Assembly: GCA_943787205.1 (NCBI GenBank)
Contig: CALSLN010000024.1
Location: 1-64,000, forward strand
Length of the DNA stretch: 64,000 nucleotides
Reading direction: 5' to 3'
From: an uncultured Rhodospirillaceae bacterium
Lineage (GTDB): Bacteria; Pseudomonadota; Alphaproteobacteria; Rhodospirillales; Rhodospirillaceae
The notes under the pieces are model-generated. The model was not told the origin of the DNA, made no database searches, and saw only the letters and a program-made list of their open reading frames with translations. Made by a program: the position numbers and the translations under genes. This document shows positions 1-64,000 of this stretch, one piece after another. Position 1 is the first letter of the stretch, and the number at the start of each line of letters is the position of its first letter.

Positions 1-368
1 CGGTTCTGAGAATGGGGATTTTCTTTTACGTGATTGGTCTCGGATTGATGATTGTCGCATCTGGTCTGTTTTCGGTTCTTTTGGCCCTAACTTTTCTAAC
101 CATGGGCAATGCGTTGTTTGTACCAGCGTCTTCTAGTATGGCATCGCAAAATGCGCCTGGTTCAGAGCAAGGCGCCGCACTTGGTGCTTTTCAGGCGGCT
201 GGCAATTTAGGCCGCGTCCTCACGCCAGCAGTTTCCGGTCTTATTTTCGCCGCCTATGGAACGACGGCACCTTTCTTTGTTGCTATCGCGCTTATATTGC
301 CGACATTTTTCCTCATTCGAATAGCGATTTCGCAAGCTAACTTGATCGAGACCGAGTCCGCGGCATAA
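1..368 (+). CDS. MFS transporter, C-terminal part (5' truncated by window edge)
   Basis: Open frame continues to window start (V-L-R-M...); hydrophobic helices with [29 protein letters not shown] typical of the MFS C-terminal half. Confidence 0.75.
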
Positions 369-382
369 CCTTCGCCTTCGGT

Positions 383-1858
383 TTGAAACTCTGGAGCCCC
401 ATCATGATGAAATTTTCGCGTTCAATGTCTCGCCGTACGGCTATTGCGGGTACCGCATCTGCTGCCGCATTAGCATCCCGTCCGCTTCACGCCGCGACTG
501 AAAGTGACGTGGTCATCATCGGCGCTGGGCTGTCCGGTCTGTATGCGGCGATGCTGCTCGAGGAATCTGGCTATTCGGTGTCCGTCATTGAGGGGCGGGA
601 TCGGATTGGCGGCCGTCTCTACACCCTGAAGTGATTTGCCCGGGCAATCCCGAGGCGGGCGGAAACTCGATCCTTGGCGGTTACGGACGCGAATGCGCGA
701 CATGTGCGACCGCCTGAGTGTCCCCTTGATGGATTACAAAACCACGCGGCGCGCTTATCCAAGCCTGAGCTTGCGCTCGGTGGGTCCGTCATTCCAGCCG
801 ATGGATTGGCCGTCTCATCCGCTGAATAAGATGCCCGAAGGTGCGCGCGACCGCAGCCCTAGTGGTTACATCTGGGGCGTCATTGCGCGCAACAACCCGC
901 TCGATTCCTTTGAGGATTGGTACGACCCCCGAAGGCGTGGAAGCATGACGGCCCTGTTTACGGTCTCCTCCGCAATTTAGGAGTGGTCCGAGGAGACGAT
1001 CGCTCAGGTGTATCGACACCAATCCGCAATACGCCACGTCGGCCCACGATACCTCTTTGCTCATGTGGTACTTCATTCAGAAGTGGTTCGCGACGCAGGA
1101 CGAGATCGAACCCGTGTCCCTGTCCGCGATCGGTGGCAACCAACGTATCCCTGAGGCGATGGCCAACACGCTCAAGTCCGACATCCATTTAGGGAACGAC
1201 TGTCGTTGGCATTCGCAGTGAGAAAAATCGCACGCTGAAGTCCATTGCGACGATGGCCCGTGTCTTTAAGGCCAAGCGCGTGATCTGTTCGACGCCCTTG
1301 CCACCGCTGCGATGGATCAGGTTTGATCCCATCCTGCCGGCTCACAAAACGGGCCGCCGTCCTCAACATGTCGGCCAGCAGTTAATCACCCAAGTTCACA
1401 TCATTCCTAAAGAGCCCTTTTGGGAAGAAGATGGTTTTGATCCGTCTATGTGGACGGATACACCCGCCGGCGTTGTGACCGCGCAACGCTTCGGTGAAAC
1501 CGATGAAGAAATCACCAACTTCCTGTGCTGGGGCCGCGGTCATATTGCCCAGTATTTGGATACCTTAGGCGAAGAAGAAGCAAAGGCGAGGGTGGTCAAA
1601 GAGATTGAAACCCTTCGTCCTGCGGCAAAGGGCAAGATTGAAGCTGGTGGCTTTAAGTCCTGGCAGCTTGATCCGTTCGCGGGCGGTGACTGGGTCGTCT
1701 GGGCGCCGGGCCAAATTGCCACGCATCTGCTTGATGTTGGTAAGTCGGAAGGACGCATTCACTTTTGTGGTGAACATACAGCTTTGTCCAACCGTGGAAT
1801 GGAGGGGGCGATGGAGTCTGGGGAACGGGCCGCATTCGAGGTGCTCGACACCCTCTAG
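383..1858 (+). pseudogene. Flavin monoamine oxidase pseudogene (Tat signal, multiple frameshifts)
   Basis: Fragments in different frames match the intact paralogs at 27448-28911 and 28913-30334 in order: [125 protein letters not shown]. Confidence 0.9.
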
Positions 1859-1874
1859 TCTTCGTGAATATGCA

Positions 1875-1913
1875 TTAAAAAAGGGCGGCTCGTTTGAGCC
1901 GCCCTTTCTTTTG
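1875..1913. terminator. Bidirectional intrinsic terminator between convergent genes
   Basis: aaaaaagggcggctc-gttt-gagccgccctttctttt: perfect stem with A-run and T-run flanks. Confidence 0.9.
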
Positions 1914-1929
1914 ATCGCTATGGTCTCAA

Positions 1930-4443
1930 TTAGAATGTAATCGAGGACCGAAGACCGAAAGTGCGTTTGTCCTGTGGAAGGAGAATTGCACCAAGTTTGG
2001 TGAAGTCGAAGACTCCTGGGGCGTCGATGAGCGAGAAGTCAGTGAACTCTTGTCCACCGCGCCACTTATCTTCGTCGAACAGGTTCTTGACGTAGAACTC
2101 GACCCGTAGGTTGTCTCGTTGAACACCCATGCGAGCGTTGACCAGGAAGTAAGAATCGAGAGATGCAAGGTTGGTCACGCCGATCAGAGATTTGCCCATG
2201 TAGTTCACGTCACCACGCGTATACCACTCCCATTCACCGGTGAGGGGGGCTGTGTACGTGGTCGAGAAATTACCGGACCATTTGGGGAAACGACCAGCGC
2301 GGTTACCGTCGACCGTAGACGTGCCTAGCGTGGTTGCCTGTGAGTCGGTCGCTGTAGTGAATGTCGTGAACTCGTTCTCGTTGTACGTGATGTTTAAGTT
2401 CGCAGACCATTGATCGCTGATCTGGAAGGCGGACTCAATTTCGACACCGTAGTACTCGGAGCTTCCTGAGGTCGCGGCGCTGTCAAAGTTTGGATTAGTA
2501 TTTGGTACGCCGTCTTCATTGTCATCACGGAAGATTGTGACAAAGGAGGATGAAGGTGCGTTTTTCCACTCTTGGAAATAAGCAGCGACGTTGAGCAGAA
2601 AGCGACCGTCCATCCAAGTGGATTTCATACCAACTTCAACGGAGTCCAGTTTTTGATCTGGAGTCAGGAGAGCGAATTGGTCGCCCAACGCAGATTCAAA
2701 CTGCTGACATTCCGACTGTGTGCTCGGAAGCCCAGTCCGTGGGTCGGTAAAGGGCACCGAGTAAACAATGGTCTGACAGTTGACCAAGTTGGAGTTGATC
2801 ACACCTGGCAGAACCCCGCGGGACGCTGTGGCATACAGATTAACGTCTTCCGTTGCCTTATAGCTTGCCGAGAAGCGAGGCAGCCAATTCTTGAATTTAT
2901 TAGTGAATGTTCCAACGCCATCACCACGTTCGTCTTCTTGGTAACGAAGTTCCACGTCTACGGTGAATTGGTCAGTCAGGTCGTAAGATACTGATCCATA
3001 GACACCCAAAACATCAACGGTATCGCCGCCATCAACACTGGTCGGGAATAGTCCTGGGACGTCACAATTCACGCCGATTCCGGCAAAGACACCAAAGTTT
3101 GCACAAGTGAACACAAGTGTGCCGCCACCGGCGCTGGTGAGATAGTCTTGGTTGTAGTAGTTGGCACCGGCAACCCAGCGCAGGCGACCTTCATCGGATG
3201 ATGTGGCGCGGATATCGAAGCCGTAGTCTTCGCCAGCTTGTGGGTTGGTTACATACCAGGCTTCCACGTCTGTCATATCCCAATCGCGGAGGCCGTTGGA
3301 GGCATTTTCGTTGTAGGAGGCCGTCCCTGTAACGGTAATGCCGTTATCCATTTCGTAGTCGCCGGTTAGGCTGAAGCGCTTGATTTCGCGGACCAAGCCG
3401 AACCCGTCAATTTGAGGTACGCCAGGAACCTGACCACCATTAAGCAACTGATTAGCCACAATGTCGGGGACTGTTGAAACAAGAATTTGCGGGAACAGAC
3501 TGCCATTACTTGTCACCGAAGGTGCGCCAGCTTCTCCTGGGCTAGGTAACGTGCCGCATCTGAACAAGGATGGGGATAGGGTTATTGGGTTCCGGTCGGA
3601 ATCAAGGCCAGGCAGTGTTGTGCCCGAGCACGTGTCATTCAGACGACCTTGCAGAAAGGCAACAGCCTCAGGTCCATCGCTGTCTTCTTGGTAAAATGCG
3701 CGCAATTTAAGAGTAAAATTCTCGGATGGCTGGGCATAGAGCTGAGCACTGATGGAATCTGACCCTTGCTCACCAAGTTCAGTCCCGTCGGTTGCCGTGT
3801 AATAGCTGCCTCTTTGATAAAGGCGGCCGGCAACGCGGAATGCCAATTTGTTTTCAATCAGCGGGCCTTCGAAACTGGCCTGGACTTCGTAGTTGTCGTA
3901 GGTCCCGGCATCGAGCAGCACTTTTCCGGAGAATTCCTCAAGGCTTGGCGTCGATGTGATGTAGTTGATCGCTCCTGCAAAAGAGTTGCGAGCGAACTGG
4001 GCAGACTGTGGACCCTTAATAATTTCAACGCGCTCTAAGTCCATCAGGGCGATTGACTGTGCGCCCTGAAGGGCAAACACACCATCAATGAACAAAGACG
4101 CAGTTTGCAGGGTCGAGAATTCAGAACCCTCGACGCCACGGAAGCGGATGTTGGCGTTCAAGCGACCTGGGCGGTTACCAGCAAGATCGTTGTTGAACTG
4201 CATGCCAGTCGTCTGCATAGAAATGTCTTCAAGGTTTTTGAAGCCAGCTCGATCGATTTGATCTGCGGTGAACGCGGTGACAGAAAGCGGAACGTCTTGA
4301 AGGCTTTCAGCCCTCTTACGTGCTGTGACGACAATTTCCTCTAGCGCCAAAGTTTGCGCTTGGGCTGTGTTGACCGATAGGTCTGGACCGACGGCCACAG
4401 CGGTAAACACAGCAACGGATGTTGCTAGGCACTTCTTGAACAT
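1930..4443 (-). CDS. TonB-dependent receptor
   Basis: Signal peptide, TonB box/plug LEEIVVTARKRAESLQDVPLSVTAF, VEIIKGPQSAQFARNSFAGAINYIT, C-terminal aromatic end (LRSSITF). Confidence 0.95.
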   Translation of the reverse strand: MFKKCLATSVAVFTAVAVGPDLSVNTAQAQTLALEEIVVTARKRAESLQDVPLSVTAFTADQIDRAGFKNLEDISMQTTGMQFNNDLAGNRPGRLNANIRFRGVEGSEFSTLQTASLFIDGVFALQGAQSIALMDLERVEIIKGPQSAQFARNSFAGAINYITSTPSLEEFSGKVLLDAGTYDNYEVQASFEGPLIENKLAFRVAGRLYQRGSYYTATDGTELGEQGSDSISAQLYAQPSENFTLKLRAFYQEDSDGPEAVAFLQGRLNDTCSGTTLPGLDSDRNPITLSPSLFRCGTLPSPGEAGAPSVTSNGSLFPQILVSTVPDIVANQLLNGGQVPGVPQIDGFGLVREIKRFSLTGDYEMDNGITVTGTASYNENASNGLRDWDMTDVEAWYVTNPQAGEDYGFDIRATSSDEGRLRWVAGANYYNQDYLTSAGGGTLVFTCANFGVFAGIGVNCDVPGLFPTSVDGGDTVDVLGVYGSVSYDLTDQFTVDVELRYQEDERGDGVGTFTNKFKNWLPRFSASYKATEDVNLYATASRGVLPGVINSNLVNCQTIVYSVPFTDPRTGLPSTQSECQQFESALGDQFALLTPDQKLDSVEVGMKSTWMDGRFLLNVAAYFQEWKNAPSSSFVTIFRDDNEDGVPNTNPNFDSAATSGSSEYYGVEIESAFQISDQWSANLNITYNENEFTTFTTATDSQATTLGTSTVDGNRAGRFPKWSGNFSTTYTAPLTGEWEWYTRGDVNYMGKSLIGVTNLASLDSYFLVNARMGVQRDNLRVEFYVKNLFDEDKWRGGQEFTDFSLIDAPGVFDFTKLGAILLPQDKRTFGLRSSITF

Positions 4444-4673
4444 GATGCTTCCCCCAAAGACATAGAATAAAATTCTACAGATGGGGTAATGTCGCTGCAG
4501 AACTCTATAAAATCAAAGCTTAAACGCAGCTGGCGCTCTACTAGTGAGCAGTTGTGGCTTTGGGGTCACATTGTTGAGCGGTCCCTGTGATGCGGACAAA
4601 AGGGCGGTTTGTATGGATCGCTATCCTTGTGGCCTGGAAAACCCTAGATCCCAGCGGCCATGCCGCTCCATTT

Positions 4674-6161
4674 TCACAGGCCTAAGACTCCAGGGTTGAT
4701 CAGATTGTTTGGATCGACAGATCGCTTTAAATCCCGAACGAGCGATATTGTCTCGCTTTTGGTGGCAGAGGCGTAGGAATAGAATCGGCCGTACTGCATG
4801 TGAGCCGCCCCCAGATCATCCATCATTGTTGCAAATGCTTCGCGAATGACACGAACACGTTGATCCCGGCGTTCGGCATCTGCACCTTCTGGCGCTGGGT
4901 CTTCTACGTGCGCCATGCCGTTGTGATGCAAGGCACTGGCTTTTCCGTGCCAGTACAAGACCGGTTCGACCATCATTGCGTGTCCGGCACAGGCGAAGGA
5001 CAGGGAGGCGTCGATGCCCAGTGCGATCATATCTGCGAAGTGATCATTTAAGACGGTCATGAAGCCATCATAGGCGTCAGTTACGCGACTTAATGGGAAC
5101 ACACCGTGAGTCCAAATTTGCTTCCGGCCTTTCGCATCTAGTGGAGATTGCACAAACGAAAACGGATTCCCGCGAATGAAATCAGGTGCGACTGGATCGA
5201 CCGCGCTTCCTTCCGACCCAACCAGTTCAACGATGGCAGCGAGATGAGCGTCAGCGATATCCTGCGTCCAGCCTTCGCACACCACGTGCATGGTCGGGTT
5301 GCTTACTGGTTCGTCGCCGAGCGGGGCAGGCCCAACACCGAGGCATTCGGATGCGAGGCCGGATTGTCCGACGGCTCTTATGGCTGGGATGAGTGTCTCG
5401 AACGATGCGAAAGTAAACGACGCAGAGGCCTGCCCTTTAGGAATTTTCTCAAGTCGCAATGTGGCCGAGACTTTGACGCCAAGGGCGCCTGCATCATTGA
5501 GAAATGGGCCGGTCAAATCAGGGCCGTTGTTGCGGAAAAAGGGGATGGAATTTTTGGTCGCCCCAGATCCGGTCGCAATGATAGCGCCGTTGGCGGATAC
5601 GACTTCAAGCCCCAGCACTGAATCTGCGGCTGTGCCATTTTTTGCTGATCCAAAAAACATGCAGTTGTTAGAAAGGCTGCCACCAACCGTCGAATAGCGG
5701 CCGGTCGTTGGGCCGAACATTGTGGCGCGCATGCCGTGTTCAGCTGTTGCGGCCATCATGGTTTCCCAGGTGCACCCTGATTCAACGGTCACCGTCATAT
5801 TGTCTGGATTGACGTCGAGAATGCGATCAAGCCGCCGCGTATCCAGCACAATTGCTGGCACGGCGTTCTTCTTACTTTGCACATAACCAGCTGTGTAGGA
5901 GAGGCCACCGCCTCTTGGGAGCAACGCAACTCCAGCCTTCGTGCAGGCTCGGATTGCATCACACGTCTCTTCCCTTGAGGCTGGTGCGATGACGGCCAGA
6001 GGTGAGGGGCCTGAGAAAAACAGATCTTCCGCGAATTGCTCACGGGTTTTGCCGTCTGTGTGGACGTGTTCACTACCGAGTATGGACTCGAGATCGGCGA
6101 TGACTTTTTCTGCTTCCATAGGTTTTAATCCAGTGGTCGTATGTGATGGATGTGAAGACAT
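4674..6161 (-). CDS. FAD-binding oxidase (VAO/PCMH family)
   Basis: LLPRGGGLSYTAGYV, PTTGRYSTVGGSLSNNCMFFGSAKNGTAADSVLGLEVV, C-terminal PNNLINPGVLGL. Confidence 0.85.
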   Translation of the reverse strand: MSSHPSHTTTGLKPMEAEKVIADLESILGSEHVHTDGKTREQFAEDLFFSGPSPLAVIAPASREETCDAIRACTKAGVALLPRGGGLSYTAGYVQSKKNAVPAIVLDTRRLDRILDVNPDNMTVTVESGCTWETMMAATAEHGMRATMFGPTTGRYSTVGGSLSNNCMFFGSAKNGTAADSVLGLEVVSANGAIIATGSGATKNSIPFFRNNGPDLTGPFLNDAGALGVKVSATLRLEKIPKGQASASFTFASFETLIPAIRAVGQSGLASECLGVGPAPLGDEPVSNPTMHVVCEGWTQDIADAHLAAIVELVGSEGSAVDPVAPDFIRGNPFSFVQSPLDAKGRKQIWTHGVFPLSRVTDAYDGFMTVLNDHFADMIALGIDASLSFACAGHAMMVEPVLYWHGKASALHHNGMAHVEDPAPEGADAERRDQRVRVIREAFATMMDDLGAAHMQYGRFYSYASATKSETISLVRDLKRSVDPNNLINPGVLGL

Positions 6162-6198
6162 ATCCTGCCACGAAAAGAACGATGGAGCACTCAGTCAA

Positions 6199-7182
6199 AT
6201 GAAAGTTGCGCGTTATACCCGTATCGGGACTCCAACTGACGTTATTGAGATTGTCGACGAAGATACGCCGGCACCGCAAAGCGATGAGGTGACGATCCGC
6301 ATGGAGGCGGCGCCGATCCACCTTGCCGACTTGTACTGTATGGCTGGGAAGGAAAGGTTCAACCTTCCGTTGCCGGCGACGCCTGGGTTCGAAGGTGTGG
6401 GGCGTATTAGTGCGGTCGGCGCAGGTGTTAAGAATTGGTCCGTCGGCGACCGTGTGTTTCCGCCGTTGGCTTCTGGCACGTGGAGAACAGAGCTTACGGT
6501 CAGCGCGACAGAGTTGCTTCCCGCTCCAACTGGCGATGCGGTTCAGCTCTCTCTTATGCCAATTAATCCTCCGACCTCTTATCTCATTCTCGAAGACTAT
6601 GGTGATCTGAACGAGGGCGATTGGATTATTCAGAATGCGGCCAACTCGAACTGTGGACGGTATTTGATTGAGCTGGCGAAGCTGCGCGGTATTAAGACAA
6701 TCAATGTCGTTCGCCGCCCGGAACTTATTGATGAGTTAAAGGCGCTTGGCGGAGATATTGTTCTGGTGGACGGAGATGACCTGTCTGATCGCGTTCTAAA
6801 AGAAACAGAGGGTGTGCCCGCAAAGCTAGGCGTTGATGCGGTTAACGGCATGGCCACGGCTCGCATTGCGTCTTGTCTGGCTGACGGAAGTACGGTCTTG
6901 GCCTACGGCATGTTGACTGATGAGCCTTGCATGATTCCCTCCGACGTCGCCTTTCTGAGAGATATCCGCCTAGAAGGATTTTATACGGTTCGCCAGTTTA
7001 GTAAGCGTACGCCGGAAGCCGTGCGGGCCATTTACACTGAATTGGCACGGTTGTTTGAGGCCGGCACACTGACTGCTAAGATCGCAGCGACGTACTCGCT
7101 CGATAATATTAAAGAGGCGGTTGCCCACGCGGGTCGCCGCGGTGCGGAACGCGATGGTAAGATCATTCTGACAATGGACTAA
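6199..7182 (+). CDS. MDR-superfamily zinc-type alcohol dehydrogenase / quinone or enoyl reductase
   Basis: MKVARYTRIGTPTDVIEIVDEDTPAPQSDEV, PATPGFEGVGRISAVGAGVKNWSVGDRVF, IIQNAANSNCGRYLIELAK; ORF track start at 5941 overlaps the divergent gene, so ATG 6199 preferred. Confidence 0.88.
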   Translation: MKVARYTRIGTPTDVIEIVDEDTPAPQSDEVTIRMEAAPIHLADLYCMAGKERFNLPLPATPGFEGVGRISAVGAGVKNWSVGDRVFPPLASGTWRTELTVSATELLPAPTGDAVQLSLMPINPPTSYLILEDYGDLNEGDWIIQNAANSNCGRYLIELAKLRGIKTINVVRRPELIDELKALGGDIVLVDGDDLSDRVLKETEGVPAKLGVDAVNGMATARIASCLADGSTVLAYGMLTDEPCMIPSDVAFLRDIRLEGFYTVRQFSKRTPEAVRAIYTELARLFEAGTLTAKIAATYSLDNIKEAVAHAGRRGAERDGKIILTMD

Positions 7183-8522
7183 TGATAATGACCCAGTATC
7201 TCATACGTTTATGTCTATCTGCAGTAATCGCAAGCATTGCGGTGTTCAATATTGGTGATGCCGCCGCTCAGTCGGTTCTCATTAAAAATGTAACCCTCAT
7301 AGATGGAACGGGTGCTGCTCCAGTGACCGGTGCGTCCGTGTTTGTGGAAGACGGTCGGTTCTCCAGAATATCGACAAGCGCCATTGCGACCCCTGACGGT
7401 GTTTCGGTTGTGGATGGCACTGGTAAATTTCTGATGCCAGGCATTATTGATAGCCATATCCATTTGCCCGGTGGGCGTGCTGGCGCTGGTAACCGGCAAA
7501 TGCTGATTAACAGGCCTGTCGCGTTGAAATCTATGGCGGCCTATCTCTACTCCGGTGTCACCGCTGTTTACGATTCTGGCAACAATGCAGAGTTCATTTA
7601 CGGTATGCGTGAGGACGAGCGCGCTGGCCGCGTACTTGGTCCACGCATTTACGCGACCATAAGTCTCATTGCTCCTCCAGAAGGTCATGGTTGCTGCGCT
7701 GGTGGTACGGTTGTCCATGACTATGAAGACGGCGTGAAGAAACTTGATGCGCTTTTTAAAATGAAACCGGACTTGCTTAAATTTACGCGCGAACGCCGTG
7801 GCATGGGGCCAGTTGGTCGCAACATTCCTTTGCTCGAAACTGGTTTGATGAACAAGCTTGTTGCCTATGCTCATGAGAATGGAGTGAGAACAACTGTCCA
7901 TGTGTCTGAAGTGGAGCTGGCCCGCGAAGCCATAGAGGCTGGAACCGATGCTTTTGCGCACACCGTTTATCTCGACGACGCCAATGCAAATTTTGCATCA
8001 CTCATCGCGGAGAAGGGGGTCATTCTTTCGACCACGATGACGCGCATTGAGGCAGACACAACGTTTTTTGACGAGCCGCTCTATGTGGCGACTATCCCTG
8101 AAGAGACCCGCGACGAAATTCGAGCGAGTGAGCGCTTCAACGGCTCGCCCTACACAGGGTGGCTGAGTTCTCTGCGCCCTGCGATCATGAACAACATCAA
8201 AGTACTGCATGAAGCCGGTGTCATTCTCGCAATGGGGACTGATCGATCTTTGGGGCCATTGCCGCACCAAGAGCTAGAAGTAATCGTTGAATCCGGAATT
8301 GCACCGCTTGATGCTATTCGTATGGGGACCCTAAACGCAGCCGCCTACATAGGCGTGGATGATGAGATCGGTTCCATCGAAGAAGGCAAACTTGCAGATA
8401 TGCTTTTGCTTGATGCAGACCCCAGCGTGGATATCAGCAACACAACGCTGATTCATTCTGTCTACAAGGGTGGCGTTTGGATTGACCGTGCCGCCTTAGA
8501 CGTTCCGGCAAATCGCCATTGA
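7182..8522 (+). CDS. Secreted amidohydrolase family protein
   Basis: Signal peptide ending DAAAQ; LIKNVTLIDGTG, GIIDSHIHLPGG metal site, AMGTDRSLGPLPHQELEVIVESG, GSIEEGKLADMLLLDADP. Confidence 0.9.
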   Translation: MIMTQYLIRLCLSAVIASIAVFNIGDAAAQSVLIKNVTLIDGTGAAPVTGASVFVEDGRFSRISTSAIATPDGVSVVDGTGKFLMPGIIDSHIHLPGGRAGAGNRQMLINRPVALKSMAAYLYSGVTAVYDSGNNAEFIYGMREDERAGRVLGPRIYATISLIAPPEGHGCCAGGTVVHDYEDGVKKLDALFKMKPDLLKFTRERRGMGPVGRNIPLLETGLMNKLVAYAHENGVRTTVHVSEVELAREAIEAGTDAFAHTVYLDDANANFASLIAEKGVILSTTMTRIEADTTFFDEPLYVATIPEETRDEIRASERFNGSPYTGWLSSLRPAIMNNIKVLHEAGVILAMGTDRSLGPLPHQELEVIVESGIAPLDAIRMGTLNAAAYIGVDDEIGSIEEGKLADMLLLDADPSVDISNTTLIHSVYKGGVWIDRAALDVPANRH

Positions 8523-8539
8523 GGTCTGCCTGCGGCCAT

Positions 8540-10444
8540 TTATGGCTCTGACATAAGAGCGTCTGGCTCGTTTGCCAGCGTCCATTGCCGCACCCGCCCA
8601 TCAAAATACCCGCCTGTGACCACGATGCTATCGTCTGGCGAGAAGAGGATGCTGTTTGCCGATCCATTGTGGCCGAGGAGAGGCTCGCCGACAGCATCGC
8701 CAGTGACAGACCAGATCCGTCCAGCGCCGTCATCACCTGCTGATGCGAGGAGGGAGCCATCCGATGAAAAAGCTAATGCCCGGACCCAGCCCTTGTGACC
8801 GGACATATTACCCACGCGCGGTGTTCCATCAGCGCCCCACAACCTCACCATGCCGTCGTCGCCACCGGTCGCGAAGATCGCACCATCTGGCGAATATGTG
8901 ATTGTACGAACGGCCCCTCTGTGGGCTGTCATAGAGGCGGCTCTTAATTCACCGTCGAACCACCAGATTTTCATAGCGCTATCGGCTCCACCGCTCAGGA
9001 AACTTCTTCCCGATGGAGATATGGCAAGAGCGCTTACGGCTTCTTTGTGTGCCTTGATCGGTCCGAGGACGAGCGTACCATCTGACTCCCAAATTCTGAT
9101 CGAACCTTCTTCGTCTCCCGTTGCGACCATGCCGCCGTCCGCCGAGAAGGCGACAGCTGTCACTCGGCCGTCATGGTCGTCTTTGGTGAGAAGCGGGGAA
9201 CCGTTGAGGTTCCAAACACGCATGGTTCCGTCATAGCTTGCGGTCGCAAACCGATCACCATCCGGAGAAAATGCAATCGCCTCGACCCATGACGTGTGAA
9301 CCAGATTAGGTGGTCCTAAAGGTTGTCCGTCGGTGTCGTACAACTGAAAACTACCATCGTCGCCAGCCATGGCAACTAAAGTTCCATCTGGCGAGACCGC
9401 GAGCGTGCGAAGCCATGGGTCATACGCGCGTAAGGGTTCGCCGCGTGGAGATCCATCGATGTTCCACAGCCTTACGGTGCCATCATAGTACCCGCCGGTG
9501 GCGAAGAACTCTCCGCCGGGTGAAAAGGCTAAAGCCTGAACTGACCCAGCATGTCCTCTCATGGGTGGTTGACGTAGTGACCCATCGAGGTTGCGGAGCA
9601 AAACGGAGCCGTCATCACCAGCAGAGGCCATAACGCCGCCTCTTGGTGCAAAGTCGACGACCCATGCCCGATGTCCTGAAAGCGGTTCCGTGCGTTGCGA
9701 ACCATTTAGGTTCCAGAGGCGCACGAGGCCATCGTCACCAGAAGATGCAATGAAATCGCCGCGCGGAGAAAAGTTTACTGCTTCCACCCAGCGCTCATGC
9801 CCTAATAATGGTCCAGCGAGAAGTTTGCCGCGCGTGTTCCACAGCCTGACGGTGCCATCGATACTCGATGACGCAATCTTTGTTCCGTCTGGTGAAAAGG
9901 CAACGGCGCGAACCCATTCCGTATGACCGGTGAAGGGTTTCCCGATTTGTTGTCCGTCCAAAGACCACAGTCTGACCGTGCCGTCGTATCCTGCAGAAGC
10001 AAGTCTTGATCCATCTGGCGAGAAGTCGAGGTCCTGCACAGACCCTTCATGGCCTAAGAAGGGTTCTCCACGTTGGCTGCCATCTTGATTCCACAGAAAG
10101 ATCTGTCCGCGGATTGTGGTCGACGCAATGGTCTTTCCATCCGGAGAAATCGCTACGGCTACGGCCCGTGCATCAAGGTCGAGTTCTTTTGTAAAGGCAC
10201 CGTCGTAAGACCAAACGGTAATGCTGCCATCAGAGACGTCGACCACTGCAAATCGATTGGGATCTGTTGGATCAAAGGTGAGGCGAACGGGCGTGAGTGG
10301 ACCGCCTTGCGCCTTGACACGAATTTCTACTTCCGATGTTAGCGCATAGGTTTGGGCGAGTGTTGGAGCTGCGCATAAGAGCAATGCGATTGCCACGCCG
10401 CCAAAAGCCAGGCGTTGATGCTTCATCTTAGCTGCCCTCATCAT
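8540..10444 (-). CDS. Secreted WD40-repeat protein (about 14 repeats)
   Basis: Signal peptide LALLLCAAPTLAQ-type; 14 repeats of pattern GH..WV.A.AFSPDG..IAS...DGTVRLW. Confidence 0.95.
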   Translation of the reverse strand: MMRAAKMKHQRLAFGGVAIALLLCAAPTLAQTYALTSEVEIRVKAQGGPLTPVRLTFDPTDPNRFAVVDVSDGSITVWSYDGAFTKELDLDARAVAVAISPDGKTIASTTIRGQIFLWNQDGSQRGEPFLGHEGSVQDLDFSPDGSRLASAGYDGTVRLWSLDGQQIGKPFTGHTEWVRAVAFSPDGTKIASSSIDGTVRLWNTRGKLLAGPLLGHERWVEAVNFSPRGDFIASSGDDGLVRLWNLNGSQRTEPLSGHRAWVVDFAPRGGVMASAGDDGSVLLRNLDGSLRQPPMRGHAGSVQALAFSPGGEFFATGGYYDGTVRLWNIDGSPRGEPLRAYDPWLRTLAVSPDGTLVAMAGDDGSFQLYDTDGQPLGPPNLVHTSWVEAIAFSPDGDRFATASYDGTMRVWNLNGSPLLTKDDHDGRVTAVAFSADGGMVATGDEEGSIRIWESDGTLVLGPIKAHKEAVSALAISPSGRSFLSGGADSAMKIWWFDGELRAASMTAHRGAVRTITYSPDGAIFATGGDDGMVRLWGADGTPRVGNMSGHKGWVRALAFSSDGSLLASAGDDGAGRIWSVTGDAVGEPLLGHNGSANSILFSPDDSIVVTGGYFDGRVRQWTLANEPDALMSEP

Positions 10445-10563
10445 TCCATCGACACGACTGTATATAAATTTACCGTCACTAAGTATGGCGTCACCGGGTT
10501 AGTTTCCGCTAGCCTTACCCTATGGCGCGTTAACTATTCGCGACTATAAAGGAGTATTCCACA

Positions 10564-11493
10564 ATGGCTGAAGAAAAAGTGAGTCCTGAGTCCGGCGAAC
10601 GAAATCCGATCTGGGGTATCTTGACGATGCTTTTCGTACTCGTTCTAGGTTTTGCGGCGTCGTATTATTTAAGCCGCCCGATGCCAGAGCAAGCGCGTGC
10701 TGAGTGGAATGCGCAGGCCGATGCGGACGCGAAACGATTAGCGTCGACGTTTACTGTGTTACTTGATCGCGCAAACAGTCCGCTCCAAAGCCTTGCCACA
10801 TTGTTCAATGGCTCAGGCCGTGTCGCCGCTGACGAATTCGAGAATACAATTGAGTATCTCAAAGGGCATCAATCAGGGGCCTTTCCCGCATCGATGGGTT
10901 TTCTGACGAAATCTCAACCACCGAGCTGCGGAACCGAAGACGGATGTTGGATGGTCGCCTATTCGACAGATACGAATGGTGTGCTGAGGCCGGGCTCTGA
11001 TGCTTCACGTTTTGGCCCCATGGTTGAAACTATTAGTACTGCATTGGTTGATGAAAATACTTTGGCGGTCGGATCTGTTTTTCAGGGTGAAGATGGCAAG
11101 CCATACTCTTACTATGCGGTGACGATCCGCAACACGCGCCAGTTTGGCGTGGTGGTAAGTCTTATCGATTATCAAGGCCTTGTTGATCGCTTGTATGAAG
11201 AATGGATTCCGGAGGGTTTTACTCTGCGCCTTGAGGCTTCATTCTCGAACGGCTCTGAAATGTCTGCGCCATTGTTTATCGTCGGCTCATCTGAACCCGG
11301 CGAAGGCGCGGTCCGGTCTGTCAGTGTTCCAGCGGAAATAGATGGTGCAAAATTTAATTTGGTCTTGGATGTAACGGAAGAATATTCCGATGGTCCTAAG
11401 CTCCTAGCCGGAACGTTTGCTCTCTACACCGGGATTTTCGCGACGCTCTTTCTGGTCATGCTCATTCGAATATTGTTTAGGGCTGGTGATTAA
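10564..11493 (+). CDS. CHASE-domain membrane sensor without output domain
   Basis: TM helix near N-terminus, CHASE-like region SPLQSLATLFNGSGRVAADEFENTIEYL...FPASMGFLTK, C-terminal TM helix, then protein ends. Confidence 0.7.
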   Translation: MAEEKVSPESGERNPIWGILTMLFVLVLGFAASYYLSRPMPEQARAEWNAQADADAKRLASTFTVLLDRANSPLQSLATLFNGSGRVAADEFENTIEYLKGHQSGAFPASMGFLTKSQPPSCGTEDGCWMVAYSTDTNGVLRPGSDASRFGPMVETISTALVDENTLAVGSVFQGEDGKPYSYYAVTIRNTRQFGVVVSLIDYQGLVDRLYEEWIPEGFTLRLEASFSNGSEMSAPLFIVGSSEPGEGAVRSVSVPAEIDGAKFNLVLDVTEEYSDGPKLLAGTFALYTGIFATLFLVMLIRILFRAGD

Positions 11494-12308
11494 CTGCCGT
11501 CAGCAATACGTGCAAACATCTGGGCTGTTTCTGCTGGCAGAATGATCATTGAATCGTGCCCGCAGGGAAGTTCTTTGTACTCCCAAGTCGGTTCATTCCT
11601 AAAAGCCTGCAAACGTGCCTCTTGAGCCGGTGAGAGTGCGGGCTTGTCTGAGCAGTATATAAAGGTGCGAGCGACACCATCCGACCCGCCGTTGGGTAGG
11701 GAGATTGGTTGCAGCCATGTGCCGAGTGGTTGCGGCGTGACATTTCGGCGGAGCCAAGCCAGTTCTTCTGTCATGTGGTCCGGCACGCCAAAAGAGATAG
11801 GTTCTCTCGCATGGGCGAGATATCCGTCTTCCAATGGTCCGAAATTCTTTTCAGCGATTTCCTTCGTGCCACCACGCAACACAGTGTCCCCATCATCGGG
11901 GACGATGGCATCCAAGAAGATGGCATGGGCGACCCGATCTTTATGTGTGTCGCACACGCCGCTGATAATTACCCCGCCGTAGCTGTGGCCAACGAGAACA
12001 ATGTTATCGAGGTCTTCCCATATCATCAGGTTGGCAACATCCGAGATGTGCGTATCCAAATTGATCTCAGGTGAGCGTAGATGCTGGCGATCTCCCAAGC
12101 CGGTTAGGCTTGGCGAGAAGACCCGGTGTCCTTGCTCCTCCAGCTGTTCGCGGACCATTTTCCAGCACCAGCCACCATGCCAAGCACCATGAACCAGCAC
12201 GAATGTCTTTTTACTGTGTTCCGTTGCTCTTGACTCAGAAGGCGTGCCTAAGACGGAGCTAAGAACAAGCGCGGCTGCTCCCTGTGCGGCTATTCTTCTA
12301 GAAATCAT
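11490..12308 (-). CDS. Tat-exported alpha/beta hydrolase
   Basis: MISRRIAAQGAAALVLSSVLGTPSESRA signal; FVLVHGAWHGGWCW, LVGHSYGG nucleophile elbow, CGHDSMI His; start chosen at internal ATG 12308. Confidence 0.85.
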   Translation of the reverse strand: MISRRIAAQGAAALVLSSVLGTPSESRATEHSKKTFVLVHGAWHGGWCWKMVREQLEEQGHRVFSPSLTGLGDRQHLRSPEINLDTHISDVANLMIWEDLDNIVLVGHSYGGVIISGVCDTHKDRVAHAIFLDAIVPDDGDTVLRGGTKEIAEKNFGPLEDGYLAHAREPISFGVPDHMTEELAWLRRNVTPQPLGTWLQPISLPNGGSDGVARTFIYCSDKPALSPAQEARLQAFRNEPTWEYKELPCGHDSMIILPAETAQMFARIADGS

Positions 12309-12411
12309 CAGGCCGTCTCCGTCATTAATTCTTATCGGTTTAAAATCATGCAACGATGTCTGGAATGGAAAAGCAATGGTTGCGATCAACCGGTATTATT
12401 GAAGAGGGCCC

Positions 12412-14154
12412 ATGTCTGAGAAATCCAATCGGCTGACAGGTGGCCAGGTTATCAGCCGAATTCTCAAAGGGTACGGTATTGAAACGACCTTTGTGCTCGC
12501 CGGTGCGGCTCATTCTCATACGTTGTACGCTTTCGAAGATGATGGAATGGCCGTGATCTCGGGGCGCCATGAAACCGGGACTGTCGGGGCTGCCGATGGC
12601 TATGCCCGAATCACAGGGAAGCCTGGCATCGCCATGATCGCCGGCAAGCAGGGCATGCCAAATGCTATGGGCGGTATCCAGACTGCGCGGATGGCGTGTT
12701 CACCTGTTGTGGTATTCGCGTCCGTTTACGCTGACCCATCCCGTGAATCTTTAGGGGACGAGGGTGAAGACCCACTAGAGATGGCTAAGCCTTACGCCAA
12801 ATGGTGCCGCGTTGTGCCGACCATCGACCGGCTCGCGGAATTTGTGCATGCGGCTCTCCGTGCGGCCACCTCCGGTCGCCCAGGTGTTGCCGTCATTGGG
12901 GTGCCGTTAAGTATTCAAAGCGCGACAATTAATGGTGACGCGGCGTTAGATAGTCACGCTCTTCGTACTAATGTTTCTGAGGCCTCTGCGGACTCGATTG
13001 AAGCTGCAGTAGAGATGCTCGCCAAAGCGAAGCGACCTTTAGTGCTCGTGGGCAGTGGCGCGGGCTTATCCAACGCGGGGCCAGCGCTTCGCTCTCTCGC
13101 TGAGACACATCGATTGCCTGTGCTTGGGCATGCGCTTGGTCGTGGTCTTGTTCCTGAGGATCACGTTCTGGGATTTAGTTGGCCATTGGCTCAGGTTGCG
13201 GCCAAAGAGGCGGATGCAGTTCTTGTTGTCGGTATGCGGCTGTCTCAACGCATTGGTTACGGATTAGCGCCACGATTTAATCCCAAAGCGAAGATTGCAC
13301 AAATTGATCTGATTGCAGACGAGTTCGGTCGTAATCGCGTGATTGATGTGCCGATGCTCGGTGATGCTGCGCTGACAGTGCGTAAACTTGACGAAGCTTT
13401 GTCGAATGCTGGCAATAGCTCTTCCGGCGATCCCACGTGGGTGAATGACGCGATGGCAGCGCGGTTAAACCGGATTGATGAATTAGGCCGAAATGACACC
13501 GGACGAATACATCCCACGCGCATTGGCCGAGACCTGATGGATGTCATGCCCGACAATGCTATTTTCGTTGGCGATGGCGCGGACGCATTGAATTGGATGC
13601 TCGGTGTTACACGCATGTCTGGCGACCGCTGCTATTTGGATCACTATCCCCTCGGCTCAATGGGTATTGGCACGGCGCTTTCCATTGGGGCAGCTGCAGC
13701 CGAGCGCGAGCTATCACGGCAAGAGGGCAGAGAGCCACGTGAGGTCGTTCTCGTGACTGGTGACGGATCGTTTGGGTTTTATGCGAGTGAATGGAATGCC
13801 GCTGCACTGGCAGGATTGAAGGTGGTCTGTGTGATCGCCAACGATGGAGCTTGGGGCACAGAAAAAAATGGTCAATTGGCCTCTAAGGGTCGCAATGTGA
13901 ATTGCGAACTTGGTCAGGCGAATTACGAACTCATCGGCCAAGTATTCGGTTGTCTCGGCGAACGCGTGGAGAACCCGGACGATATCAAGCCGGCATTGCA
14001 AAGAGCGTTTGCAGCAGACCGTACGACAATTATAAACGTTTTGACCGACCCCGATGCGGGGCTTGATCGTAAGAAGGACCCGAGACTACAGATGATAACT
14101 TTCGAAGATTTGCCCTCGAGTCATAAAGCCCATTATTCACCAGAGGTCGCGTAA
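12412..14154 (+). CDS. Thiamine pyrophosphate-dependent enzyme (acetolactate synthase-like)
   Basis: TFVLAGAAHSHTLYAFEDDGMAVISGRHETGTVGAADGYARITGKPG; TPP motif VTGDGSFGFYASEWNAAALAGLKVVCVIANDGAWG. Confidence 0.92.
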   Translation: MSEKSNRLTGGQVISRILKGYGIETTFVLAGAAHSHTLYAFEDDGMAVISGRHETGTVGAADGYARITGKPGIAMIAGKQGMPNAMGGIQTARMACSPVVVFASVYADPSRESLGDEGEDPLEMAKPYAKWCRVVPTIDRLAEFVHAALRAATSGRPGVAVIGVPLSIQSATINGDAALDSHALRTNVSEASADSIEAAVEMLAKAKRPLVLVGSGAGLSNAGPALRSLAETHRLPVLGHALGRGLVPEDHVLGFSWPLAQVAAKEADAVLVVGMRLSQRIGYGLAPRFNPKAKIAQIDLIADEFGRNRVIDVPMLGDAALTVRKLDEALSNAGNSSSGDPTWVNDAMAARLNRIDELGRNDTGRIHPTRIGRDLMDVMPDNAIFVGDGADALNWMLGVTRMSGDRCYLDHYPLGSMGIGTALSIGAAAAERELSRQEGREPREVVLVTGDGSFGFYASEWNAAALAGLKVVCVIANDGAWGTEKNGQLASKGRNVNCELGQANYELIGQVFGCLGERVENPDDIKPALQRAFAADRTTIINVLTDPDAGLDRKKDPRLQMITFEDLPSSHKAHYSPEVA

Positions 14155-15672
14155 ATGCGGGCTCTAATCTCTGTTGTTGTCGCCGCCGGATTTTTCATCA
14201 GTGGTGCAATCAGTCATGGGCAAACGTTACGCGTTGCTGTCTCTGCGTACCCACCAACATTGGGTAATCCGTTCACAGGAGCAAGCCAACCGTCAGCTGA
14301 GCTATGGTGGTCCATATACGATGGTCTTACCCGCCTAAACTGGACAGGCGGGCCAGAGCCTGCTTTGGCCCTGTCGTGGGAGAATACATCGCCCACGACC
14401 TGGGTGTTTAAGCTTCGGCCCAATGTCACCTATCATTCTGGCAAGCCCTTTACGGCGCAGGATGTGGTTGATGTACTTGCACTGATGAAGCGCAAGGATA
14501 TGGCGCGCTATCTAATTCCTAACGAGTTGTCCTTGGTTTCCGGTAGTCGTGCGCTCGATGATCTCACAGTCGAAATTGAGACCTCTGAACCTGATGCCAT
14601 TTTGCCAAAACGTCTGGCGACTCTGATGATGATCGACCCGGAGCTATGGGATGAGATTGGTGTGGATGGCTACACCCTTGCTCCAATGGGGACTGGGCCG
14701 TTCAAATTGTCGACCTTTGGGCGTGGCAACGCGGCAGTCGTTTTGGATGCGAACCCTGCATCGTGGCGCGCTCCGAAAAATGTTCAGCGTGTCGAGTACA
14801 AATTAGTGGCCGACAAGACGTCTCGTATTCAGGCACTCTTGTCGCGGCAAGTTGATCTGGTCACTGGCCTTCACGTTGATGATGTTGCGGTCGTTGAAGG
14901 GCAGGGATTTAACGTGGTTGTTCAGCCCAATCATCAGGTTAAATCCATCGCGCTTCCCAACGCTTTGAGGGAAGACCCTTATCCCCTGAACGATGCGCGT
15001 GTCAGGCGGGCTTTGAACTATGCCGTTGATAAGGATTCGATCGCGAAGTTTATCATGTTTGGCTATGCCGACGTTGTGAGCCAAGGCGTCACGCGTAATA
15101 CAATCGGATATAACCCAGATCTAAAGCCATTTTCCTATGATCCAGAACGCGCAAAGGCGCTTTTGGCTGAAGCGGGATACCCCGATGGCTTCTCTATGAA
15201 AATCGAAGTGGTCACCGATAGTACGACGCCGGATGGACTGATGTACCAACGCGTCGCGCAGGATTTAGAAGCCGTCGGAATAGATGTCACCTTGCGTGCG
15301 ATTCCCTTTACCGAGTACTCGCGCAAGTATGCGCTGTCTGATTGGGACGATACGGACGCGTTCCATTTGGTGTGGAACAATGCCGCGTTCCAAGATCCCA
15401 TTCGTCCGATTGAATATTTCTCCTGCATGAGGGCCAACCCCTTTTTCTGCGAACCGGAGATGATTGACTCTATTAAGCAATCGAACGCAGAGATGGACCC
15501 GGAGAAACGTATTGTCCTGTTGCAGAATATTATGGCGCAGTATCATGATTTGGCACCGGCAATTTGGCTGACCAACGCGGTTTACACGACGGCGTATAAC
15601 GACAGCGTCGTGTCATTTGACTACAGGCCTACGGGCACGGTCTTCGAAACGCTCATCATGAAGGGCGACTGA
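14155..15672 (+). CDS. ABC transporter periplasmic substrate-binding protein (SBP_bac_5 type)
   Basis: Signal peptide; LWWSIYDGLTRLNWTGGPEPALALSWE, FKLRPNVTYHSGKPFTAQDVV, VRRALNYAVDKDSIAKFIMFGYA, AKALLAEAGYPDGF. Confidence 0.9.
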   Translation: MRALISVVVAAGFFISGAISHGQTLRVAVSAYPPTLGNPFTGASQPSAELWWSIYDGLTRLNWTGGPEPALALSWENTSPTTWVFKLRPNVTYHSGKPFTAQDVVDVLALMKRKDMARYLIPNELSLVSGSRALDDLTVEIETSEPDAILPKRLATLMMIDPELWDEIGVDGYTLAPMGTGPFKLSTFGRGNAAVVLDANPASWRAPKNVQRVEYKLVADKTSRIQALLSRQVDLVTGLHVDDVAVVEGQGFNVVVQPNHQVKSIALPNALREDPYPLNDARVRRALNYAVDKDSIAKFIMFGYADVVSQGVTRNTIGYNPDLKPFSYDPERAKALLAEAGYPDGFSMKIEVVTDSTTPDGLMYQRVAQDLEAVGIDVTLRAIPFTEYSRKYALSDWDDTDAFHLVWNNAAFQDPIRPIEYFSCMRANPFFCEPEMIDSIKQSNAEMDPEKRIVLLQNIMAQYHDLAPAIWLTNAVYTTAYNDSVVSFDYRPTGTVFETLIMKGD

Positions 15673-15675
15673 CCG

Positions 15676-16746
15676 ATTCTTAAGCCTGGCAAGATCTCTC
15701 GTAGTCTGCTCGCCATATTGGGTTTGGTCGTGCTCTCCGCTTGCGATCCTATGGTTATCGAAGGGTGTGAGTCTTCCGATGACATTAAGTACTATTGCGG
15801 CATGGCTGCGCCGGAAGACATCGAACCTCTCGGCGACCATCCATGGTTGCTGGTCAGTGAACTAGGCGATTTAAGCGCGGGCACGTCTGGTTATATTTCT
15901 GCTCTGAATATTGAAACGGATGAGTTCATGCGCTTGCAGGCGCAAGAGGTGCCGGACAGCGTGTTTTCTCAATGCGGTTCTTTGCCATCAAAGCTTCGTC
16001 CGCGCGGTTTTCATGTTTCCGATCTCGCTGATGATGGGTTTCGTTTGTTGGTGGTCAACGCTGCTCTTGGTGAGCGGATCGAACGCTATCGCGTGGATGT
16101 TGGCGCGGAAGGTCCGACACTGACCTGGCAAGGCTGTGTTGACGTGCCTGAGACCGTGTTCCCCAATGACGTCGCAGCAACCGGCGACCATGGCTTTGTG
16201 GTCAGTCACATGTATGGCGAGCCTCGCGGACCATGGCTAACAACAAAACATTTTCTCGGCATTCACACCGGTCACGCTGCCGCCTGGGACCCTGATGCGG
16301 GTTGGCATAAGATTGAGGGCACAGAGGCATCGTTTCCTAACGGCATCGAGGCAGACCCGGCAACCGGGCGCGTTTTTCTTGGCTCTACCTATGGTCAGAC
16401 ATTTGTCTCTGCCGCTCTTGATGGCACGGAAGCAAAGTCCGTTCGCATTCCTGTCCAATCAGATAATTTGACGTGGACGCCAGATGGGCGGCTTCTCTCT
16501 GTTGGGCATACTGGTATCCCTATGCTCGGAACAAGGGGCTGCCGTGGCCTGCCTGGTGTGCCGTGCAGTTTCCCATTTTCTGTCGTTGCCGTTGATCCTG
16601 TAACGTTGTCTCAAGAGATTGTCTTTGAGCACAAGGGTGGCCAAATACCGGGAGCCTCCGTCGCTCTTCATCACCAGGGTTTTCTTTATATGGGAACAGT
16701 TTTTGGAGATAGGATCTCACGTGTTCAATTCCTGGTTGATCCCTAA
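15676..16746 (+). CDS. Lipoprotein, SMP-30/paraoxonase-like beta-propeller; likely ATT start
   Basis: In-frame reading from 15673 is P-I-L-K-P-G-K-I-S-R-S-L-L-A-I-L-G-L-V-V-L-S-A-C: a lipobox (LSAC) preceded by a normal n/h region only if translation starts at ATT 15676; ORF-track TTG 15718 leaves 8 residues before Cys. Confidence 0.65.
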   Translation: MLKPGKISRSLLAILGLVVLSACDPMVIEGCESSDDIKYYCGMAAPEDIEPLGDHPWLLVSELGDLSAGTSGYISALNIETDEFMRLQAQEVPDSVFSQCGSLPSKLRPRGFHVSDLADDGFRLLVVNAALGERIERYRVDVGAEGPTLTWQGCVDVPETVFPNDVAATGDHGFVVSHMYGEPRGPWLTTKHFLGIHTGHAAAWDPDAGWHKIEGTEASFPNGIEADPATGRVFLGSTYGQTFVSAALDGTEAKSVRIPVQSDNLTWTPDGRLLSVGHTGIPMLGTRGCRGLPGVPCSFPFSVVAVDPVTLSQEIVFEHKGGQIPGASVALHHQGFLYMGTVFGDRISRVQFLVDP

Positions 16747-16816
16747 CCCGTGATTTGATTCCGCTAGGCTTGGGGGCGTAAACTGATTCTAAACATAAGG
16801 TGTTTTAAGAAGTCCA

Positions 16817-17938
16817 ATGGCTCGCAACCCTATTCACAGCATGTTGGCGTCACCGACGCATGACGAATTTGCGTTTCAGCAATACACGCTGGCGCTCAAG
16901 GATTTTGTGCGCGACAGAGTACGCTCTCGCAACGAAGACTTGTATGAGGTCCGGGCGAAACCTCGTTTCGTGAAGGAGCATGGTAGAGAGCCACAGTCAC
17001 AGCAAGAAATTGGATCTGTGATGTGGGATGACCCTGCCTATCAAATGTTCAGCCGCTTGCATCGTGATGGGCAAGAAATGATGTGGGCATCTGTCTCCGA
17101 TACCCTGTACCGGGAGCAAGACCGGTTATCATCTGACTACACACGCTATACTCAATCTAATCAGTGCAAGGGCACACTTGAGCTTGACCCTGAGTTTGAA
17201 GTGCCCCGTGGCATGGCCAACGTCGATATCCATCTACAACCGGGTGGTTACTGTTCCGATTACGGGGACGATGACGTCCTTGCGGGCGCGTTTTACGAAT
17301 ACGGCGGTAATCTCTACACGATGGGGCGGGGCGTCGGCCAAGCAGAGAGTAAAGGTGAAGTAGGGGTCCGCTTTATCAAAGACCGCTACCGTGGTTTTAC
17401 ACCAACCCGTGTTTTAGATATTGGCTGTTCGGCAGGCTCGTCGACGGTGCCTTACGTCACGGCATTTCCTGACGCTGAAGTTCACGGCATTGATATTGGC
17501 GCCGCTATTCTTCGTTATGCTCATGCGAGGGCCGAGGCGATGGAAAAGCCTGTGCACTATCATCAGCGCGATGCGGCAGAAATCGGCTTTGAGGATGAGA
17601 GTTTTGATCTCGTCATGTCGCACAACTCTATGCACGAGTTCCCCCAAAGCACGACCGAAGCCATGATGCGCGAGAGTTTCCGGCTGCTTAAGCCAGGCGG
17701 CGTCACTATGCATATGGATGTAAATATACGCTTTGACGAATACAGTCCCTGGATGCAATTCCACCGTGGCTGGGATCAAATCAATAACAACGAGCCTTAC
17801 TGGCGTGTTTATGCGACGAATAATCCAAGTGATATGATGCGTGAGGCTGGCTTTCCTGAAGAAAGCGTTTGGCAAGGTAAGTTCAGGCAACTCGACAAAA
17901 GCATCCAATGGTTCATTTCGACGGCGCGCAAGGAGTAG
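16817..17938 (+). CDS. Class I SAM-dependent methyltransferase (family member 1, no signal peptide)
   Basis: VLDIGCSAGSSTVPYVTAFPDAEVHGIDIGAAILRYAHARAE; SFDLVMSHNSMHEFP; RLLKPGG; shared N-terminal GTLELDPEFEVPRGMANVDIHLQPGGY. Confidence 0.9.
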   Translation: MARNPIHSMLASPTHDEFAFQQYTLALKDFVRDRVRSRNEDLYEVRAKPRFVKEHGREPQSQQEIGSVMWDDPAYQMFSRLHRDGQEMMWASVSDTLYREQDRLSSDYTRYTQSNQCKGTLELDPEFEVPRGMANVDIHLQPGGYCSDYGDDDVLAGAFYEYGGNLYTMGRGVGQAESKGEVGVRFIKDRYRGFTPTRVLDIGCSAGSSTVPYVTAFPDAEVHGIDIGAAILRYAHARAEAMEKPVHYHQRDAAEIGFEDESFDLVMSHNSMHEFPQSTTEAMMRESFRLLKPGGVTMHMDVNIRFDEYSPWMQFHRGWDQINNNEPYWRVYATNNPSDMMREAGFPEESVWQGKFRQLDKSIQWFISTARKE

Positions 17939-17942
17939 TGTT

Positions 17943-18596
17943 TTGCTGAGAATTTTAACAATACTCGCTGTGTTGTTGTCCGGGACTGCATCCGTGGCGG
18001 ATGAGTCCAGCATTGCGCACACGCAAGAGATGATCGACCGCATGTTCGCCGGAAGTTATTCGACAGCAGTGCAAGTTGCGGCAGAGCAAGTCGAGAATGT
18101 TGAGGAGGTCGACCGCTACCCACTTCGGCATATTGTATACGCGCGCATCGTCGCGCCTCACCTTGGCGAAAATGTATACTTTAGACAAACCCGTGAGGGC
18201 GGCATTGAGGCGCCTATTTCGTCAATTGGGCTCGTGATGTTCGAGCCCGATGTAGAGGCTAATGCTGTTCGCGTGTGGTTGCGTCAGATCATCAACCCAG
18301 AAAAATATTACGATATGCACAAATCGTTTCACCTCTGGGATGACGTTGTCTATGACCCAGAGCTTGGTGCGAAGTGCCCGTTTTATTTCCGTGCAGACGG
18401 AGACACGGTTGTCGGGACTATGGACGGCGGCCGCTGCGAGATATTTACAAATGGTGGCGAGCGCATGGCCTTCGAGCGGCACTGGGTCTTAAGCGAAGAC
18501 GGACTCTTGATCATGGACAAAGCCTTTGCTGGCGACGGTACTCTGTTAGAGGGCCCGTTGCACATTGTGCCGGCAGAATACAAACGCCTAGATTAG
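17943..18596 (+). CDS. Secreted CpcT/CpeT (chromophore lyase)-like protein
   Basis: TTG start with aaggag 7 nt upstream, overlapping operon arrangement; signal peptide; pattern VYFRQTREGGI...RVWLRQIINP...GAKCPFYFRADGDTVVGTMDGGRCEIFTNG resembling the CpcT/CpeT fold. Confidence 0.55.
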   Translation: MLRILTILAVLLSGTASVADESSIAHTQEMIDRMFAGSYSTAVQVAAEQVENVEEVDRYPLRHIVYARIVAPHLGENVYFRQTREGGIEAPISSIGLVMFEPDVEANAVRVWLRQIINPEKYYDMHKSFHLWDDVVYDPELGAKCPFYFRADGDTVVGTMDGGRCEIFTNGGERMAFERHWVLSEDGLLIMDKAFAGDGTLLEGPLHIVPAEYKRLD

Positions 18597-18710
18597 GCGG
18601 TTCCTGGAACGCTAAGAACGCGTGGCGAGCGCCAAGGTACTTGCCCTTTTCGACACCCGACATCGAGCCTAGACTTCATCCTTCGCGTTGATTGCCTGAG
18701 GGAGGGTGCC

Positions 18711-20396
18711 ATGCCACGGATGTGGATCGGTCTACTAACTACTCTATCCATCTTAGTTGCTGGTTTAAGTTCAGCCCAGGCAGCGGGCATTGCAGGCACA
18801 GGTTCGCTTGTTGGAACCGTAACGGCGGATCAACCGTTTAGTGCGGCAAAGGTCTACGCCCAGCATCAGAGCAAACCCATACTTTTTATGGTTTACACGC
18901 AAAAGGGTGAATATCGCGCGCCTAACCTTTTACCTGGACGCTATGAGGTGACCGTGCGCAAAGACGGTTTTGCGTCTGAATCACAGATGATCACGATCGC
19001 AGCCGAAGAGTCGGTGGCAGAGGACTTTATTCTTCAGTCGAAAGAACGAGACACGAAGTACGCCGGGTCGCGCACGTTAGAGACGTTGCATGATGAGCCG
19101 TTAGTGGTGGCGGGCTATGAGGAGATTTTCCCGCCCGGTCCGGGACGAGATATTCTTGAGGAATGGTGCATCGTCTGTCACGGCGTCAACTTCATTCCCC
19201 GTCAGCCAACCTTTCGAGAAGGTTGGGAAGCACACATTGATTATATGACGGCTTCATCGGCGTTTGGGTTGGAGGGCGGTGCTTCGATGATGCCGCCGGA
19301 AGCGTTGGCCAATGGAAAGCGGGAACAGCTACTCAATTACCTGGCGGATAACTTTGGCGAAGATAAGCCGCCACGTGCGGTGATGTCGCCGGGGGAAGCA
19401 CCTCTCGATGAAGATGCGCTCGGTAAAGCCATGTATATCGAATATCAGTTTGCCAATACCGAAAAGCGGCCAGGACGTTGGACCCAGGAGCCACATTTTG
19501 ACAAAGACGGTCACGTTTGGGTCACCGAGCGTGGTGTGCCCAGCGGGATGACCATGCTTGATCCATGGACCGGCGATTACGTTGACTACGATAATCCTGT
19601 GCCCAAGGGCTCACCCCATGGCGTGGTGATCGATAGTCTTGGCGACGTATGGTGGGCCGGACGAGATGTTCATTTGGCACGGCTTACCCCATCAACCGGT
19701 GAAATCCGGGAGTACCCCATTAATAAAAACGGCATGCACGGACATACGCCGGTATTGGATTCGAAAGAGAACGTTTGGTTCTCCATGCTCCAAGGAAACA
19801 GCATCGGTAAATGGGATCGCGCCACTGACACCATCAAGCTCTGGGAATCGCCAGTTGAACGCGATCGTCCTTACGGCATCCTTATGAGCCCAGATGACAA
19901 AATTTGGTACGCCAAATTCCACGATTGCGGGGTCTCCATGTTTGATCCCGAAACGGAGACGTTCACGCAGTACAAGGCTGAAAGCGAGCCCTGCACGGTG
20001 CGTCGACTTGGCCTGGATAGCAAAGGCATTGTGTGGTTTGGCCTGTTCTCACGCGGCATCCTTGCCCGGCTAGACCCAAAGACCGGAGACGTGCGTGAAA
20101 TTTCCATCCCGACCGGAATTTCTGAACCCTATGACGTGTGGCCAGACCCATCGGATAACGTTTGGATCAGTGATGGTGCGCAAGAAGGCGTGCTCATTAA
20201 ATTCGATCAAAAAACCGAAGAGTTTACGTTCTACCCAAGTCCGCAACGCACAGATTTCCCAAAAGTTGCGATCACCCGAGAAGGGGCCGTGTGGTATGCG
20301 CCGCGTATGGTCGCGATGACCAAAGGCGGCCCGGCGGGCTTAGGTGTGCTCTATCCCGACAAGGATAAGATGACCACCTTCGGTGCTTTTTATTAA
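18711..20396 (+). CDS. Secreted Vgb/streptogramin-lyase-like beta-propeller with N-terminal carboxypeptidase-regulatory-like domain and CxxCH motif
   Basis: Signal peptide; GSLVGTVTADQPFSAAKVYAQ...GRYEVTVRKDGFASESQMITI; WCIVCHG haem-type motif; repeated WFG/W-D-P-TG propeller pattern. Confidence 0.82.
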   Translation: MPRMWIGLLTTLSILVAGLSSAQAAGIAGTGSLVGTVTADQPFSAAKVYAQHQSKPILFMVYTQKGEYRAPNLLPGRYEVTVRKDGFASESQMITIAAEESVAEDFILQSKERDTKYAGSRTLETLHDEPLVVAGYEEIFPPGPGRDILEEWCIVCHGVNFIPRQPTFREGWEAHIDYMTASSAFGLEGGASMMPPEALANGKREQLLNYLADNFGEDKPPRAVMSPGEAPLDEDALGKAMYIEYQFANTEKRPGRWTQEPHFDKDGHVWVTERGVPSGMTMLDPWTGDYVDYDNPVPKGSPHGVVIDSLGDVWWAGRDVHLARLTPSTGEIREYPINKNGMHGHTPVLDSKENVWFSMLQGNSIGKWDRATDTIKLWESPVERDRPYGILMSPDDKIWYAKFHDCGVSMFDPETETFTQYKAESEPCTVRRLGLDSKGIVWFGLFSRGILARLDPKTGDVREISIPTGISEPYDVWPDPSDNVWISDGAQEGVLIKFDQKTEEFTFYPSPQRTDFPKVAITREGAVWYAPRMVAMTKGGPAGLGVLYPDKDKMTTFGAFY

Positions 20397-20483
20397 GGCG
20401 GCCTGTGCTCGTGCGCCAACTTTTTGAGTGCTAAAAAAGGTCAGTCAATGCGACCCAAAGAATTCTTGTAGAGTGCTTGACGC

Positions 20484-20781
20484 GTTCGCTTGAGAAGCCC
20501 AGCATAGGTCTTGTAGATAGAGGCGAACAGGAGCCTGAAATGGGCCTTCGAAGATGTCTGCGAAGGATCACAATCCGTTATGGCAAGTGATCACCAAGGT
20601 AGCGAGGGTGTGCAAAAAACATGACTCCACCTAATCAGATTGTCTGACATTGTGTGGGCCCTTTTGGGTGCTGCAATTTTATAAAATACACATTGGTTCG
20701 CGCGTTGACGCGAATGCGGAGTGCCATGATCCTCCGCCATAAGAGACCTCGTCCGGGGTAAAGCCTGAGACGGGGTTCTCT
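20484..20781. ncRNA. Candidate structured intergenic RNA (strand uncertain)
   Basis: Series of short perfect or near-perfect inverted repeats: gttcgc(20484)...gcgaac(20528), ccttcg-10nt-cgaagg (20545-20566), ttcgcg-6-cgcgaa (20697-20714), gcggag-10-ctccgc (20716-20737), agagacctcgtc...gacggggttctct (20742-20781). Confidence 0.3.
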
Positions 20782-20837
20782 GTTATAAAAATTTATCAAA
20801 CACCTCGTTCTTGATGTACAGTTGGCCTCTTGGCGAA

Positions 20838-22448
20838 CTACGCAATCTCAAGCCCCTCATAGCCGTCGCGCGCCACGGCGGCGCATTTCTCAGCATAGGC
20901 GGGGAAGCCTCCCAAGTACGGCATGAACACGCGTGGCTTGCCGGGAATGTTGGCACCCAGATACCAGGAATCACACGCCGACCGGATTGAGGCCTGCCCA
21001 ACAACCTGGTTGTGGGCCATCCAAGAATCTTCGGCGGATTTATCTGCCTCGATCATCGTGTTGCCAGATTCGCGGAGGTGCAACAGGCAATCCGCAATCC
21101 AATCGACGTGGTGCTCGCTTCCTGTAATCATATTCACGAGAGCTGATGGGCTACCCGGACCGTTAATTGTGAACAGGTTCGGAAAGCCGTGGATGGTAAT
21201 ACCAAGCAAGCTTGCCGGTGAGTCTCCCCATTTTTCACGCAGGCCTATGTTATCGCGACCGCGAATGTTCATTTTGGTCATCGCGCCGGTCACAGCGTCA
21301 TAGCCTGTCGCGAAAATAACGGCATCAATGTCATAGGTTGTCTCGCCCACGAGAACACCATTCGGAACTATGCGGTCTATGGGTGTTTCTTTAACATCGA
21401 CCAAGGTGACGTTGGTGCGGTTGAACGTCTTGTAGTAATCCGTATCGACACACATGCGTTTACAGCCGAAGGGGTTTTCCGGGGTCAAGATCGCCGCCAC
21501 TTTTGGGTCTTCAACCAGGCTTTGGATTTTGCGGCGGACAAAATCAGACACGGTATCGTTGGCCTCATCGACAAAGAGAAGGTCGGCAAATGTCGCTTGG
21601 AACATGAGGCCTTTGGTCTGCCACCATTCTTCATAGATGTTTTCACGTTCATCGTCAGAGACGTCGAGGGCGGATGGCCCTGCCGGGTCTACAGGGATGG
21701 TTGTTGGATACTGTTTGCCACGAGTCCGCAGTGTCGCATAATCCGCTTTCACGGCGTCTAGTTCACCTGCATTTAAGGGGCGGTTCGCTGCGGGGATGGC
21801 GTAGTTCGCTGTGCGTTGAAATACAGTGAGATGCTTGGCTTGTTTTGCAATAAGCGGAATCGACTGAATGGCGGAGGAGCCGGTACCGATGATCGCGACA
21901 CGTTTGCCTTTGAAGTCGACACCGTCGTGTGGCCAAAGCCCGGTGTGATAGGTGTCGCCGGTAAACGTCTCTAGACCTTTGAACTCTGGCATATTGGGAA
22001 CGGAAAGCGGGCCCGTTGCCATAATGCAATATCGTGCGCGGACCTCTTGTCCCGTTTCTGTTTTAACCAGCCAGCATGAGTCCTCTTCTTGCCATAGGGC
22101 ATCGGTGACACGGGTATTCAGGTCTATGTCTTTGCGGAGGTCAAAGCGGTCGGCGACGTGCTCTATATAGGATAAGATTTCAGGCTGGGTTGCATAGCGT
22201 TCAGTCCAAACCCAGTCCTGTTGCAGGTCTTCATCGAACTGGTAGGAATAGTGGATGCTTTCGATATCGCAGCGACAGCCCGGATAACGATTCCAGTACC
22301 AGGTCCCGCCGACACCATTCCCGGCCTCAAAGATATGGGCGGAGAATCCGGATTGGCGCATTTTATGCAGGGCATAGAGACCAGCGAATCCAGCCCCAAC
22401 AATAAGGACGTCATAATCGATGGGGGTCTGTGAGGGGGTGGTCGACAT
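20838..22448 (-). CDS. Flavin-containing Baeyer-Villiger-type monooxygenase
   Basis: DVLIVGAGFAGLYALHKMRQSG, GGTWYWNRYPGCRCDIES, BVMO fingerprint-like FTGDTYHTGLWPHD, VAIIGTGSSAIQSIPLIAKQAKHLTVFQRT. Confidence 0.93.
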   Translation of the reverse strand: MSTTPSQTPIDYDVLIVGAGFAGLYALHKMRQSGFSAHIFEAGNGVGGTWYWNRYPGCRCDIESIHYSYQFDEDLQQDWVWTERYATQPEILSYIEHVADRFDLRKDIDLNTRVTDALWQEEDSCWLVKTETGQEVRARYCIMATGPLSVPNMPEFKGLETFTGDTYHTGLWPHDGVDFKGKRVAIIGTGSSAIQSIPLIAKQAKHLTVFQRTANYAIPAANRPLNAGELDAVKADYATLRTRGKQYPTTIPVDPAGPSALDVSDDERENIYEEWWQTKGLMFQATFADLLFVDEANDTVSDFVRRKIQSLVEDPKVAAILTPENPFGCKRMCVDTDYYKTFNRTNVTLVDVKETPIDRIVPNGVLVGETTYDIDAVIFATGYDAVTGAMTKMNIRGRDNIGLREKWGDSPASLLGITIHGFPNLFTINGPGSPSALVNMITGSEHHVDWIADCLLHLRESGNTMIEADKSAEDSWMAHNQVVGQASIRSACDSWYLGANIPGKPRVFMPYLGGFPAYAEKCAAVARDGYEGLEIA

Positions 22449-22662
22449 AGGGTTTCGCCTGTCTTTAGAAGGTCATTTAAGCCAATGTTTTAGCGGTTTA
22501 TATGCAGGCTGTCGTATTTTTGAAGATCAGGCAACGGTCAAAGAGTCACATACCCCTTGATTGGTGGGCTCGTTGCCTCCTATTAAGGCATGCCGTGAGA
22601 AGGACTTTTGCGACAACCGTTGCAGTTAGACGTTCATAGAGCAGGATGCTTTTTTTGCTGAG

Positions 22663-25600
22663 GTGGAACCGGTGTTGGATAAAACAGTGACTAGAGTATT
22701 CTCTTGCTCTGCCGTCTTTGTCGCGACGGCCATTCTGGTGGCTATTAGCGCGATTGCTCCTGGAATGGCAGAGGAGGCCGACGCCCGCCCACCGCGCCCG
22801 ATTGAGCTTGATAAGGCAGACATACAAAAGCGCCTGTCAGGCCTTCCAAAATCGTCCGGTCAATTTTTTGTATCGAACCCTGAGATTAACCAAAGAGGCG
22901 CCGAGCGATCCTCTACCGCAAAAGTGGGTGTGGCGCGATCAAGAACCGTCAAGATAAACCCTACAACAGTTGATCAGTTAAGGGCCGCTGTTCCGCTGCA
23001 AATCAACAACACTTTAAGCACGCTTAGCGCTGATCCTACAAAGTACGGTCTCAATCTTTTTAACGATGTTGAGATTGACGTCGTGAATATTGAGCAGAAA
23101 CGCAATGAGCTTGGTTTGCTGATTTGGCGCGGCACCATAGTGGGCGACCCCTATGGTTCAGTCACGCTCGTGTTTGATAACGCGGATATTACAGGCCGCA
23201 TAATGACCCAAGGTCAAACATTTGCCATCACCCCGACAGGGCAGGGGCAGCATCGCCTGACTGAAATTGATGAGTCGACCCGCCCTGAGCTGGAAAACGA
23301 TGGTATTCGTCCACCTAAAGCCGCGCCCAGCGACCTGAAGCCAGCTTTGAAGTCCAAATCAAGTTCTGAGTCAGCCCAGGCGGCAGGCACGGTGATCACT
23401 CTCTTGGTGACGTATACGCCGAGCACTGTAGCGGCCTACCCCAACATTCGCTCTGAGATATCTTTAGCGCTCGCATGGCTGAACACGGCCCTGGAAAATT
23501 CTAACGTTGATGCAGAGGTTCAAATCGTTGGTATTGATCAGGTCGACTACACAAATGTAGCGCCGGGTGGTGATGTTCTCAGTGATGCCAAGAACGGTGT
23601 GGGAGATTTTGCACGAATACAAAATCTGCGCGCGGCGCTCGATGCCGATTTGTTGTCGGTGTGGGCGTTCGAGGCCACAGGTGTTGGTGGTATCGCGTAT
23701 TTGCTCGATGACATTACTGAATTTCCGAATAAATCCGAATTCGGCGTGAGCTTGGTTGCCTATCCCGACCCAGATATTTTTGCCCACGAAATTGGTCACA
23801 ATTTGGGTGGAACTCACGACCGCTATGTCGAAGACGATGACCAGCCCGGACCGACAGCCTATAATTTTGGTTACGTCGACACGGACGCAAAGTTCCGCAC
23901 GATTATGGCGTACACCAACGAATGTAGCGATTTGGAGATTAGCTGCGCGCGCCTTCAGTATTACAGCACGCCAGATATTCAGAGTGGTGGTGCGCCGATT
24001 GGGATCGACTCTAGCTTGTCGGAAGCTGCACACAACACGCGAGAGCTTGGAGAGAACATAAGCCTCGTTGCAAATCTCGGCAGTCAACTTGCGGAACCGT
24101 CGTCGCCGGTATTGGCCGTTCTCTTGAGTGGGTCGGGATCAGTTGTGAGTGACGTGTCGGGGATCGATTGTGGCAATTCCTGTAGCGCTACGTTTACGTC
24201 TAATGACGTGGTCACGTTGTCAGCTCAACATACAAGTGGCTGGGTGTTTGAGAGTTGGTCTGGCGCCTGCACGGGCTCGAGTAGGACGTGCGAGGTCACC
24301 ATGTCTCAAAGCGCGAGCGTGACGGCTAATTTTACGACTGGCGTGTTGCCCTCGGTTCTCTTTTCTTCGACGCAAACAACAGGCCAATCTTTTTTGCGGT
24401 TCTATAATTCGGGTGGCTCCAGCGGTGTCGCGTCGGTCGATCTATCAAATCAAGAAACAGGAGAGTATCTCGCAACGTGGACGAGTCCGACGGTTGCGGC
24501 CGGTGCATCGATACAAGTTGCCGTGACGGACGTGGAGTCAGTCCTCGGCGCGGGTGTCGTTAAACCATCGTACTATGCAGCTACCGTTAAAAACGGTTTC
24601 CAAGGGTGGCTCCAGCATGTCCTTTGGAGTCCGGTTGATGGCACGCTAACCAACCTAAGCACCTGTAACTTTGGTGTGACAAGTGGTGCCGATGCTCTGG
24701 CAAATGTTCACACCTCTCAGCTCGATTATGGATACCCAAGCACGGTCATTGTCAGCAACTCAATGAGCAACAGTTCCACCTTTACACTCGGTATCTATGA
24801 CGCTGCCGACGGCACCTCGCTGGGGACCTACGTTACGCCCAGCATCAGCAGCGATGGGCAGTACGTGGTTGCTATTGCAGATATAGAATCTAATGCCGAC
24901 ATTAATCCAGCAGGCATCAACCACTATGTCATCAAGGTTGAATCCTTCTCTAACGAATCGTATTCGCAGTATTTTGATCCTGCGAAGCCCGCCTTTTTGC
25001 AACACCTGGTTCGCAATATTCAGGCCGGTGTCATCACAGATATGACAACCGTTTGTTCTTTCTCCGATCCGCCAGCGTCTTATACCACCGTCGCAGAACT
25101 CAGAACGGGCTCGCTGTTTTCATCTGAGCAGACGCTCGCCCAGTCTTTTCTAAGGTTTTACAACGGCGGCTCAAGCGCGGGTTCCGTGCATGTCACCTTG
25201 GCTGATTCCGAAGACACCAGACTTGGTGAGTGGACAAGCAGTTCGATTCAACCGGGTGCAGCTATTCAAGTCCCGATAACGGAGCTTGAGTCATCAATCG
25301 GGCAAGGGACGCAAAAACCTGAGTATTATGCCGCCACGGTTCAAACGGAATTCGAAGGCTGGCTGCAGCATGTGCTCTGGAGTCCAGCAGACGGGACGCT
25401 AACCAACTTAAGTACCTGCGAAGTCGGCGTTGTATCCAATGCCTTGACGCTCAATAGCGTCCATACGTCGACCCTGGAGGATGGTTATCCGAGCACGGTG
25501 GTGATCAACAACGTCTCTAATTCTGACACTGCGGTGACCTTAGGGCTATACGACGCAACGACAGGCAGTTCATTAGGCAGTTATTCAGCTGGTGTCGTGC

Positions 25601-26148
25601 CGGCGCGTGGGCAGGCGGTTGTTCCGGTGCTCACGATGGAAGCCGGTGCGGGCGTCAACCCAAATGGGGCCTATCACTATGTCATCAACTCTGAGACAGC
25701 GTCCTTTGAAGGGTTCTTACAGCACGTCGTCAATAATATTGAGGCCGGTGTAATCACTGATATGTCGACGGCCTGTCAGTTGCCTGTCGTTAGTTTAGAA
25801 CTCGGCAATAATTGTGAGATTTCTAGTCCGTGTTCACTTGCTATCGGTGCAAGTGAGCAAGGGCAGAAAAAAGGTCTGAGCGGCGCTAGCGTCTGGTATG
25901 CAGTGGACCTTGTTCAAGGCACGAACTATTCGGTCAGCGTTCAAGGTGTCTCCGATGGCCAGGGAACGCTGAAATTCCCTTTCTTTCGCGTCTACGATTC
26001 CGGGTTCTCTATCGTAACAGACAGTACGGAAACCGGTTCGTTTACAGTGGATACGACAGGTCAGTATTTGCTGGCAGTGGGTGGCTCTTCAAATGGTCCT
26101 GGCGATGCGGCTGGCACCTATGTTGTATCGGTTCAGGAAAGCAATTAG
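22663..26148 (+). CDS. Secreted metzincin (reprolysin-like) metalloprotease with InlB-type repeat and duplicated C-terminal module
   Basis: HEIGHNLGGTHDR (HExxHxxGxxHD), Met-turn FRTIMAY, GSGSVVSDVSGIDCGNSCSATF...WSGACTGSSRTCEVTM repeat; GTG start. Confidence 0.9.
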   Translation: MEPVLDKTVTRVFSCSAVFVATAILVAISAIAPGMAEEADARPPRPIELDKADIQKRLSGLPKSSGQFFVSNPEINQRGAERSSTAKVGVARSRTVKINPTTVDQLRAAVPLQINNTLSTLSADPTKYGLNLFNDVEIDVVNIEQKRNELGLLIWRGTIVGDPYGSVTLVFDNADITGRIMTQGQTFAITPTGQGQHRLTEIDESTRPELENDGIRPPKAAPSDLKPALKSKSSSESAQAAGTVITLLVTYTPSTVAAYPNIRSEISLALAWLNTALENSNVDAEVQIVGIDQVDYTNVAPGGDVLSDAKNGVGDFARIQNLRAALDADLLSVWAFEATGVGGIAYLLDDITEFPNKSEFGVSLVAYPDPDIFAHEIGHNLGGTHDRYVEDDDQPGPTAYNFGYVDTDAKFRTIMAYTNECSDLEISCARLQYYSTPDIQSGGAPIGIDSSLSEAAHNTRELGENISLVANLGSQLAEPSSPVLAVLLSGSGSVVSDVSGIDCGNSCSATFTSNDVVTLSAQHTSGWVFESWSGACTGSSRTCEVTMSQSASVTANFTTGVLPSVLFSSTQTTGQSFLRFYNSGGSSGVASVDLSNQETGEYLATWTSPTVAAGASIQVAVTDVESVLGAGVVKPSYYAATVKNGFQGWLQHVLWSPVDGTLTNLSTCNFGVTSGADALANVHTSQLDYGYPSTVIVSNSMSNSSTFTLGIYDAADGTSLGTYVTPSISSDGQYVVAIADIESNADINPAGINHYVIKVESFSNESYSQYFDPAKPAFLQHLVRNIQAGVITDMTTVCSFSDPPASYTTVAELRTGSLFSSEQTLAQSFLRFYNGGSSAGSVHVTLADSEDTRLGEWTSSSIQPGAAIQVPITELESSIGQGTQKPEYYAATVQTEFEGWLQHVLWSPADGTLTNLSTCEVGVVSNALTLNSVHTSTLEDGYPSTVVINNVSNSDTAVTLGLYDATTGSSLGSYSAGVVPARGQAVVPVLTMEAGAGVNPNGAYHYVINSETASFEGFLQHVVNNIEAGVITDMSTACQLPVVSLELGNNCEISSPCSLAIGASEQGQKKGLSGASVWYAVDLVQGTNYSVSVQGVSDGQGTLKFPFFRVYDSGFSIVTDSTETGSFTVDTTGQYLLAVGGSSNGPGDAAGTYVVSVQESN
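24358..25056 (+). repeat. Internal protein repeat copy A of the metzincin protease
   Basis: LFSSTQTTGQSFLRFYNSGGSSG...GWLQHVLWSPVDGTLTNLSTC...FLQHLVRNIQAGVITDMTTVC. Confidence 0.85.
25114..25776 (+). repeat. Internal protein repeat copy B of the metzincin protease
   Basis: LFSSEQTLAQSFLRFYNGGSSAG...GWLQHVLWSPADGTLTNLSTC...FLQHVVNNIEAGVITDMSTAC. Confidence 0.85.
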
Positions 26149-27326
26149 CGGCTCACGCCCCTCTTTACTAAAAGGTCTCTCGTAATCTCACTGATCTTTG
26201 TGACCCCAAGTAAGGCCATGTCGCGTTCGATTTCCGTACGCAGAAGATTGAGCGCTTTTTCCACGCCAGCTTGACCACCTGCGCCGAGGCCATAAACGTA
26301 AGACCGCCCGATAGAGCAGGCGGTTGCGCCCAACGCCAAGGCTTTAATCACGTGGGTGCCACGTCGGATACCGCCGTCCAGAATAACGTCTATTTTATCA
26401 CCTACGGCTTCAACGATTGGCGGCAAAGCATCAATGCACGCCTGCACGCCGTCCAATTGCCGGCCGCCGTGGTTTGAGACCATCACGCCATGAGCGCCAA
26501 TTTCCGTTGCCTTGATGGCGTCGTGAGCGGAGTGCACGCCCTTAACAAGAAAGCGTCCGCCCCACTCTTGCGCGATCCACTCTGCGTCTTTCCAGGTCAT
26601 GCTACTGTCGATCTGGCTCGAGAGATACTGAATTGGTGAGATTTGTTTGTCCGCAATGCCCAAGCCCTTGTGCTGAGAAACATTCGCTAGGTCAAAGTTG
26701 GGGTTACGCAGCGCGTTTAAGCTCCAATGCGGATGGGTTGCGAAGCTGAACAGACTGCCGAGTGAGAACTTTGGTGGCATGGTCATGCCGGTCACCAGGT
26801 CGCGCTCCCGATTACCGGGAACGGGCACGTCGATGGTTAAACAAATGGCATCATACTTGGCGGCCTTGCAGCGCTCGATAAACTCCTTGGTCAAACCCCG
26901 ATCTTTATACACATAGATCTGGAACATCTTTGGGCCGTCAGTTGCTGAAGCCACATCCTCGATAGATGTCGTCGATAAGCTCGATAGGCTATACAGCGTT
27001 CCAGCCTTATGGGCTGCTCGGGCGACCGCTGCTTCACCCGTGTGATGAAACAGTTTCGACATCCCAGTAGGCGAGAGAAAGACTGGCCAATCCAACTCCA
27101 CACCAAGAGCGTTGGTTTTCGTGTCGATGGTGCTGGTGTCATTCAGAAGATTAGGCACCAGCTCGTAGTCCTCAAAGGCCTCTGTGTTCCGTCGAAGGGT
27201 GACTTCATCATCTGCGCCGCCATCCAAGTAATGGAAGATGGGCGCGGGCAGGCGGCGTTTCGCCTTGGCGCGCAAGTCTCGGATGTTATGGCAGCGGTCT
27301 AGCGACATCAGGGCCTCGGTTTTCAA
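26145..27326 (-). CDS. FMN-dependent alpha-hydroxy-acid oxidizing protein (LldD-like)
   Basis: HYLDGGADDEVTLRRNTEAFEDYELVPNLL, VFLSPTGMSKLFHHTGEAAVARAA, GVMVSNHGGRQLDG, VILDGGIRRGTHVIKALALGATACSIGR. Confidence 0.93.
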   Translation of the reverse strand: MKTEALMSLDRCHNIRDLRAKAKRRLPAPIFHYLDGGADDEVTLRRNTEAFEDYELVPNLLNDTSTIDTKTNALGVELDWPVFLSPTGMSKLFHHTGEAAVARAAHKAGTLYSLSSLSTTSIEDVASATDGPKMFQIYVYKDRGLTKEFIERCKAAKYDAICLTIDVPVPGNRERDLVTGMTMPPKFSLGSLFSFATHPHWSLNALRNPNFDLANVSQHKGLGIADKQISPIQYLSSQIDSSMTWKDAEWIAQEWGGRFLVKGVHSAHDAIKATEIGAHGVMVSNHGGRQLDGVQACIDALPPIVEAVGDKIDVILDGGIRRGTHVIKALALGATACSIGRSYVYGLGAGGQAGVEKALNLLRTEIERDMALLGVTKISEITRDLLVKRGVSR

Positions 27327-27447
27327 CTGTTTATGATCTCAGGTTTACCATACTCGCGCAGTGGCCATAAAGGGGGGCAGAGCTTGCCTCACACGTGCTA
27401 CGCTTGCAGCATCCCTTTCAAGATCAGTTAATCGCGGAGCGGCAGAA

Positions 27448-28911
27448 ATGAAGACAGATCGTAGAACGGCCCTTAAACTCGGCAGTGCAGTGGCGGCCAC
27501 ATTGGCGGCGAGTACAGCGCGGGCGCAGTCGGTGTCTAGCGCCGATCCAGACGTTATCGTCATCGGTGCCGGACTGTCGGGGCTATACGCCGCGATGCTT
27601 CTCACCGAAGCTGGAGCCACGGTGCAGGTGATTGAGGGGCGGGACCGCGTTGGCGGCCGCTTGTTCAGTGCCCGTAATGTTGAGGGCAACCCGGAATGGG
27701 GCGGGGATTCAATTCTCGGCGGTTATGGCCGCATGCAGGACGTTTCCGCCAATGTCGGCGTTAAGCTGGAGGACCACCAATCCCGCCGCGATCTCTCGCC
27801 CGAAGCGCACAAAGATCCAACCAATACAGAATTAGCCTTACGTGGAAAACTCATTCCCAAAGGCGATTGGCCAACCCATCCATTGAATATGATGCCCGCC
27901 GGCGCGAAGGCTCGCTTTCCTGGCCGTGGGTATTTCCAGTCGGTCATCGGTGAGAACAACCCGCTGGAGGCCTTTGAGGATTGGCTTGATGCGGACAGTG
28001 CTCAGTTTGATCGCTCGATCTACGAGGTCTTCAAGGAGATCGGCTGGAGCGATGAAGCGATCGAGCTCAACTACAACACTAACGTACAGTACGGCACCTC
28101 GGCCCACGATATTTCATCGTTGATGTGGTTCTTCACCCAGGCCTGGTTCAAGTTGCAAGGCGACTTGGATCGCGTTGCCTTCAAAGCGCCAGGCGGAAAC
28201 CAGAGCATTCCCGAAGCCATGGCCGCGACTTTGCCTGGTGAAGTGCATCTGAGCAAAGAAGTTATCGGCATTCGTAGTGAGCCAGGGCAGGCGGAGGTGC
28301 ATTGTTCTGATGGCAGTGTTTACAAAGCCAAGCGGGTAATCTGCTCGATGCCGATCCCGACGATGCGTTGGCTCAAGTTCGATCCGTTATTACCGGCCCT
28401 CAAAGCGCAAGCTATTGCCACGGTGCCAGTGCAGAAAATCACCAAGATCATCATGGTGCCGAAGAAACCCTTCTGGGAAGAAGACGGCTTTAGCCCTGCC
28501 ATGTGGACGGATACAGACTGTGGCGAAGTGCGCGCCCTCCGTGAAGGGGAAGATGCCAACCGCATCACCTGCCTCATGGCCTGGGGCCGGGGCCACCTTG
28601 CCGACAAACTCGATAGCTTTAGCGATGAAGACGCCATGGCGCGGGTCATTGCCGACTACGAACGTATTCGCCCGGCCGCCAAAGGCTTGCTGGAACCAGC
28701 GGGCATTAAATCCTGGCAAAGCGATCCCTTCGCCGCAGGCGATTGGGCGGTGTGGTCGCCGGGCACGGTGACCACCATGGTCAAAGCGATCATGGATCCA
28801 GCCGATCGTATTCACTTCTGTGGCGAGCATACGGCGACGTCGAACCGCGGTATGGAAGGCGCGATGGAGTCCGGCGAACGGGCAGCCTTCGAAGTCCTTG
28901 ATGTAATTTAG
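27448..28911 (+). CDS. Tat-exported flavin monoamine oxidase
   Basis: MKTDRRTALKLGSAVAATLAASTARAQ signal; [73 protein letters not shown]. Confidence 0.93.
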   Translation: MKTDRRTALKLGSAVAATLAASTARAQSVSSADPDVIVIGAGLSGLYAAMLLTEAGATVQVIEGRDRVGGRLFSARNVEGNPEWGGDSILGGYGRMQDVSANVGVKLEDHQSRRDLSPEAHKDPTNTELALRGKLIPKGDWPTHPLNMMPAGAKARFPGRGYFQSVIGENNPLEAFEDWLDADSAQFDRSIYEVFKEIGWSDEAIELNYNTNVQYGTSAHDISSLMWFFTQAWFKLQGDLDRVAFKAPGGNQSIPEAMAATLPGEVHLSKEVIGIRSEPGQAEVHCSDGSVYKAKRVICSMPIPTMRWLKFDPLLPALKAQAIATVPVQKITKIIMVPKKPFWEEDGFSPAMWTDTDCGEVRALREGEDANRITCLMAWGRGHLADKLDSFSDEDAMARVIADYERIRPAAKGLLEPAGIKSWQSDPFAAGDWAVWSPGTVTTMVKAIMDPADRIHFCGEHTATSNRGMEGAMESGERAAFEVLDVI

Positions 28912-28912
28912 C

Positions 28913-30334
28913 ATGGGCCTGTCACGCCGCACGTTTGTTGCAACTTCGGCTTTAGCCCTTGCGGCGTCACGCCCTCTCCACGCAAAAACCGAAGCGGACG
29001 TCATTATTATTGGGGCTGGGCTGTCGGGCCTCTATGCCGCGCGTCTCTTGGCAGATGAAGGCGCGAAGGTTGTTGTTGTCGAAGGCCGCAATCGTGTCGG
29101 TGGTCGTCTCGAAAGTTACCGGCATCTTGAAGGATCACCGGAAGCGGGTGGAGATTCTATCCTCGGTGGGTATGGCCGCGTCCGCGACCTGGCTGACCAA
29201 CTTGGGCTCACTGTTGTTAATCACCGTCCCCGTGGACGACTATCGCAAACGGAGATCGCCCTCGGTGGCAATGTTATTCCACGCGATGAATGGGCCGCGC
29301 ATCCGCTCAATCATATGCCCGCCAATGCCAAAACATCTTTCCCGGGGCGACGATTTTTTGAATCTGTTGTCGCCGCCAATAATCCGCTTGATGCGTTTGA
29401 AAGTTGGGCTGACCCAGAAAGCAAAAAGTACGACCGTTCCGTCCACGCCTTTCTTCAAGAGCAAGGATGGAGCGAGGAGACCATTAATCTCAATTACAAC
29501 ACCAACATCGGGCGCGGCACATCGGCGCACGACTGCTCGGTCCTCACGTGGTTCTTCCGTATTGGCTGGGACAAGGTGCAAACGGACATTGAAAACGTTG
29601 CGCTTAAAGTGGTTGGCGGTAATCAGTCCATTCCTGAAACCATCGCAGCACAGTTGCCAGGCGATGTGCACCTCAACAAACCTGTTGCTGCCATCCATCA
29701 GGATGCAACGGGTGTCGATGTCATTTGTGAAGACGGCACCACCTTCCGAGGCAAGCGCGTAATTAACTCCACACCGCTGCCGCCGCTGCGCTGGGTGAAC
29801 TTTGACCCGCTGTTGCCAGCTGAAAAAGCAGCGGCCATCAAGATGCTGCCGTCCATGAAGATCAACAAGGTATTCCTCACGGCAACGGAGCCATTTTGGG
29901 ATGACGATGGCTTTGGTCCGGGTATGTGGACCGATACGCCGATGGGGCAGGTGGCTGTTTTGCGTCAGTTGGAAAATAGCACTGCCGTCACCGGGCTAAT
30001 CGCCCGGTCGCGCGGCATCATGGCTGAAAAACTAGATACGCTTGGATCAGAAGCAGCGCAGGCGCTAGTGATTGCCGAATACGAAAAACTCCGGCCCGCT
30101 GCTAAGGGCAAACTCAAGGCTGTCGGTTATAAGTCCTGGGCGAAAGATCGCTTCGCGGGGGGGACTTGGATGGAATGGCACCCTGGGCAGGTACATATGT
30201 TCCAACCCCACCTTGCATCATCCGCAGGCCGCATTCACTTTTGTGGCGAACATACCGCGCAGTCAAACAGAGGCATGGAAGCCGCGGCAGAATCTGCCGA
30301 ACGCTGTGCCTTCGAAGTGTTGGACATGCTCTAG
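28913..30334 (+). CDS. Tat-exported flavin monoamine oxidase, tandem paralog
   Basis: MGLSRRTFVATSALALAASRPLHA signal; [73 protein letters not shown]; starts 1 nt after previous stop. Confidence 0.93.
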   Translation: MGLSRRTFVATSALALAASRPLHAKTEADVIIIGAGLSGLYAARLLADEGAKVVVVEGRNRVGGRLESYRHLEGSPEAGGDSILGGYGRVRDLADQLGLTVVNHRPRGRLSQTEIALGGNVIPRDEWAAHPLNHMPANAKTSFPGRRFFESVVAANNPLDAFESWADPESKKYDRSVHAFLQEQGWSEETINLNYNTNIGRGTSAHDCSVLTWFFRIGWDKVQTDIENVALKVVGGNQSIPETIAAQLPGDVHLNKPVAAIHQDATGVDVICEDGTTFRGKRVINSTPLPPLRWVNFDPLLPAEKAAAIKMLPSMKINKVFLTATEPFWDDDGFGPGMWTDTPMGQVAVLRQLENSTAVTGLIARSRGIMAEKLDTLGSEAAQALVIAEYEKLRPAAKGKLKAVGYKSWAKDRFAGGTWMEWHPGQVHMFQPHLASSAGRIHFCGEHTAQSNRGMEAAAESAERCAFEVLDML

Positions 30335-30349
30335 CAAGGAATAGATGTG

Positions 30350-30732
30350 ATGCCGAGCCTTCTCATCGTATATTCAGTAGCACTGTTTGCTGTAATCATT
30401 GTTCTTCATTACGTGATGGGCCGCGTCACGGTTGCGGGGGTCTTATTTTTAAATACAAAAATGGACTCTTGGAACCTTCTCAAAGGGAAAGCGCTCTACT
30501 GGGCAAGCAAATAGTATTCGCCGTATTCAGTGTTGTTTTTGTCTTGGTGAGTTGGGCGACTATGTTCTCTCTTATCGTTTTCTATTTTGCGACCACGCTC
30601 GATGATCAGTTCGGCAATGTGGGTGAATACACAGTCATAGCAATTTGGTTTTTCAACTACATTTTAGGTTTCGGTTACCCGATATATGTTCATCGTCAGA
30701 AATTGAGAACAGCCGGGTTTCTAAACATTTAG
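30350..30732 (+). pseudogene. Small membrane protein interrupted by a frameshift (or sequencing indel)
   Basis: ATG 30350 frame gives MPSLLIVYSVALFAVIIVLHYVMGRVTVAGVLF; the other frame continues IFKYKNGLLEPSQRESALLGKQIVFAVFSVVFVLVSWATMFSLIVFYFATTL...YVHRQKLRTAGFLNI; switch point near ggggg/ttttt runs about 30435-30450. Confidence 0.55.
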
Positions 30733-30801
30733 GTCAATCTCTTACGCAAACGCGAACGGGCTTTGGCCTGACCAAAACGTCTCACGCCATAATAAACCCC
30801 G

Positions 30802-31578
30802 TTAAACAGGCTCAATCGACTTGAGAGCGTCAGAGATCGTCTGCGCGCAGGCCTTTAACGGCTGCAAGAAACGATCCGTGGCATCTTCCAAGGGCACGGC
30901 GGTGGGGTGAAACCGGTTCGATAATGCAAGGTCGACGTTCCCGTTTACCTTGAGGGGCACGGAGAGGGTGCCCCAGTTTACACCTGGCACTTTGGTCATC
31001 GCGAAGCCTTGGGCTCGCGTCTCCCGTATCACCGATTCAAATTCATCAGTGTTGAGTTGTGCGCGCGAAAAAATATTTGGGTCTGCGGCGAGTGCGGATT
31101 TGAGGATATTAACGCGGACGTCCTTTGTCTTATACGCTAAAAGAACGTGCCCCGCTGAGCGACCCACCAAGGGCAGAACCAAGTGCTCTCGCATCGGATA
31201 AACAATCATAGGCGATTCAGCATCGGTGCTTTCCAGCACTGTGAGGCGGCTATTTCGAATCGTTGCGAGGCTGAGAGGCCACCCGATCGCTTTACAGGTT
31301 TCAATAAGGTGCGGGCGCACATGGGTGGTGACCCAGTCGTCTCGCGGAGCACCGCTTGAAAACTCAAGAACGCGTGGGGTTACTGTATATTTGCGGGTGG
31401 CCTCATCGCGTACGACGTAGCCAAGGTTGACCCAAGTCACGAGATAGCGGTTAACGGCGGCGCGAGGCACGCCTGAAAGCTTCGCTAATTCCGACACGGT
31501 CACGCCATCAAACGCATTTATGTTGCGCAATACGGTGACCGCCCGTTCAACAATCTCTAGTGGGGTTACGCCGCCCAT
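30802..31578 (-). CDS. IclR-family transcriptional regulator
   Basis: N-terminal HTH LEIVERAVTVLRNINAFDGVTVSELAKLSGVPRAAVNRYLVTWVNLGYVVRD; C-terminal IclR effector-domain pattern. Confidence 0.9.
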   Translation of the reverse strand: MGGVTPLEIVERAVTVLRNINAFDGVTVSELAKLSGVPRAAVNRYLVTWVNLGYVVRDEATRKYTVTPRVLEFSSGAPRDDWVTTHVRPHLIETCKAIGWPLSLATIRNSRLTVLESTDAESPMIVYPMREHLVLPLVGRSAGHVLLAYKTKDVRVNILKSALAADPNIFSRAQLNTDEFESVIRETRAQGFAMTKVPGVNWGTLSVPLKVNGNVDLALSNRFHPTAVPLEDATDRFLQPLKACAQTISDALKSIEPV

Positions 31579-31579
31579 G

Positions 31580-32410
31580 TCAGGCCGTCGCCCCGATGTT
31601 CTCAGTCTGAGCCGCTCTTATGGTTTCTTGCCACCGGCTCGTATCCAGATCGCTCAGGCACTGCGTCAGCTCCTCAGCGCAGGACAGCAAAGGATCAAGC
31701 AGTTTTTCAGTCACCTGACCCAGAGAAAGAACGGAATCATTCACGCCAACGGAAACGCAAAACGGCACAGCCCCATTAACATGAACCGGAACTGCGATTG
31801 TGTTGAGCTGCTTGTTCACTGTTTTGGATGCCGCATAACCTGAGTTCACAATGTCACTCAAGAGCTTTGGGACGCTCTTTGAATCGATGCCAGACTCTTC
31901 ATAGAGCGTTGACGATTGTTGAACGGCCATGGCTAAAACGTCATCTCTCACGGGCTGGGTGAGATACGCAAGGAGGACATGCCCCGCAGCGCGGCCGAGC
32001 AAAGGCCGCATCAACATTGTGCGGCGCTGTTTGGTGACCAAGGGCGATACAGCGTCCGTATTTGCGATCAACGTCAACTGAGCACTCTTGAGCGTGGTAA
32101 AATTCAATGACCACCCAATGTCTCGGCAGGTGCGATGCAGGATCGGAAGAACTGTAAGCCGGAGAGCTTGATCGCGTGTCGCCCCTTTCGACAGCTCAAA
32201 TGTCTTCGCCGTCGGTTGATAGGTCAGCGTGCGTTCGTCGCGAAAAATGTATCCCAGTTTCAAGAGTGTGACGATGTAACGGTTCACAGCAGACCGCGGC
32301 AGATCGACCGCCTGCGACAGATCCGACATCGTAATGCCGTCAGCCGCGTTAACCGCGCCAAGAACTCTGGCGAACCGTTCGATGCTCTCTAGGGGCTGGA
32401 TCTGTGCCAA
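31580..32410 (-). CDS. IclR-family transcriptional regulator, tandem paralog
   Basis: LESIERFARVLGAVNAADGITMSDLSQAVDLPRSAVNRYIVTLLKLGYIFRDE; 1-nt gap to the previous gene. Confidence 0.9.
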   Translation of the reverse strand: MAQIQPLESIERFARVLGAVNAADGITMSDLSQAVDLPRSAVNRYIVTLLKLGYIFRDERTLTYQPTAKTFELSKGATRDQALRLTVLPILHRTCRDIGWSLNFTTLKSAQLTLIANTDAVSPLVTKQRRTMLMRPLLGRAAGHVLLAYLTQPVRDDVLAMAVQQSSTLYEESGIDSKSVPKLLSDIVNSGYAASKTVNKQLNTIAVPVHVNGAVPFCVSVGVNDSVLSLGQVTEKLLDPLLSCAEELTQCLSDLDTSRWQETIRAAQTENIGATA

Positions 32411-32614
32411 AGCGTACTCTCCAGGCGATTACTCATTCAGCGATCATATTGGTTACGTTATCACATACAACGGTGCAGAAAGTAGGGTTGTTCTTGATCG
32501 CTGACCGAGCAGGGGCCGCTTTGGGCTACAGGGTTTCAAGCCTGTGAGAGACAAATCACCCCAAGACTAAACACTCGTTCAACGTGTCATGCACAAGCAC
32601 TCCGGAGAAAAACC

Positions 32615-34729
32615 ATGAAATTGAGAACAGCACTTCTTGCCTCTGTGGCAATGTCACTGGCGCTCCCTGCATCTGCGCAACAGGTTGCGTTAGAAGAAAT
32701 CGTTGTTACGGCGCGTAAGCGCTCAGAAACGTTGTTGGAAATTCCGCTCACCGTGTCGGCATTCTCGGCCGATGATATTGAGCAGGCGGGCTACACGACC
32801 ATTTCTGATTTGATTGAAGCTGTGCCGGGCGTGCAGTACGGCAGTTTTGAAGCTGAAGGGCGTGGTGATTCAGCCAGCTTCCGTGGCGTCGCGACCAACA
32901 CCGGTGACCCAACCCTGCAAAACTCGTCCAAGTTTATCGACGGTGTTTACGTCTCAGGCTCGCTCTTCACGGCGCTGCTCTCTGATCTAGAGCGGGTTGA
33001 AGTGATCAAGGGGCCACAAAGCGCGCTCTATGGCCGCGCGACGTTCTCCGGGGCGATCAACTACATCACGAAAAAGCCGTCCAATGAGTTCGAAGGCTCC
33101 ATCAGTGCCACGGTTGCCGAGTATGACGAAATTCAGCTCAGCGGCTCTTTGAGTGGCCCAATCGTGGAAGACCGTTTAGCCATTCGGATTAGCGGCGGAT
33201 TGCTCAGTAAGGGCAGCGAATACAACAACATTACCAATGGCGCCGAGATGGGCGAAGACGATATCTATTCCATCAGCACTGCTTTGAGGTTGACGCCAAG
33301 TGACGCCTTCACGGCAGACTTATCGCTCAGCTATTCCGATGCGGATCTTGGTGAAGCGCCTCGTGCCACCACAGCCCTTAATAGCGGCGAGTTGGTTTTC
33401 CCTCTGACCTCCGTGATCGGCGGCAACGTGGATCAGTTGGACGATCCAGGGATCCAATCCGAGACCTTCCGTGGCAGCTTGTCCATGAATTACGACATGA
33501 ACGGTTACACGCTCACATCGATCACCGGGTATGGCGAAGAAGACACGGTTAACCAGTCCGATGGGAATTACGACCCCAGCAAAGTGGGTTTCTTATCGTT
33601 CCTCTGTAATGCCGGACCATTCGTTGGCGCCGATTGCAGTATTTTCCAAACCGTCACGGAACGTCGGCTTGAATCAAAATTCCAGGAATTCCGCATTACG
33701 TCGCCAGACGACGAGCGCTTAAGCTGGATTGCTGGGGCTTCCTATTTTGATGAAGACTTCTCGACGGCGCGCTTACGTAACTTCCGTCAATCCCCGTCTC
33801 TGAAGACCACTGAGAACCTGTCCGTCTTTGGCTCCGTGTCCTTCGAGGCAAGCGAGCAGTTCACAGTGAGCTTTGATGGCCGCTACCAAACAGAAGACAT
33901 CAAAGTTGAGAACCTCGACACCGGGACGATTCAAGAAGGTGAGTTCAATTCGTTCTTGCCGCGTTTCATCGTCGAATACACACCGTCAGACGATACTTTG
34001 CTCTACGCCAGTGCGGCGAAGGGCAACAAGCCGGGCACATTTAACAGCTCAGGCCCACCGCAGTTTGCCGTTGTCGACGAAGAGTCACTTTGGACCTATG
34101 AAGTCGGGACTAAAGTCAACGCATTGAACGATGTTCTCACAATCCAAGCCGCTGGTTACTTTATTGATTGGAGCAACCAAGTCTTCCGCTTCAACGACCC
34201 AGACCCCACAGTTGGGAGCTACTTCATCAACGCGGGTGAAACTGAAGTCTGGGGCGCTGATTTCTCCGTCAACGCGCAGTTCAACGAGCACTTGCGTGGC
34301 TCGGTTTCGTATTCTTATGTTGATACGGAATTCAAAGTCTTTGAATCAGCGAATGCTTTGACAATTCTGGGTGATGCCGATGTGTCTGGTAATCAGACGC
34401 CGCGCACCTCCGGAAACTCCCTCTTTGCATCTCTTGAGTATCAAGCGCCTCTGAACATGATCGGGGATGGTTACGACTGGTTCGCCCGCGCCGATTTGAG
34501 CTATCGCGATGAGATGTTTATCGATGAACTCAATCTAGAAACAATCGGGCCGCAGACACTTGTTAATCTGCGCCTCGGTATTGATACGGGACCAGCCCGT
34601 GTCACGCTGTTTGTCGATAACGCAACGAACAGCGATGCGCTGACCACTGGCTTCAGATTTGGTGCAGTGGCGCTCGTCGGACTGCCCCAAAGCCGGCAGT
34701 ATGGCATTTCAGCCGCTTACAAGTTTTAG
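32615..34729 (+). CDS. TonB-dependent receptor
   Basis: VALEEIVVTARKRSETLLEIPLTVSAFSADDIEQAGY; VEVIKGPQSALYGRATFSGAINYIT; C-terminal YGISAAYKF. Confidence 0.95.
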   Translation: MKLRTALLASVAMSLALPASAQQVALEEIVVTARKRSETLLEIPLTVSAFSADDIEQAGYTTISDLIEAVPGVQYGSFEAEGRGDSASFRGVATNTGDPTLQNSSKFIDGVYVSGSLFTALLSDLERVEVIKGPQSALYGRATFSGAINYITKKPSNEFEGSISATVAEYDEIQLSGSLSGPIVEDRLAIRISGGLLSKGSEYNNITNGAEMGEDDIYSISTALRLTPSDAFTADLSLSYSDADLGEAPRATTALNSGELVFPLTSVIGGNVDQLDDPGIQSETFRGSLSMNYDMNGYTLTSITGYGEEDTVNQSDGNYDPSKVGFLSFLCNAGPFVGADCSIFQTVTERRLESKFQEFRITSPDDERLSWIAGASYFDEDFSTARLRNFRQSPSLKTTENLSVFGSVSFEASEQFTVSFDGRYQTEDIKVENLDTGTIQEGEFNSFLPRFIVEYTPSDDTLLYASAAKGNKPGTFNSSGPPQFAVVDEESLWTYEVGTKVNALNDVLTIQAAGYFIDWSNQVFRFNDPDPTVGSYFINAGETEVWGADFSVNAQFNEHLRGSVSYSYVDTEFKVFESANALTILGDADVSGNQTPRTSGNSLFASLEYQAPLNMIGDGYDWFARADLSYRDEMFIDELNLETIGPQTLVNLRLGIDTGPARVTLFVDNATNSDALTTGFRFGAVALVGLPQSRQYGISAAYKF

Positions 34730-34811
34730 GCACACTCAGGCTGGGGTGGAAGGCAAACCTTTCACCCCGGACCCTGGTCTAAAACACCGAGATAATCGTA
34801 TGTTAGGATAG

Positions 34812-34838
34812 AGAGCGGCTTAAGCCGCTCTTGGTTTG
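34812..34838 (+). terminator. Intrinsic terminator-like hairpin
   Basis: agagcggc-ttaa-gccgctct followed by tggtttg; modest T tract. Confidence 0.5.
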
Positions 34839-34904
34839 TAAGGTAGAAGCTTATTTTGCGATAGAATTTAGGCGGACCCTCTTCACTGAATTGAGAGACT
34901 GATC

Positions 34905-35231
34905 ATGACCGAAGGCTCTAAGAGCAAAGCAACACACCGCGAGGACTTTGTTCCTCCTCAAACCGAAGATGTGTTTCTCGATAACGCGGCCTTGGACAAT
35001 GTGATGTCGACGGTCATTGCTCTGGGCAGTGAGTTTTGGGCGCTGCAAAAGCGCATGAACGTGATGGAAACACTGTTGGAAGAAAATGGCTCCGTCTCGA
35101 AGGAGATGGTTGAAGCCTATCGTCCGACCGAAGAGCAAAGCGCCGCCTGGGAAGAGCAACGAGATCGTTTCATCAATCGCGTGTACGGGTTCTTGCAGAA
35201 CACCGGTACCGATTCAAAGACCGCCGGGTAG
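34905..35231 (+). CDS. Small hypothetical protein upstream of methyltransferase 2
   Basis: 108 aa ORF, 9 nt upstream of the methyltransferase ATG; no recognised family. Confidence 0.65.
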   Translation: MTEGSKSKATHREDFVPPQTEDVFLDNAALDNVMSTVIALGSEFWALQKRMNVMETLLEENGSVSKEMVEAYRPTEEQSAAWEEQRDRFINRVYGFLQNTGTDSKTAG

Positions 35232-35240
35232 GAGAGCACC

Positions 35241-36440
35241 ATGATTGATCGTCGCACCCTATTCGGAACAACCGCCGCTGTTGCTAGCGCCTTTACCTCT
35301 TTTTTCGGTAGCCGCAAGGCCGCTGCCGCCGTGACCTCGAAATCCTTGCCCAATGATATCGAGCCCCGCGGCACTTACACAGAAGGACGGTTAGAGCGCC
35401 TGCCAGAGATGGATATGGAAAGCCGCCTTGAATTTACCCAAGGCTTTCGCAATTGGTCCTTGCGCAACTTTGGCCGCAAGAGCTCTAGCCGAGTTAATGA
35501 GCTGGTGCGGGAAGCTGGGTTTGTCACAAGTCCGTCACCACCCATTGATGATGTCTTGGCCGCTATTGGCGATGATCTCACCGTATGGACAAGCGTGCGC
35601 TGTAAAACCACGGCGCAGCAGATTATGTGGAACAACTTGGTCGATGGCTTCAATGCCAACAAAGACGCGTACCTGGCCGAGCTGGACGCCGCCGATGCGT
35701 CCGGACCTGGGACACTAGAGCTCAACGCCGATCTCGATATACCCGATTACACAAAGCATGAAATTCACATTCAGCCCGGTGGCTATATTGGCGATCCGCT
35801 TGGCGGCTACGTCTATCACTATGGCGTCAACGTCTTCACGCTGGACCTTTCGTCTGAAGATGTTTTCCACCGTGACCTAGCCCAAATCATTCCTGTTCCG
35901 GAAGATGGCAAGATGGAACGCTTCTTGGATATCGGTACGGGCGTCGCCCAATTGCCCATGGCCGTGAAAGAACGATTCCCCGAGACAGATGTGTGGGGCA
36001 TTGATGTCGGCGCACCCATGTTGCGCTACGGCCATATGCGCGCCGCTGAGAACGGCTTGGATATCAACCTGTCTCAGCGCATGGCAGAGGACACTGGCTT
36101 TGAAGACAACAGCTTTGATGTTGTGACGGCCTACATTCTGTTCCACGAAGTCCCGACGGAAGAGACGAAGAAGATTCTGGCCGAGGTGCGTCGCATCTTG
36201 CGTCCGGGCGGTGTGTTCTTCCCCGTCGACTTCCGGACCTACACCCAAACACGGCCATCAGCCTCCGGCCGGTTTAATCAGTGGTGGGATCATGTGCATA
36301 ACAATGAAGTCTGGACCGAAGAGTATCGGGCGTCCGACTTTATTCAGTTGATGGCAGATGCAGGTTTGGTCGTGAATGAAGACGCCCCAACGTTGCAGAA
36401 ACGATTCTGGAACAGCGTTATGGCCACAAAGCCGGTTTAG
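35241..36440 (+). CDS. Class I SAM-dependent methyltransferase with Tat-like signal peptide (member 2)
   Basis: MIDRRTLFGTTAAVASAFTSFFGSRKAAAA; GTLELNADLDIPDYTKHEIHIQPGGYIGDPLGGYVYHYG; RFLDIGTGVAQLPMAVKERFPETDVWGIDVGAPMLRYGHMRA; ILRPGGVFFPVDFRT. Confidence 0.88.
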   Translation: MIDRRTLFGTTAAVASAFTSFFGSRKAAAAVTSKSLPNDIEPRGTYTEGRLERLPEMDMESRLEFTQGFRNWSLRNFGRKSSSRVNELVREAGFVTSPSPPIDDVLAAIGDDLTVWTSVRCKTTAQQIMWNNLVDGFNANKDAYLAELDAADASGPGTLELNADLDIPDYTKHEIHIQPGGYIGDPLGGYVYHYGVNVFTLDLSSEDVFHRDLAQIIPVPEDGKMERFLDIGTGVAQLPMAVKERFPETDVWGIDVGAPMLRYGHMRAAENGLDINLSQRMAEDTGFEDNSFDVVTAYILFHEVPTEETKKILAEVRRILRPGGVFFPVDFRTYTQTRPSASGRFNQWWDHVHNNEVWTEEYRASDFIQLMADAGLVVNEDAPTLQKRFWNSVMATKPV

Positions 36441-36655
36441 GCTCGTTCAGGCGAGGTTTTACGGCTGGTGGGCAACAGCCCAGTAGAACGCTGCCCTGTT
36501 GAAGCACCAGATGTGCCAAAACATACTTTGGGCGGCGTGCAACCTTACCTGTCATGTTTCTAACACCGATAACTACTTATTATGCGCATGTCAGAGGGGC
36601 GCGAAAATGAGTTATAGTAAGGTTTGTCGTCGTAATCCTGAATCGGATTGTGTAC

Positions 36656-37294
36656 ATGCTGCTGAAAAACCTAATGATATTATGCTTAGCGCTATTCATA
36701 GCTAACCAGGCTACTGCACAAGACTCTGGTGGTGATCAGAGACATTTTTGTGAACGGTATGCAAAGCGTTCGCTAACGAAAGCGGTCCAGGTTGATGGTT
36801 TTCAAGACTGGTATGGCTCAACCGGCATCTGGACCCGCGCTGAGGTGATGAATTATGATGATGCGGGCAAGCGTAAGGTTGTTAAAGAAGACCCTACCAA
36901 CATAACTTTTTCTGAGTTATCTGATATCACTAGAGATATCATTATCGCTGAGCTGAAAAGTGACTTTGAAGTTCTAGTCCAAAATAACAATAGCTCGGAT
37001 AGAACTGCTTTGAAGCAAGGGCCTCTCATAGAAGTTCGCGTTGTTGCTACTGTTCGACCATCTACCTGTGGTGATGGGACGATGGGGAAGATGTTATCGG
37101 TCGCCGGTCGTGCAAATTTCACACGTCCTTTTAAGCTTGTAGGACTTTTTAGACCGGAGGCGTCTTTAATTTGTCCTATGAAGAGTGCGCAGTCGGACCA
37201 AATTAAAGAGGTCCTGACAAATCTACTGAATGCGAACGTTTTTCCTCACTTAAAAAAAGGCCTTTGCATTGATTGGGCGACTGTCGAGCAGTAG
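36656..37294 (+). CDS. Hypothetical secreted protein
   Basis: ATG 36656 gives signal peptide MLLKNLMILCLALFIANQATAQ; no recognised domain. Confidence 0.55.
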   Translation: MLLKNLMILCLALFIANQATAQDSGGDQRHFCERYAKRSLTKAVQVDGFQDWYGSTGIWTRAEVMNYDDAGKRKVVKEDPTNITFSELSDITRDIIIAELKSDFEVLVQNNNSSDRTALKQGPLIEVRVVATVRPSTCGDGTMGKMLSVAGRANFTRPFKLVGLFRPEASLICPMKSAQSDQIKEVLTNLLNANVFPHLKKGLCIDWATVEQ

Positions 37295-37333
37295 GCTATC
37301 CTCACCATCTCGGGCTTTTTATGTCGTGAGAAT

Positions 37334-38221
37334 CTAAGCCTCTAGCCAAAACCCGTCTTTTCCACTTTCCACCCGCACGGCTGTGGGGGTTGGGAAGTGG
37401 GCCGGTATCAGCCAACTGCCATTATCTGCGACGGTTTCCAAAACGGTTTGCCGCATGGCGCCGGCCATCTTGGCATCCCAACAGAATTGAGATGACCACT
37501 CGGGATGCTCCACTTGAAGTGGGTGGTGAATCACGTCGCCAATCACGTAGGCGGTCTGTGTTTTACCCTGGCTGGTGGTGTCTAGTTTCACCATCACGTG
37601 TCCGGGGGAATGACCAAAGGCGGGGAGGAGCGAGACGCCGGGCTCAATCTCGTGGTGGGAGTCGACAATCTCCGCTAGGCCCGCATCCAATACTGGCTGG
37701 ACGCTGTCTTGCCAGGATTTATGATTGGCATCGGCATCCGGTTCCCAGAAGGCCATTTCCTCGCGCCCGAATAAATACTTTGCGTTGGGGAACGTCGGCA
37801 CCCAGCGTCCATCCAGTAGGCGTGTGTTCCAGCCCACATGATCTGCATGTAGGTGTGTGCACAGCACGTGCGTGATTTCGTTGACCGACAATCCAATGCC
37901 CTTGATATCATTTAAAAACGGACCAGACCGCATGTGCCATTCGGGCACAAAGGGGCGGTGCTTATCGTTGCCCAGGCAAGCGTCGATCAAAATCACGGAC
38001 GTCGGTGTGCGCACGATAATGCCATGGAACGCCATGATCAGTTTGTGTTCAGCCTGATCAAAGAACCGTGCATCGTTATAGGTGCGTGTGGCCTTGATGG
38101 CGTCCGGCGTGGCTGAGGGAATCAAATGTTCCGGGTCGCGAAACGGCCCTTCAAACTCGACGATGCGATAGACTTCAAAGGGCCCATCGGGAAAAACGGG
38201 AAGGGCGATCGCACCACTCAT
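37334..38221 (-). CDS. MBL-fold metallo-hydrolase
   Basis: THLHADHVGWNTRLLDGRWVPTFPNAKYLFGREE (HxHxDH); LLPAFGHSPGHVMVKL; YVIGDVIHHPLQ. Confidence 0.92.
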   Translation of the reverse strand: MSGAIALPVFPDGPFEVYRIVEFEGPFRDPEHLIPSATPDAIKATRTYNDARFFDQAEHKLIMAFHGIIVRTPTSVILIDACLGNDKHRPFVPEWHMRSGPFLNDIKGIGLSVNEITHVLCTHLHADHVGWNTRLLDGRWVPTFPNAKYLFGREEMAFWEPDADANHKSWQDSVQPVLDAGLAEIVDSHHEIEPGVSLLPAFGHSPGHVMVKLDTTSQGKTQTAYVIGDVIHHPLQVEHPEWSSQFCWDAKMAGAMRQTVLETVADNGSWLIPAHFPTPTAVRVESGKDGFWLEA

Positions 38222-38227
38222 TGTGGA

Positions 38228-38854
38228 TTACCCAAACGAGAAGGGAATTTGATCAGGGCCGTAGTACTGCTCAACCGTGTTGTCTTTCTTATAGAAAATA
38301 TTCTGCACATATGTGCCGCAGCGTTGGCTGCGCACAATCACGGCGACCGTCGGGCCATCTCCATTGTATTCAGCGTGAATGTCCCAGGGCTTGATAAAGT
38401 CGATGTAGCCGGGGACCACGTCCACGGTTTCGGTTTCTTCCACAACAGCGGTTTGGGGCAGATCGCCCGGCTCACCGCCATCTGTGCGCTTGAAGCGCAG
38501 CACTTGTTCGCCGCCATCGACCACACCGTAGAGTGTCCATGACACACCGTGGTCGTGGATTGTTGTTTTCGCATTGGCTTTCTTGATCAGTCCGTTGATG
38601 ACAAAGCCGTAGTCTGGATCTTCATAAAACAGCAGGTTGGCGTGCTTGCCTTCCAGGCCCAACTTGGCCGGGCTGGTTGGCCAAGTCTTGGCATGTTCCG
38701 CTACATCGGGGTCGCGGAGCATCTCTTGCAGCGGTTCGCAGGCTTGCGGCCAAACCTCATCGGCACTGAGGCCTTGCTCGAACAAGCCTCGCACGGTTGA
38801 AACAAACGTCTCAACGGCGGGCAACATGGGTCTTCTGCTGGCATCATCTGGCAT
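38228..38854 (-). CDS. Cysteine dioxygenase-type cupin
   Basis: NLLFYEDPDYGFVINGLIKKANAKTTIHDHGVSWTLYGVVDGGEQVLRF; cupin HxH and later His; start at internal ATG 38854. Confidence 0.75.
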   Translation of the reverse strand: MPDDASRRPMLPAVETFVSTVRGLFEQGLSADEVWPQACEPLQEMLRDPDVAEHAKTWPTSPAKLGLEGKHANLLFYEDPDYGFVINGLIKKANAKTTIHDHGVSWTLYGVVDGGEQVLRFKRTDGGEPGDLPQTAVVEETETVDVVPGYIDFIKPWDIHAEYNGDGPTVAVIVRSQRCGTYVQNIFYKKDNTVEQYYGPDQIPFSFG

Positions 38855-38988
38855 GGTGGTTTTTTCATTATTGAAGGTGATAAGAGGAAGAGTAAGGAAA
38901 TCGCTGTATCGAGCCAATTCGTATATCAATAATAATCACCACACGATTACGGACCTGGCCTTTGCCCCTTGGGTGACGAGTTACACTC

Positions 38989-39381
38989 TTAAACCACTGC
39001 GCCAATCACGAGGGCCAGGCCAAAAGCGCCGGTCGCTAGTGCCCAGGTGCGCGGCAGGGGATTACGCCAGAATCGACCGGCAATAGCCAGAACCCCATCC
39101 GGTGCGACCATCCACAGGAGTCCTTTGGCAATGGTGGCCCAGCCCATCAATGTTACGAAGGCCGCGAGCCATCCGTCCCAACTGGGGTGAACAATCACCA
39201 CTGTGACACCAAGGACGTATGTAAGAGCGCCGGTAATGAAGGTTAGCGCGGCATTGCCCTTAAAGCCTTCTAGGATGCGCCCCAGCTTTGTTGGATCACG
39301 AAACATGCCGATGGCTATGGCTATGGCGTAAATCCCTAAGGCAAGGGCAAGAGAGACCGTCAACGGTTGGGAAGAGAGCAT
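38989..39381 (-). CDS. Small integral membrane protein, hypothetical
   Basis: Four hydrophobic segments; no recognised domain. Confidence 0.6.
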   Translation of the reverse strand: MLSSQPLTVSLALALGIYAIAIAIGMFRDPTKLGRILEGFKGNAALTFITGALTYVLGVTVVIVHPSWDGWLAAFVTLMGWATIAKGLLWMVAPDGVLAIAGRFWRNPLPRTWALATGAFGLALVIGAVV

Positions 39382-39538
39382 GGATGTTCTCCTTTCGCTG
39401 TTTTATGTCTGAGCTGCGCTTACTCGCTGCGTCGGCGGAAATTATCTCCGGTCTTCCAATCCCCGCCTTGTGAGTTGCTCTAAGGCAGAGCCTCACTAAT
39501 ACCCAATAAGTATAGGGTTTATGCCCCTCAGGGCACGA

Positions 39539-39580
39539 TTTTATTTGGGGGTGAACTTGTGCTTAAATACCCCCATAAAA
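39539..39580 (+). promoter_or_regulatory. 5' leader hairpin upstream of GDSL autotransporter
   Basis: ttttatttgggggt ... acccccataaaa inverted repeat, 21 nt before ATG 39602. Confidence 0.5.
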
Positions 39581-39601
39581 GTATCAGGAAGGGTGGGACC
39601 C

Positions 39602-41401
39602 ATGATCAAGCGGTATTTGTCGGCGGCGGTGGTATGGCTCGCGATTGCAGCACCAGTTCAGGCGCAGGAGTACACGGGCCTTTACGTCTTCGGCGATAGT
39701 TTGTCGGACTCTGGCAATCTGTTCGGATTGACCGGCGGCACCACGCCCCCAAGCCCACCTTATTTCAATGGCCGCTTCTCTGATGGCCCGGTCTGGGTTG
39801 AGAGTCTCGCCCCAGCTTTGGGTTTGACCTACACCCAAGCCACCAACTTCGCGATTGGTGGAGCCGAAGCAGGAAGCCTGAACGCGATAGATGTTGGTAA
39901 TCAGGTGTTGGGATTCGTTGGCGCTGGCGGCACGGTTCCTGCTGGAGCCCTTACAGTCGTCTGGGCTGGCAACAACGATTTCCTCCGCAATGCTGCGACC
40001 ACACCCGCAAGTGAATTGACCACGACCGTTGTCACCAGCATCGGCACAGCGATTGGAACACTTAACGCCTTTGGCGCGCAAAGCTTCTTGGTTCCAAACT
40101 TACCGAAGTTCGGTAACTCTCCAGGTGGGGCGTCGACGGGGCTCGGGCCGCAGTTGAATGAACTTGCATCTTTCTACAACACCAACCTTCATAACGCGTT
40201 GATTGGTCTTGAAGAGTCTCTTGGTATTCAAGTGTTCATCATGGACGTCGAAGGTTTGTTCGATGACGTGATTGCTGATCCATCGGTTTACGGCATGAGT
40301 AATGTGACGATCCCTTGCCTTGACGGTTTGGCGCAGCCAACGGGTGTTTGCCCAACCACTGAAGCAGCCAATGTCACGTTGTTCTGGGATGCGATCCATC
40401 CCACCGGCGCGGCGCATTCTATTGTGTCTCAATTCGCTCAGGCCACCTTGGCTATGTACGACCAGCCACGCGTGGTCGCGACGACCTCATACATGGGCCC
40501 GATCATCATGGATGCCCAACGCCAGACCACGGAACAGCGTTTGATGACCATTCGCTCGACCAGCAATGGATCGAAAGCGCCGGCTCAAGTTTATGCGTCT
40601 TATCGCGCGGCGACAGGAGACCGGGATGGTAACGCCAGCCTCGAAGGCTTGGACTACGATTTGGATACCATCACGATCGGCATGGATAAAGTTGTCGGCT
40701 CCGGTTGGGCTATTGGTGCCGCGTTAACTTACGGCTCAGGCGACGTTGAATTAGCGGGCGGTGGGTTGACCGATTACGAAACGATGATTGGGTCTGCTTA
40801 TGTCAGCTTCAATGGCGAGAGCGGCATGTTTATCGATCTCAGTGGCGGCATTAGCTCCGATGACTATGAGATGGATCGCAATACATCGTTCGTCTTCCGC
40901 CCTGTTGCCAATGGTGAAGCGGGCGGAACTAGCGCCTATTTTAACGCTGAAGCTGGATACAGTATGAATACGGGCAGTTTCCGTATTGGTCCGTATGCGG
41001 GCGTTCGGTATCTCTCCACCGATATTGGCGCTTACGCTGAAACCGGCGCCGCTATGTTTAATCTTGATGTCTTGGACCAACGCGCCGGCGGTATCGTCGG
41101 GTCCGTTGGCCTTGAAATCGGCAGCACCTATTCTGACCGCAGCATCAAGATTGTACCGCTTGTTCGTATCGCCTATGAGACCGAACTGGATAGCATCGAT
41201 TACGGTGCCAGCATTCAAACATCGACAGGACATATTGTGAGTGTCGGTCGCGGGTCTGATTCAAAGAACCGTATTGCAGCGAATGCAGGTTTGGCTCTGG
41301 TCGGTCAAAACTTCTCTGTCGCTTTGAGCTACCAAGGCACGGTGGATTACTCAGACGGCAAAGATGAAGGCTTCATGGGCCGCCTGAGCTATTGGTTCTA
41401 G
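39602..41401 (+). CDS. SGNH/GDSL esterase with C-terminal autotransporter beta-barrel
   Basis: Signal peptide MIKRYLSAAVVWLAIAAPVQAQ; FGDSLSDSGN (GDSL block I), WAGNNDFL (block III), WDAIHPTGAAH (block V); C-terminal barrel ending MGRLSYWF. Confidence 0.93.
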   Translation: MIKRYLSAAVVWLAIAAPVQAQEYTGLYVFGDSLSDSGNLFGLTGGTTPPSPPYFNGRFSDGPVWVESLAPALGLTYTQATNFAIGGAEAGSLNAIDVGNQVLGFVGAGGTVPAGALTVVWAGNNDFLRNAATTPASELTTTVVTSIGTAIGTLNAFGAQSFLVPNLPKFGNSPGGASTGLGPQLNELASFYNTNLHNALIGLEESLGIQVFIMDVEGLFDDVIADPSVYGMSNVTIPCLDGLAQPTGVCPTTEAANVTLFWDAIHPTGAAHSIVSQFAQATLAMYDQPRVVATTSYMGPIIMDAQRQTTEQRLMTIRSTSNGSKAPAQVYASYRAATGDRDGNASLEGLDYDLDTITIGMDKVVGSGWAIGAALTYGSGDVELAGGGLTDYETMIGSAYVSFNGESGMFIDLSGGISSDDYEMDRNTSFVFRPVANGEAGGTSAYFNAEAGYSMNTGSFRIGPYAGVRYLSTDIGAYAETGAAMFNLDVLDQRAGGIVGSVGLEIGSTYSDRSIKIVPLVRIAYETELDSIDYGASIQTSTGHIVSVGRGSDSKNRIAANAGLALVGQNFSVALSYQGTVDYSDGKDEGFMGRLSYWF

Positions 41402-41429
41402 GGTCTAAATCTTTTATGGCGGTGCTGGG

Positions 41430-43364
41430 ATGAGAAGTGTTCTAGCAAGTGTGAGCTTTCTGTTGCTTGGATTGGTGTCGAACACCGATGCCCAAGCTGA
41501 GCCTTTAGATCCGGCTGCCGTAGAAGCGTTTTTCGACAGTAACATCACAGAATTAATGGAGGGCACCGGCATACCCGGTGTCACTCTGTCTGTGGTTCAG
41601 AATGGCGAGTTGATTCTCATTAAGGGGTATGGTGTCGCCGACATCAAAACGGGTGAACCGGTCGACCCTGAAACCACCGTGTTTCGAATTGGGTCTATTA
41701 CCAAACCCTTCACCGCTATTGCTGCGCTTCAACAGGTGGATGCGGGGACTTTAGATTTAAATACCGACGTTAATCAGTACCTGTTTCCATATCAGGTACC
41801 AAATACGTATCCCGAGCCAGTGACATCGCATCATATTCTAACCCACCAAAGCGGGTTTGACGTTGATATCAGTTACCTCTACGGACCCCGGTTCAAGACG
41901 GAAAAACTAAGCCCGGAAGAAATTGAAAGGCGTTTCATTAGAGTGCGGCGCCCAGGGGAAGTGGCAGCATACGACAATCTCGGTTTCGGAACTTTGGGTT
42001 TGGTGATCGATTCTGTGTCAGGTGGATCTTATGACCGGGCCTTAGCAAAAGGCATCTTCCGGCCACTTGGTATGCATCGATCTTTTGTTGATTTACCGCC
42101 AAATCGCACGGTCAATCTGGCTGGGTGTCATCTTTGGTCCTCGCCAGAGAAGGTCTGGTCTTGCGAGCATGATAATTTTAGTGATCTTACTAAGTCTGCT
42201 GGTGCCATCGCCTCGACGGCATCGGATATGGCCAAGTTTATGCTGTGGTTGTTGGATGATAATAAACTGGAAGACGACCCAGTTCTGTCACCTGAGTCCT
42301 TCTCTGATTTGACCAATTTTGATAATTACCGGCCGCACCCTATGTCTCCAGGCATTGGTCGCTCGCTTATGGAGTACAAAGTGTCCGGTCGTCGGGTTTT
42401 CGGGCATGATGGTGGCCTTAATGGCTTCATGTCAGACATGTCGCTCTTCCCTGATGCGAGCGTTGGCTACTTTGTCAGTTTGGCGGGCACGCCTGGTCTC
42501 ATGGCACCATTGAAGTTGTCGGCTCTATTAACGCAGGCCCAGGGCGCACCGAGCGGAGACGCAATTAAGGTCTTTCAAGACAAATATATTGGATTAAAGA
42601 AATCCTTTGCGGAAGCATTCGTGCCGCAGTCAGTTGATTGGCCGCCCGTACTCTCAAGCACGGATTCAGAACAGTTAGGTTCAATCAATATTCAAGACAG
42701 TGTGCCAGGAATTTACCGTAGCCTTCGCAATACCTCTAAGACGTTGCTCGTCAGATTGGCCGGTGCTGCGCAATCCCCTGTCATTAGTATGCCATCCTCG
42801 AACACATTAGTGAGCAGCATCTCAGGCGCTTATCAGGAAGCGGCGCCCCTATTCTTCGAGAATGAAGAAAAAACAGCGCTGGTAATTCGTTCAACGGATG
42901 ACAACACGTACATTTTTGGGTCAACACTACCCGTAGGTGGCGTGAAGCGACATCCGCAATACACCTCTCCTACATTAACCCTTTTGCCGGCACCGATCGC
43001 TTTGCTGGTTTTACTCAGCGGTGTTGTCTATCTGCTTCCCAGGTTTTCCGGTGATCGCCGTCGCATCGCCTTGTTTGGTCTACTCGGCGTTGGATTGGTC
43101 CTGTCCGCTGTCTTGCTCGAGTTGGAATACGCGACTTGGTTTGAACTTGTGAAAGGAAACTCACTTCTTCCCTTGCTGTGGCGCTTGGCTTTGGTCATCG
43201 GGCTCGTGATTTTGCTCAGAACCGTTATGGGCGTCGTCCGCGTTTGGCGGGGTAAGGGGTATGGCACGGGCTGGCGCGGCAGTGTGCAAAAGTGTCACGG
43301 CGCGTTGATCGCCGCGTCGTGCCTCATCATCGTCAGTCTGTCAGCCTACTGGGCAGCGGCCTAG
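41430..43364 (+). CDS. Secreted serine hydrolase (beta-lactamase/ class C family) with C-terminal TM helices
   Basis: SITK (SxxK), YDN (YxN), HDGG motifs; hydrophobic helices at the C-terminus. Confidence 0.9.
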   Translation: MRSVLASVSFLLLGLVSNTDAQAEPLDPAAVEAFFDSNITELMEGTGIPGVTLSVVQNGELILIKGYGVADIKTGEPVDPETTVFRIGSITKPFTAIAALQQVDAGTLDLNTDVNQYLFPYQVPNTYPEPVTSHHILTHQSGFDVDISYLYGPRFKTEKLSPEEIERRFIRVRRPGEVAAYDNLGFGTLGLVIDSVSGGSYDRALAKGIFRPLGMHRSFVDLPPNRTVNLAGCHLWSSPEKVWSCEHDNFSDLTKSAGAIASTASDMAKFMLWLLDDNKLEDDPVLSPESFSDLTNFDNYRPHPMSPGIGRSLMEYKVSGRRVFGHDGGLNGFMSDMSLFPDASVGYFVSLAGTPGLMAPLKLSALLTQAQGAPSGDAIKVFQDKYIGLKKSFAEAFVPQSVDWPPVLSSTDSEQLGSINIQDSVPGIYRSLRNTSKTLLVRLAGAAQSPVISMPSSNTLVSSISGAYQEAAPLFFENEEKTALVIRSTDDNTYIFGSTLPVGGVKRHPQYTSPTLTLLPAPIALLVLLSGVVYLLPRFSGDRRRIALFGLLGVGLVLSAVLLELEYATWFELVKGNSLLPLLWRLALVIGLVILLRTVMGVVRVWRGKGYGTGWRGSVQKCHGALIAASCLIIVSLSAYWAAA

Positions 43365-43368
43365 GAGT

Positions 43369-43893
43369 TTACTCCGGCTCGCCGGCCCATTTCTCTGGGC
43401 GATGGCCAGTGTTCGCGGCTTCGTCTGGATCCCATTCGATCAAGTTGATCTTCTCGCCATCGGGGCCGCGCAAGGCCATTTCCCGTTGCTTGATATGGCC
43501 ACGCACGCTTAACCGCTTTGGCTCGCAGACAACGGTGTGTGGAAAAGCCTTGGCGCGGCGAATAACCTCATCCAGGTCGCTGCAATAGAACACCATGCAG
43601 ATCTCTCCCAGGTTACAGCCTTCGCTTGGCCGTTCGATTTTGGGCGGTGCCGGATTCTTTACCTCAAACAATCCCACCATGCCGTAGGCCGTAAAGTCAG
43701 GTTGCTTGAGAATACACACCCGGGTCGTGACCCCGTCTGGCATGCCAATAAACTCATGCATGTTGCCACCTTCGGCGGTGCCTTCCGAGTAAACCTCGGT
43801 GAGGCCCAGCACGTCGCCATAAAAGGCTTTTGATTGTTCTAAGTCGGAGACTTGTAAGGCCGCGCGGACCATTTGGCTGAGTTTCATGATCAT
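43369..43893 (-). CDS. VOC-family (glyoxalase-like) protein
   Basis: VRAALQVSDLEQSKAFYGDVLGLTEVYSE...MALRGPDGEKINLIEWDP. Confidence 0.88.
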   Translation of the reverse strand: MIMKLSQMVRAALQVSDLEQSKAFYGDVLGLTEVYSEGTAEGGNMHEFIGMPDGVTTRVCILKQPDFTAYGMVGLFEVKNPAPPKIERPSEGCNLGEICMVFYCSDLDEVIRRAKAFPHTVVCEPKRLSVRGHIKQREMALRGPDGEKINLIEWDPDEAANTGHRPEKWAGEPE

Positions 43894-44099
43894 CTCTATG
43901 TTATGCAGAATAGTCCTTCATTCTGGCAGGGCAAGAGGAATAACGATAGGGTTTCCGAGAGATTTCGCGAGACTGCTCTGCGCGGTGTGGGCTTCGTTGG
44001 TCAGGTTGGCGAAACGACTACAGTTTAGGACAGGATTGGTTTTCCATCGGTCCCGCATTTTGCTACGACTACACAACACTTTTTACGGGAGAGGTTTCC

Positions 44100-45302
44100 A
44101 TGCTTGATCGTCGTTCTCTGTTTGCTGCCACGGCTGCTGTCGGGTCTTTTGTTGGCGCTGTTTTTAAGGGACGTACGGCTGCCGCGGCCACATATGCGAA
44201 AAACGCTACCATTCCGGGTGAGGTCGAGCCCCGTGGCACCGATGGCCGCCATGAACGTCTCCCCACGTTAGATTTAGAAAGTCAGCATGATTTTCATTCT
44301 GGCATTCGCGGTTGGAACAGCCGCGTCGCAGGAAAAGCGGCCCAGCAGCGCGTTGAAAAGATCATGGTTGAGAATGGTCTGGACAAAAGAGCCACCATGT
44401 CGACCGAAAAAGCACTGTCTTTGATCGAACATGATCATGTCGTTGGTACCAGCGCTCGCACGTGGATCAGCAATCAGCAGACCATGTGGAAATCCATGCA
44501 GGATTATTATCACGCCAATGCGGATGACTACCTGGCTGAGATGGAAGCCTTCGATAACATTGGGCCAGGGACGTTAGAGCTGAACCCGGACATGGATATC
44601 CCCACCTATACGAAGCATGAAATTCATATGCAGCCGGGTGGATATGTCGGTGATGAGTTCGCAGGCCACATGTATCACTACGGCACCAACAATTTTTACA
44701 CCGGTGGTCGCGGTGACAATGAACAAGATCAAATTCACATAGGCACAGCAGAGCGCATGCCTTTGCCGGAGGATGGCAAAGTTAAGCGCATCCTCGTACA
44801 GGGGTGTGGTCCCGGTCAGTTTACCGTGGCCTTAAAAGAGCGGTTCCCCGATGCTGAAGTTTGGGGCATTGATGTTGGTGGTCCGCTTGTTCGCTATGGC
44901 CATATGCGCGCCGTTGAGCTTGGCGTCGATGTTAATTTTGCCCAGCGCTTAGCCGAAGATACAAAATTCCCGGATGGATACTTTGATATCGTCACATCAT
45001 TTATTATTCATCACGAACTTCCGGCAGATAAAACAAAAGAAGTGTTCCGTGAAGCACACCGGGTGACTCGTAAGGGCGGGTATTTTTATCCTGTCGACTT
45101 CCGCACCAGAGCATCAGAAAACCCAGCGTTTGCGCAGTACCGTACGTGGTGGGACCACCGCTGGAATACGGAAGTCTGGAGCCAAGAATTCCGCAGCATC
45201 AATTTGGAAGATGAATTGGTGAACGCCGGGTTCAAGTTAAAGGAAGATGCGAAGCCCGTGTTGCGTGGTTTCGGTGTTCGTCATGCTATCAAGCAAGCCT
45301 AG
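44100..45302 (+). CDS. Class I SAM-dependent methyltransferase with Tat-like signal peptide (member 3)
   Basis: MLDRRSLFAATAAVGSFVGAVFKGRTAAAA; GTLELNPDMDIPTYTKHEIHMQPGGYVGDEFAGHMYHYG; ILVQGCGPGQFTVALKERFPDAEVWGIDVGGPLVRYGHMRA. Confidence 0.88.
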   Translation: MLDRRSLFAATAAVGSFVGAVFKGRTAAAATYAKNATIPGEVEPRGTDGRHERLPTLDLESQHDFHSGIRGWNSRVAGKAAQQRVEKIMVENGLDKRATMSTEKALSLIEHDHVVGTSARTWISNQQTMWKSMQDYYHANADDYLAEMEAFDNIGPGTLELNPDMDIPTYTKHEIHMQPGGYVGDEFAGHMYHYGTNNFYTGGRGDNEQDQIHIGTAERMPLPEDGKVKRILVQGCGPGQFTVALKERFPDAEVWGIDVGGPLVRYGHMRAVELGVDVNFAQRLAEDTKFPDGYFDIVTSFIIHHELPADKTKEVFREAHRVTRKGGYFYPVDFRTRASENPAFAQYRTWWDHRWNTEVWSQEFRSINLEDELVNAGFKLKEDAKPVLRGFGVRHAIKQA

Positions 45303-45332
45303 CTTGGGCTTCGCGTCTCTTAATTGTGATCG

Positions 45333-45410
45333 TGCTATGACGCGAAGTCATAGCAAATTTCAAACACGGTGATAGTTTGAGGAAGCCCCGTTCAAGAACG
45401 GGGCTTTTTT
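45333..45410 (+). terminator. Tandem hairpins: tgctatgac-gcgaa-gtcatagca then intrinsic terminator gccccgtt-caag-aacggggc-tttttt
   Basis: Two perfect stems; second (45385-45404) followed by a T6 run. Confidence 0.9.
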
Positions 45411-45442
45411 CAATAACGCCAAGAACTGGCAAACGGGTGGGT

Positions 45443-47590
45443 ATGTTACGTTTCAGTGGAGGAGGGCTTGCTGTTATCGCGTTAGCGGTATCGCTTAGCA
45501 GTGCCCATGTTTATGGCGCATCTGCCCAGGACGCACCTGCACTAGACCCTCAAGTCCAAGTTCAAACCCGAGACGGTACGGATACTGGTTCCGTTGTGGT
45601 CTACGATGCGGAATATTTCGCGCAGTACAATCCGATCACGGCTGAAGACATGCTCAACCGTATTCCGGGCACGGAAGGTCTTGTTGGCGGCTTCGGTAGT
45701 GATCAGGAAGAGCGTCGGGGGTTGCGCTCAAACACGGATCAAATCCTGATTGATGGTAAACGCCTGACCGGTAAAGAAAACCAAAGCTCAAGTTTTTTGG
45801 AGAGGTTGCCGGCCAAATCCGTCGAACGCATCGAACTGATTACGGGCAACGTGCGTGAGTTGGATACGGATGTAGGCGTGCGGGTCATTAACGTTGTCCT
45901 GAAAGAAGGTACGGGACGCGGTAGTGGTTTTGCACAAATTGGCACCTTCGTATTCTCCGATGGCGCAGTCGTACCGATGGGTAGTCTCTCGTACAACGGA
46001 TCAGTGGGGAACCTATCCTACAACGCATCGACACAACTTCGGCCCGCGCAGTCTCCTACAGATGTTGTTGATATTATTCGCAGCCCTACCGGAGACCGTG
46101 TCAGCGTTATTGAAGAAGAACGCCGTCAGTCCCAAAGGCAAATTGAAGGGCGAGGTGCGCTCACCTATAATTGGGAAAGCGGTAAGACGCTGCAACTCAA
46201 TGGTCTCTTCACTTATTTTCCGCGCGATAACTTTGATACCACCACGACTTTTCTTGATCCTGGCAACGGCTCGTTGATCGAGTCAGGAACGGTTGTCGAT
46301 AACATCAAAGGTGACAACACGACGTGGGAGATCAGTGGGGATTACAGCCAGTCTCTTGGAAAATCCCTGAACTTTACTGGGTTATTCATTTACTCAAATA
46401 GTGGCGTTGATCGCGAGAACGAGAATTTTATCCAGGTTGGTGAAGATCGAACGCAGACCGGTGGTGACAACCGTGATCAAACTGCGACGGAGAAAATTTT
46501 ACGTGGAACGCTGAATTGGAACATTGCCAAGAAGCACGATTTGGAACTGGGTGTGGAAGGCGCAATCAATACTCTGGACAAAGACCTGGATTTTTTCTCC
46601 GTCGTGAACGGGGCAATCTTTGATATCCCAATTATAAATAGCGATCAGAAGATTACGGAAGATCGCATCGAAGGCTTTAGCACCTATAGCTGGAAACCTA
46701 TCGATGGTCTTGAAATTGAAACGGGTCTTGCCGCCGAATACTCCTCTCTGACTCAAATCGGCAGTGATGTGGGAACGGAGCGTTCCTTCACCTTCGTCAA
46801 ACCCAGCCTGGATATTTGGTACAATGTCGATTCAGCCACGCAAGTGTGGTTCTCGGCGAGCCGCGACGTGGGGCAATTGGACTTTGATGATTTTGTCGCC
46901 ACCGTAAACCGCGAAGACAATGAAGTGCTGTCCGGGAACCCGGAGCTCGCGCCAGAAAAATCCTGGGACTTTGAAGTCGGGGCCGAGCGCCGTCTGAACG
47001 ATGGGGCGGGCGTTATCAACGGACGTGTTTTCTATCGTCGTGTTAATGACGTCAAGGACCTTATTCCCTTTGGTTTGACGGATTCACAGCCTGGCAACTT
47101 GGGCAGTGGCGACCATTACGGGGCCGAAATAGAAGGCAGTATTCGGTTTGGCCGTTTCACCAGTGTCGACGCTGTCCTTAGTGGTTCTTTTCTCATTCAA
47201 GATTCAAAAGTTGCCGACCCGTTTACAGGTGTGAACCGGCGCTTTGGCAATCAAACGAAGTATGAATACAGCATGGAGGCCCGCCACGACGTAAAGTCAT
47301 GGGGAACCTCTTACGGCTTTGATTTTTCAAAGAAGGGCCCGAACCTAGAGAGTGACGTCGCCGAGTTGGATTTAAAATCCACGACGCTCGATGCGCGTAT
47401 CTTTCTTGAGCAGACCATCACGGACGGTACAATCCTGCGTCTGTTCTGGGCCAACATGCTGAAGATTAGTAACAAGCGTGTGCGGACCGTGTTCGACCCC
47501 AGTCAGGCCAGCGGCACCATTGATCGCGTTGAGTTTCGCGACTCAGAACGAGGCTGGATCGCAGGCTTTAGGCTGAGAACGACGTTCTAA
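45443..47590 (+). CDS. TonB-dependent receptor
   Basis: Plug pattern ITAEDMLNRIPGTEG, QILIDGKRLTGKENQSSSFLERLPAKSVERIELITG; ATG 45443 preferred because the ORF-track TTG 45377 lies upstream of the terminator. Confidence 0.88.
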   Translation: MLRFSGGGLAVIALAVSLSSAHVYGASAQDAPALDPQVQVQTRDGTDTGSVVVYDAEYFAQYNPITAEDMLNRIPGTEGLVGGFGSDQEERRGLRSNTDQILIDGKRLTGKENQSSSFLERLPAKSVERIELITGNVRELDTDVGVRVINVVLKEGTGRGSGFAQIGTFVFSDGAVVPMGSLSYNGSVGNLSYNASTQLRPAQSPTDVVDIIRSPTGDRVSVIEEERRQSQRQIEGRGALTYNWESGKTLQLNGLFTYFPRDNFDTTTTFLDPGNGSLIESGTVVDNIKGDNTTWEISGDYSQSLGKSLNFTGLFIYSNSGVDRENENFIQVGEDRTQTGGDNRDQTATEKILRGTLNWNIAKKHDLELGVEGAINTLDKDLDFFSVVNGAIFDIPIINSDQKITEDRIEGFSTYSWKPIDGLEIETGLAAEYSSLTQIGSDVGTERSFTFVKPSLDIWYNVDSATQVWFSASRDVGQLDFDDFVATVNREDNEVLSGNPELAPEKSWDFEVGAERRLNDGAGVINGRVFYRRVNDVKDLIPFGLTDSQPGNLGSGDHYGAEIEGSIRFGRFTSVDAVLSGSFLIQDSKVADPFTGVNRRFGNQTKYEYSMEARHDVKSWGTSYGFDFSKKGPNLESDVAELDLKSTTLDARIFLEQTITDGTILRLFWANMLKISNKRVRTVFDPSQASGTIDRVEFRDSERGWIAGFRLRTTF

Positions 47591-47653
47591 AGTGTCTCGC
47601 TTTGTCACGGGTGGTTAGTCTCGAAGAATTGTAAATCTATAGGGTGAGTTTTA

Positions 47654-48064
47654 ATGAGTGAATTATGCTTAACGTTAGGGGTAGACCACGTCGGTTTGAC
47701 CGTCAGTGACCTAGCGGCAACGCGTGATTTTTTTGTTGAGTGCTTAGGCTGGGAGGTTGTCGGCGAGAAATCTGACTATCCTGCAGTCTTTGTCTCGGAT
47801 GGGATATCGCGTCTTACGCTCTGGCAGGTTCATGATACCACCGACTGTGTCGCCTTTGATCGGAGGCAAAACGTCGGGCTCCACCATTTGGCATTAAAAG
47901 TGGCTAATCGAGCCGCGCTTGATGCTGTGTTTGAGCAAGTGAAGGACTGGCCTGGTGTCGAAATTGAATTCGCACCAGAAACTTCAGGTGGCGGGCCTAA
48001 GTTTCACACGATGATCCGTGAGCCAAGCGGAAGCCGGATCGAGTTTTCCTGGGACCCTCGGTAG
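47654..48064 (+). CDS. VOC-family (glyoxalase-like) protein
   Basis: GVDHVGLTVSDLAATRDFFVECLGWEVVGEKSDYPAVFVSDG...FHTMIREPSGSRIEFSWDP. Confidence 0.9.
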   Translation: MSELCLTLGVDHVGLTVSDLAATRDFFVECLGWEVVGEKSDYPAVFVSDGISRLTLWQVHDTTDCVAFDRRQNVGLHHLALKVANRAALDAVFEQVKDWPGVEIEFAPETSGGGPKFHTMIREPSGSRIEFSWDPR

Positions 48065-48094
48065 ATCTTCAGCGGCTACAAACTTCTGCACAGT

Positions 48095-49756
48095 CTAGCG
48101 CTTTAAAAAGGCCGCCATCGCCGATATGGGGGCGCGTTGGTATTCTGATTTTACCAGCGTGGCATTTCGCATCAGCGACACTGCGTTTTCAGCATGATGT
48201 TCAAGAATATCCCCCGGTGTTGCCACAACAAGTGCCGGGTTATTCGTTTCTTTAACGAGGGGCTCGGCATCCGTGTTGTAAGCAGCACGCACGTAGTCGC
48301 CATAGGTGAGGCCACCCTTAAGCCAGGCCAACAGGCGGGCTTGCAGGGCAACTGGTTCGATCTCCGGTTCGATGTCGCGCACACCGTCTTTTGTACACGC
48401 GTACCAAGGCCAAAACAGTGCGGCATCCCTCAGCATATGCCAGGCGGTTAAGAAATGTGTGCCGTCCCAGCGCGCGTCTATCGATGGTGCGGCATGGGCA
48501 ACCAAACCCTCCCTCAAGGTGGCGTCGGGTAGTTCGGGCCGATCCAGTATCAGACGACCGGCAGAGTCCCCGGCTTGGCGGGCGACCTCTAAAGCCAGAG
48601 TGGCGCCAATAGACTCTCCGTAGAGATCAAACTCTGTTATCCCGCAGCGATCCAAGATGGCCCGAATGTCTTGTGCGAACGTTTCGAGAGATGCCCCGGC
48701 CTCGGATAACGGGTCTGAGTCTCCGTTGCCCGCAATGTCTATGGCCAGAACCGGCCGGTCGACAGCCATGGCTTTGACCTGCTGTTCTATGAGTGCGGAC
48801 GTGCGCATACCACCATGGAGAAACACTAAGGGCCGACCGCTATCACCGCCGCCGCGCCTCACCATCCGTTGCCCACCGCCTACACTCACGTAAGACCGAT
48901 AGAGCTTCTGTCTGGGGGTGGGGTCTTTTGCGGGGCCAACGATTTCACCCGCAGTGACTTTTGATAGAACTGTGCGAATAGCATCAAGCTGATTGTCTTC
49001 GGTCGTATCGACGAAGTTTATGTTGGTCGGCAAGTTGGGAAGGCTGCGCTCAATGGCCGTATGCTCATCGGCCCCCGTGGTCACAAAAAAGGCATCTGTC
49101 GTCAGTTGGTACAGCGCATCGCGACTGTCGTGGCTGAAGGCCGCGCGATAGCCGAGCCAGTAATTGGTTGCATTCATTTTTGCGTGCACTACGTCATGCA
49201 AATAACGGGCGTCTTTCATGCCGCCATGCACGCGGGTGGCTTTGTGCGCTTCATACCAGGGCCAGAAAATGAGTTGATCGCGGGTGTGCTGCCAGGCCCA
49301 GACCAGGTGCGCGCCATCTGCAGTGGGAGTAAACTGTGGCGCATAATGATCGGTGCGATCTTGCGCCACTTCGGGCGTGCTGAGCGATACCCCATCGATC
49401 ACGAGGGCAGTCACGCGATCTGGTGCCCGCCGGGCCACTTCCACCGCGATATTTGCACCCGTGTGAGATCCATATAGGGGCGCGCGTTCGATGCCCAAAG
49501 CGTCGAGGGTTTCAATCACGGCGTCGGCATAATCGGCCATCATCGGTGCGTGTTGAATAAGAGGGTCTGATTCCCCGTAGCCAGGCGCATCCAGGGCAAT
49601 CAATGTATAGGAGTCAGCCAACGGCATCAGGTGGGGCAGCACGAAGGCCCCGGTTTGTGGACTCACATGAAACAGCACAAAAGGTGGGCCAGATCCAGCA
49701 CGCCGGTAGTGGACCTCTCGGTCTCCAACACGAACGAAGTGGCGGGTGATGTCCAT
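48095..49756 (-). CDS. Tandem two-domain alpha/beta hydrolase
   Basis: N-domain: VLFHVSPQTGAF...LYGSHTGANIAVEVARRAPDRV; C-domain: LVFLHGGMRTSALI...LYGESIGATLALEVARQAG; shared ...H..RD...FWPWY segments in both halves. Confidence 0.88.
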   Translation of the reverse strand: MDITRHFVRVGDREVHYRRAGSGPPFVLFHVSPQTGAFVLPHLMPLADSYTLIALDAPGYGESDPLIQHAPMMADYADAVIETLDALGIERAPLYGSHTGANIAVEVARRAPDRVTALVIDGVSLSTPEVAQDRTDHYAPQFTPTADGAHLVWAWQHTRDQLIFWPWYEAHKATRVHGGMKDARYLHDVVHAKMNATNYWLGYRAAFSHDSRDALYQLTTDAFFVTTGADEHTAIERSLPNLPTNINFVDTTEDNQLDAIRTVLSKVTAGEIVGPAKDPTPRQKLYRSYVSVGGGQRMVRRGGGDSGRPLVFLHGGMRTSALIEQQVKAMAVDRPVLAIDIAGNGDSDPLSEAGASLETFAQDIRAILDRCGITEFDLYGESIGATLALEVARQAGDSAGRLILDRPELPDATLREGLVAHAAPSIDARWDGTHFLTAWHMLRDAALFWPWYACTKDGVRDIEPEIEPVALQARLLAWLKGGLTYGDYVRAAYNTDAEPLVKETNNPALVVATPGDILEHHAENAVSLMRNATLVKSEYQRAPISAMAAFLKR

Positions 49757-49845
49757 GGCGCGTCCTCGCTGTCAGTGCTGCTGTTATTAATTATAGAAGG
49801 ACACATTTTGACAGGAGTTGCGCCTCGCGCAACCTCGTGTGCCGC

Positions 49846-50703
49846 TTAACTTACCTTCAGCACAACGGCACCAGCTGCAATCACCAACGCCGCGGTGATG
49901 CGCCGCTTGCCAAACGCTTCGCCCATAAAGACAGCCCCTAGAATGGCGGCGAACACCACGCTGGTTTCTCGCAACGCGGCAACTTCAGTGGTTTGCCCTA
50001 GGCGCAGAGCCTAGAGGGCCAAGCTATAACTGATGGTCCCTAGAGCGCCGGACAGAAACCCCGTGCGAACGTGGTCTCTTGTGATGTCGCCCAGGGTTTT
50101 GCGCCTCCAAATGGCGACACTGATCGGGAAGAGAAAGCCATCCAACAAATACAGCCAAGCCAAATAGGTCAGTGCAACCTCAACCAGTCTTACGCCCGTG
50201 GCATCGATCAAGGTATAGGCCGCAATGCAGATGCCACTGGCGATAGCGAACCCGAGGGCCGGACCATTAGCGCGCAGGAGTGCAAACGCGTTTGCACCTT
50301 CGAAGGCAAAGGCAAAGACCCCAAGGGATAAAATCACCAATCCCACAATTTGCAGGGACGATAAATCTTCCGCCAAAAAGACATAGGCGCCGATGCCCGT
50401 GAGTACGGGGGCGATTCCACGCATCACCGGGTAAACCAGAGACAAGTCGCCGAAGCGATACGCATTGGCCATGCAGGCGTGGTAAATCATGGTGATCACA
50501 ACAGAGATCAGCAGTAATCCCCAGACCGGTTCCGTTGGCAGTGGGACGAAAAACACAACAGGTATGGCGAGGAGTCCGAACGGCGCTCGGCTGATGGCGC
50601 GGATAACCAGCTTGTCGCCGCTGGCCTTAACCAATGCGTTGCTCACGGCATGAAGCACCGCCGATGCGAGGATAAGAAGTGTGGCTAACGCATCGGCTGA
50701 CAT
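49846..50703 (-). pseudogene. EamA/DMT-family transporter with in-frame amber stop
   Basis: ORF to TAG at 50011-50013, then in the same frame ALRLGQTTEVAALRETSVVFAAILGAVFMGEAFGKRRITAALVIAAGAVVLKVS-TAA, the expected EamA C-terminal block. Confidence 0.88.
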
Positions 50704-50907
50704 CAGTCGTCTCGCGCATGTAATTGAACAGCCAGCGTGCCCCATAGGGGCGACGTCGGCTTTAAACCAGAAATCACCGGTACCTTGACGTGATTGCCGT
50801 CACGGTAACCAGTGCATCTCTACGTCGGAGTGTAGTCATTTTCGCCCACCGAACCAATTTATGTCCTAGGGTATCAACGACAGATCTGATCACCGAAGGA
50901 TTATCCC

Positions 50908-51143
50908 ATGGGTCTTAAATCCTTGCGTCGCGATATCCTCACCCGCCCTTTGTTCGGCTGGGCCCGACGGGCGCTGCCAGCCATGTCCGATACGGAGCGA
51001 GACGCGCTAGAAGCGGGTGACGTGTGGTGGGACGCAGATCTATTCAGTGGTAATCCGGATTTCAACAAACTGTTGCAGACCCCACCGGCCACGCTATCCG
51101 ACAGCGAACGTATTTTTCTCGATGGTCCAGTCGATGAGCTTTG
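50908..51143 (+). pseudogene. fadE: 5' fragment of a FadE-type acyl-CoA dehydrogenase
   Basis: FGWARRALPAMSDTERDALEAGDVWWDADLFSGNPDFNKLLQTPPATLSDSERIFLDGPVDELC matches the N-terminal pattern of FadE-type proteins; homology stops at the IS end. Confidence 0.8.
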
Positions 51144-51228
51144 TGTACCCCGTCAGCACCAATGGAACTAATTAGGGTAATTGCATAAGGGAGCGTTTTT
51201 GGCTCATCGTCACCGTAAGGAGTGAACG

Positions 51229-51603
51229 ATGAGACAGAGAACAGAACGTCATCAAGAAGCAGCAGACCGGACTGTAAAGGATATCCGGCGTAAGACGCGC
51301 AAGCGTTATTCTTCCGAGGAGAAGATTCGTATTGTGCTCGCCGGATTGCGGGGCGAGGACAGCATTGCCGAGCTTTGTCGTCAGGAGGGCATTGCCCAGG
51401 GCCTGTATTATACCTGGTCGAAGGAGTTCCTTGAAGCTGGGAAGAAGCGCCTGGCTGGTGATACGGCACGTGAGGCCAACACAGGCGAGGTCAAGGATCT
51501 TCGCCGCGAGGCGCGTGATCTCAAGGAGGTTGTGGCTGAACAGGCCCTCGAACTGCGTCTGCTTAAAAAAAGCATGATCGGGGATGGGGGAGACGAAGAA
51601 TGA
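51229..51603 (+). CDS. IS3-family transposase OrfA
   Basis: KRYSSEEKIRIVLAGLRGEDSIAELCRQEGIAQGLYYTWSKEFLEAGKKRLAGD HTH. Confidence 0.92.
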   Translation: MRQRTERHQEAADRTVKDIRRKTRKRYSSEEKIRIVLAGLRGEDSIAELCRQEGIAQGLYYTWSKEFLEAGKKRLAGDTAREANTGEVKDLRREARDLKEVVAEQALELRLLKKSMIGDGGDEE

Positions 51604-52580
51604 GATACCCTGCCTCCGAGAAGCTTGAGATCATCAAGCTGGTTGAACAGTCGCACCTGCCGGCCAAACGCACATTGGATAAGCTCGGGGTTCCCCGCAC
51701 CACCTTCTACCGCTGGTACGACAAGTATCTGGAGGGCGGGGTAGAAGCTCTCGAAGACAAGTCGCCCAAGCCGTCGCGGGTGTGGAACCGGATCCCGGAT
51801 GACATCCGTGACCGGATTATCCATATGGCCCTGGAGAACCCGGAGCTGTCGCCCCGGGAACTGGCGGTACGCTTCACTGATACGCAGGCCTACTTCGTCT
51901 CGGAAGCTAGTGTTTACCGGCTTCTCAAGTCCCATGACCTGATCACCAGCCCAGCCTTTGTGGTGATCAAGGCAAGCAGTGAGTTCAAAGACAAGACGAG
52001 CCGTATCAACCAACTCTGGCAGACCGACTTCACCTACATCAAGGTGATCGGATGGGGTTGGTTTTATCTGAGCACCATCCTGGATGATTACTCGCGTTAC
52101 ATCATCACCTGGACTCTCTGCACGACCATGAAGGCCAGTGATGTGATGGACACTTTGGAACGGGCCTTACAGGCCTCAGGCTGTGATCAGGTTGAGGTTC
52201 AACACAAGCCACGTCTGCTCTCAGACAATGGACCGTCTTACCTCTCTGGTGAACTGGCCGAGTGGCTCGCTGACAACGGTATGGATCACGTGCGTGGTGC
52301 TCCCTATCACCCACAGACGCAGGGCAAGATTGAACGGTGGCATCAGACTTTGAAGAACCGCATCTTGCTGGAAAACTACTTTCTACCGGGTGATCTCAAG
52401 GCCAACATCGGACGCTTCGTCACCTACTACAATCACCACCGCTATCACGAGAGTCTGAGCAATCTGACACCCGCCGATGTCTACTTTGGTCGCGGCGAAA
52501 CCATTCTAATCGAAAGGGAAAGGATCAAACGAAACACCATCAAACAACGGCGCTTGCAACACCGCAAAGACGCCGCTTAA
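51600..52580 (+). CDS. IS3-family transposase OrfB (DDE integrase core)
   Basis: LWQTDFTYIKVIGWGWFYLSTILDDYSRYIITW...LLSDNGPSYLSGELAEWL...GAPYHPQTQGKIERWHQTLKNR; overlaps OrfA by ATGA. Confidence 0.94.
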   Translation: MRYPASEKLEIIKLVEQSHLPAKRTLDKLGVPRTTFYRWYDKYLEGGVEALEDKSPKPSRVWNRIPDDIRDRIIHMALENPELSPRELAVRFTDTQAYFVSEASVYRLLKSHDLITSPAFVVIKASSEFKDKTSRINQLWQTDFTYIKVIGWGWFYLSTILDDYSRYIITWTLCTTMKASDVMDTLERALQASGCDQVEVQHKPRLLSDNGPSYLSGELAEWLADNGMDHVRGAPYHPQTQGKIERWHQTLKNRILLENYFLPGDLKANIGRFVTYYNHHRYHESLSNLTPADVYFGRGETILIERERIKRNTIKQRRLQHRKDAA

Positions 52581-52655
52581 AATCAACAAACATGATGGGC
52601 CAAACTCTCTCTTAGTTTATCAACCCTTCTGTTCCAAATACTTTGATGACGGACA

Positions 52656-52776
52656 CTTCATATTGGATGGTCGAAATATAAGCGGTTCTTATGTCTTCAG
52701 GTTTTGAAGCACACGCCGCTAAGGCGAGAACGGCAAAACCAGCAGTCGCCATTTTTTTAATATGAATATTTTTCAT
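52656..52776 (-). pseudogene. Truncated lipoprotein gene, 3' part removed at the IS junction
   Basis: MKNIHIKKMATAGFAVLALAACASKPEDIRTAYISTIQYE; lipobox LAAC; the following residues are encoded by the IS end. Confidence 0.65.
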
Positions 52777-52927
52777 TTTGGGAGCCCCCGTAAATTGATT
52801 ATTCGCCAGCACTTATGCTCTTCGGTTGAATGCTGATGATAAAAGTATAAGCAAACCAGATGAGATTGGCTACTTAAACGAGATTATAATTAATAAACTA
52901 TCGCAAGAGTAGGCTTCGCAATGTTGC

Positions 52928-54943
52928 CTAAAACCCCATTGCAACGGAGAAGCGGATGTCCCGCCCGGGCAGGGGGGTCAGTTCTTTGATGAAGGACGTA
53001 TGGGGCCGAGCAAAAGTGTTGCCTAGGTTTTTGCCCTGAAGCGTGAGCCTCAAATCGCGGTCAGCCACGGGCTTCCATGCAATTTGTGCGTTCACGAACG
53101 TGTATGAGTCCGTCCCGTCCTCCAGCGGAGCAAGTCTGCTTGCACTGGAAGAGCCCTCCACTTCAATGCGTGCAAACCAGGATTGGTAGGCTGCATTCGC
53201 ACCCACGGTGAAGAACAGGGGTGGGATTCTTGGCAGCGGTGTGTCCGTTGCCTGGTTCGTCGCGCGCACGTAACTGACCGACCCGTCTACAGCAATCGTT
53301 AGGTCATCTGATGTGTACAGGTCAAAATTAGATTCCATTTCGATGCCTGAGAATTTGGCGTCGACTTGGGTAAACTGAAAAACGGGCAAACCGTCTTCTT
53401 CGAGTCCGGTGAGTTGATCGAAGATGTAGTCGTCATACTCTGTGCGGAATATATTAACGGCCCCTTCGAAAGGACCTGCCTTAACATTGAAGGACGCTTC
53501 CGTTTGCCAAGCCGTTTCTTTGATGAGGTTAGGGTCACCCACTTCAAACTGTTGTGTGGCCAAGTGGGGACCGTTCGAGAATAGCTCTTCTGCGTTCGGC
53601 GCACGTTCTGTAAGCGACGTTGTTAGGCCAAACGTCGTTCTTTCAGACACTGTCCACAAAGCACTTGCAGAACCAGATAGGGTATCAAAACCCCGTTCAA
53701 CTGCAGTTGTTGTTGATGTCACCTCAGCCGTTTCATATCGCAGGCCGCCGGTCAGCGTGAGTGCACCAAAAGAGGCTTCCTCAACAAGGAATAAAGCCAA
53801 GGACTCTGTATTGGTTGGCGGGACGAATGCTTCGTCCCCAATGGCTTCGAAATCGCGGTTACGCAATTGAATACCAAAAGCACCCTCGAGATTTTCCAAG
53901 GGGCGGTGAACGAATTCTACCCGACCTTCCCAAGCCTCATTGAGAAATACGGTGCCAATTTCGTCGCCTTCCAACTCTGTATGGTCGTAATCCCCATAGC
54001 CAAAGCTAAAGGTCGCTTTGTCTAGAAAGGACCCCAGGTTTCGGACTTCCCCATCGACATCGAACCGCACGCGCTTGAGGTCAATGGAAATGATCTCCTC
54101 TTCCTCTTCTTCTTCCTCACCTTCTTCGTGCTCGTGTGCTGCAGGAACGCCGTAGAGAGAGTCGAAGAGGCCACCTGAGACACCGAAATGTCCATCTTCC
54201 CAAATATAGCTCAGGCCGCCACCGAAGGAATAAACCTCGGCACCAGAGTTCTCGACAAAACCCTCATTCCCTTCTTCTTCTGCCTCCTCGTTGGCAAAGC
54301 CGTCGATGTCGTAGTCCGATTGGTCGCTATAGGAGCCGTCCAAAGACAGCACCAAGCCAGATCCAATTGTACCTTGGGTGAGGGCATTGGCACTGAAGGC
54401 GTCTGCGTTGGTGGCATACGTAAGGTCACCTCGGCCACTGACCGATTGCTCGGGCAGTGTTTCTGCAATCCGAGTATCAATCACGTTGATAACGCCACCA
54501 ACTGCGCTGGAGCCAAAACGAAGCGTGTTTGGACCCCGTAAAATTTCAATGCGTTCTGTCGTGCCGGGATTGATGGACACCTGATGGTCCACACTCGTCA
54601 CGGAAGCGTCGACTGGATCTAAACCGTTCGCCAGAACGCGGATGCGGTCACCGCCTTGGCCACGAATAATTGGACGGCTGGCAACAGGGCCAAAAAACGT
54701 TGATGAGACCCCAGTCTCACCGCGCAATGTCTCTCCGAGAGAGGATTGGACCCGATCGCGCAGAGCGTCGCCGGTCAGAATGGAAGCCCCTTGGATTGTG
54801 TCTGCCAGGCTGCGCTCCAACGGCGAGGCCGTAACAATAATCTCCTCAATGTCGAGGGATGGCGCAGTGTTTGATTGTGCGAATGCAGCGTATGGAATAA
54901 GCGCGTGTATAGCTGCCGTATACCAAAGTAATCTTTGGGACAT
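52928..54943 (-). CDS. TonB-dependent receptor, ZnuD-like (zinc)
   Basis: EEIIVTASPLERSLADTIQGASILTGDALRDRVQSSLGETLRGETGVSSTFFGPVASRPIIRGQGGDRIRVLANG; acidic/His loop HEHEEGEEEEEEEE; adjacent Zur-like regulator. Confidence 0.85.
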   Translation of the reverse strand: MSQRLLWYTAAIHALIPYAAFAQSNTAPSLDIEEIIVTASPLERSLADTIQGASILTGDALRDRVQSSLGETLRGETGVSSTFFGPVASRPIIRGQGGDRIRVLANGLDPVDASVTSVDHQVSINPGTTERIEILRGPNTLRFGSSAVGGVINVIDTRIAETLPEQSVSGRGDLTYATNADAFSANALTQGTIGSGLVLSLDGSYSDQSDYDIDGFANEEAEEEGNEGFVENSGAEVYSFGGGLSYIWEDGHFGVSGGLFDSLYGVPAAHEHEEGEEEEEEEEIISIDLKRVRFDVDGEVRNLGSFLDKATFSFGYGDYDHTELEGDEIGTVFLNEAWEGRVEFVHRPLENLEGAFGIQLRNRDFEAIGDEAFVPPTNTESLALFLVEEASFGALTLTGGLRYETAEVTSTTTAVERGFDTLSGSASALWTVSERTTFGLTTSLTERAPNAEELFSNGPHLATQQFEVGDPNLIKETAWQTEASFNVKAGPFEGAVNIFRTEYDDYIFDQLTGLEEDGLPVFQFTQVDAKFSGIEMESNFDLYTSDDLTIAVDGSVSYVRATNQATDTPLPRIPPLFFTVGANAAYQSWFARIEVEGSSSASRLAPLEDGTDSYTFVNAQIAWKPVADRDLRLTLQGKNLGNTFARPHTSFIKELTPLPGRDIRFSVAMGF

Positions 54944-55043
54944 TGTGAGCTCCTGAAAATATTTTTTGGTTATGTGAGTGCGTTATCGAAGGTGTTCGAG
55001 GTTTTTGACCTCGTTATTGGTGCGCTCATGGCGCACACGTTTT

Positions 55044-55436
55044 TTATTGAATTGCGGTGCAGTCTTTACACTGACCCATGATTTCGAACGTTTTTTGGGC
55101 CGGACTGAAACCAGAGGTCTCCTGCCAGCGGGATACCACTCGGCAGAGCTCATGATCCTCAATTTCCTCCACCTGCTTGCAGCTTGTGCACACAGCAAGA
55201 ACCACTTCATGTGCGTGACCATGACAACGGCAAGGAACAAAGGCTTTGAGGCTTTCGATGCGATGAACGCGTCCGTCTGCATTGAGGCGATCAAGGGCGC
55301 GGTACATGACCGGTGGGGAGGGGCGACGCCGGGCAGGGAGCCGCGCAATCAGTTCATAGGCCGTGAGTGGCTGATCTGCCGTCTCCATAATTTTCACGAT
55401 CTGTGAGTCGTCTACTGCGCGCGCACGGGCCATCAT
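55044..55436 (-). CDS. zur: Fur-family regulator, Zur-like
   Basis: PPVMYRALDRLNADGRVHRIESLKAFVPCRCHGHAHEVVLAVCTSCKQVEEI with CxxC pairs. Confidence 0.85.
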   Translation of the reverse strand: MMARARAVDDSQIVKIMETADQPLTAYELIARLPARRRPSPPVMYRALDRLNADGRVHRIESLKAFVPCRCHGHAHEVVLAVCTSCKQVEEIEDHELCRVVSRWQETSGFSPAQKTFEIMGQCKDCTAIQ

Positions 55437-55452
55437 GTGCCCCTTTCAAATG

Positions 55453-55476
55453 AATCGTATCCTATAACATACGATT
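55453..55476 (-). promoter_or_regulatory. Palindromic operator candidate upstream of zur-znuD
   Basis: aatcgtat-cctataac-atacgatt perfect 8-bp inverted repeat just upstream of the zur start. Confidence 0.6.
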
Positions 55477-55544
55477 AAGATCAACAGAGCTGGAAGTCAA
55501 CATTTGATCGTGCGAAAAAAGCGGCCGGCGACTATCCGTCACAG

Positions 55545-55964
55545 ATGATAATGGGAGACAGGCTTTTGAAATTTATTGGCATCGTCGTTTTTTGCCTGCT
55601 CTCGACATCTGCATCAGCCTATCAAGGGATAGAGCTTGGACGGGATTGTCGAAATTCCGATGATGCCGCTGTGGCCAGATGCGAAGGGTTCATTAGCGGT
55701 TTTGTGGCGGGCGCACAGGCTGATATTGAAGGTGAGCCGATCAACATGTGGCGCTACTACGGGTACACGTGGTGTGGACCTGTTGTCTTTGAGCTTTCCG
55801 AAATTATTGATGCCCTCTTTGAGGCGAACCGCACAGGGCAGGCCACACCCCACTTTCCAGCATCCGTGATGCTGGCCCAGTCTTTATCCGCGACGTACCC
55901 CTGCACGGATGCGGCTGCACCGCGTTACCCTGGCTTGGGCTTTCCATCTTTAGAGTCGGATTAA
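55545..55964 (+). CDS. Secreted Rap1a/Tai-family-like protein
   Basis: Signal peptide; C(R)...CEGFISGFVAGAQADI...WCGPVVFELSEIIDALFEAN...MLAQSLSATYPC pattern. Confidence 0.6.
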   Translation: MIMGDRLLKFIGIVVFCLLSTSASAYQGIELGRDCRNSDDAAVARCEGFISGFVAGAQADIEGEPINMWRYYGYTWCGPVVFELSEIIDALFEANRTGQATPHFPASVMLAQSLSATYPCTDAAAPRYPGLGFPSLESD

Positions 55965-55999
55965 TGAAACCAGAGAGCCGTTCTTAAAGGCTCTGCTCT

Positions 56000-56539
56000 T
56001 TATTCAGGAGGCATCGCCGGTATATCCGTCACGCCGACGTCCGCACCCATTTGCGAGAGCAATGTAGTCGCCTGTCCGCGATGGTGTGTTTGGTGATTGA
56101 ACAAATGGCTGAGGCAGAGCGACAGGGGCAGGGTGATATCTTCCTGGCGTAGGAAGTGGTGGAAGTTCAAGTCGGCGCTAATAATCGTGTCCGTTAAATC
56201 AGTCTCGGCCCAATTTTGTATCGCTTGATCGACGATCTCTCGTTCGTTCGATAACGCGGCGAAGTCGGTATGCAACTCCATGTCCAAGCCCGAGAGCGAT
56301 TGGACCGGTTCGAAGAACAAACCCTCTAAGGCTGGGAAGTCCCACTCTGCTGTGGCGAAGCGGTGCAGCCAGACCAAATCTCCCAACAGGATGTGATTGA
56401 GCGTGGCGTGCAGCGATCCAAAGAAGGCGCCCCGATTTTCCTTGCGGGCGTCATCGGATAGGGCACGGGAGGCTTGGTAAACCTTGCCGTTCATCCAAAC
56501 GTTGTAGCGGGCCATGGTGCGGAAATGGGTGAGGCTCAT
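56000..56539 (-). CDS. DinB-family protein
   Basis: MSLTHFRTMARYNVWMNGKVYQ...FGSLHATLNHILLGDLVWLHRF...LSHLFNHQTHHRGQATTLLSQMG. Confidence 0.9.
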   Translation of the reverse strand: MSLTHFRTMARYNVWMNGKVYQASRALSDDARKENRGAFFGSLHATLNHILLGDLVWLHRFATAEWDFPALEGLFFEPVQSLSGLDMELHTDFAALSNEREIVDQAIQNWAETDLTDTIISADLNFHHFLRQEDITLPLSLCLSHLFNHQTHHRGQATTLLSQMGADVGVTDIPAMPPE

Positions 56540-56624
56540 GATGGAATGATAACAAATTAAGTTGTTTTTCTCAATCAAAACCTTGGAGCGTTAGCGCGCA
56601 ACTTCCTTAACCCTCAAAATCAAC

Positions 56625-56694
56625 CGTGCATGGGGTCGTTCATATTTTTGTCGTGCATGGGCTCGACCCTTCGAACCAACGGTGCATGGGCTCG
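56625..56694. repeat. Three short direct repeats [CG]GTGCATGGG[GC]TCG
   Basis: Copies at 56625-56638, 56652-56665 and 56681-56694 in the DinB/CDO intergenic region. Confidence 0.7.
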
Positions 56695-56715
56695 AACCGA
56701 GCAAATTCAATTTAT

Positions 56716-57282
56716 TTATTTAGGAAGAGGCGTGTAGCCGCTGATAAAAGGGCTGGGGTCTACCGTTTTTGGGTCATAGACCCGGCGTTCGACCGCTCCG
56801 ATATCCGCGCCGTAGATGTGTATGGAAATAGAGGCTTGATCGCTCTCTGCATTCTTGACCCGATGGATGTCGCCCAAGCGCGGCGAGACAAAATCAACCA
56901 TGCCCGGTTTGAGTGTTAGGCTCTCGCCTTCGATCAACTGTCCGGTGTCTGCATCGCGCGCATAAAGCGTGCCGGTCTCTGCGCCACGTAACATGCCGAT
57001 AGCGCCCCACACCCGATGATCGTGAATCGGTGATTCCTGATTGACCCCCCAGACGAAGCTGACCACGGAGAAGCGGGAGTCCGGATCTTTGTACAGCAGG
57101 TACTGGCAGTAGGTTTCTGGGTTCGAGACAGCGTAGGCATCGGGCAACCAGTCATCGGTCGAGACAAGCTCGCCAAGCAATTTACCGCAGACGGGAAGGA
57201 GGTCGGACTCGCTGGGCTTCATGTCAAGCAGTGTCGTCATGCCCGCGATGAAGGCTTCAAACTTTCCGCTCATGCTTTGCAT
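56716..57282 (-). CDS. Cysteine dioxygenase-type cupin (second copy)
   Basis: YCQYLLYKDPDSRFSVVSFVWGVNQESPIHDHRVWGAIGMLRGAE...GDIHRVKN. Confidence 0.85.
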   Translation of the reverse strand: MQSMSGKFEAFIAGMTTLLDMKPSESDLLPVCGKLLGELVSTDDWLPDAYAVSNPETYCQYLLYKDPDSRFSVVSFVWGVNQESPIHDHRVWGAIGMLRGAETGTLYARDADTGQLIEGESLTLKPGMVDFVSPRLGDIHRVKNAESDQASISIHIYGADIGAVERRVYDPKTVDPSPFISGYTPLPK

Positions 57283-58430
57283 TCCAATTGTTCAAGCTCG
57301 GCAATGATGTCGTCGTGATCACCGTCCAGAGCGGGCGGGCCTCGGCGGATTGGAAAGCTTTCGCCGGCAACTTCAATCGGGCTGGCAAAGGTCTCCGTTT
57401 CGACACCGTTTGGCAGAGTGAGGGGTTGCACCCAGCCGAAGTGATCCACCAGGGGATCACGTAACGCGGCGGAGTAGGTGTTGATCGGCTCGCAGGGAAT
57501 ACCACGAGGCCGGAAGGCTGAGATCCAATGCGCGATGCTTTCTTTCTCGAGGATCGGCTGAAGAATACTCTTGAGTTCAACTTGGTTCTTCGCGCGATCT
57601 CCGGTTGTTAGAAAGCGCGGATCATCTTTCAAACCTGGCTCGCCAATGACCTCGCAGGCCGAGGCGAAGAGCTTGTCGTTCCCGGCTGCAAGTACGATGT
57701 GCCCGTCAGCGGCGGCGTAGGCTTCGTATGGGGAGTTTCTCGGGTGAGAGGAGCCCATGCGGACCGGATCGTTGCCGGTGCCAAAATACTCGCTGGTCTG
57801 AAGGGCAGAGAACGACAGGTTTGTGCCGTACATCGACATATCAATGTGACCGCCAATGCCGCCCGCTTCAACGCGGCGCAGGAGAGAAACGATGGCAAAG
57901 GCGGCGTATAGCCCAGCGCCAAAATCGGAAACGGGAACCCCTGCTTTAACCGGAGTTCGGTCTGCGTCGCCTGTGACACTCATAACCCCAGACGCGGCTT
58001 GCACGGTAACGTCGAAGCCGCCGTCCTGCGCGCGCGGTCCGGTCTGACCAAAGGCGGAGATCGACGCATAAATCAGGCCCGGTTTTTCGTCTTTGAAGGA
58101 GTCGTATCCGAGACCAAGGCGGGCCATGACGCCTGGGCGATTGTTCTCGACGACAGCATCGGCCGACAGGATGAGGCGGCGGGCGAGGGCAAGGCTGTCC
58201 GGGTCCTTGAGGTCGAGGGCGATGCTGCGCTTATTTCTGTTGATGGACGCGAAGTTTTCGCTGTACCCGTCTGAGAAGGGGGGCCAGCCGCGCAAGCCAT
58301 CGCCTTTTAAGGGCTCCACTTTAATCAGGTCAGCCCCCATGTCAGCGAGGGTCATGGCACAGAAGGGGCCCGCTGCAACGTGGCAAAATTCGATAACGCG
58401 AATACCGGAAAGAGGGAGAGGTGGAGACAC
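57270..58430 (-). CDS. CaiB/BaiF-type (class III) CoA-transferase
   Basis: LPLSGIRVIEFCHVAAGPFCAMTLADMGADLIKVEPLKGDGLRGW, NRNKRSIALDLKDPDSLALARRLILSADAVVENNRPGVMARLGLGYD; GTG start at 58430 preferred. Confidence 0.92.
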   Translation of the reverse strand: MSPPLPLSGIRVIEFCHVAAGPFCAMTLADMGADLIKVEPLKGDGLRGWPPFSDGYSENFASINRNKRSIALDLKDPDSLALARRLILSADAVVENNRPGVMARLGLGYDSFKDEKPGLIYASISAFGQTGPRAQDGGFDVTVQAASGVMSVTGDADRTPVKAGVPVSDFGAGLYAAFAIVSLLRRVEAGGIGGHIDMSMYGTNLSFSALQTSEYFGTGNDPVRMGSSHPRNSPYEAYAAADGHIVLAAGNDKLFASACEVIGEPGLKDDPRFLTTGDRAKNQVELKSILQPILEKESIAHWISAFRPRGIPCEPINTYSAALRDPLVDHFGWVQPLTLPNGVETETFASPIEVAGESFPIRRGPPALDGDHDDIIAELEQLECKA

Positions 58431-58861
58431 TATGGCGCATCCGTTATGGGCGGAATGCCTGTCGGCACTGTGCCTTCGTGGTGATGGACGATCAGCCACT
58501 TGCCATCGATCTGGCGAAATACATCTGAAATGCGGACGCGCCCCTCTGCTGCATTGGGCGGCTCATAAGAGTAGTTGAGGTAGTAGCAGGCGAGGGCAGT
58601 CTCTGCCCAAACGGAAACCTCTGGCTCTTCAATCGTTAGGCTTAAAGCGCCGCGGGCCTGCATCTGCTCTTGATCGCCGTCATGGAACTTTTTGCGTTCT
58701 TCAACACCTCGAATGAGTTGAGGTGTGAAGACGTCCCAGACGGTTGCATCAGGGTGCATATGTCCCTCGATTCCGTCCGAATCATGCTCTTCAAAGGCCG
58801 TGAAAATGCCTTTGATAATGGCGGTAATCTCGTTTGCGGTCTTGGTCTCTTCAACGTTCAT
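58430..58861 (-). CDS. SnoaL/NTF2-like protein
   Basis: IKGIFTAFEEHDSDGIEGHMHPDATVWDVFTPQLIRG...ISDVFRQIDGKWLIVHHHEGTVP. Confidence 0.85.
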   Translation of the reverse strand: MNVEETKTANEITAIIKGIFTAFEEHDSDGIEGHMHPDATVWDVFTPQLIRGVEERKKFHDGDQEQMQARGALSLTIEEPEVSVWAETALACYYLNYSYEPPNAAEGRVRISDVFRQIDGKWLIVHHHEGTVPTGIPPITDAP

Positions 58862-58957
58862 GGTGCTCTCTCCCTATCTTGGCCCAGCAAAATCGCGCTC
58901 GGCGTCAGATTGGTCAAGCTGTCTCCTGACATTCTTCTTGACCTTCACAAAGAAAAA

Positions 58958-58972
58958 GAACAAAAAGAGAAC
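58958..58972 (+). promoter_or_regulatory. LexA (SOS) box, alphaproteobacterial type
   Basis: GAAC-aaaaaga-GAAC: exact direct repeat with 7-nt spacer (complement of GTTC-N7-GTTC), 46 nt upstream of imuA. Confidence 0.85.
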
Positions 58973-59018
58973 AATATACAAGAAGTATTGTTAAAACTGC
59001 AGGCAAGGGAGGGCACTG

Positions 59019-59783
59019 ATGCAAGATATCTCTCGTCACCGGCCAAAGCTTGATGACTTGCGGAATCGGATAGGAAGCATTGAAGGCTTGCCGCGTGCGG
59101 CTGACGCTGTGATTTCGATGGGTCTTGAGGCCATTGATCAGGCGTTGCCTTGGGGCGGCTTACCGCTGTCCTGCCTCCATCATGTTGTTGGTGAAGCAGA
59201 CGCTCTACCGCCCTCTGCTTTTGCATCTTCAGCAACGGCTTTTGTTGCGACTTTAGCCGCGCGGCTGAAGGGGCGGGGAACCGTGCTGTGGTGTCTGCCC
59301 CGCTACAAGGCGGCAGATGCTCTTTATGGCGTAGCTCTGGCGATGCTTGGTCTTGAAGAAGAGGATTTGATCCTTGTCCGTGCGAAGGATGAAAGCGAAG
59401 CGCTTTGGGCCATGGAAGAGGGGCTGTGTTGCTCCGATGTGGGAGTGGTTATTGGGTCTCTCTCTGCACCACTCAATTTAACAGCAGAACGCCGCTTACA
59501 ATTAGCTGCAGAACGTGGCGAGACAACGGGATTCCTTCTACAGCCCGGGGCATCAGTGTCGTCTTCTAGCGCTGCAGTCACGCGTTGGCGGGTTGCTGCG
59601 GCCCCATCTGCGGCCCCTCTTTGGACTGGCCTTGGACCGCCGCGCTGGTCGTTGGCATTAGATCGGTGCCGCCAAGGCACTCCTCATTCATGGATTGTGG
59701 AATGGTGCGATGAGACGTCTGATCTCCGTTTGGCTACCCCGCTTTGCGACCGATCGATTAACTCGGTTTCGGCCGCAGCATAA
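59019..59783 (+). CDS. imuA: ImuA, SOS mutagenesis accessory protein
   Basis: ISMGLEAIDQALPWGGLPLSCLHHVVGEADALPPSAFASSATAFVATLAARL; directly upstream of imuB. Confidence 0.92.
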   Translation: MQDISRHRPKLDDLRNRIGSIEGLPRAADAVISMGLEAIDQALPWGGLPLSCLHHVVGEADALPPSAFASSATAFVATLAARLKGRGTVLWCLPRYKAADALYGVALAMLGLEEEDLILVRAKDESEALWAMEEGLCCSDVGVVIGSLSAPLNLTAERRLQLAAERGETTGFLLQPGASVSSSSAAVTRWRVAAAPSAAPLWTGLGPPRWSLALDRCRQGTPHSWIVEWCDETSDLRLATPLCDRSINSVSAAA

Positions 59784-61416
59784 CGGCACTCCTGCGCCTT
59801 ACGCACAGTGGCGGGCGCAGCCGTTCGTGACGACACTGCCTGAGGCGGGTGCCGTCCGTATTGTCGCTGCAAATGCGGCGGCGCAAGCTGCAGGAGTTGA
59901 TCCTGGTCTTTCCTTGACCGATGCCCGCGCCATTTTGCCGTCCTTGAAGGTCGTTGAGGCAGATGCCGCTGCGGATCGTGCGTGTCTTGATGGAATGCTT
60001 GCGTGGGCGCGACGGTACACACCATGGATTGCCATTGAAGGTGTAGATGAACGCGGTGGCGCTGGCTTGTGGCTTGATGTCACGGGGTGCGCACATCTGT
60101 TTGGTGATGAACGCGCTTTGATCGAAGATTTTGAGGTGCGGCTCAATCGCTTTGGTTTCATTAGTCGTTTTGGTGTTGCTGATACGCCCGGCGCGGCTTG
60201 GGCTGCTGCGCATTGTATGGCTTCTCAGGGTGATCCAGCGATTGTGCCCAGTCGCGAGGAGAGAGTGCATCTCGCCCATCTCCCCATGGCAGCGTTACGA
60301 TTGTCAGCTCAAAATCTTGAGACTCTTAAACGATTAGGTGTTTCTACAATCTCAGATTTGCTTGCCTTGCCGCGAGCGCCGTTAACACGTCGTTTTGGCA
60401 GCGAAGTATGTCTTCGTCTTGATCAACTGACTGGGCGGGTTGACGAGCCTTTGTCGCCTGAAGCCGAACGATTGCCCTATGTGGCGCGTGTCAATTTTGC
60501 CGAGCCTATAGGCCGAACAGAAGATGTTGAAGCGGCTTTGCTTGATCTTTTGCAAAGCCTTTGCACGCGTCTCGAGAAAGACCGGAAAGGAATCCGACGA
60601 TTAGCCTTCGAGGTTTTTCGCGTTGATAATACAGCTGACCGTATCAACATTGGTACGGCCAAAGCCGTCCGCCGACCAGAGCATCTGTTTCGATTGTTTA
60701 GGGAGAAGCTCGATAGGCTTGATGCGGGGTTCGGCATTGAGTTTCTCATGCTTACGGTCACAGCTACGGACACTATGGAGAGTGAGCAGGATGGTATTCA
60801 GTCTCTCGGGTGCTCTGATGTATCCAATGTTGCAAACCCAGGCCGTGACCTGACGCTGCTTGTTGACCGCCTAGAATCACGCCTAGGGGCGGGGCGCGTT
60901 GTGCGCCCGCACAAGAGGGAAAGTCATATTCCTGAACGCGCTGTTGGATTGATTCCTGCTTTAGGTCTCAAGACGCAGGAGGCCTTAGCTGGATATGCGC
61001 GTGAGGCGGCTTTGTTGCATGGTGATATTGGGTCCTTGCGGCCGGGCTCTAGGCCGATTCAGTTGTTGCCAAAGCCTGAGCCGGTCAATCCTATGCCAGT
61101 AGAACCCAACACCCCTTTGGTTAGGGCCGTACCTTTGCCGGGCTTTTCATGGCGTCGACGGATGTACTGTCTTGCTGCAGCAGAAGGGCCAGAACGGATT
61201 GCGGGCACGTGGTGGCGGGGTGCCTTACCGCCTGACCGTAGTGGGGAAGAGCATTCCTATTTTACGCTTTGCGAAGACGGCGGCGCTATCCGTGAGTATT
61301 GGCGAGTAGAAAGCGAAACCGGCGCAAGATTTTGGTTGTTTTACATGCCGTATCCTTTGCAGCGTGATCATACCAGCCACGAGCAGAGATGGTTTCTCCA
61401 TGGTTTGTTTGCTTAG
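59710..61416 (+). CDS. imuB: ImuB, Y-family polymerase-like protein
   Basis: [33 protein letters not shown]; overlap with imuA; ATG 59710 chosen. Confidence 0.92.
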
Positions 61417-61424
61417 GCACCGGC

Positions 61425-64000
61425 ATGGCGATCGAACCGCAATATGTAGACCTTCAGGTCTCGAGTAATTTTAGTTTCTTGCGTGGTGCATCACACCCTG
61501 AAGAGCTTGCTCGTGCGGCCGCCGCGCACGGACATTCGGCCGTGGCTTTGACAGACCGCAATACGTTAGCCGGAGTGGTGCGTAGTCATATGGTGTGTAA
61601 AGACGTTGGTGCGCGCTTTATTCCTGGGTGTCGGCTCGACTTGCTTGCAGCGTCAGCATGGCAGTGGGGTCCCGAAGTTCATGATTGGCATCTTCCGCCT
61701 AAGGATCTGCGAGACCAGGGTGGTGCGAACAGCCATGAAGCACCCGATGGCCCTAGTCTGTTGGTTTATCCGACCAACCGTAATGCGTATGCCCGCTTGT
61801 GCCGTTTATTGACGCTGGGTAAGCGGCGTGCGCCAAAGCAGCAGTGCTTTCTAACAATGGATGATCTTGGGTCTTACAGCGAAGGTCTCGTTGCGATCGC
61901 GCTCGTGCCAGAAGGTGCGTTCCTGAAAGGGCAAGCCCAGACTGATTTTCTAGAAGCCCTAAAGCAATTTAGAGGCATTTTTGGCGAAGCTATATCCGTT
62001 GCTGCCTGCGCCAATGCCACTGGAGAAGACGCACGGCGGTTGTGGCAGGTCTCAGAGTTTTCCAAAGCGACCGATGTGCCGTTGGTCGCCGTTAACGATG
62101 TTCACATGCATACCGTTGCACGCCGACCTTTATTGGATGTCCTGACTTGCATTCGAGCGCACTGCACGGTTGATCAAGCTGGGATGCGTTTGCAGAAAAA
62201 TGGCGAACGTCACCACAAACCTCCGCTCGAGATGGCCCGGCTTTTCAAAGGGCATAAGGGAGCGCTTGCGCGTACGATTGAAATAGCCGAGGCGTGCACG
62301 TTCAGCTTGGAAGAACTGCGTTATGAGTATCCTTCAGATCCGGTGCCAACGGGAGAAACAAGCCAATCACAGTTAACGCGGTTGGCTTGGGAGGGGGCAT
62401 CTTGGCGCTATGATGGTGACGTATCTGAGAAGGTTTCGGTACAAATTCGCCATGAACTAAAAGTGATCAATGACCTTGGGTATGCGCCTTATTTCCTGAC
62501 CGTCCACGATATCGTCAGTCATGCGCGTCAGAGTGGCATTTTGTGCCAGGGGCGTGGATCGGCGGCCAACTCTGCTGTTTGTTATTGTCTTGGTGTTACG
62601 GCTGTAAACCCTGAAGAGACAGATCTCTTGTTTGAGCGGTTTGTTTCTGCCGCGCGGAATGAGCCGCCGGATATTGATGTCGACTTTGAGCACGAGCGCC
62701 GTGAAGAGGTGATTCAATATATCTATGAGAAATATGGCCGCGAAAGAGCCGGCCTTACGGCGACTGTGATTACCTACCGTACGCGCTCTGCCGTGCGCGA
62801 TGTGGGCAAAGCGTTGGGGCTTTCGGAAGATGCGATTGCAGCGTTGCTTGGTACGGTTTGGGGTTCATCATCAAAGCGCATCCCTGAAGAGCAGGCCAAA
62901 GAGGCCGGTCTTAACCCTGATGATACCCGCCTTAAGCTGACACTCGACTTGGCCTCTCAACTGAAAGGGTTCCCACGTCATTTATCTCAGCACGTTGGCG
63001 GGTTTGTTCTGACCAAAGAACCGCTGTCCGAGATTGTTCCAATTTCGAATGCGGCTATGGAAGATCGCACCGTCATTGAATGGGATAAAGACGATATTAA
63101 TGCGCTCGGTATTCTAAAAGTGGATATTTTAGCGCTGGGTATGTTGACGTGTATTCGAAAGGCGTTTGACCTTATCGAAGATCATCATGGTCACCCCTTA
63201 AGTTTAGCGACGGTCCCTCAAGAAGATCCAGCAACGTACGCCATGCTTCAACAGGCTGATACAGTTGGGGTGTTTCAAGTGGAAAGCCGTGCTCAGATGA
63301 GCATGCTGCCACGGCTTAAGCCTGCCACGCTGTATGATGTTGTTATTCAGGTTGCGATCGTGAGGCCTGGGCCAATCCAGGGAGATATGGTGCACCCTTA
63401 TCTCCGTCGTCGACGCGGAGAAGAAAGCGTTGAGTATCCGTCAGATGCACTCAAAGGCGTTCTTGAGCGCACTCTTGGCGTGCCCTTGTTCCAAGAACAA
63501 GCCATGAGCATAGCGATTGTTGGGGCCGGGTTCACACCTGATGAGGCGGATGCACTGCGCCGTGCAATGGCGGCATGGCGGCGCAGTGGTAAGATAGAGA
63601 TATTTCGCGAAAAATTCCAAAAAGGCATGCGAGCGAACGGTTACACGCAGGTTTTTGCTGAGCGGTGCTTCAAGCAAATCGAAGGGTTCGGTGAGTACGG
63701 TTTCCCTGAGAGCCATGCTTTTAGTTTTGCTTTATTGGCTTATGTCTCGTCTTGGTTGAAGTGCCATTACCCGGCTGCTTTTACCTGCGCTTTGTTGAAC
63801 AGTCAGCCTATGGGGTTTTATGCACCGTCGCAGATTATCCAGGATGCGCAGCGACATGGGGTGGAGCTACGTCCTGTTGATATCAACGCCAGCGATTGGG
63901 ATTGTAAGCTTGAGCCGGCAACGGCGTCTAAGGGCGTTGCGTTGCGTCTTGGCTTTCGCCAGGTGAAAGGCCTCAAAAAACCTGATGCGCAAGCGATTGT
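61425..64000 (+). CDS. dnaE2: Error-prone DNA polymerase DnaE2 (3' truncated by window edge)
   Basis: ATG 61425 opens a frame with no stop seen in the portion read: [47 protein letters not shown] (PHP), [54 protein letters not shown]; absent from the ORF track because it has no stop in the window. Confidence 0.95.

Follow-up and report, generated by a model that had tools for sequence, protein, structure and literature searches.

S-adenosylmethionine (SAM) chemistry is usually regarded as cytoplasmic, and an export signal on a clade of proteins with the SAM-methyltransferase fold is unusual, since SAM would not be expected beyond the inner membrane. Two genes in the stretch of DNA analysed here (the window, 64,000 nucleotides of contig CALSLN010000024.1 from an uncultured Rhodospirillaceae bacterium, GenBank assembly GCA_943787205.1) raise the question of whether proteins of this fold are exported by the Tat pathway and, if so, what becomes of their cofactor. 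The original prediction of two class I SAM methyltransferases was borne out (Table 1). Both ORFs are present and start with ATG preceded by a purine-rich Shine-Dalgarno-like stretch, and the Pfam model Methyltransf_25 was above cut-off over residues ~229-327 of both products (E 1.3e-19 for methyltransferase 1 and 9.7e-19 for methyltransferase 2). The NCBIfam equivalog models (UbiE, CpaM, RquA and others) all scored far below cut-off for the window proteins. An AF2 model of methyltransferase 1 (pLDDT 86.7) found SAM- or SAH-bound methyltransferases as its best PDB matches in Foldseek, with the DsyB-SAM structure first (E 3e-11); as the whole-chain TM was modest, this places the fold and not the substrate.

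Table 1 Features of the window and of related loci. Positions refer to the window unless preceded by the label of a related locus.
Feature	Position	Strand	Description
Cytosolic-type paralog	16817..17938	+	373 aa; no signal; comparison inside the window
TonB-dependent receptor	32615..34729	+	ends 175 bp before the small partner gene; Pfam TonB receptor and Plug
Small helical partner protein	34905..35231	+	108 aa; ends 9 bp before methyltransferase 1; lacks a signal peptide
Methyltransferase 1	35241..36440	+	399 aa; signal, helical N-terminal region and class I SAM-methyltransferase domain (aa ~225-335)
Tat-type signal, methyltransferase 1	35241..35330	+	residues 1-30
Methyltransferase 2	44100..45302	+	400 aa; 47% identity to methyltransferase 1
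Tat-type signal, methyltransferase 2	44100..44189	+	residues 1-30 (DRRSLF ... K-GR-TAAAA)
TonB-dependent receptor	45377..47590	+	75 bp downstream of methyltransferase 2; Pfam
NAD(P)-binding Rossmann proteins, apparent signals	L017:4023-4784, L017:560-1252, L024:2257-2979, L028:4801-5565, L102:7177-7971		

The N-terminal sequences are MIDRRTLFGTTAAVASAFTSFFGSRKAAAA (methyltransferase 1) and MLDRRSLFAATAAVGSFVGAVFKGRTAAAA (methyltransferase 2). In the former, DRRTLF is followed by 19 uncharged residues, counted from the T after the arginine pair, then by R-K and AAAA, and residues 1-31 of the AF2 model are unstructured (pLDDT <50) ahead of the confident fold. A Tat-like signal had been proposed for both proteins, and this was supported by the conservation of the arginine pair in relatives and by sister paralogs that have no signal. 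Among the 80 best related loci from a contig scan, 76 encode RR at the expected site (residues ~3-5), the exceptions being three proteins without a signal and one with GR; in a 72-row alignment one arginine is invariant and the other is kept in at least 90% of the rows. The paired arginines and an AxA-like site are retained although overall identity is only 40-50%. The TatP pattern RR.[FGAVML][LITMVF], as quoted in PMC6085387 and combined here with a run of at least 12 uncharged residues, occurs in 98/108 members of the signal clade, a descriptive count because a looser RR rule had a share in defining the signal classes; the independent comparisons are 0/46 among distant paralogs and a background of 15/413 (3.6%) among other ORFs of the same genome. 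The pattern is thus found in the clade more often than expected by chance.

The kind of signal was judged from its hydrophobicity and its c-region. For the two window proteins, the best 19-residue Kyte-Doolittle means are 1.07 and 1.39, against a family median of 1.27. Just one of 107 signals reaches 1.6, the other 106 being under the usual transmembrane range. A membrane anchor, which had been offered as an alternative to export, is disfavoured by these values and was rejected, the hydrophobicity being too low. Every one of the 107 signals has K or R after the h-region and before an AxA-like site, the latter scored with a permissive pattern. Nucleotide-binding Rossmann proteins that fold fast are poor Sec substrates. 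Tat signals and Sec avoidance are marked by low hydrophobicity and by basic residues in the c-region (PMC7317946). With their moderate hydrophobicity and a basic residue ahead of the AxA-like site, the signals are more easily explained by Tat than by Sec or by membrane anchoring. Export by Sec would agree with the overlap in hydrophobicity between Tat and Sec signals (PMC7317946), but the almost invariant RR, the basic residue in all 107 c-regions and the rapid folding expected of the domain make it very improbable.

It is also improbable, if less markedly so, that the N-terminus is no working export signal at all, with the segment left uncleaved in association with the membrane or the protein simply cytoplasmic. 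SAM is cytosolic, signal-less paralogs occur within the same clade, and the curated models make no call: neither Pfam TAT_signal (PF10518) nor NCBIfam picked out the signal in the window proteins, and a canonical SRRTF control was missed as well. One paralog from the window's genome (L022) scored 15.0 of the 22.7 bits needed with PF10518. Such a reading is opposed by the low hydrophobicity, by retention of the arginine pair and AxA-like site in divergent sequences, and by the complete absence of the segment from cytosolic paralogs. As to the machinery, TatC is complete in 6/6 congeners, and in the MAG that contains the window the tatC frame is split into two overlapping pieces (C5:124007-124667; L162 and L163), which is either an assembly error or a real break.

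Signal-bearing methyltransferases are a family-wide phenomenon and are not confined to the two window proteins. Across the whole MAG (30 contigs, 3.49 Mb) a search turned up 60 matching sites, and 53 matching ORFs were recovered from the loci; at least 13 are full-length methyltransferases with an RR signal, including the two in the window. Two more copies, truncated or frame-broken, also have RR. Contig 5 carries a tandem array of at least six copies. The last member of this array (C5:66507-67698) and the upstream gene of a pair on contig 26 (C26:50493-52633) are truncated or frame-broken. Distant paralogs in the genome (~30% identity) start without the signal segment, as do three intermediates (~36%), and it is absent from all 46 of the more distant paralogs in the set. 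The best 80 loci are mostly from Rhodospirillaceae and other alphaproteobacterial MAGs, whose names in some cases refer to seas and lakes, and also include gammaproteobacterial and Nevskiaceae MAGs. Among the matches listed for 61 near genomes, strong ones were found in 7/7 genomes of the genus and in seven others of the family, and in 0/24 from the order's other families. In a phylum-wide sample of 399 genomes, the window's own was alone in matching at E 1e-60. On these results, the family's distribution is narrow within the order and patchy beyond it.

A FastTree tree was built with the signal columns left out and was rooted on the distant paralogs. The most recent common ancestor of the signal clade subtends 122 leaves, none a distant paralog, with support 100; every signal-bearing protein is among them, as are nine without a signal, and one leaf is labelled intermediate. 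The signal state changes at least six times on the tree, and the simplest reading would be a single gain of the signal followed by several nested losses. Eight of the signal-less members are encoded 1-25 bp downstream of a paralog, and the upstream gene has a signal in six intact cases and in a seventh, the pair on contig 26 of the window's own genome, where it is frame-broken. In the eighth pair (MED667, L126:3036-5462) neither member has a signal, while in the other pairs only the downstream member is without one. As most signal-less tandem members fall in one subclade, they represent perhaps two independent losses. The tandem arrangement suggests that the signal-less paralogs may be exported as hitchhikers with their signal-bearing partners; another reading is that they have returned to the cytoplasm.

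The clade largely retains the SAM motifs, together with an invariant His-Glu. With class I SAM methyltransferases (Methyltransf_25/11; solved relatives DsyB, Coq5, Rv2258c and the CysG N-methyltransferase) it shares the fold, the motif I region, the ribose-side acid and the region of the active-site His; to our knowledge, a Tat signal is known in none of them. In 108 aligned clade rows G232, P259, E283, D293, H302 and E303 are invariant, and the ribose-side acid D/E255 is present in all 108. Each window protein departs from motif I once. The third motif I glycine, G236, is kept in 102/108 rows and is Ala in six, methyltransferase 1 among them, and the motif I acid (D/E230) is kept in 96/108 rows and lost in 12, among them methyltransferase 2, where it is Val (LVQGCGPG). 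Position 281 aligns with the GDA-motif Asp of LahSB, which we take to contact adenine in class I methyltransferases, and is Leu in 101/108 clade members versus Asn or Asp in 38/46 distant paralogs.

Taken together, Leu 281, the loss of the motif I acid and Ala 236 could alter SAM binding. They are what favours a rather unlikely alternative, namely that the proteins are exported by Tat and have lost methyl transfer, acting as periplasmic binding proteins or as enzymes that use bound SAM or SAH without consuming it. It also counts for this alternative that we know of no route by which SAM is renewed outside the cytoplasm. However, the invariance of D/E255, G232 and H302-E303 fits continued catalysis, and Leu 281 is found in signal-less clade members too, which marks it as a trait of the clade and not of export.

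A small gene lies just upstream of methyltransferase 1, and its product belongs to a previously undescribed family. The first cluster held 48 members of ~110 residues in 44 loci, and HMM iteration raised this to 85 members, with 27 matches in the window's own genome. Next to a signal-bearing methyltransferase, the partner gene usually lies upstream at a distance of 9-35 bp; next to those cytosolic methyltransferases that have one, it is mostly directly downstream. Roughly half of the methyltransferase genes lack an adjacent partner. The partner itself carries no signal. The modelled structure is a helical hairpin (pLDDT 74). No relative was found in Pfam, NCBIfam, PDB sequences or a fold search, and the idea of a known chaperone was rejected for want of any such match. 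From the adjacency of the genes we infer that partner and methyltransferase may form a complex.

The window proteins and their clade are most likely Tat substrates that would cross the membrane in folded form, perhaps carrying SAM or SAH. A class I methyltransferase-fold clade would have acquired its Tat signal in a single event before it multiplied. Folding would take place in the cytoplasm, SAM or SAH probably being bound at this stage, and the protein would probably assemble with the small helical protein and sometimes with a signal-less paralog; Tat would then export the folded complex, the signal being cleaved and the partners co-exported, and the methyltransferase may act on a catabolic substrate in the periplasm. 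We judge the chances to be evenly balanced for the account in its general form, in which the signal was gained once, the clade expanded and a folded, Tat-exported complex acts in the periplasm. A periplasmic supply of SAM is not known to exist, and a tightly bound, unconsumed cofactor would be the simplest way round the problem of its renewal. The fuller proposal of a Tat-exported family with permanently bound SAM or SAH used in the periplasm, a dedicated partner and paralogous hitchhikers is unlikely as a whole. Were the cofactor indeed carried out in bound form, SAM-fold chemistry would take place outside the cytoplasm in aquatic Proteobacteria. More broadly, a conserved and multiplied clade of this kind implies either periplasmic SAM-fold chemistry that needs a supply of cofactor or a fold put to other use, and the family brings its own comparisons in its cytosolic paralogs, signal-less tandem partners and new partner protein.

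A precedent for the Tat export of a cofactor-loaded Rossmann enzyme is the glucose-fructose oxidoreductase of Zymomonas mobilis, whose export needs both the twin arginines and cofactor binding (Halbig 1999, as cited in PMC7317946). The comparison is one of working principle, as the oxidoreductase differs in belonging to another family and in having NADP as its cofactor. This NADP is recycled on the enzyme. In the Tat hitchhiker complexes HybOC and PaoABC, signal-less subunits are encoded beside a signal-bearing partner (PMC4273604), much as most signal-less members of the clade adjoin signal-bearing genes; the difference is that the putative pairs here consist of paralogs, or of a methyltransferase and a small helical protein.

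Homologous methyltransferase-partner pairs also occur on sphingomonad plasmids inside catabolic-looking clusters. In pJE1 of Sphingomonas sp. JE1 a cytosolic-type homolog (WP_087573421.1) is directly followed by a partner of the same family (WP_087573420.1) in such a cluster; this pair differs in having no signal peptide and in the small gene lying downstream, not upstream. The papers found for it were unrelated, and none described its function. A limited open-access search with strict queries, itself weak evidence, turned up no SAM methyltransferase described as periplasmic or exported by Tat, and the main text of a survey of P. aeruginosa Tat substrates (PMC6085387) mentions no methyltransferase. 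Within the limits of this search, the exported-looking clade, its expansion and the partner protein are new.

Each of the two window genes has a TonB-dependent receptor gene nearby, but such a receptor lies within 5 kb of only 2/16 signal-clade genes in the same genome and 10/106 related ones; it was rejected as a general partner, and the arrangement in the window is locus-specific. Nor did the neighbours indicate a substrate, as tannase-like, alpha/beta hydrolase, NAD(P)-binding and CpeT-like proteins recur in few loci only, and no consistent pathway was seen among the genes next to clade loci. Elsewhere in the window, an integrase/transposase-like ORF of IS type, judged by eye, lies between transporter and TonB receptor genes (51600-52580). 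Two neighbouring paralogous FAD amine oxidases are encoded at 27361-30334, the second of which has a canonical Tat-type signal (SRRTF), and a fragment of a third paralog is found at 1253-1858. Near clade methyltransferase genes in related loci there are NAD(P)-binding Rossmann proteins that seem to carry Sec or Tat signals (Table 1), as if further soluble-cofactor enzymes were exported.
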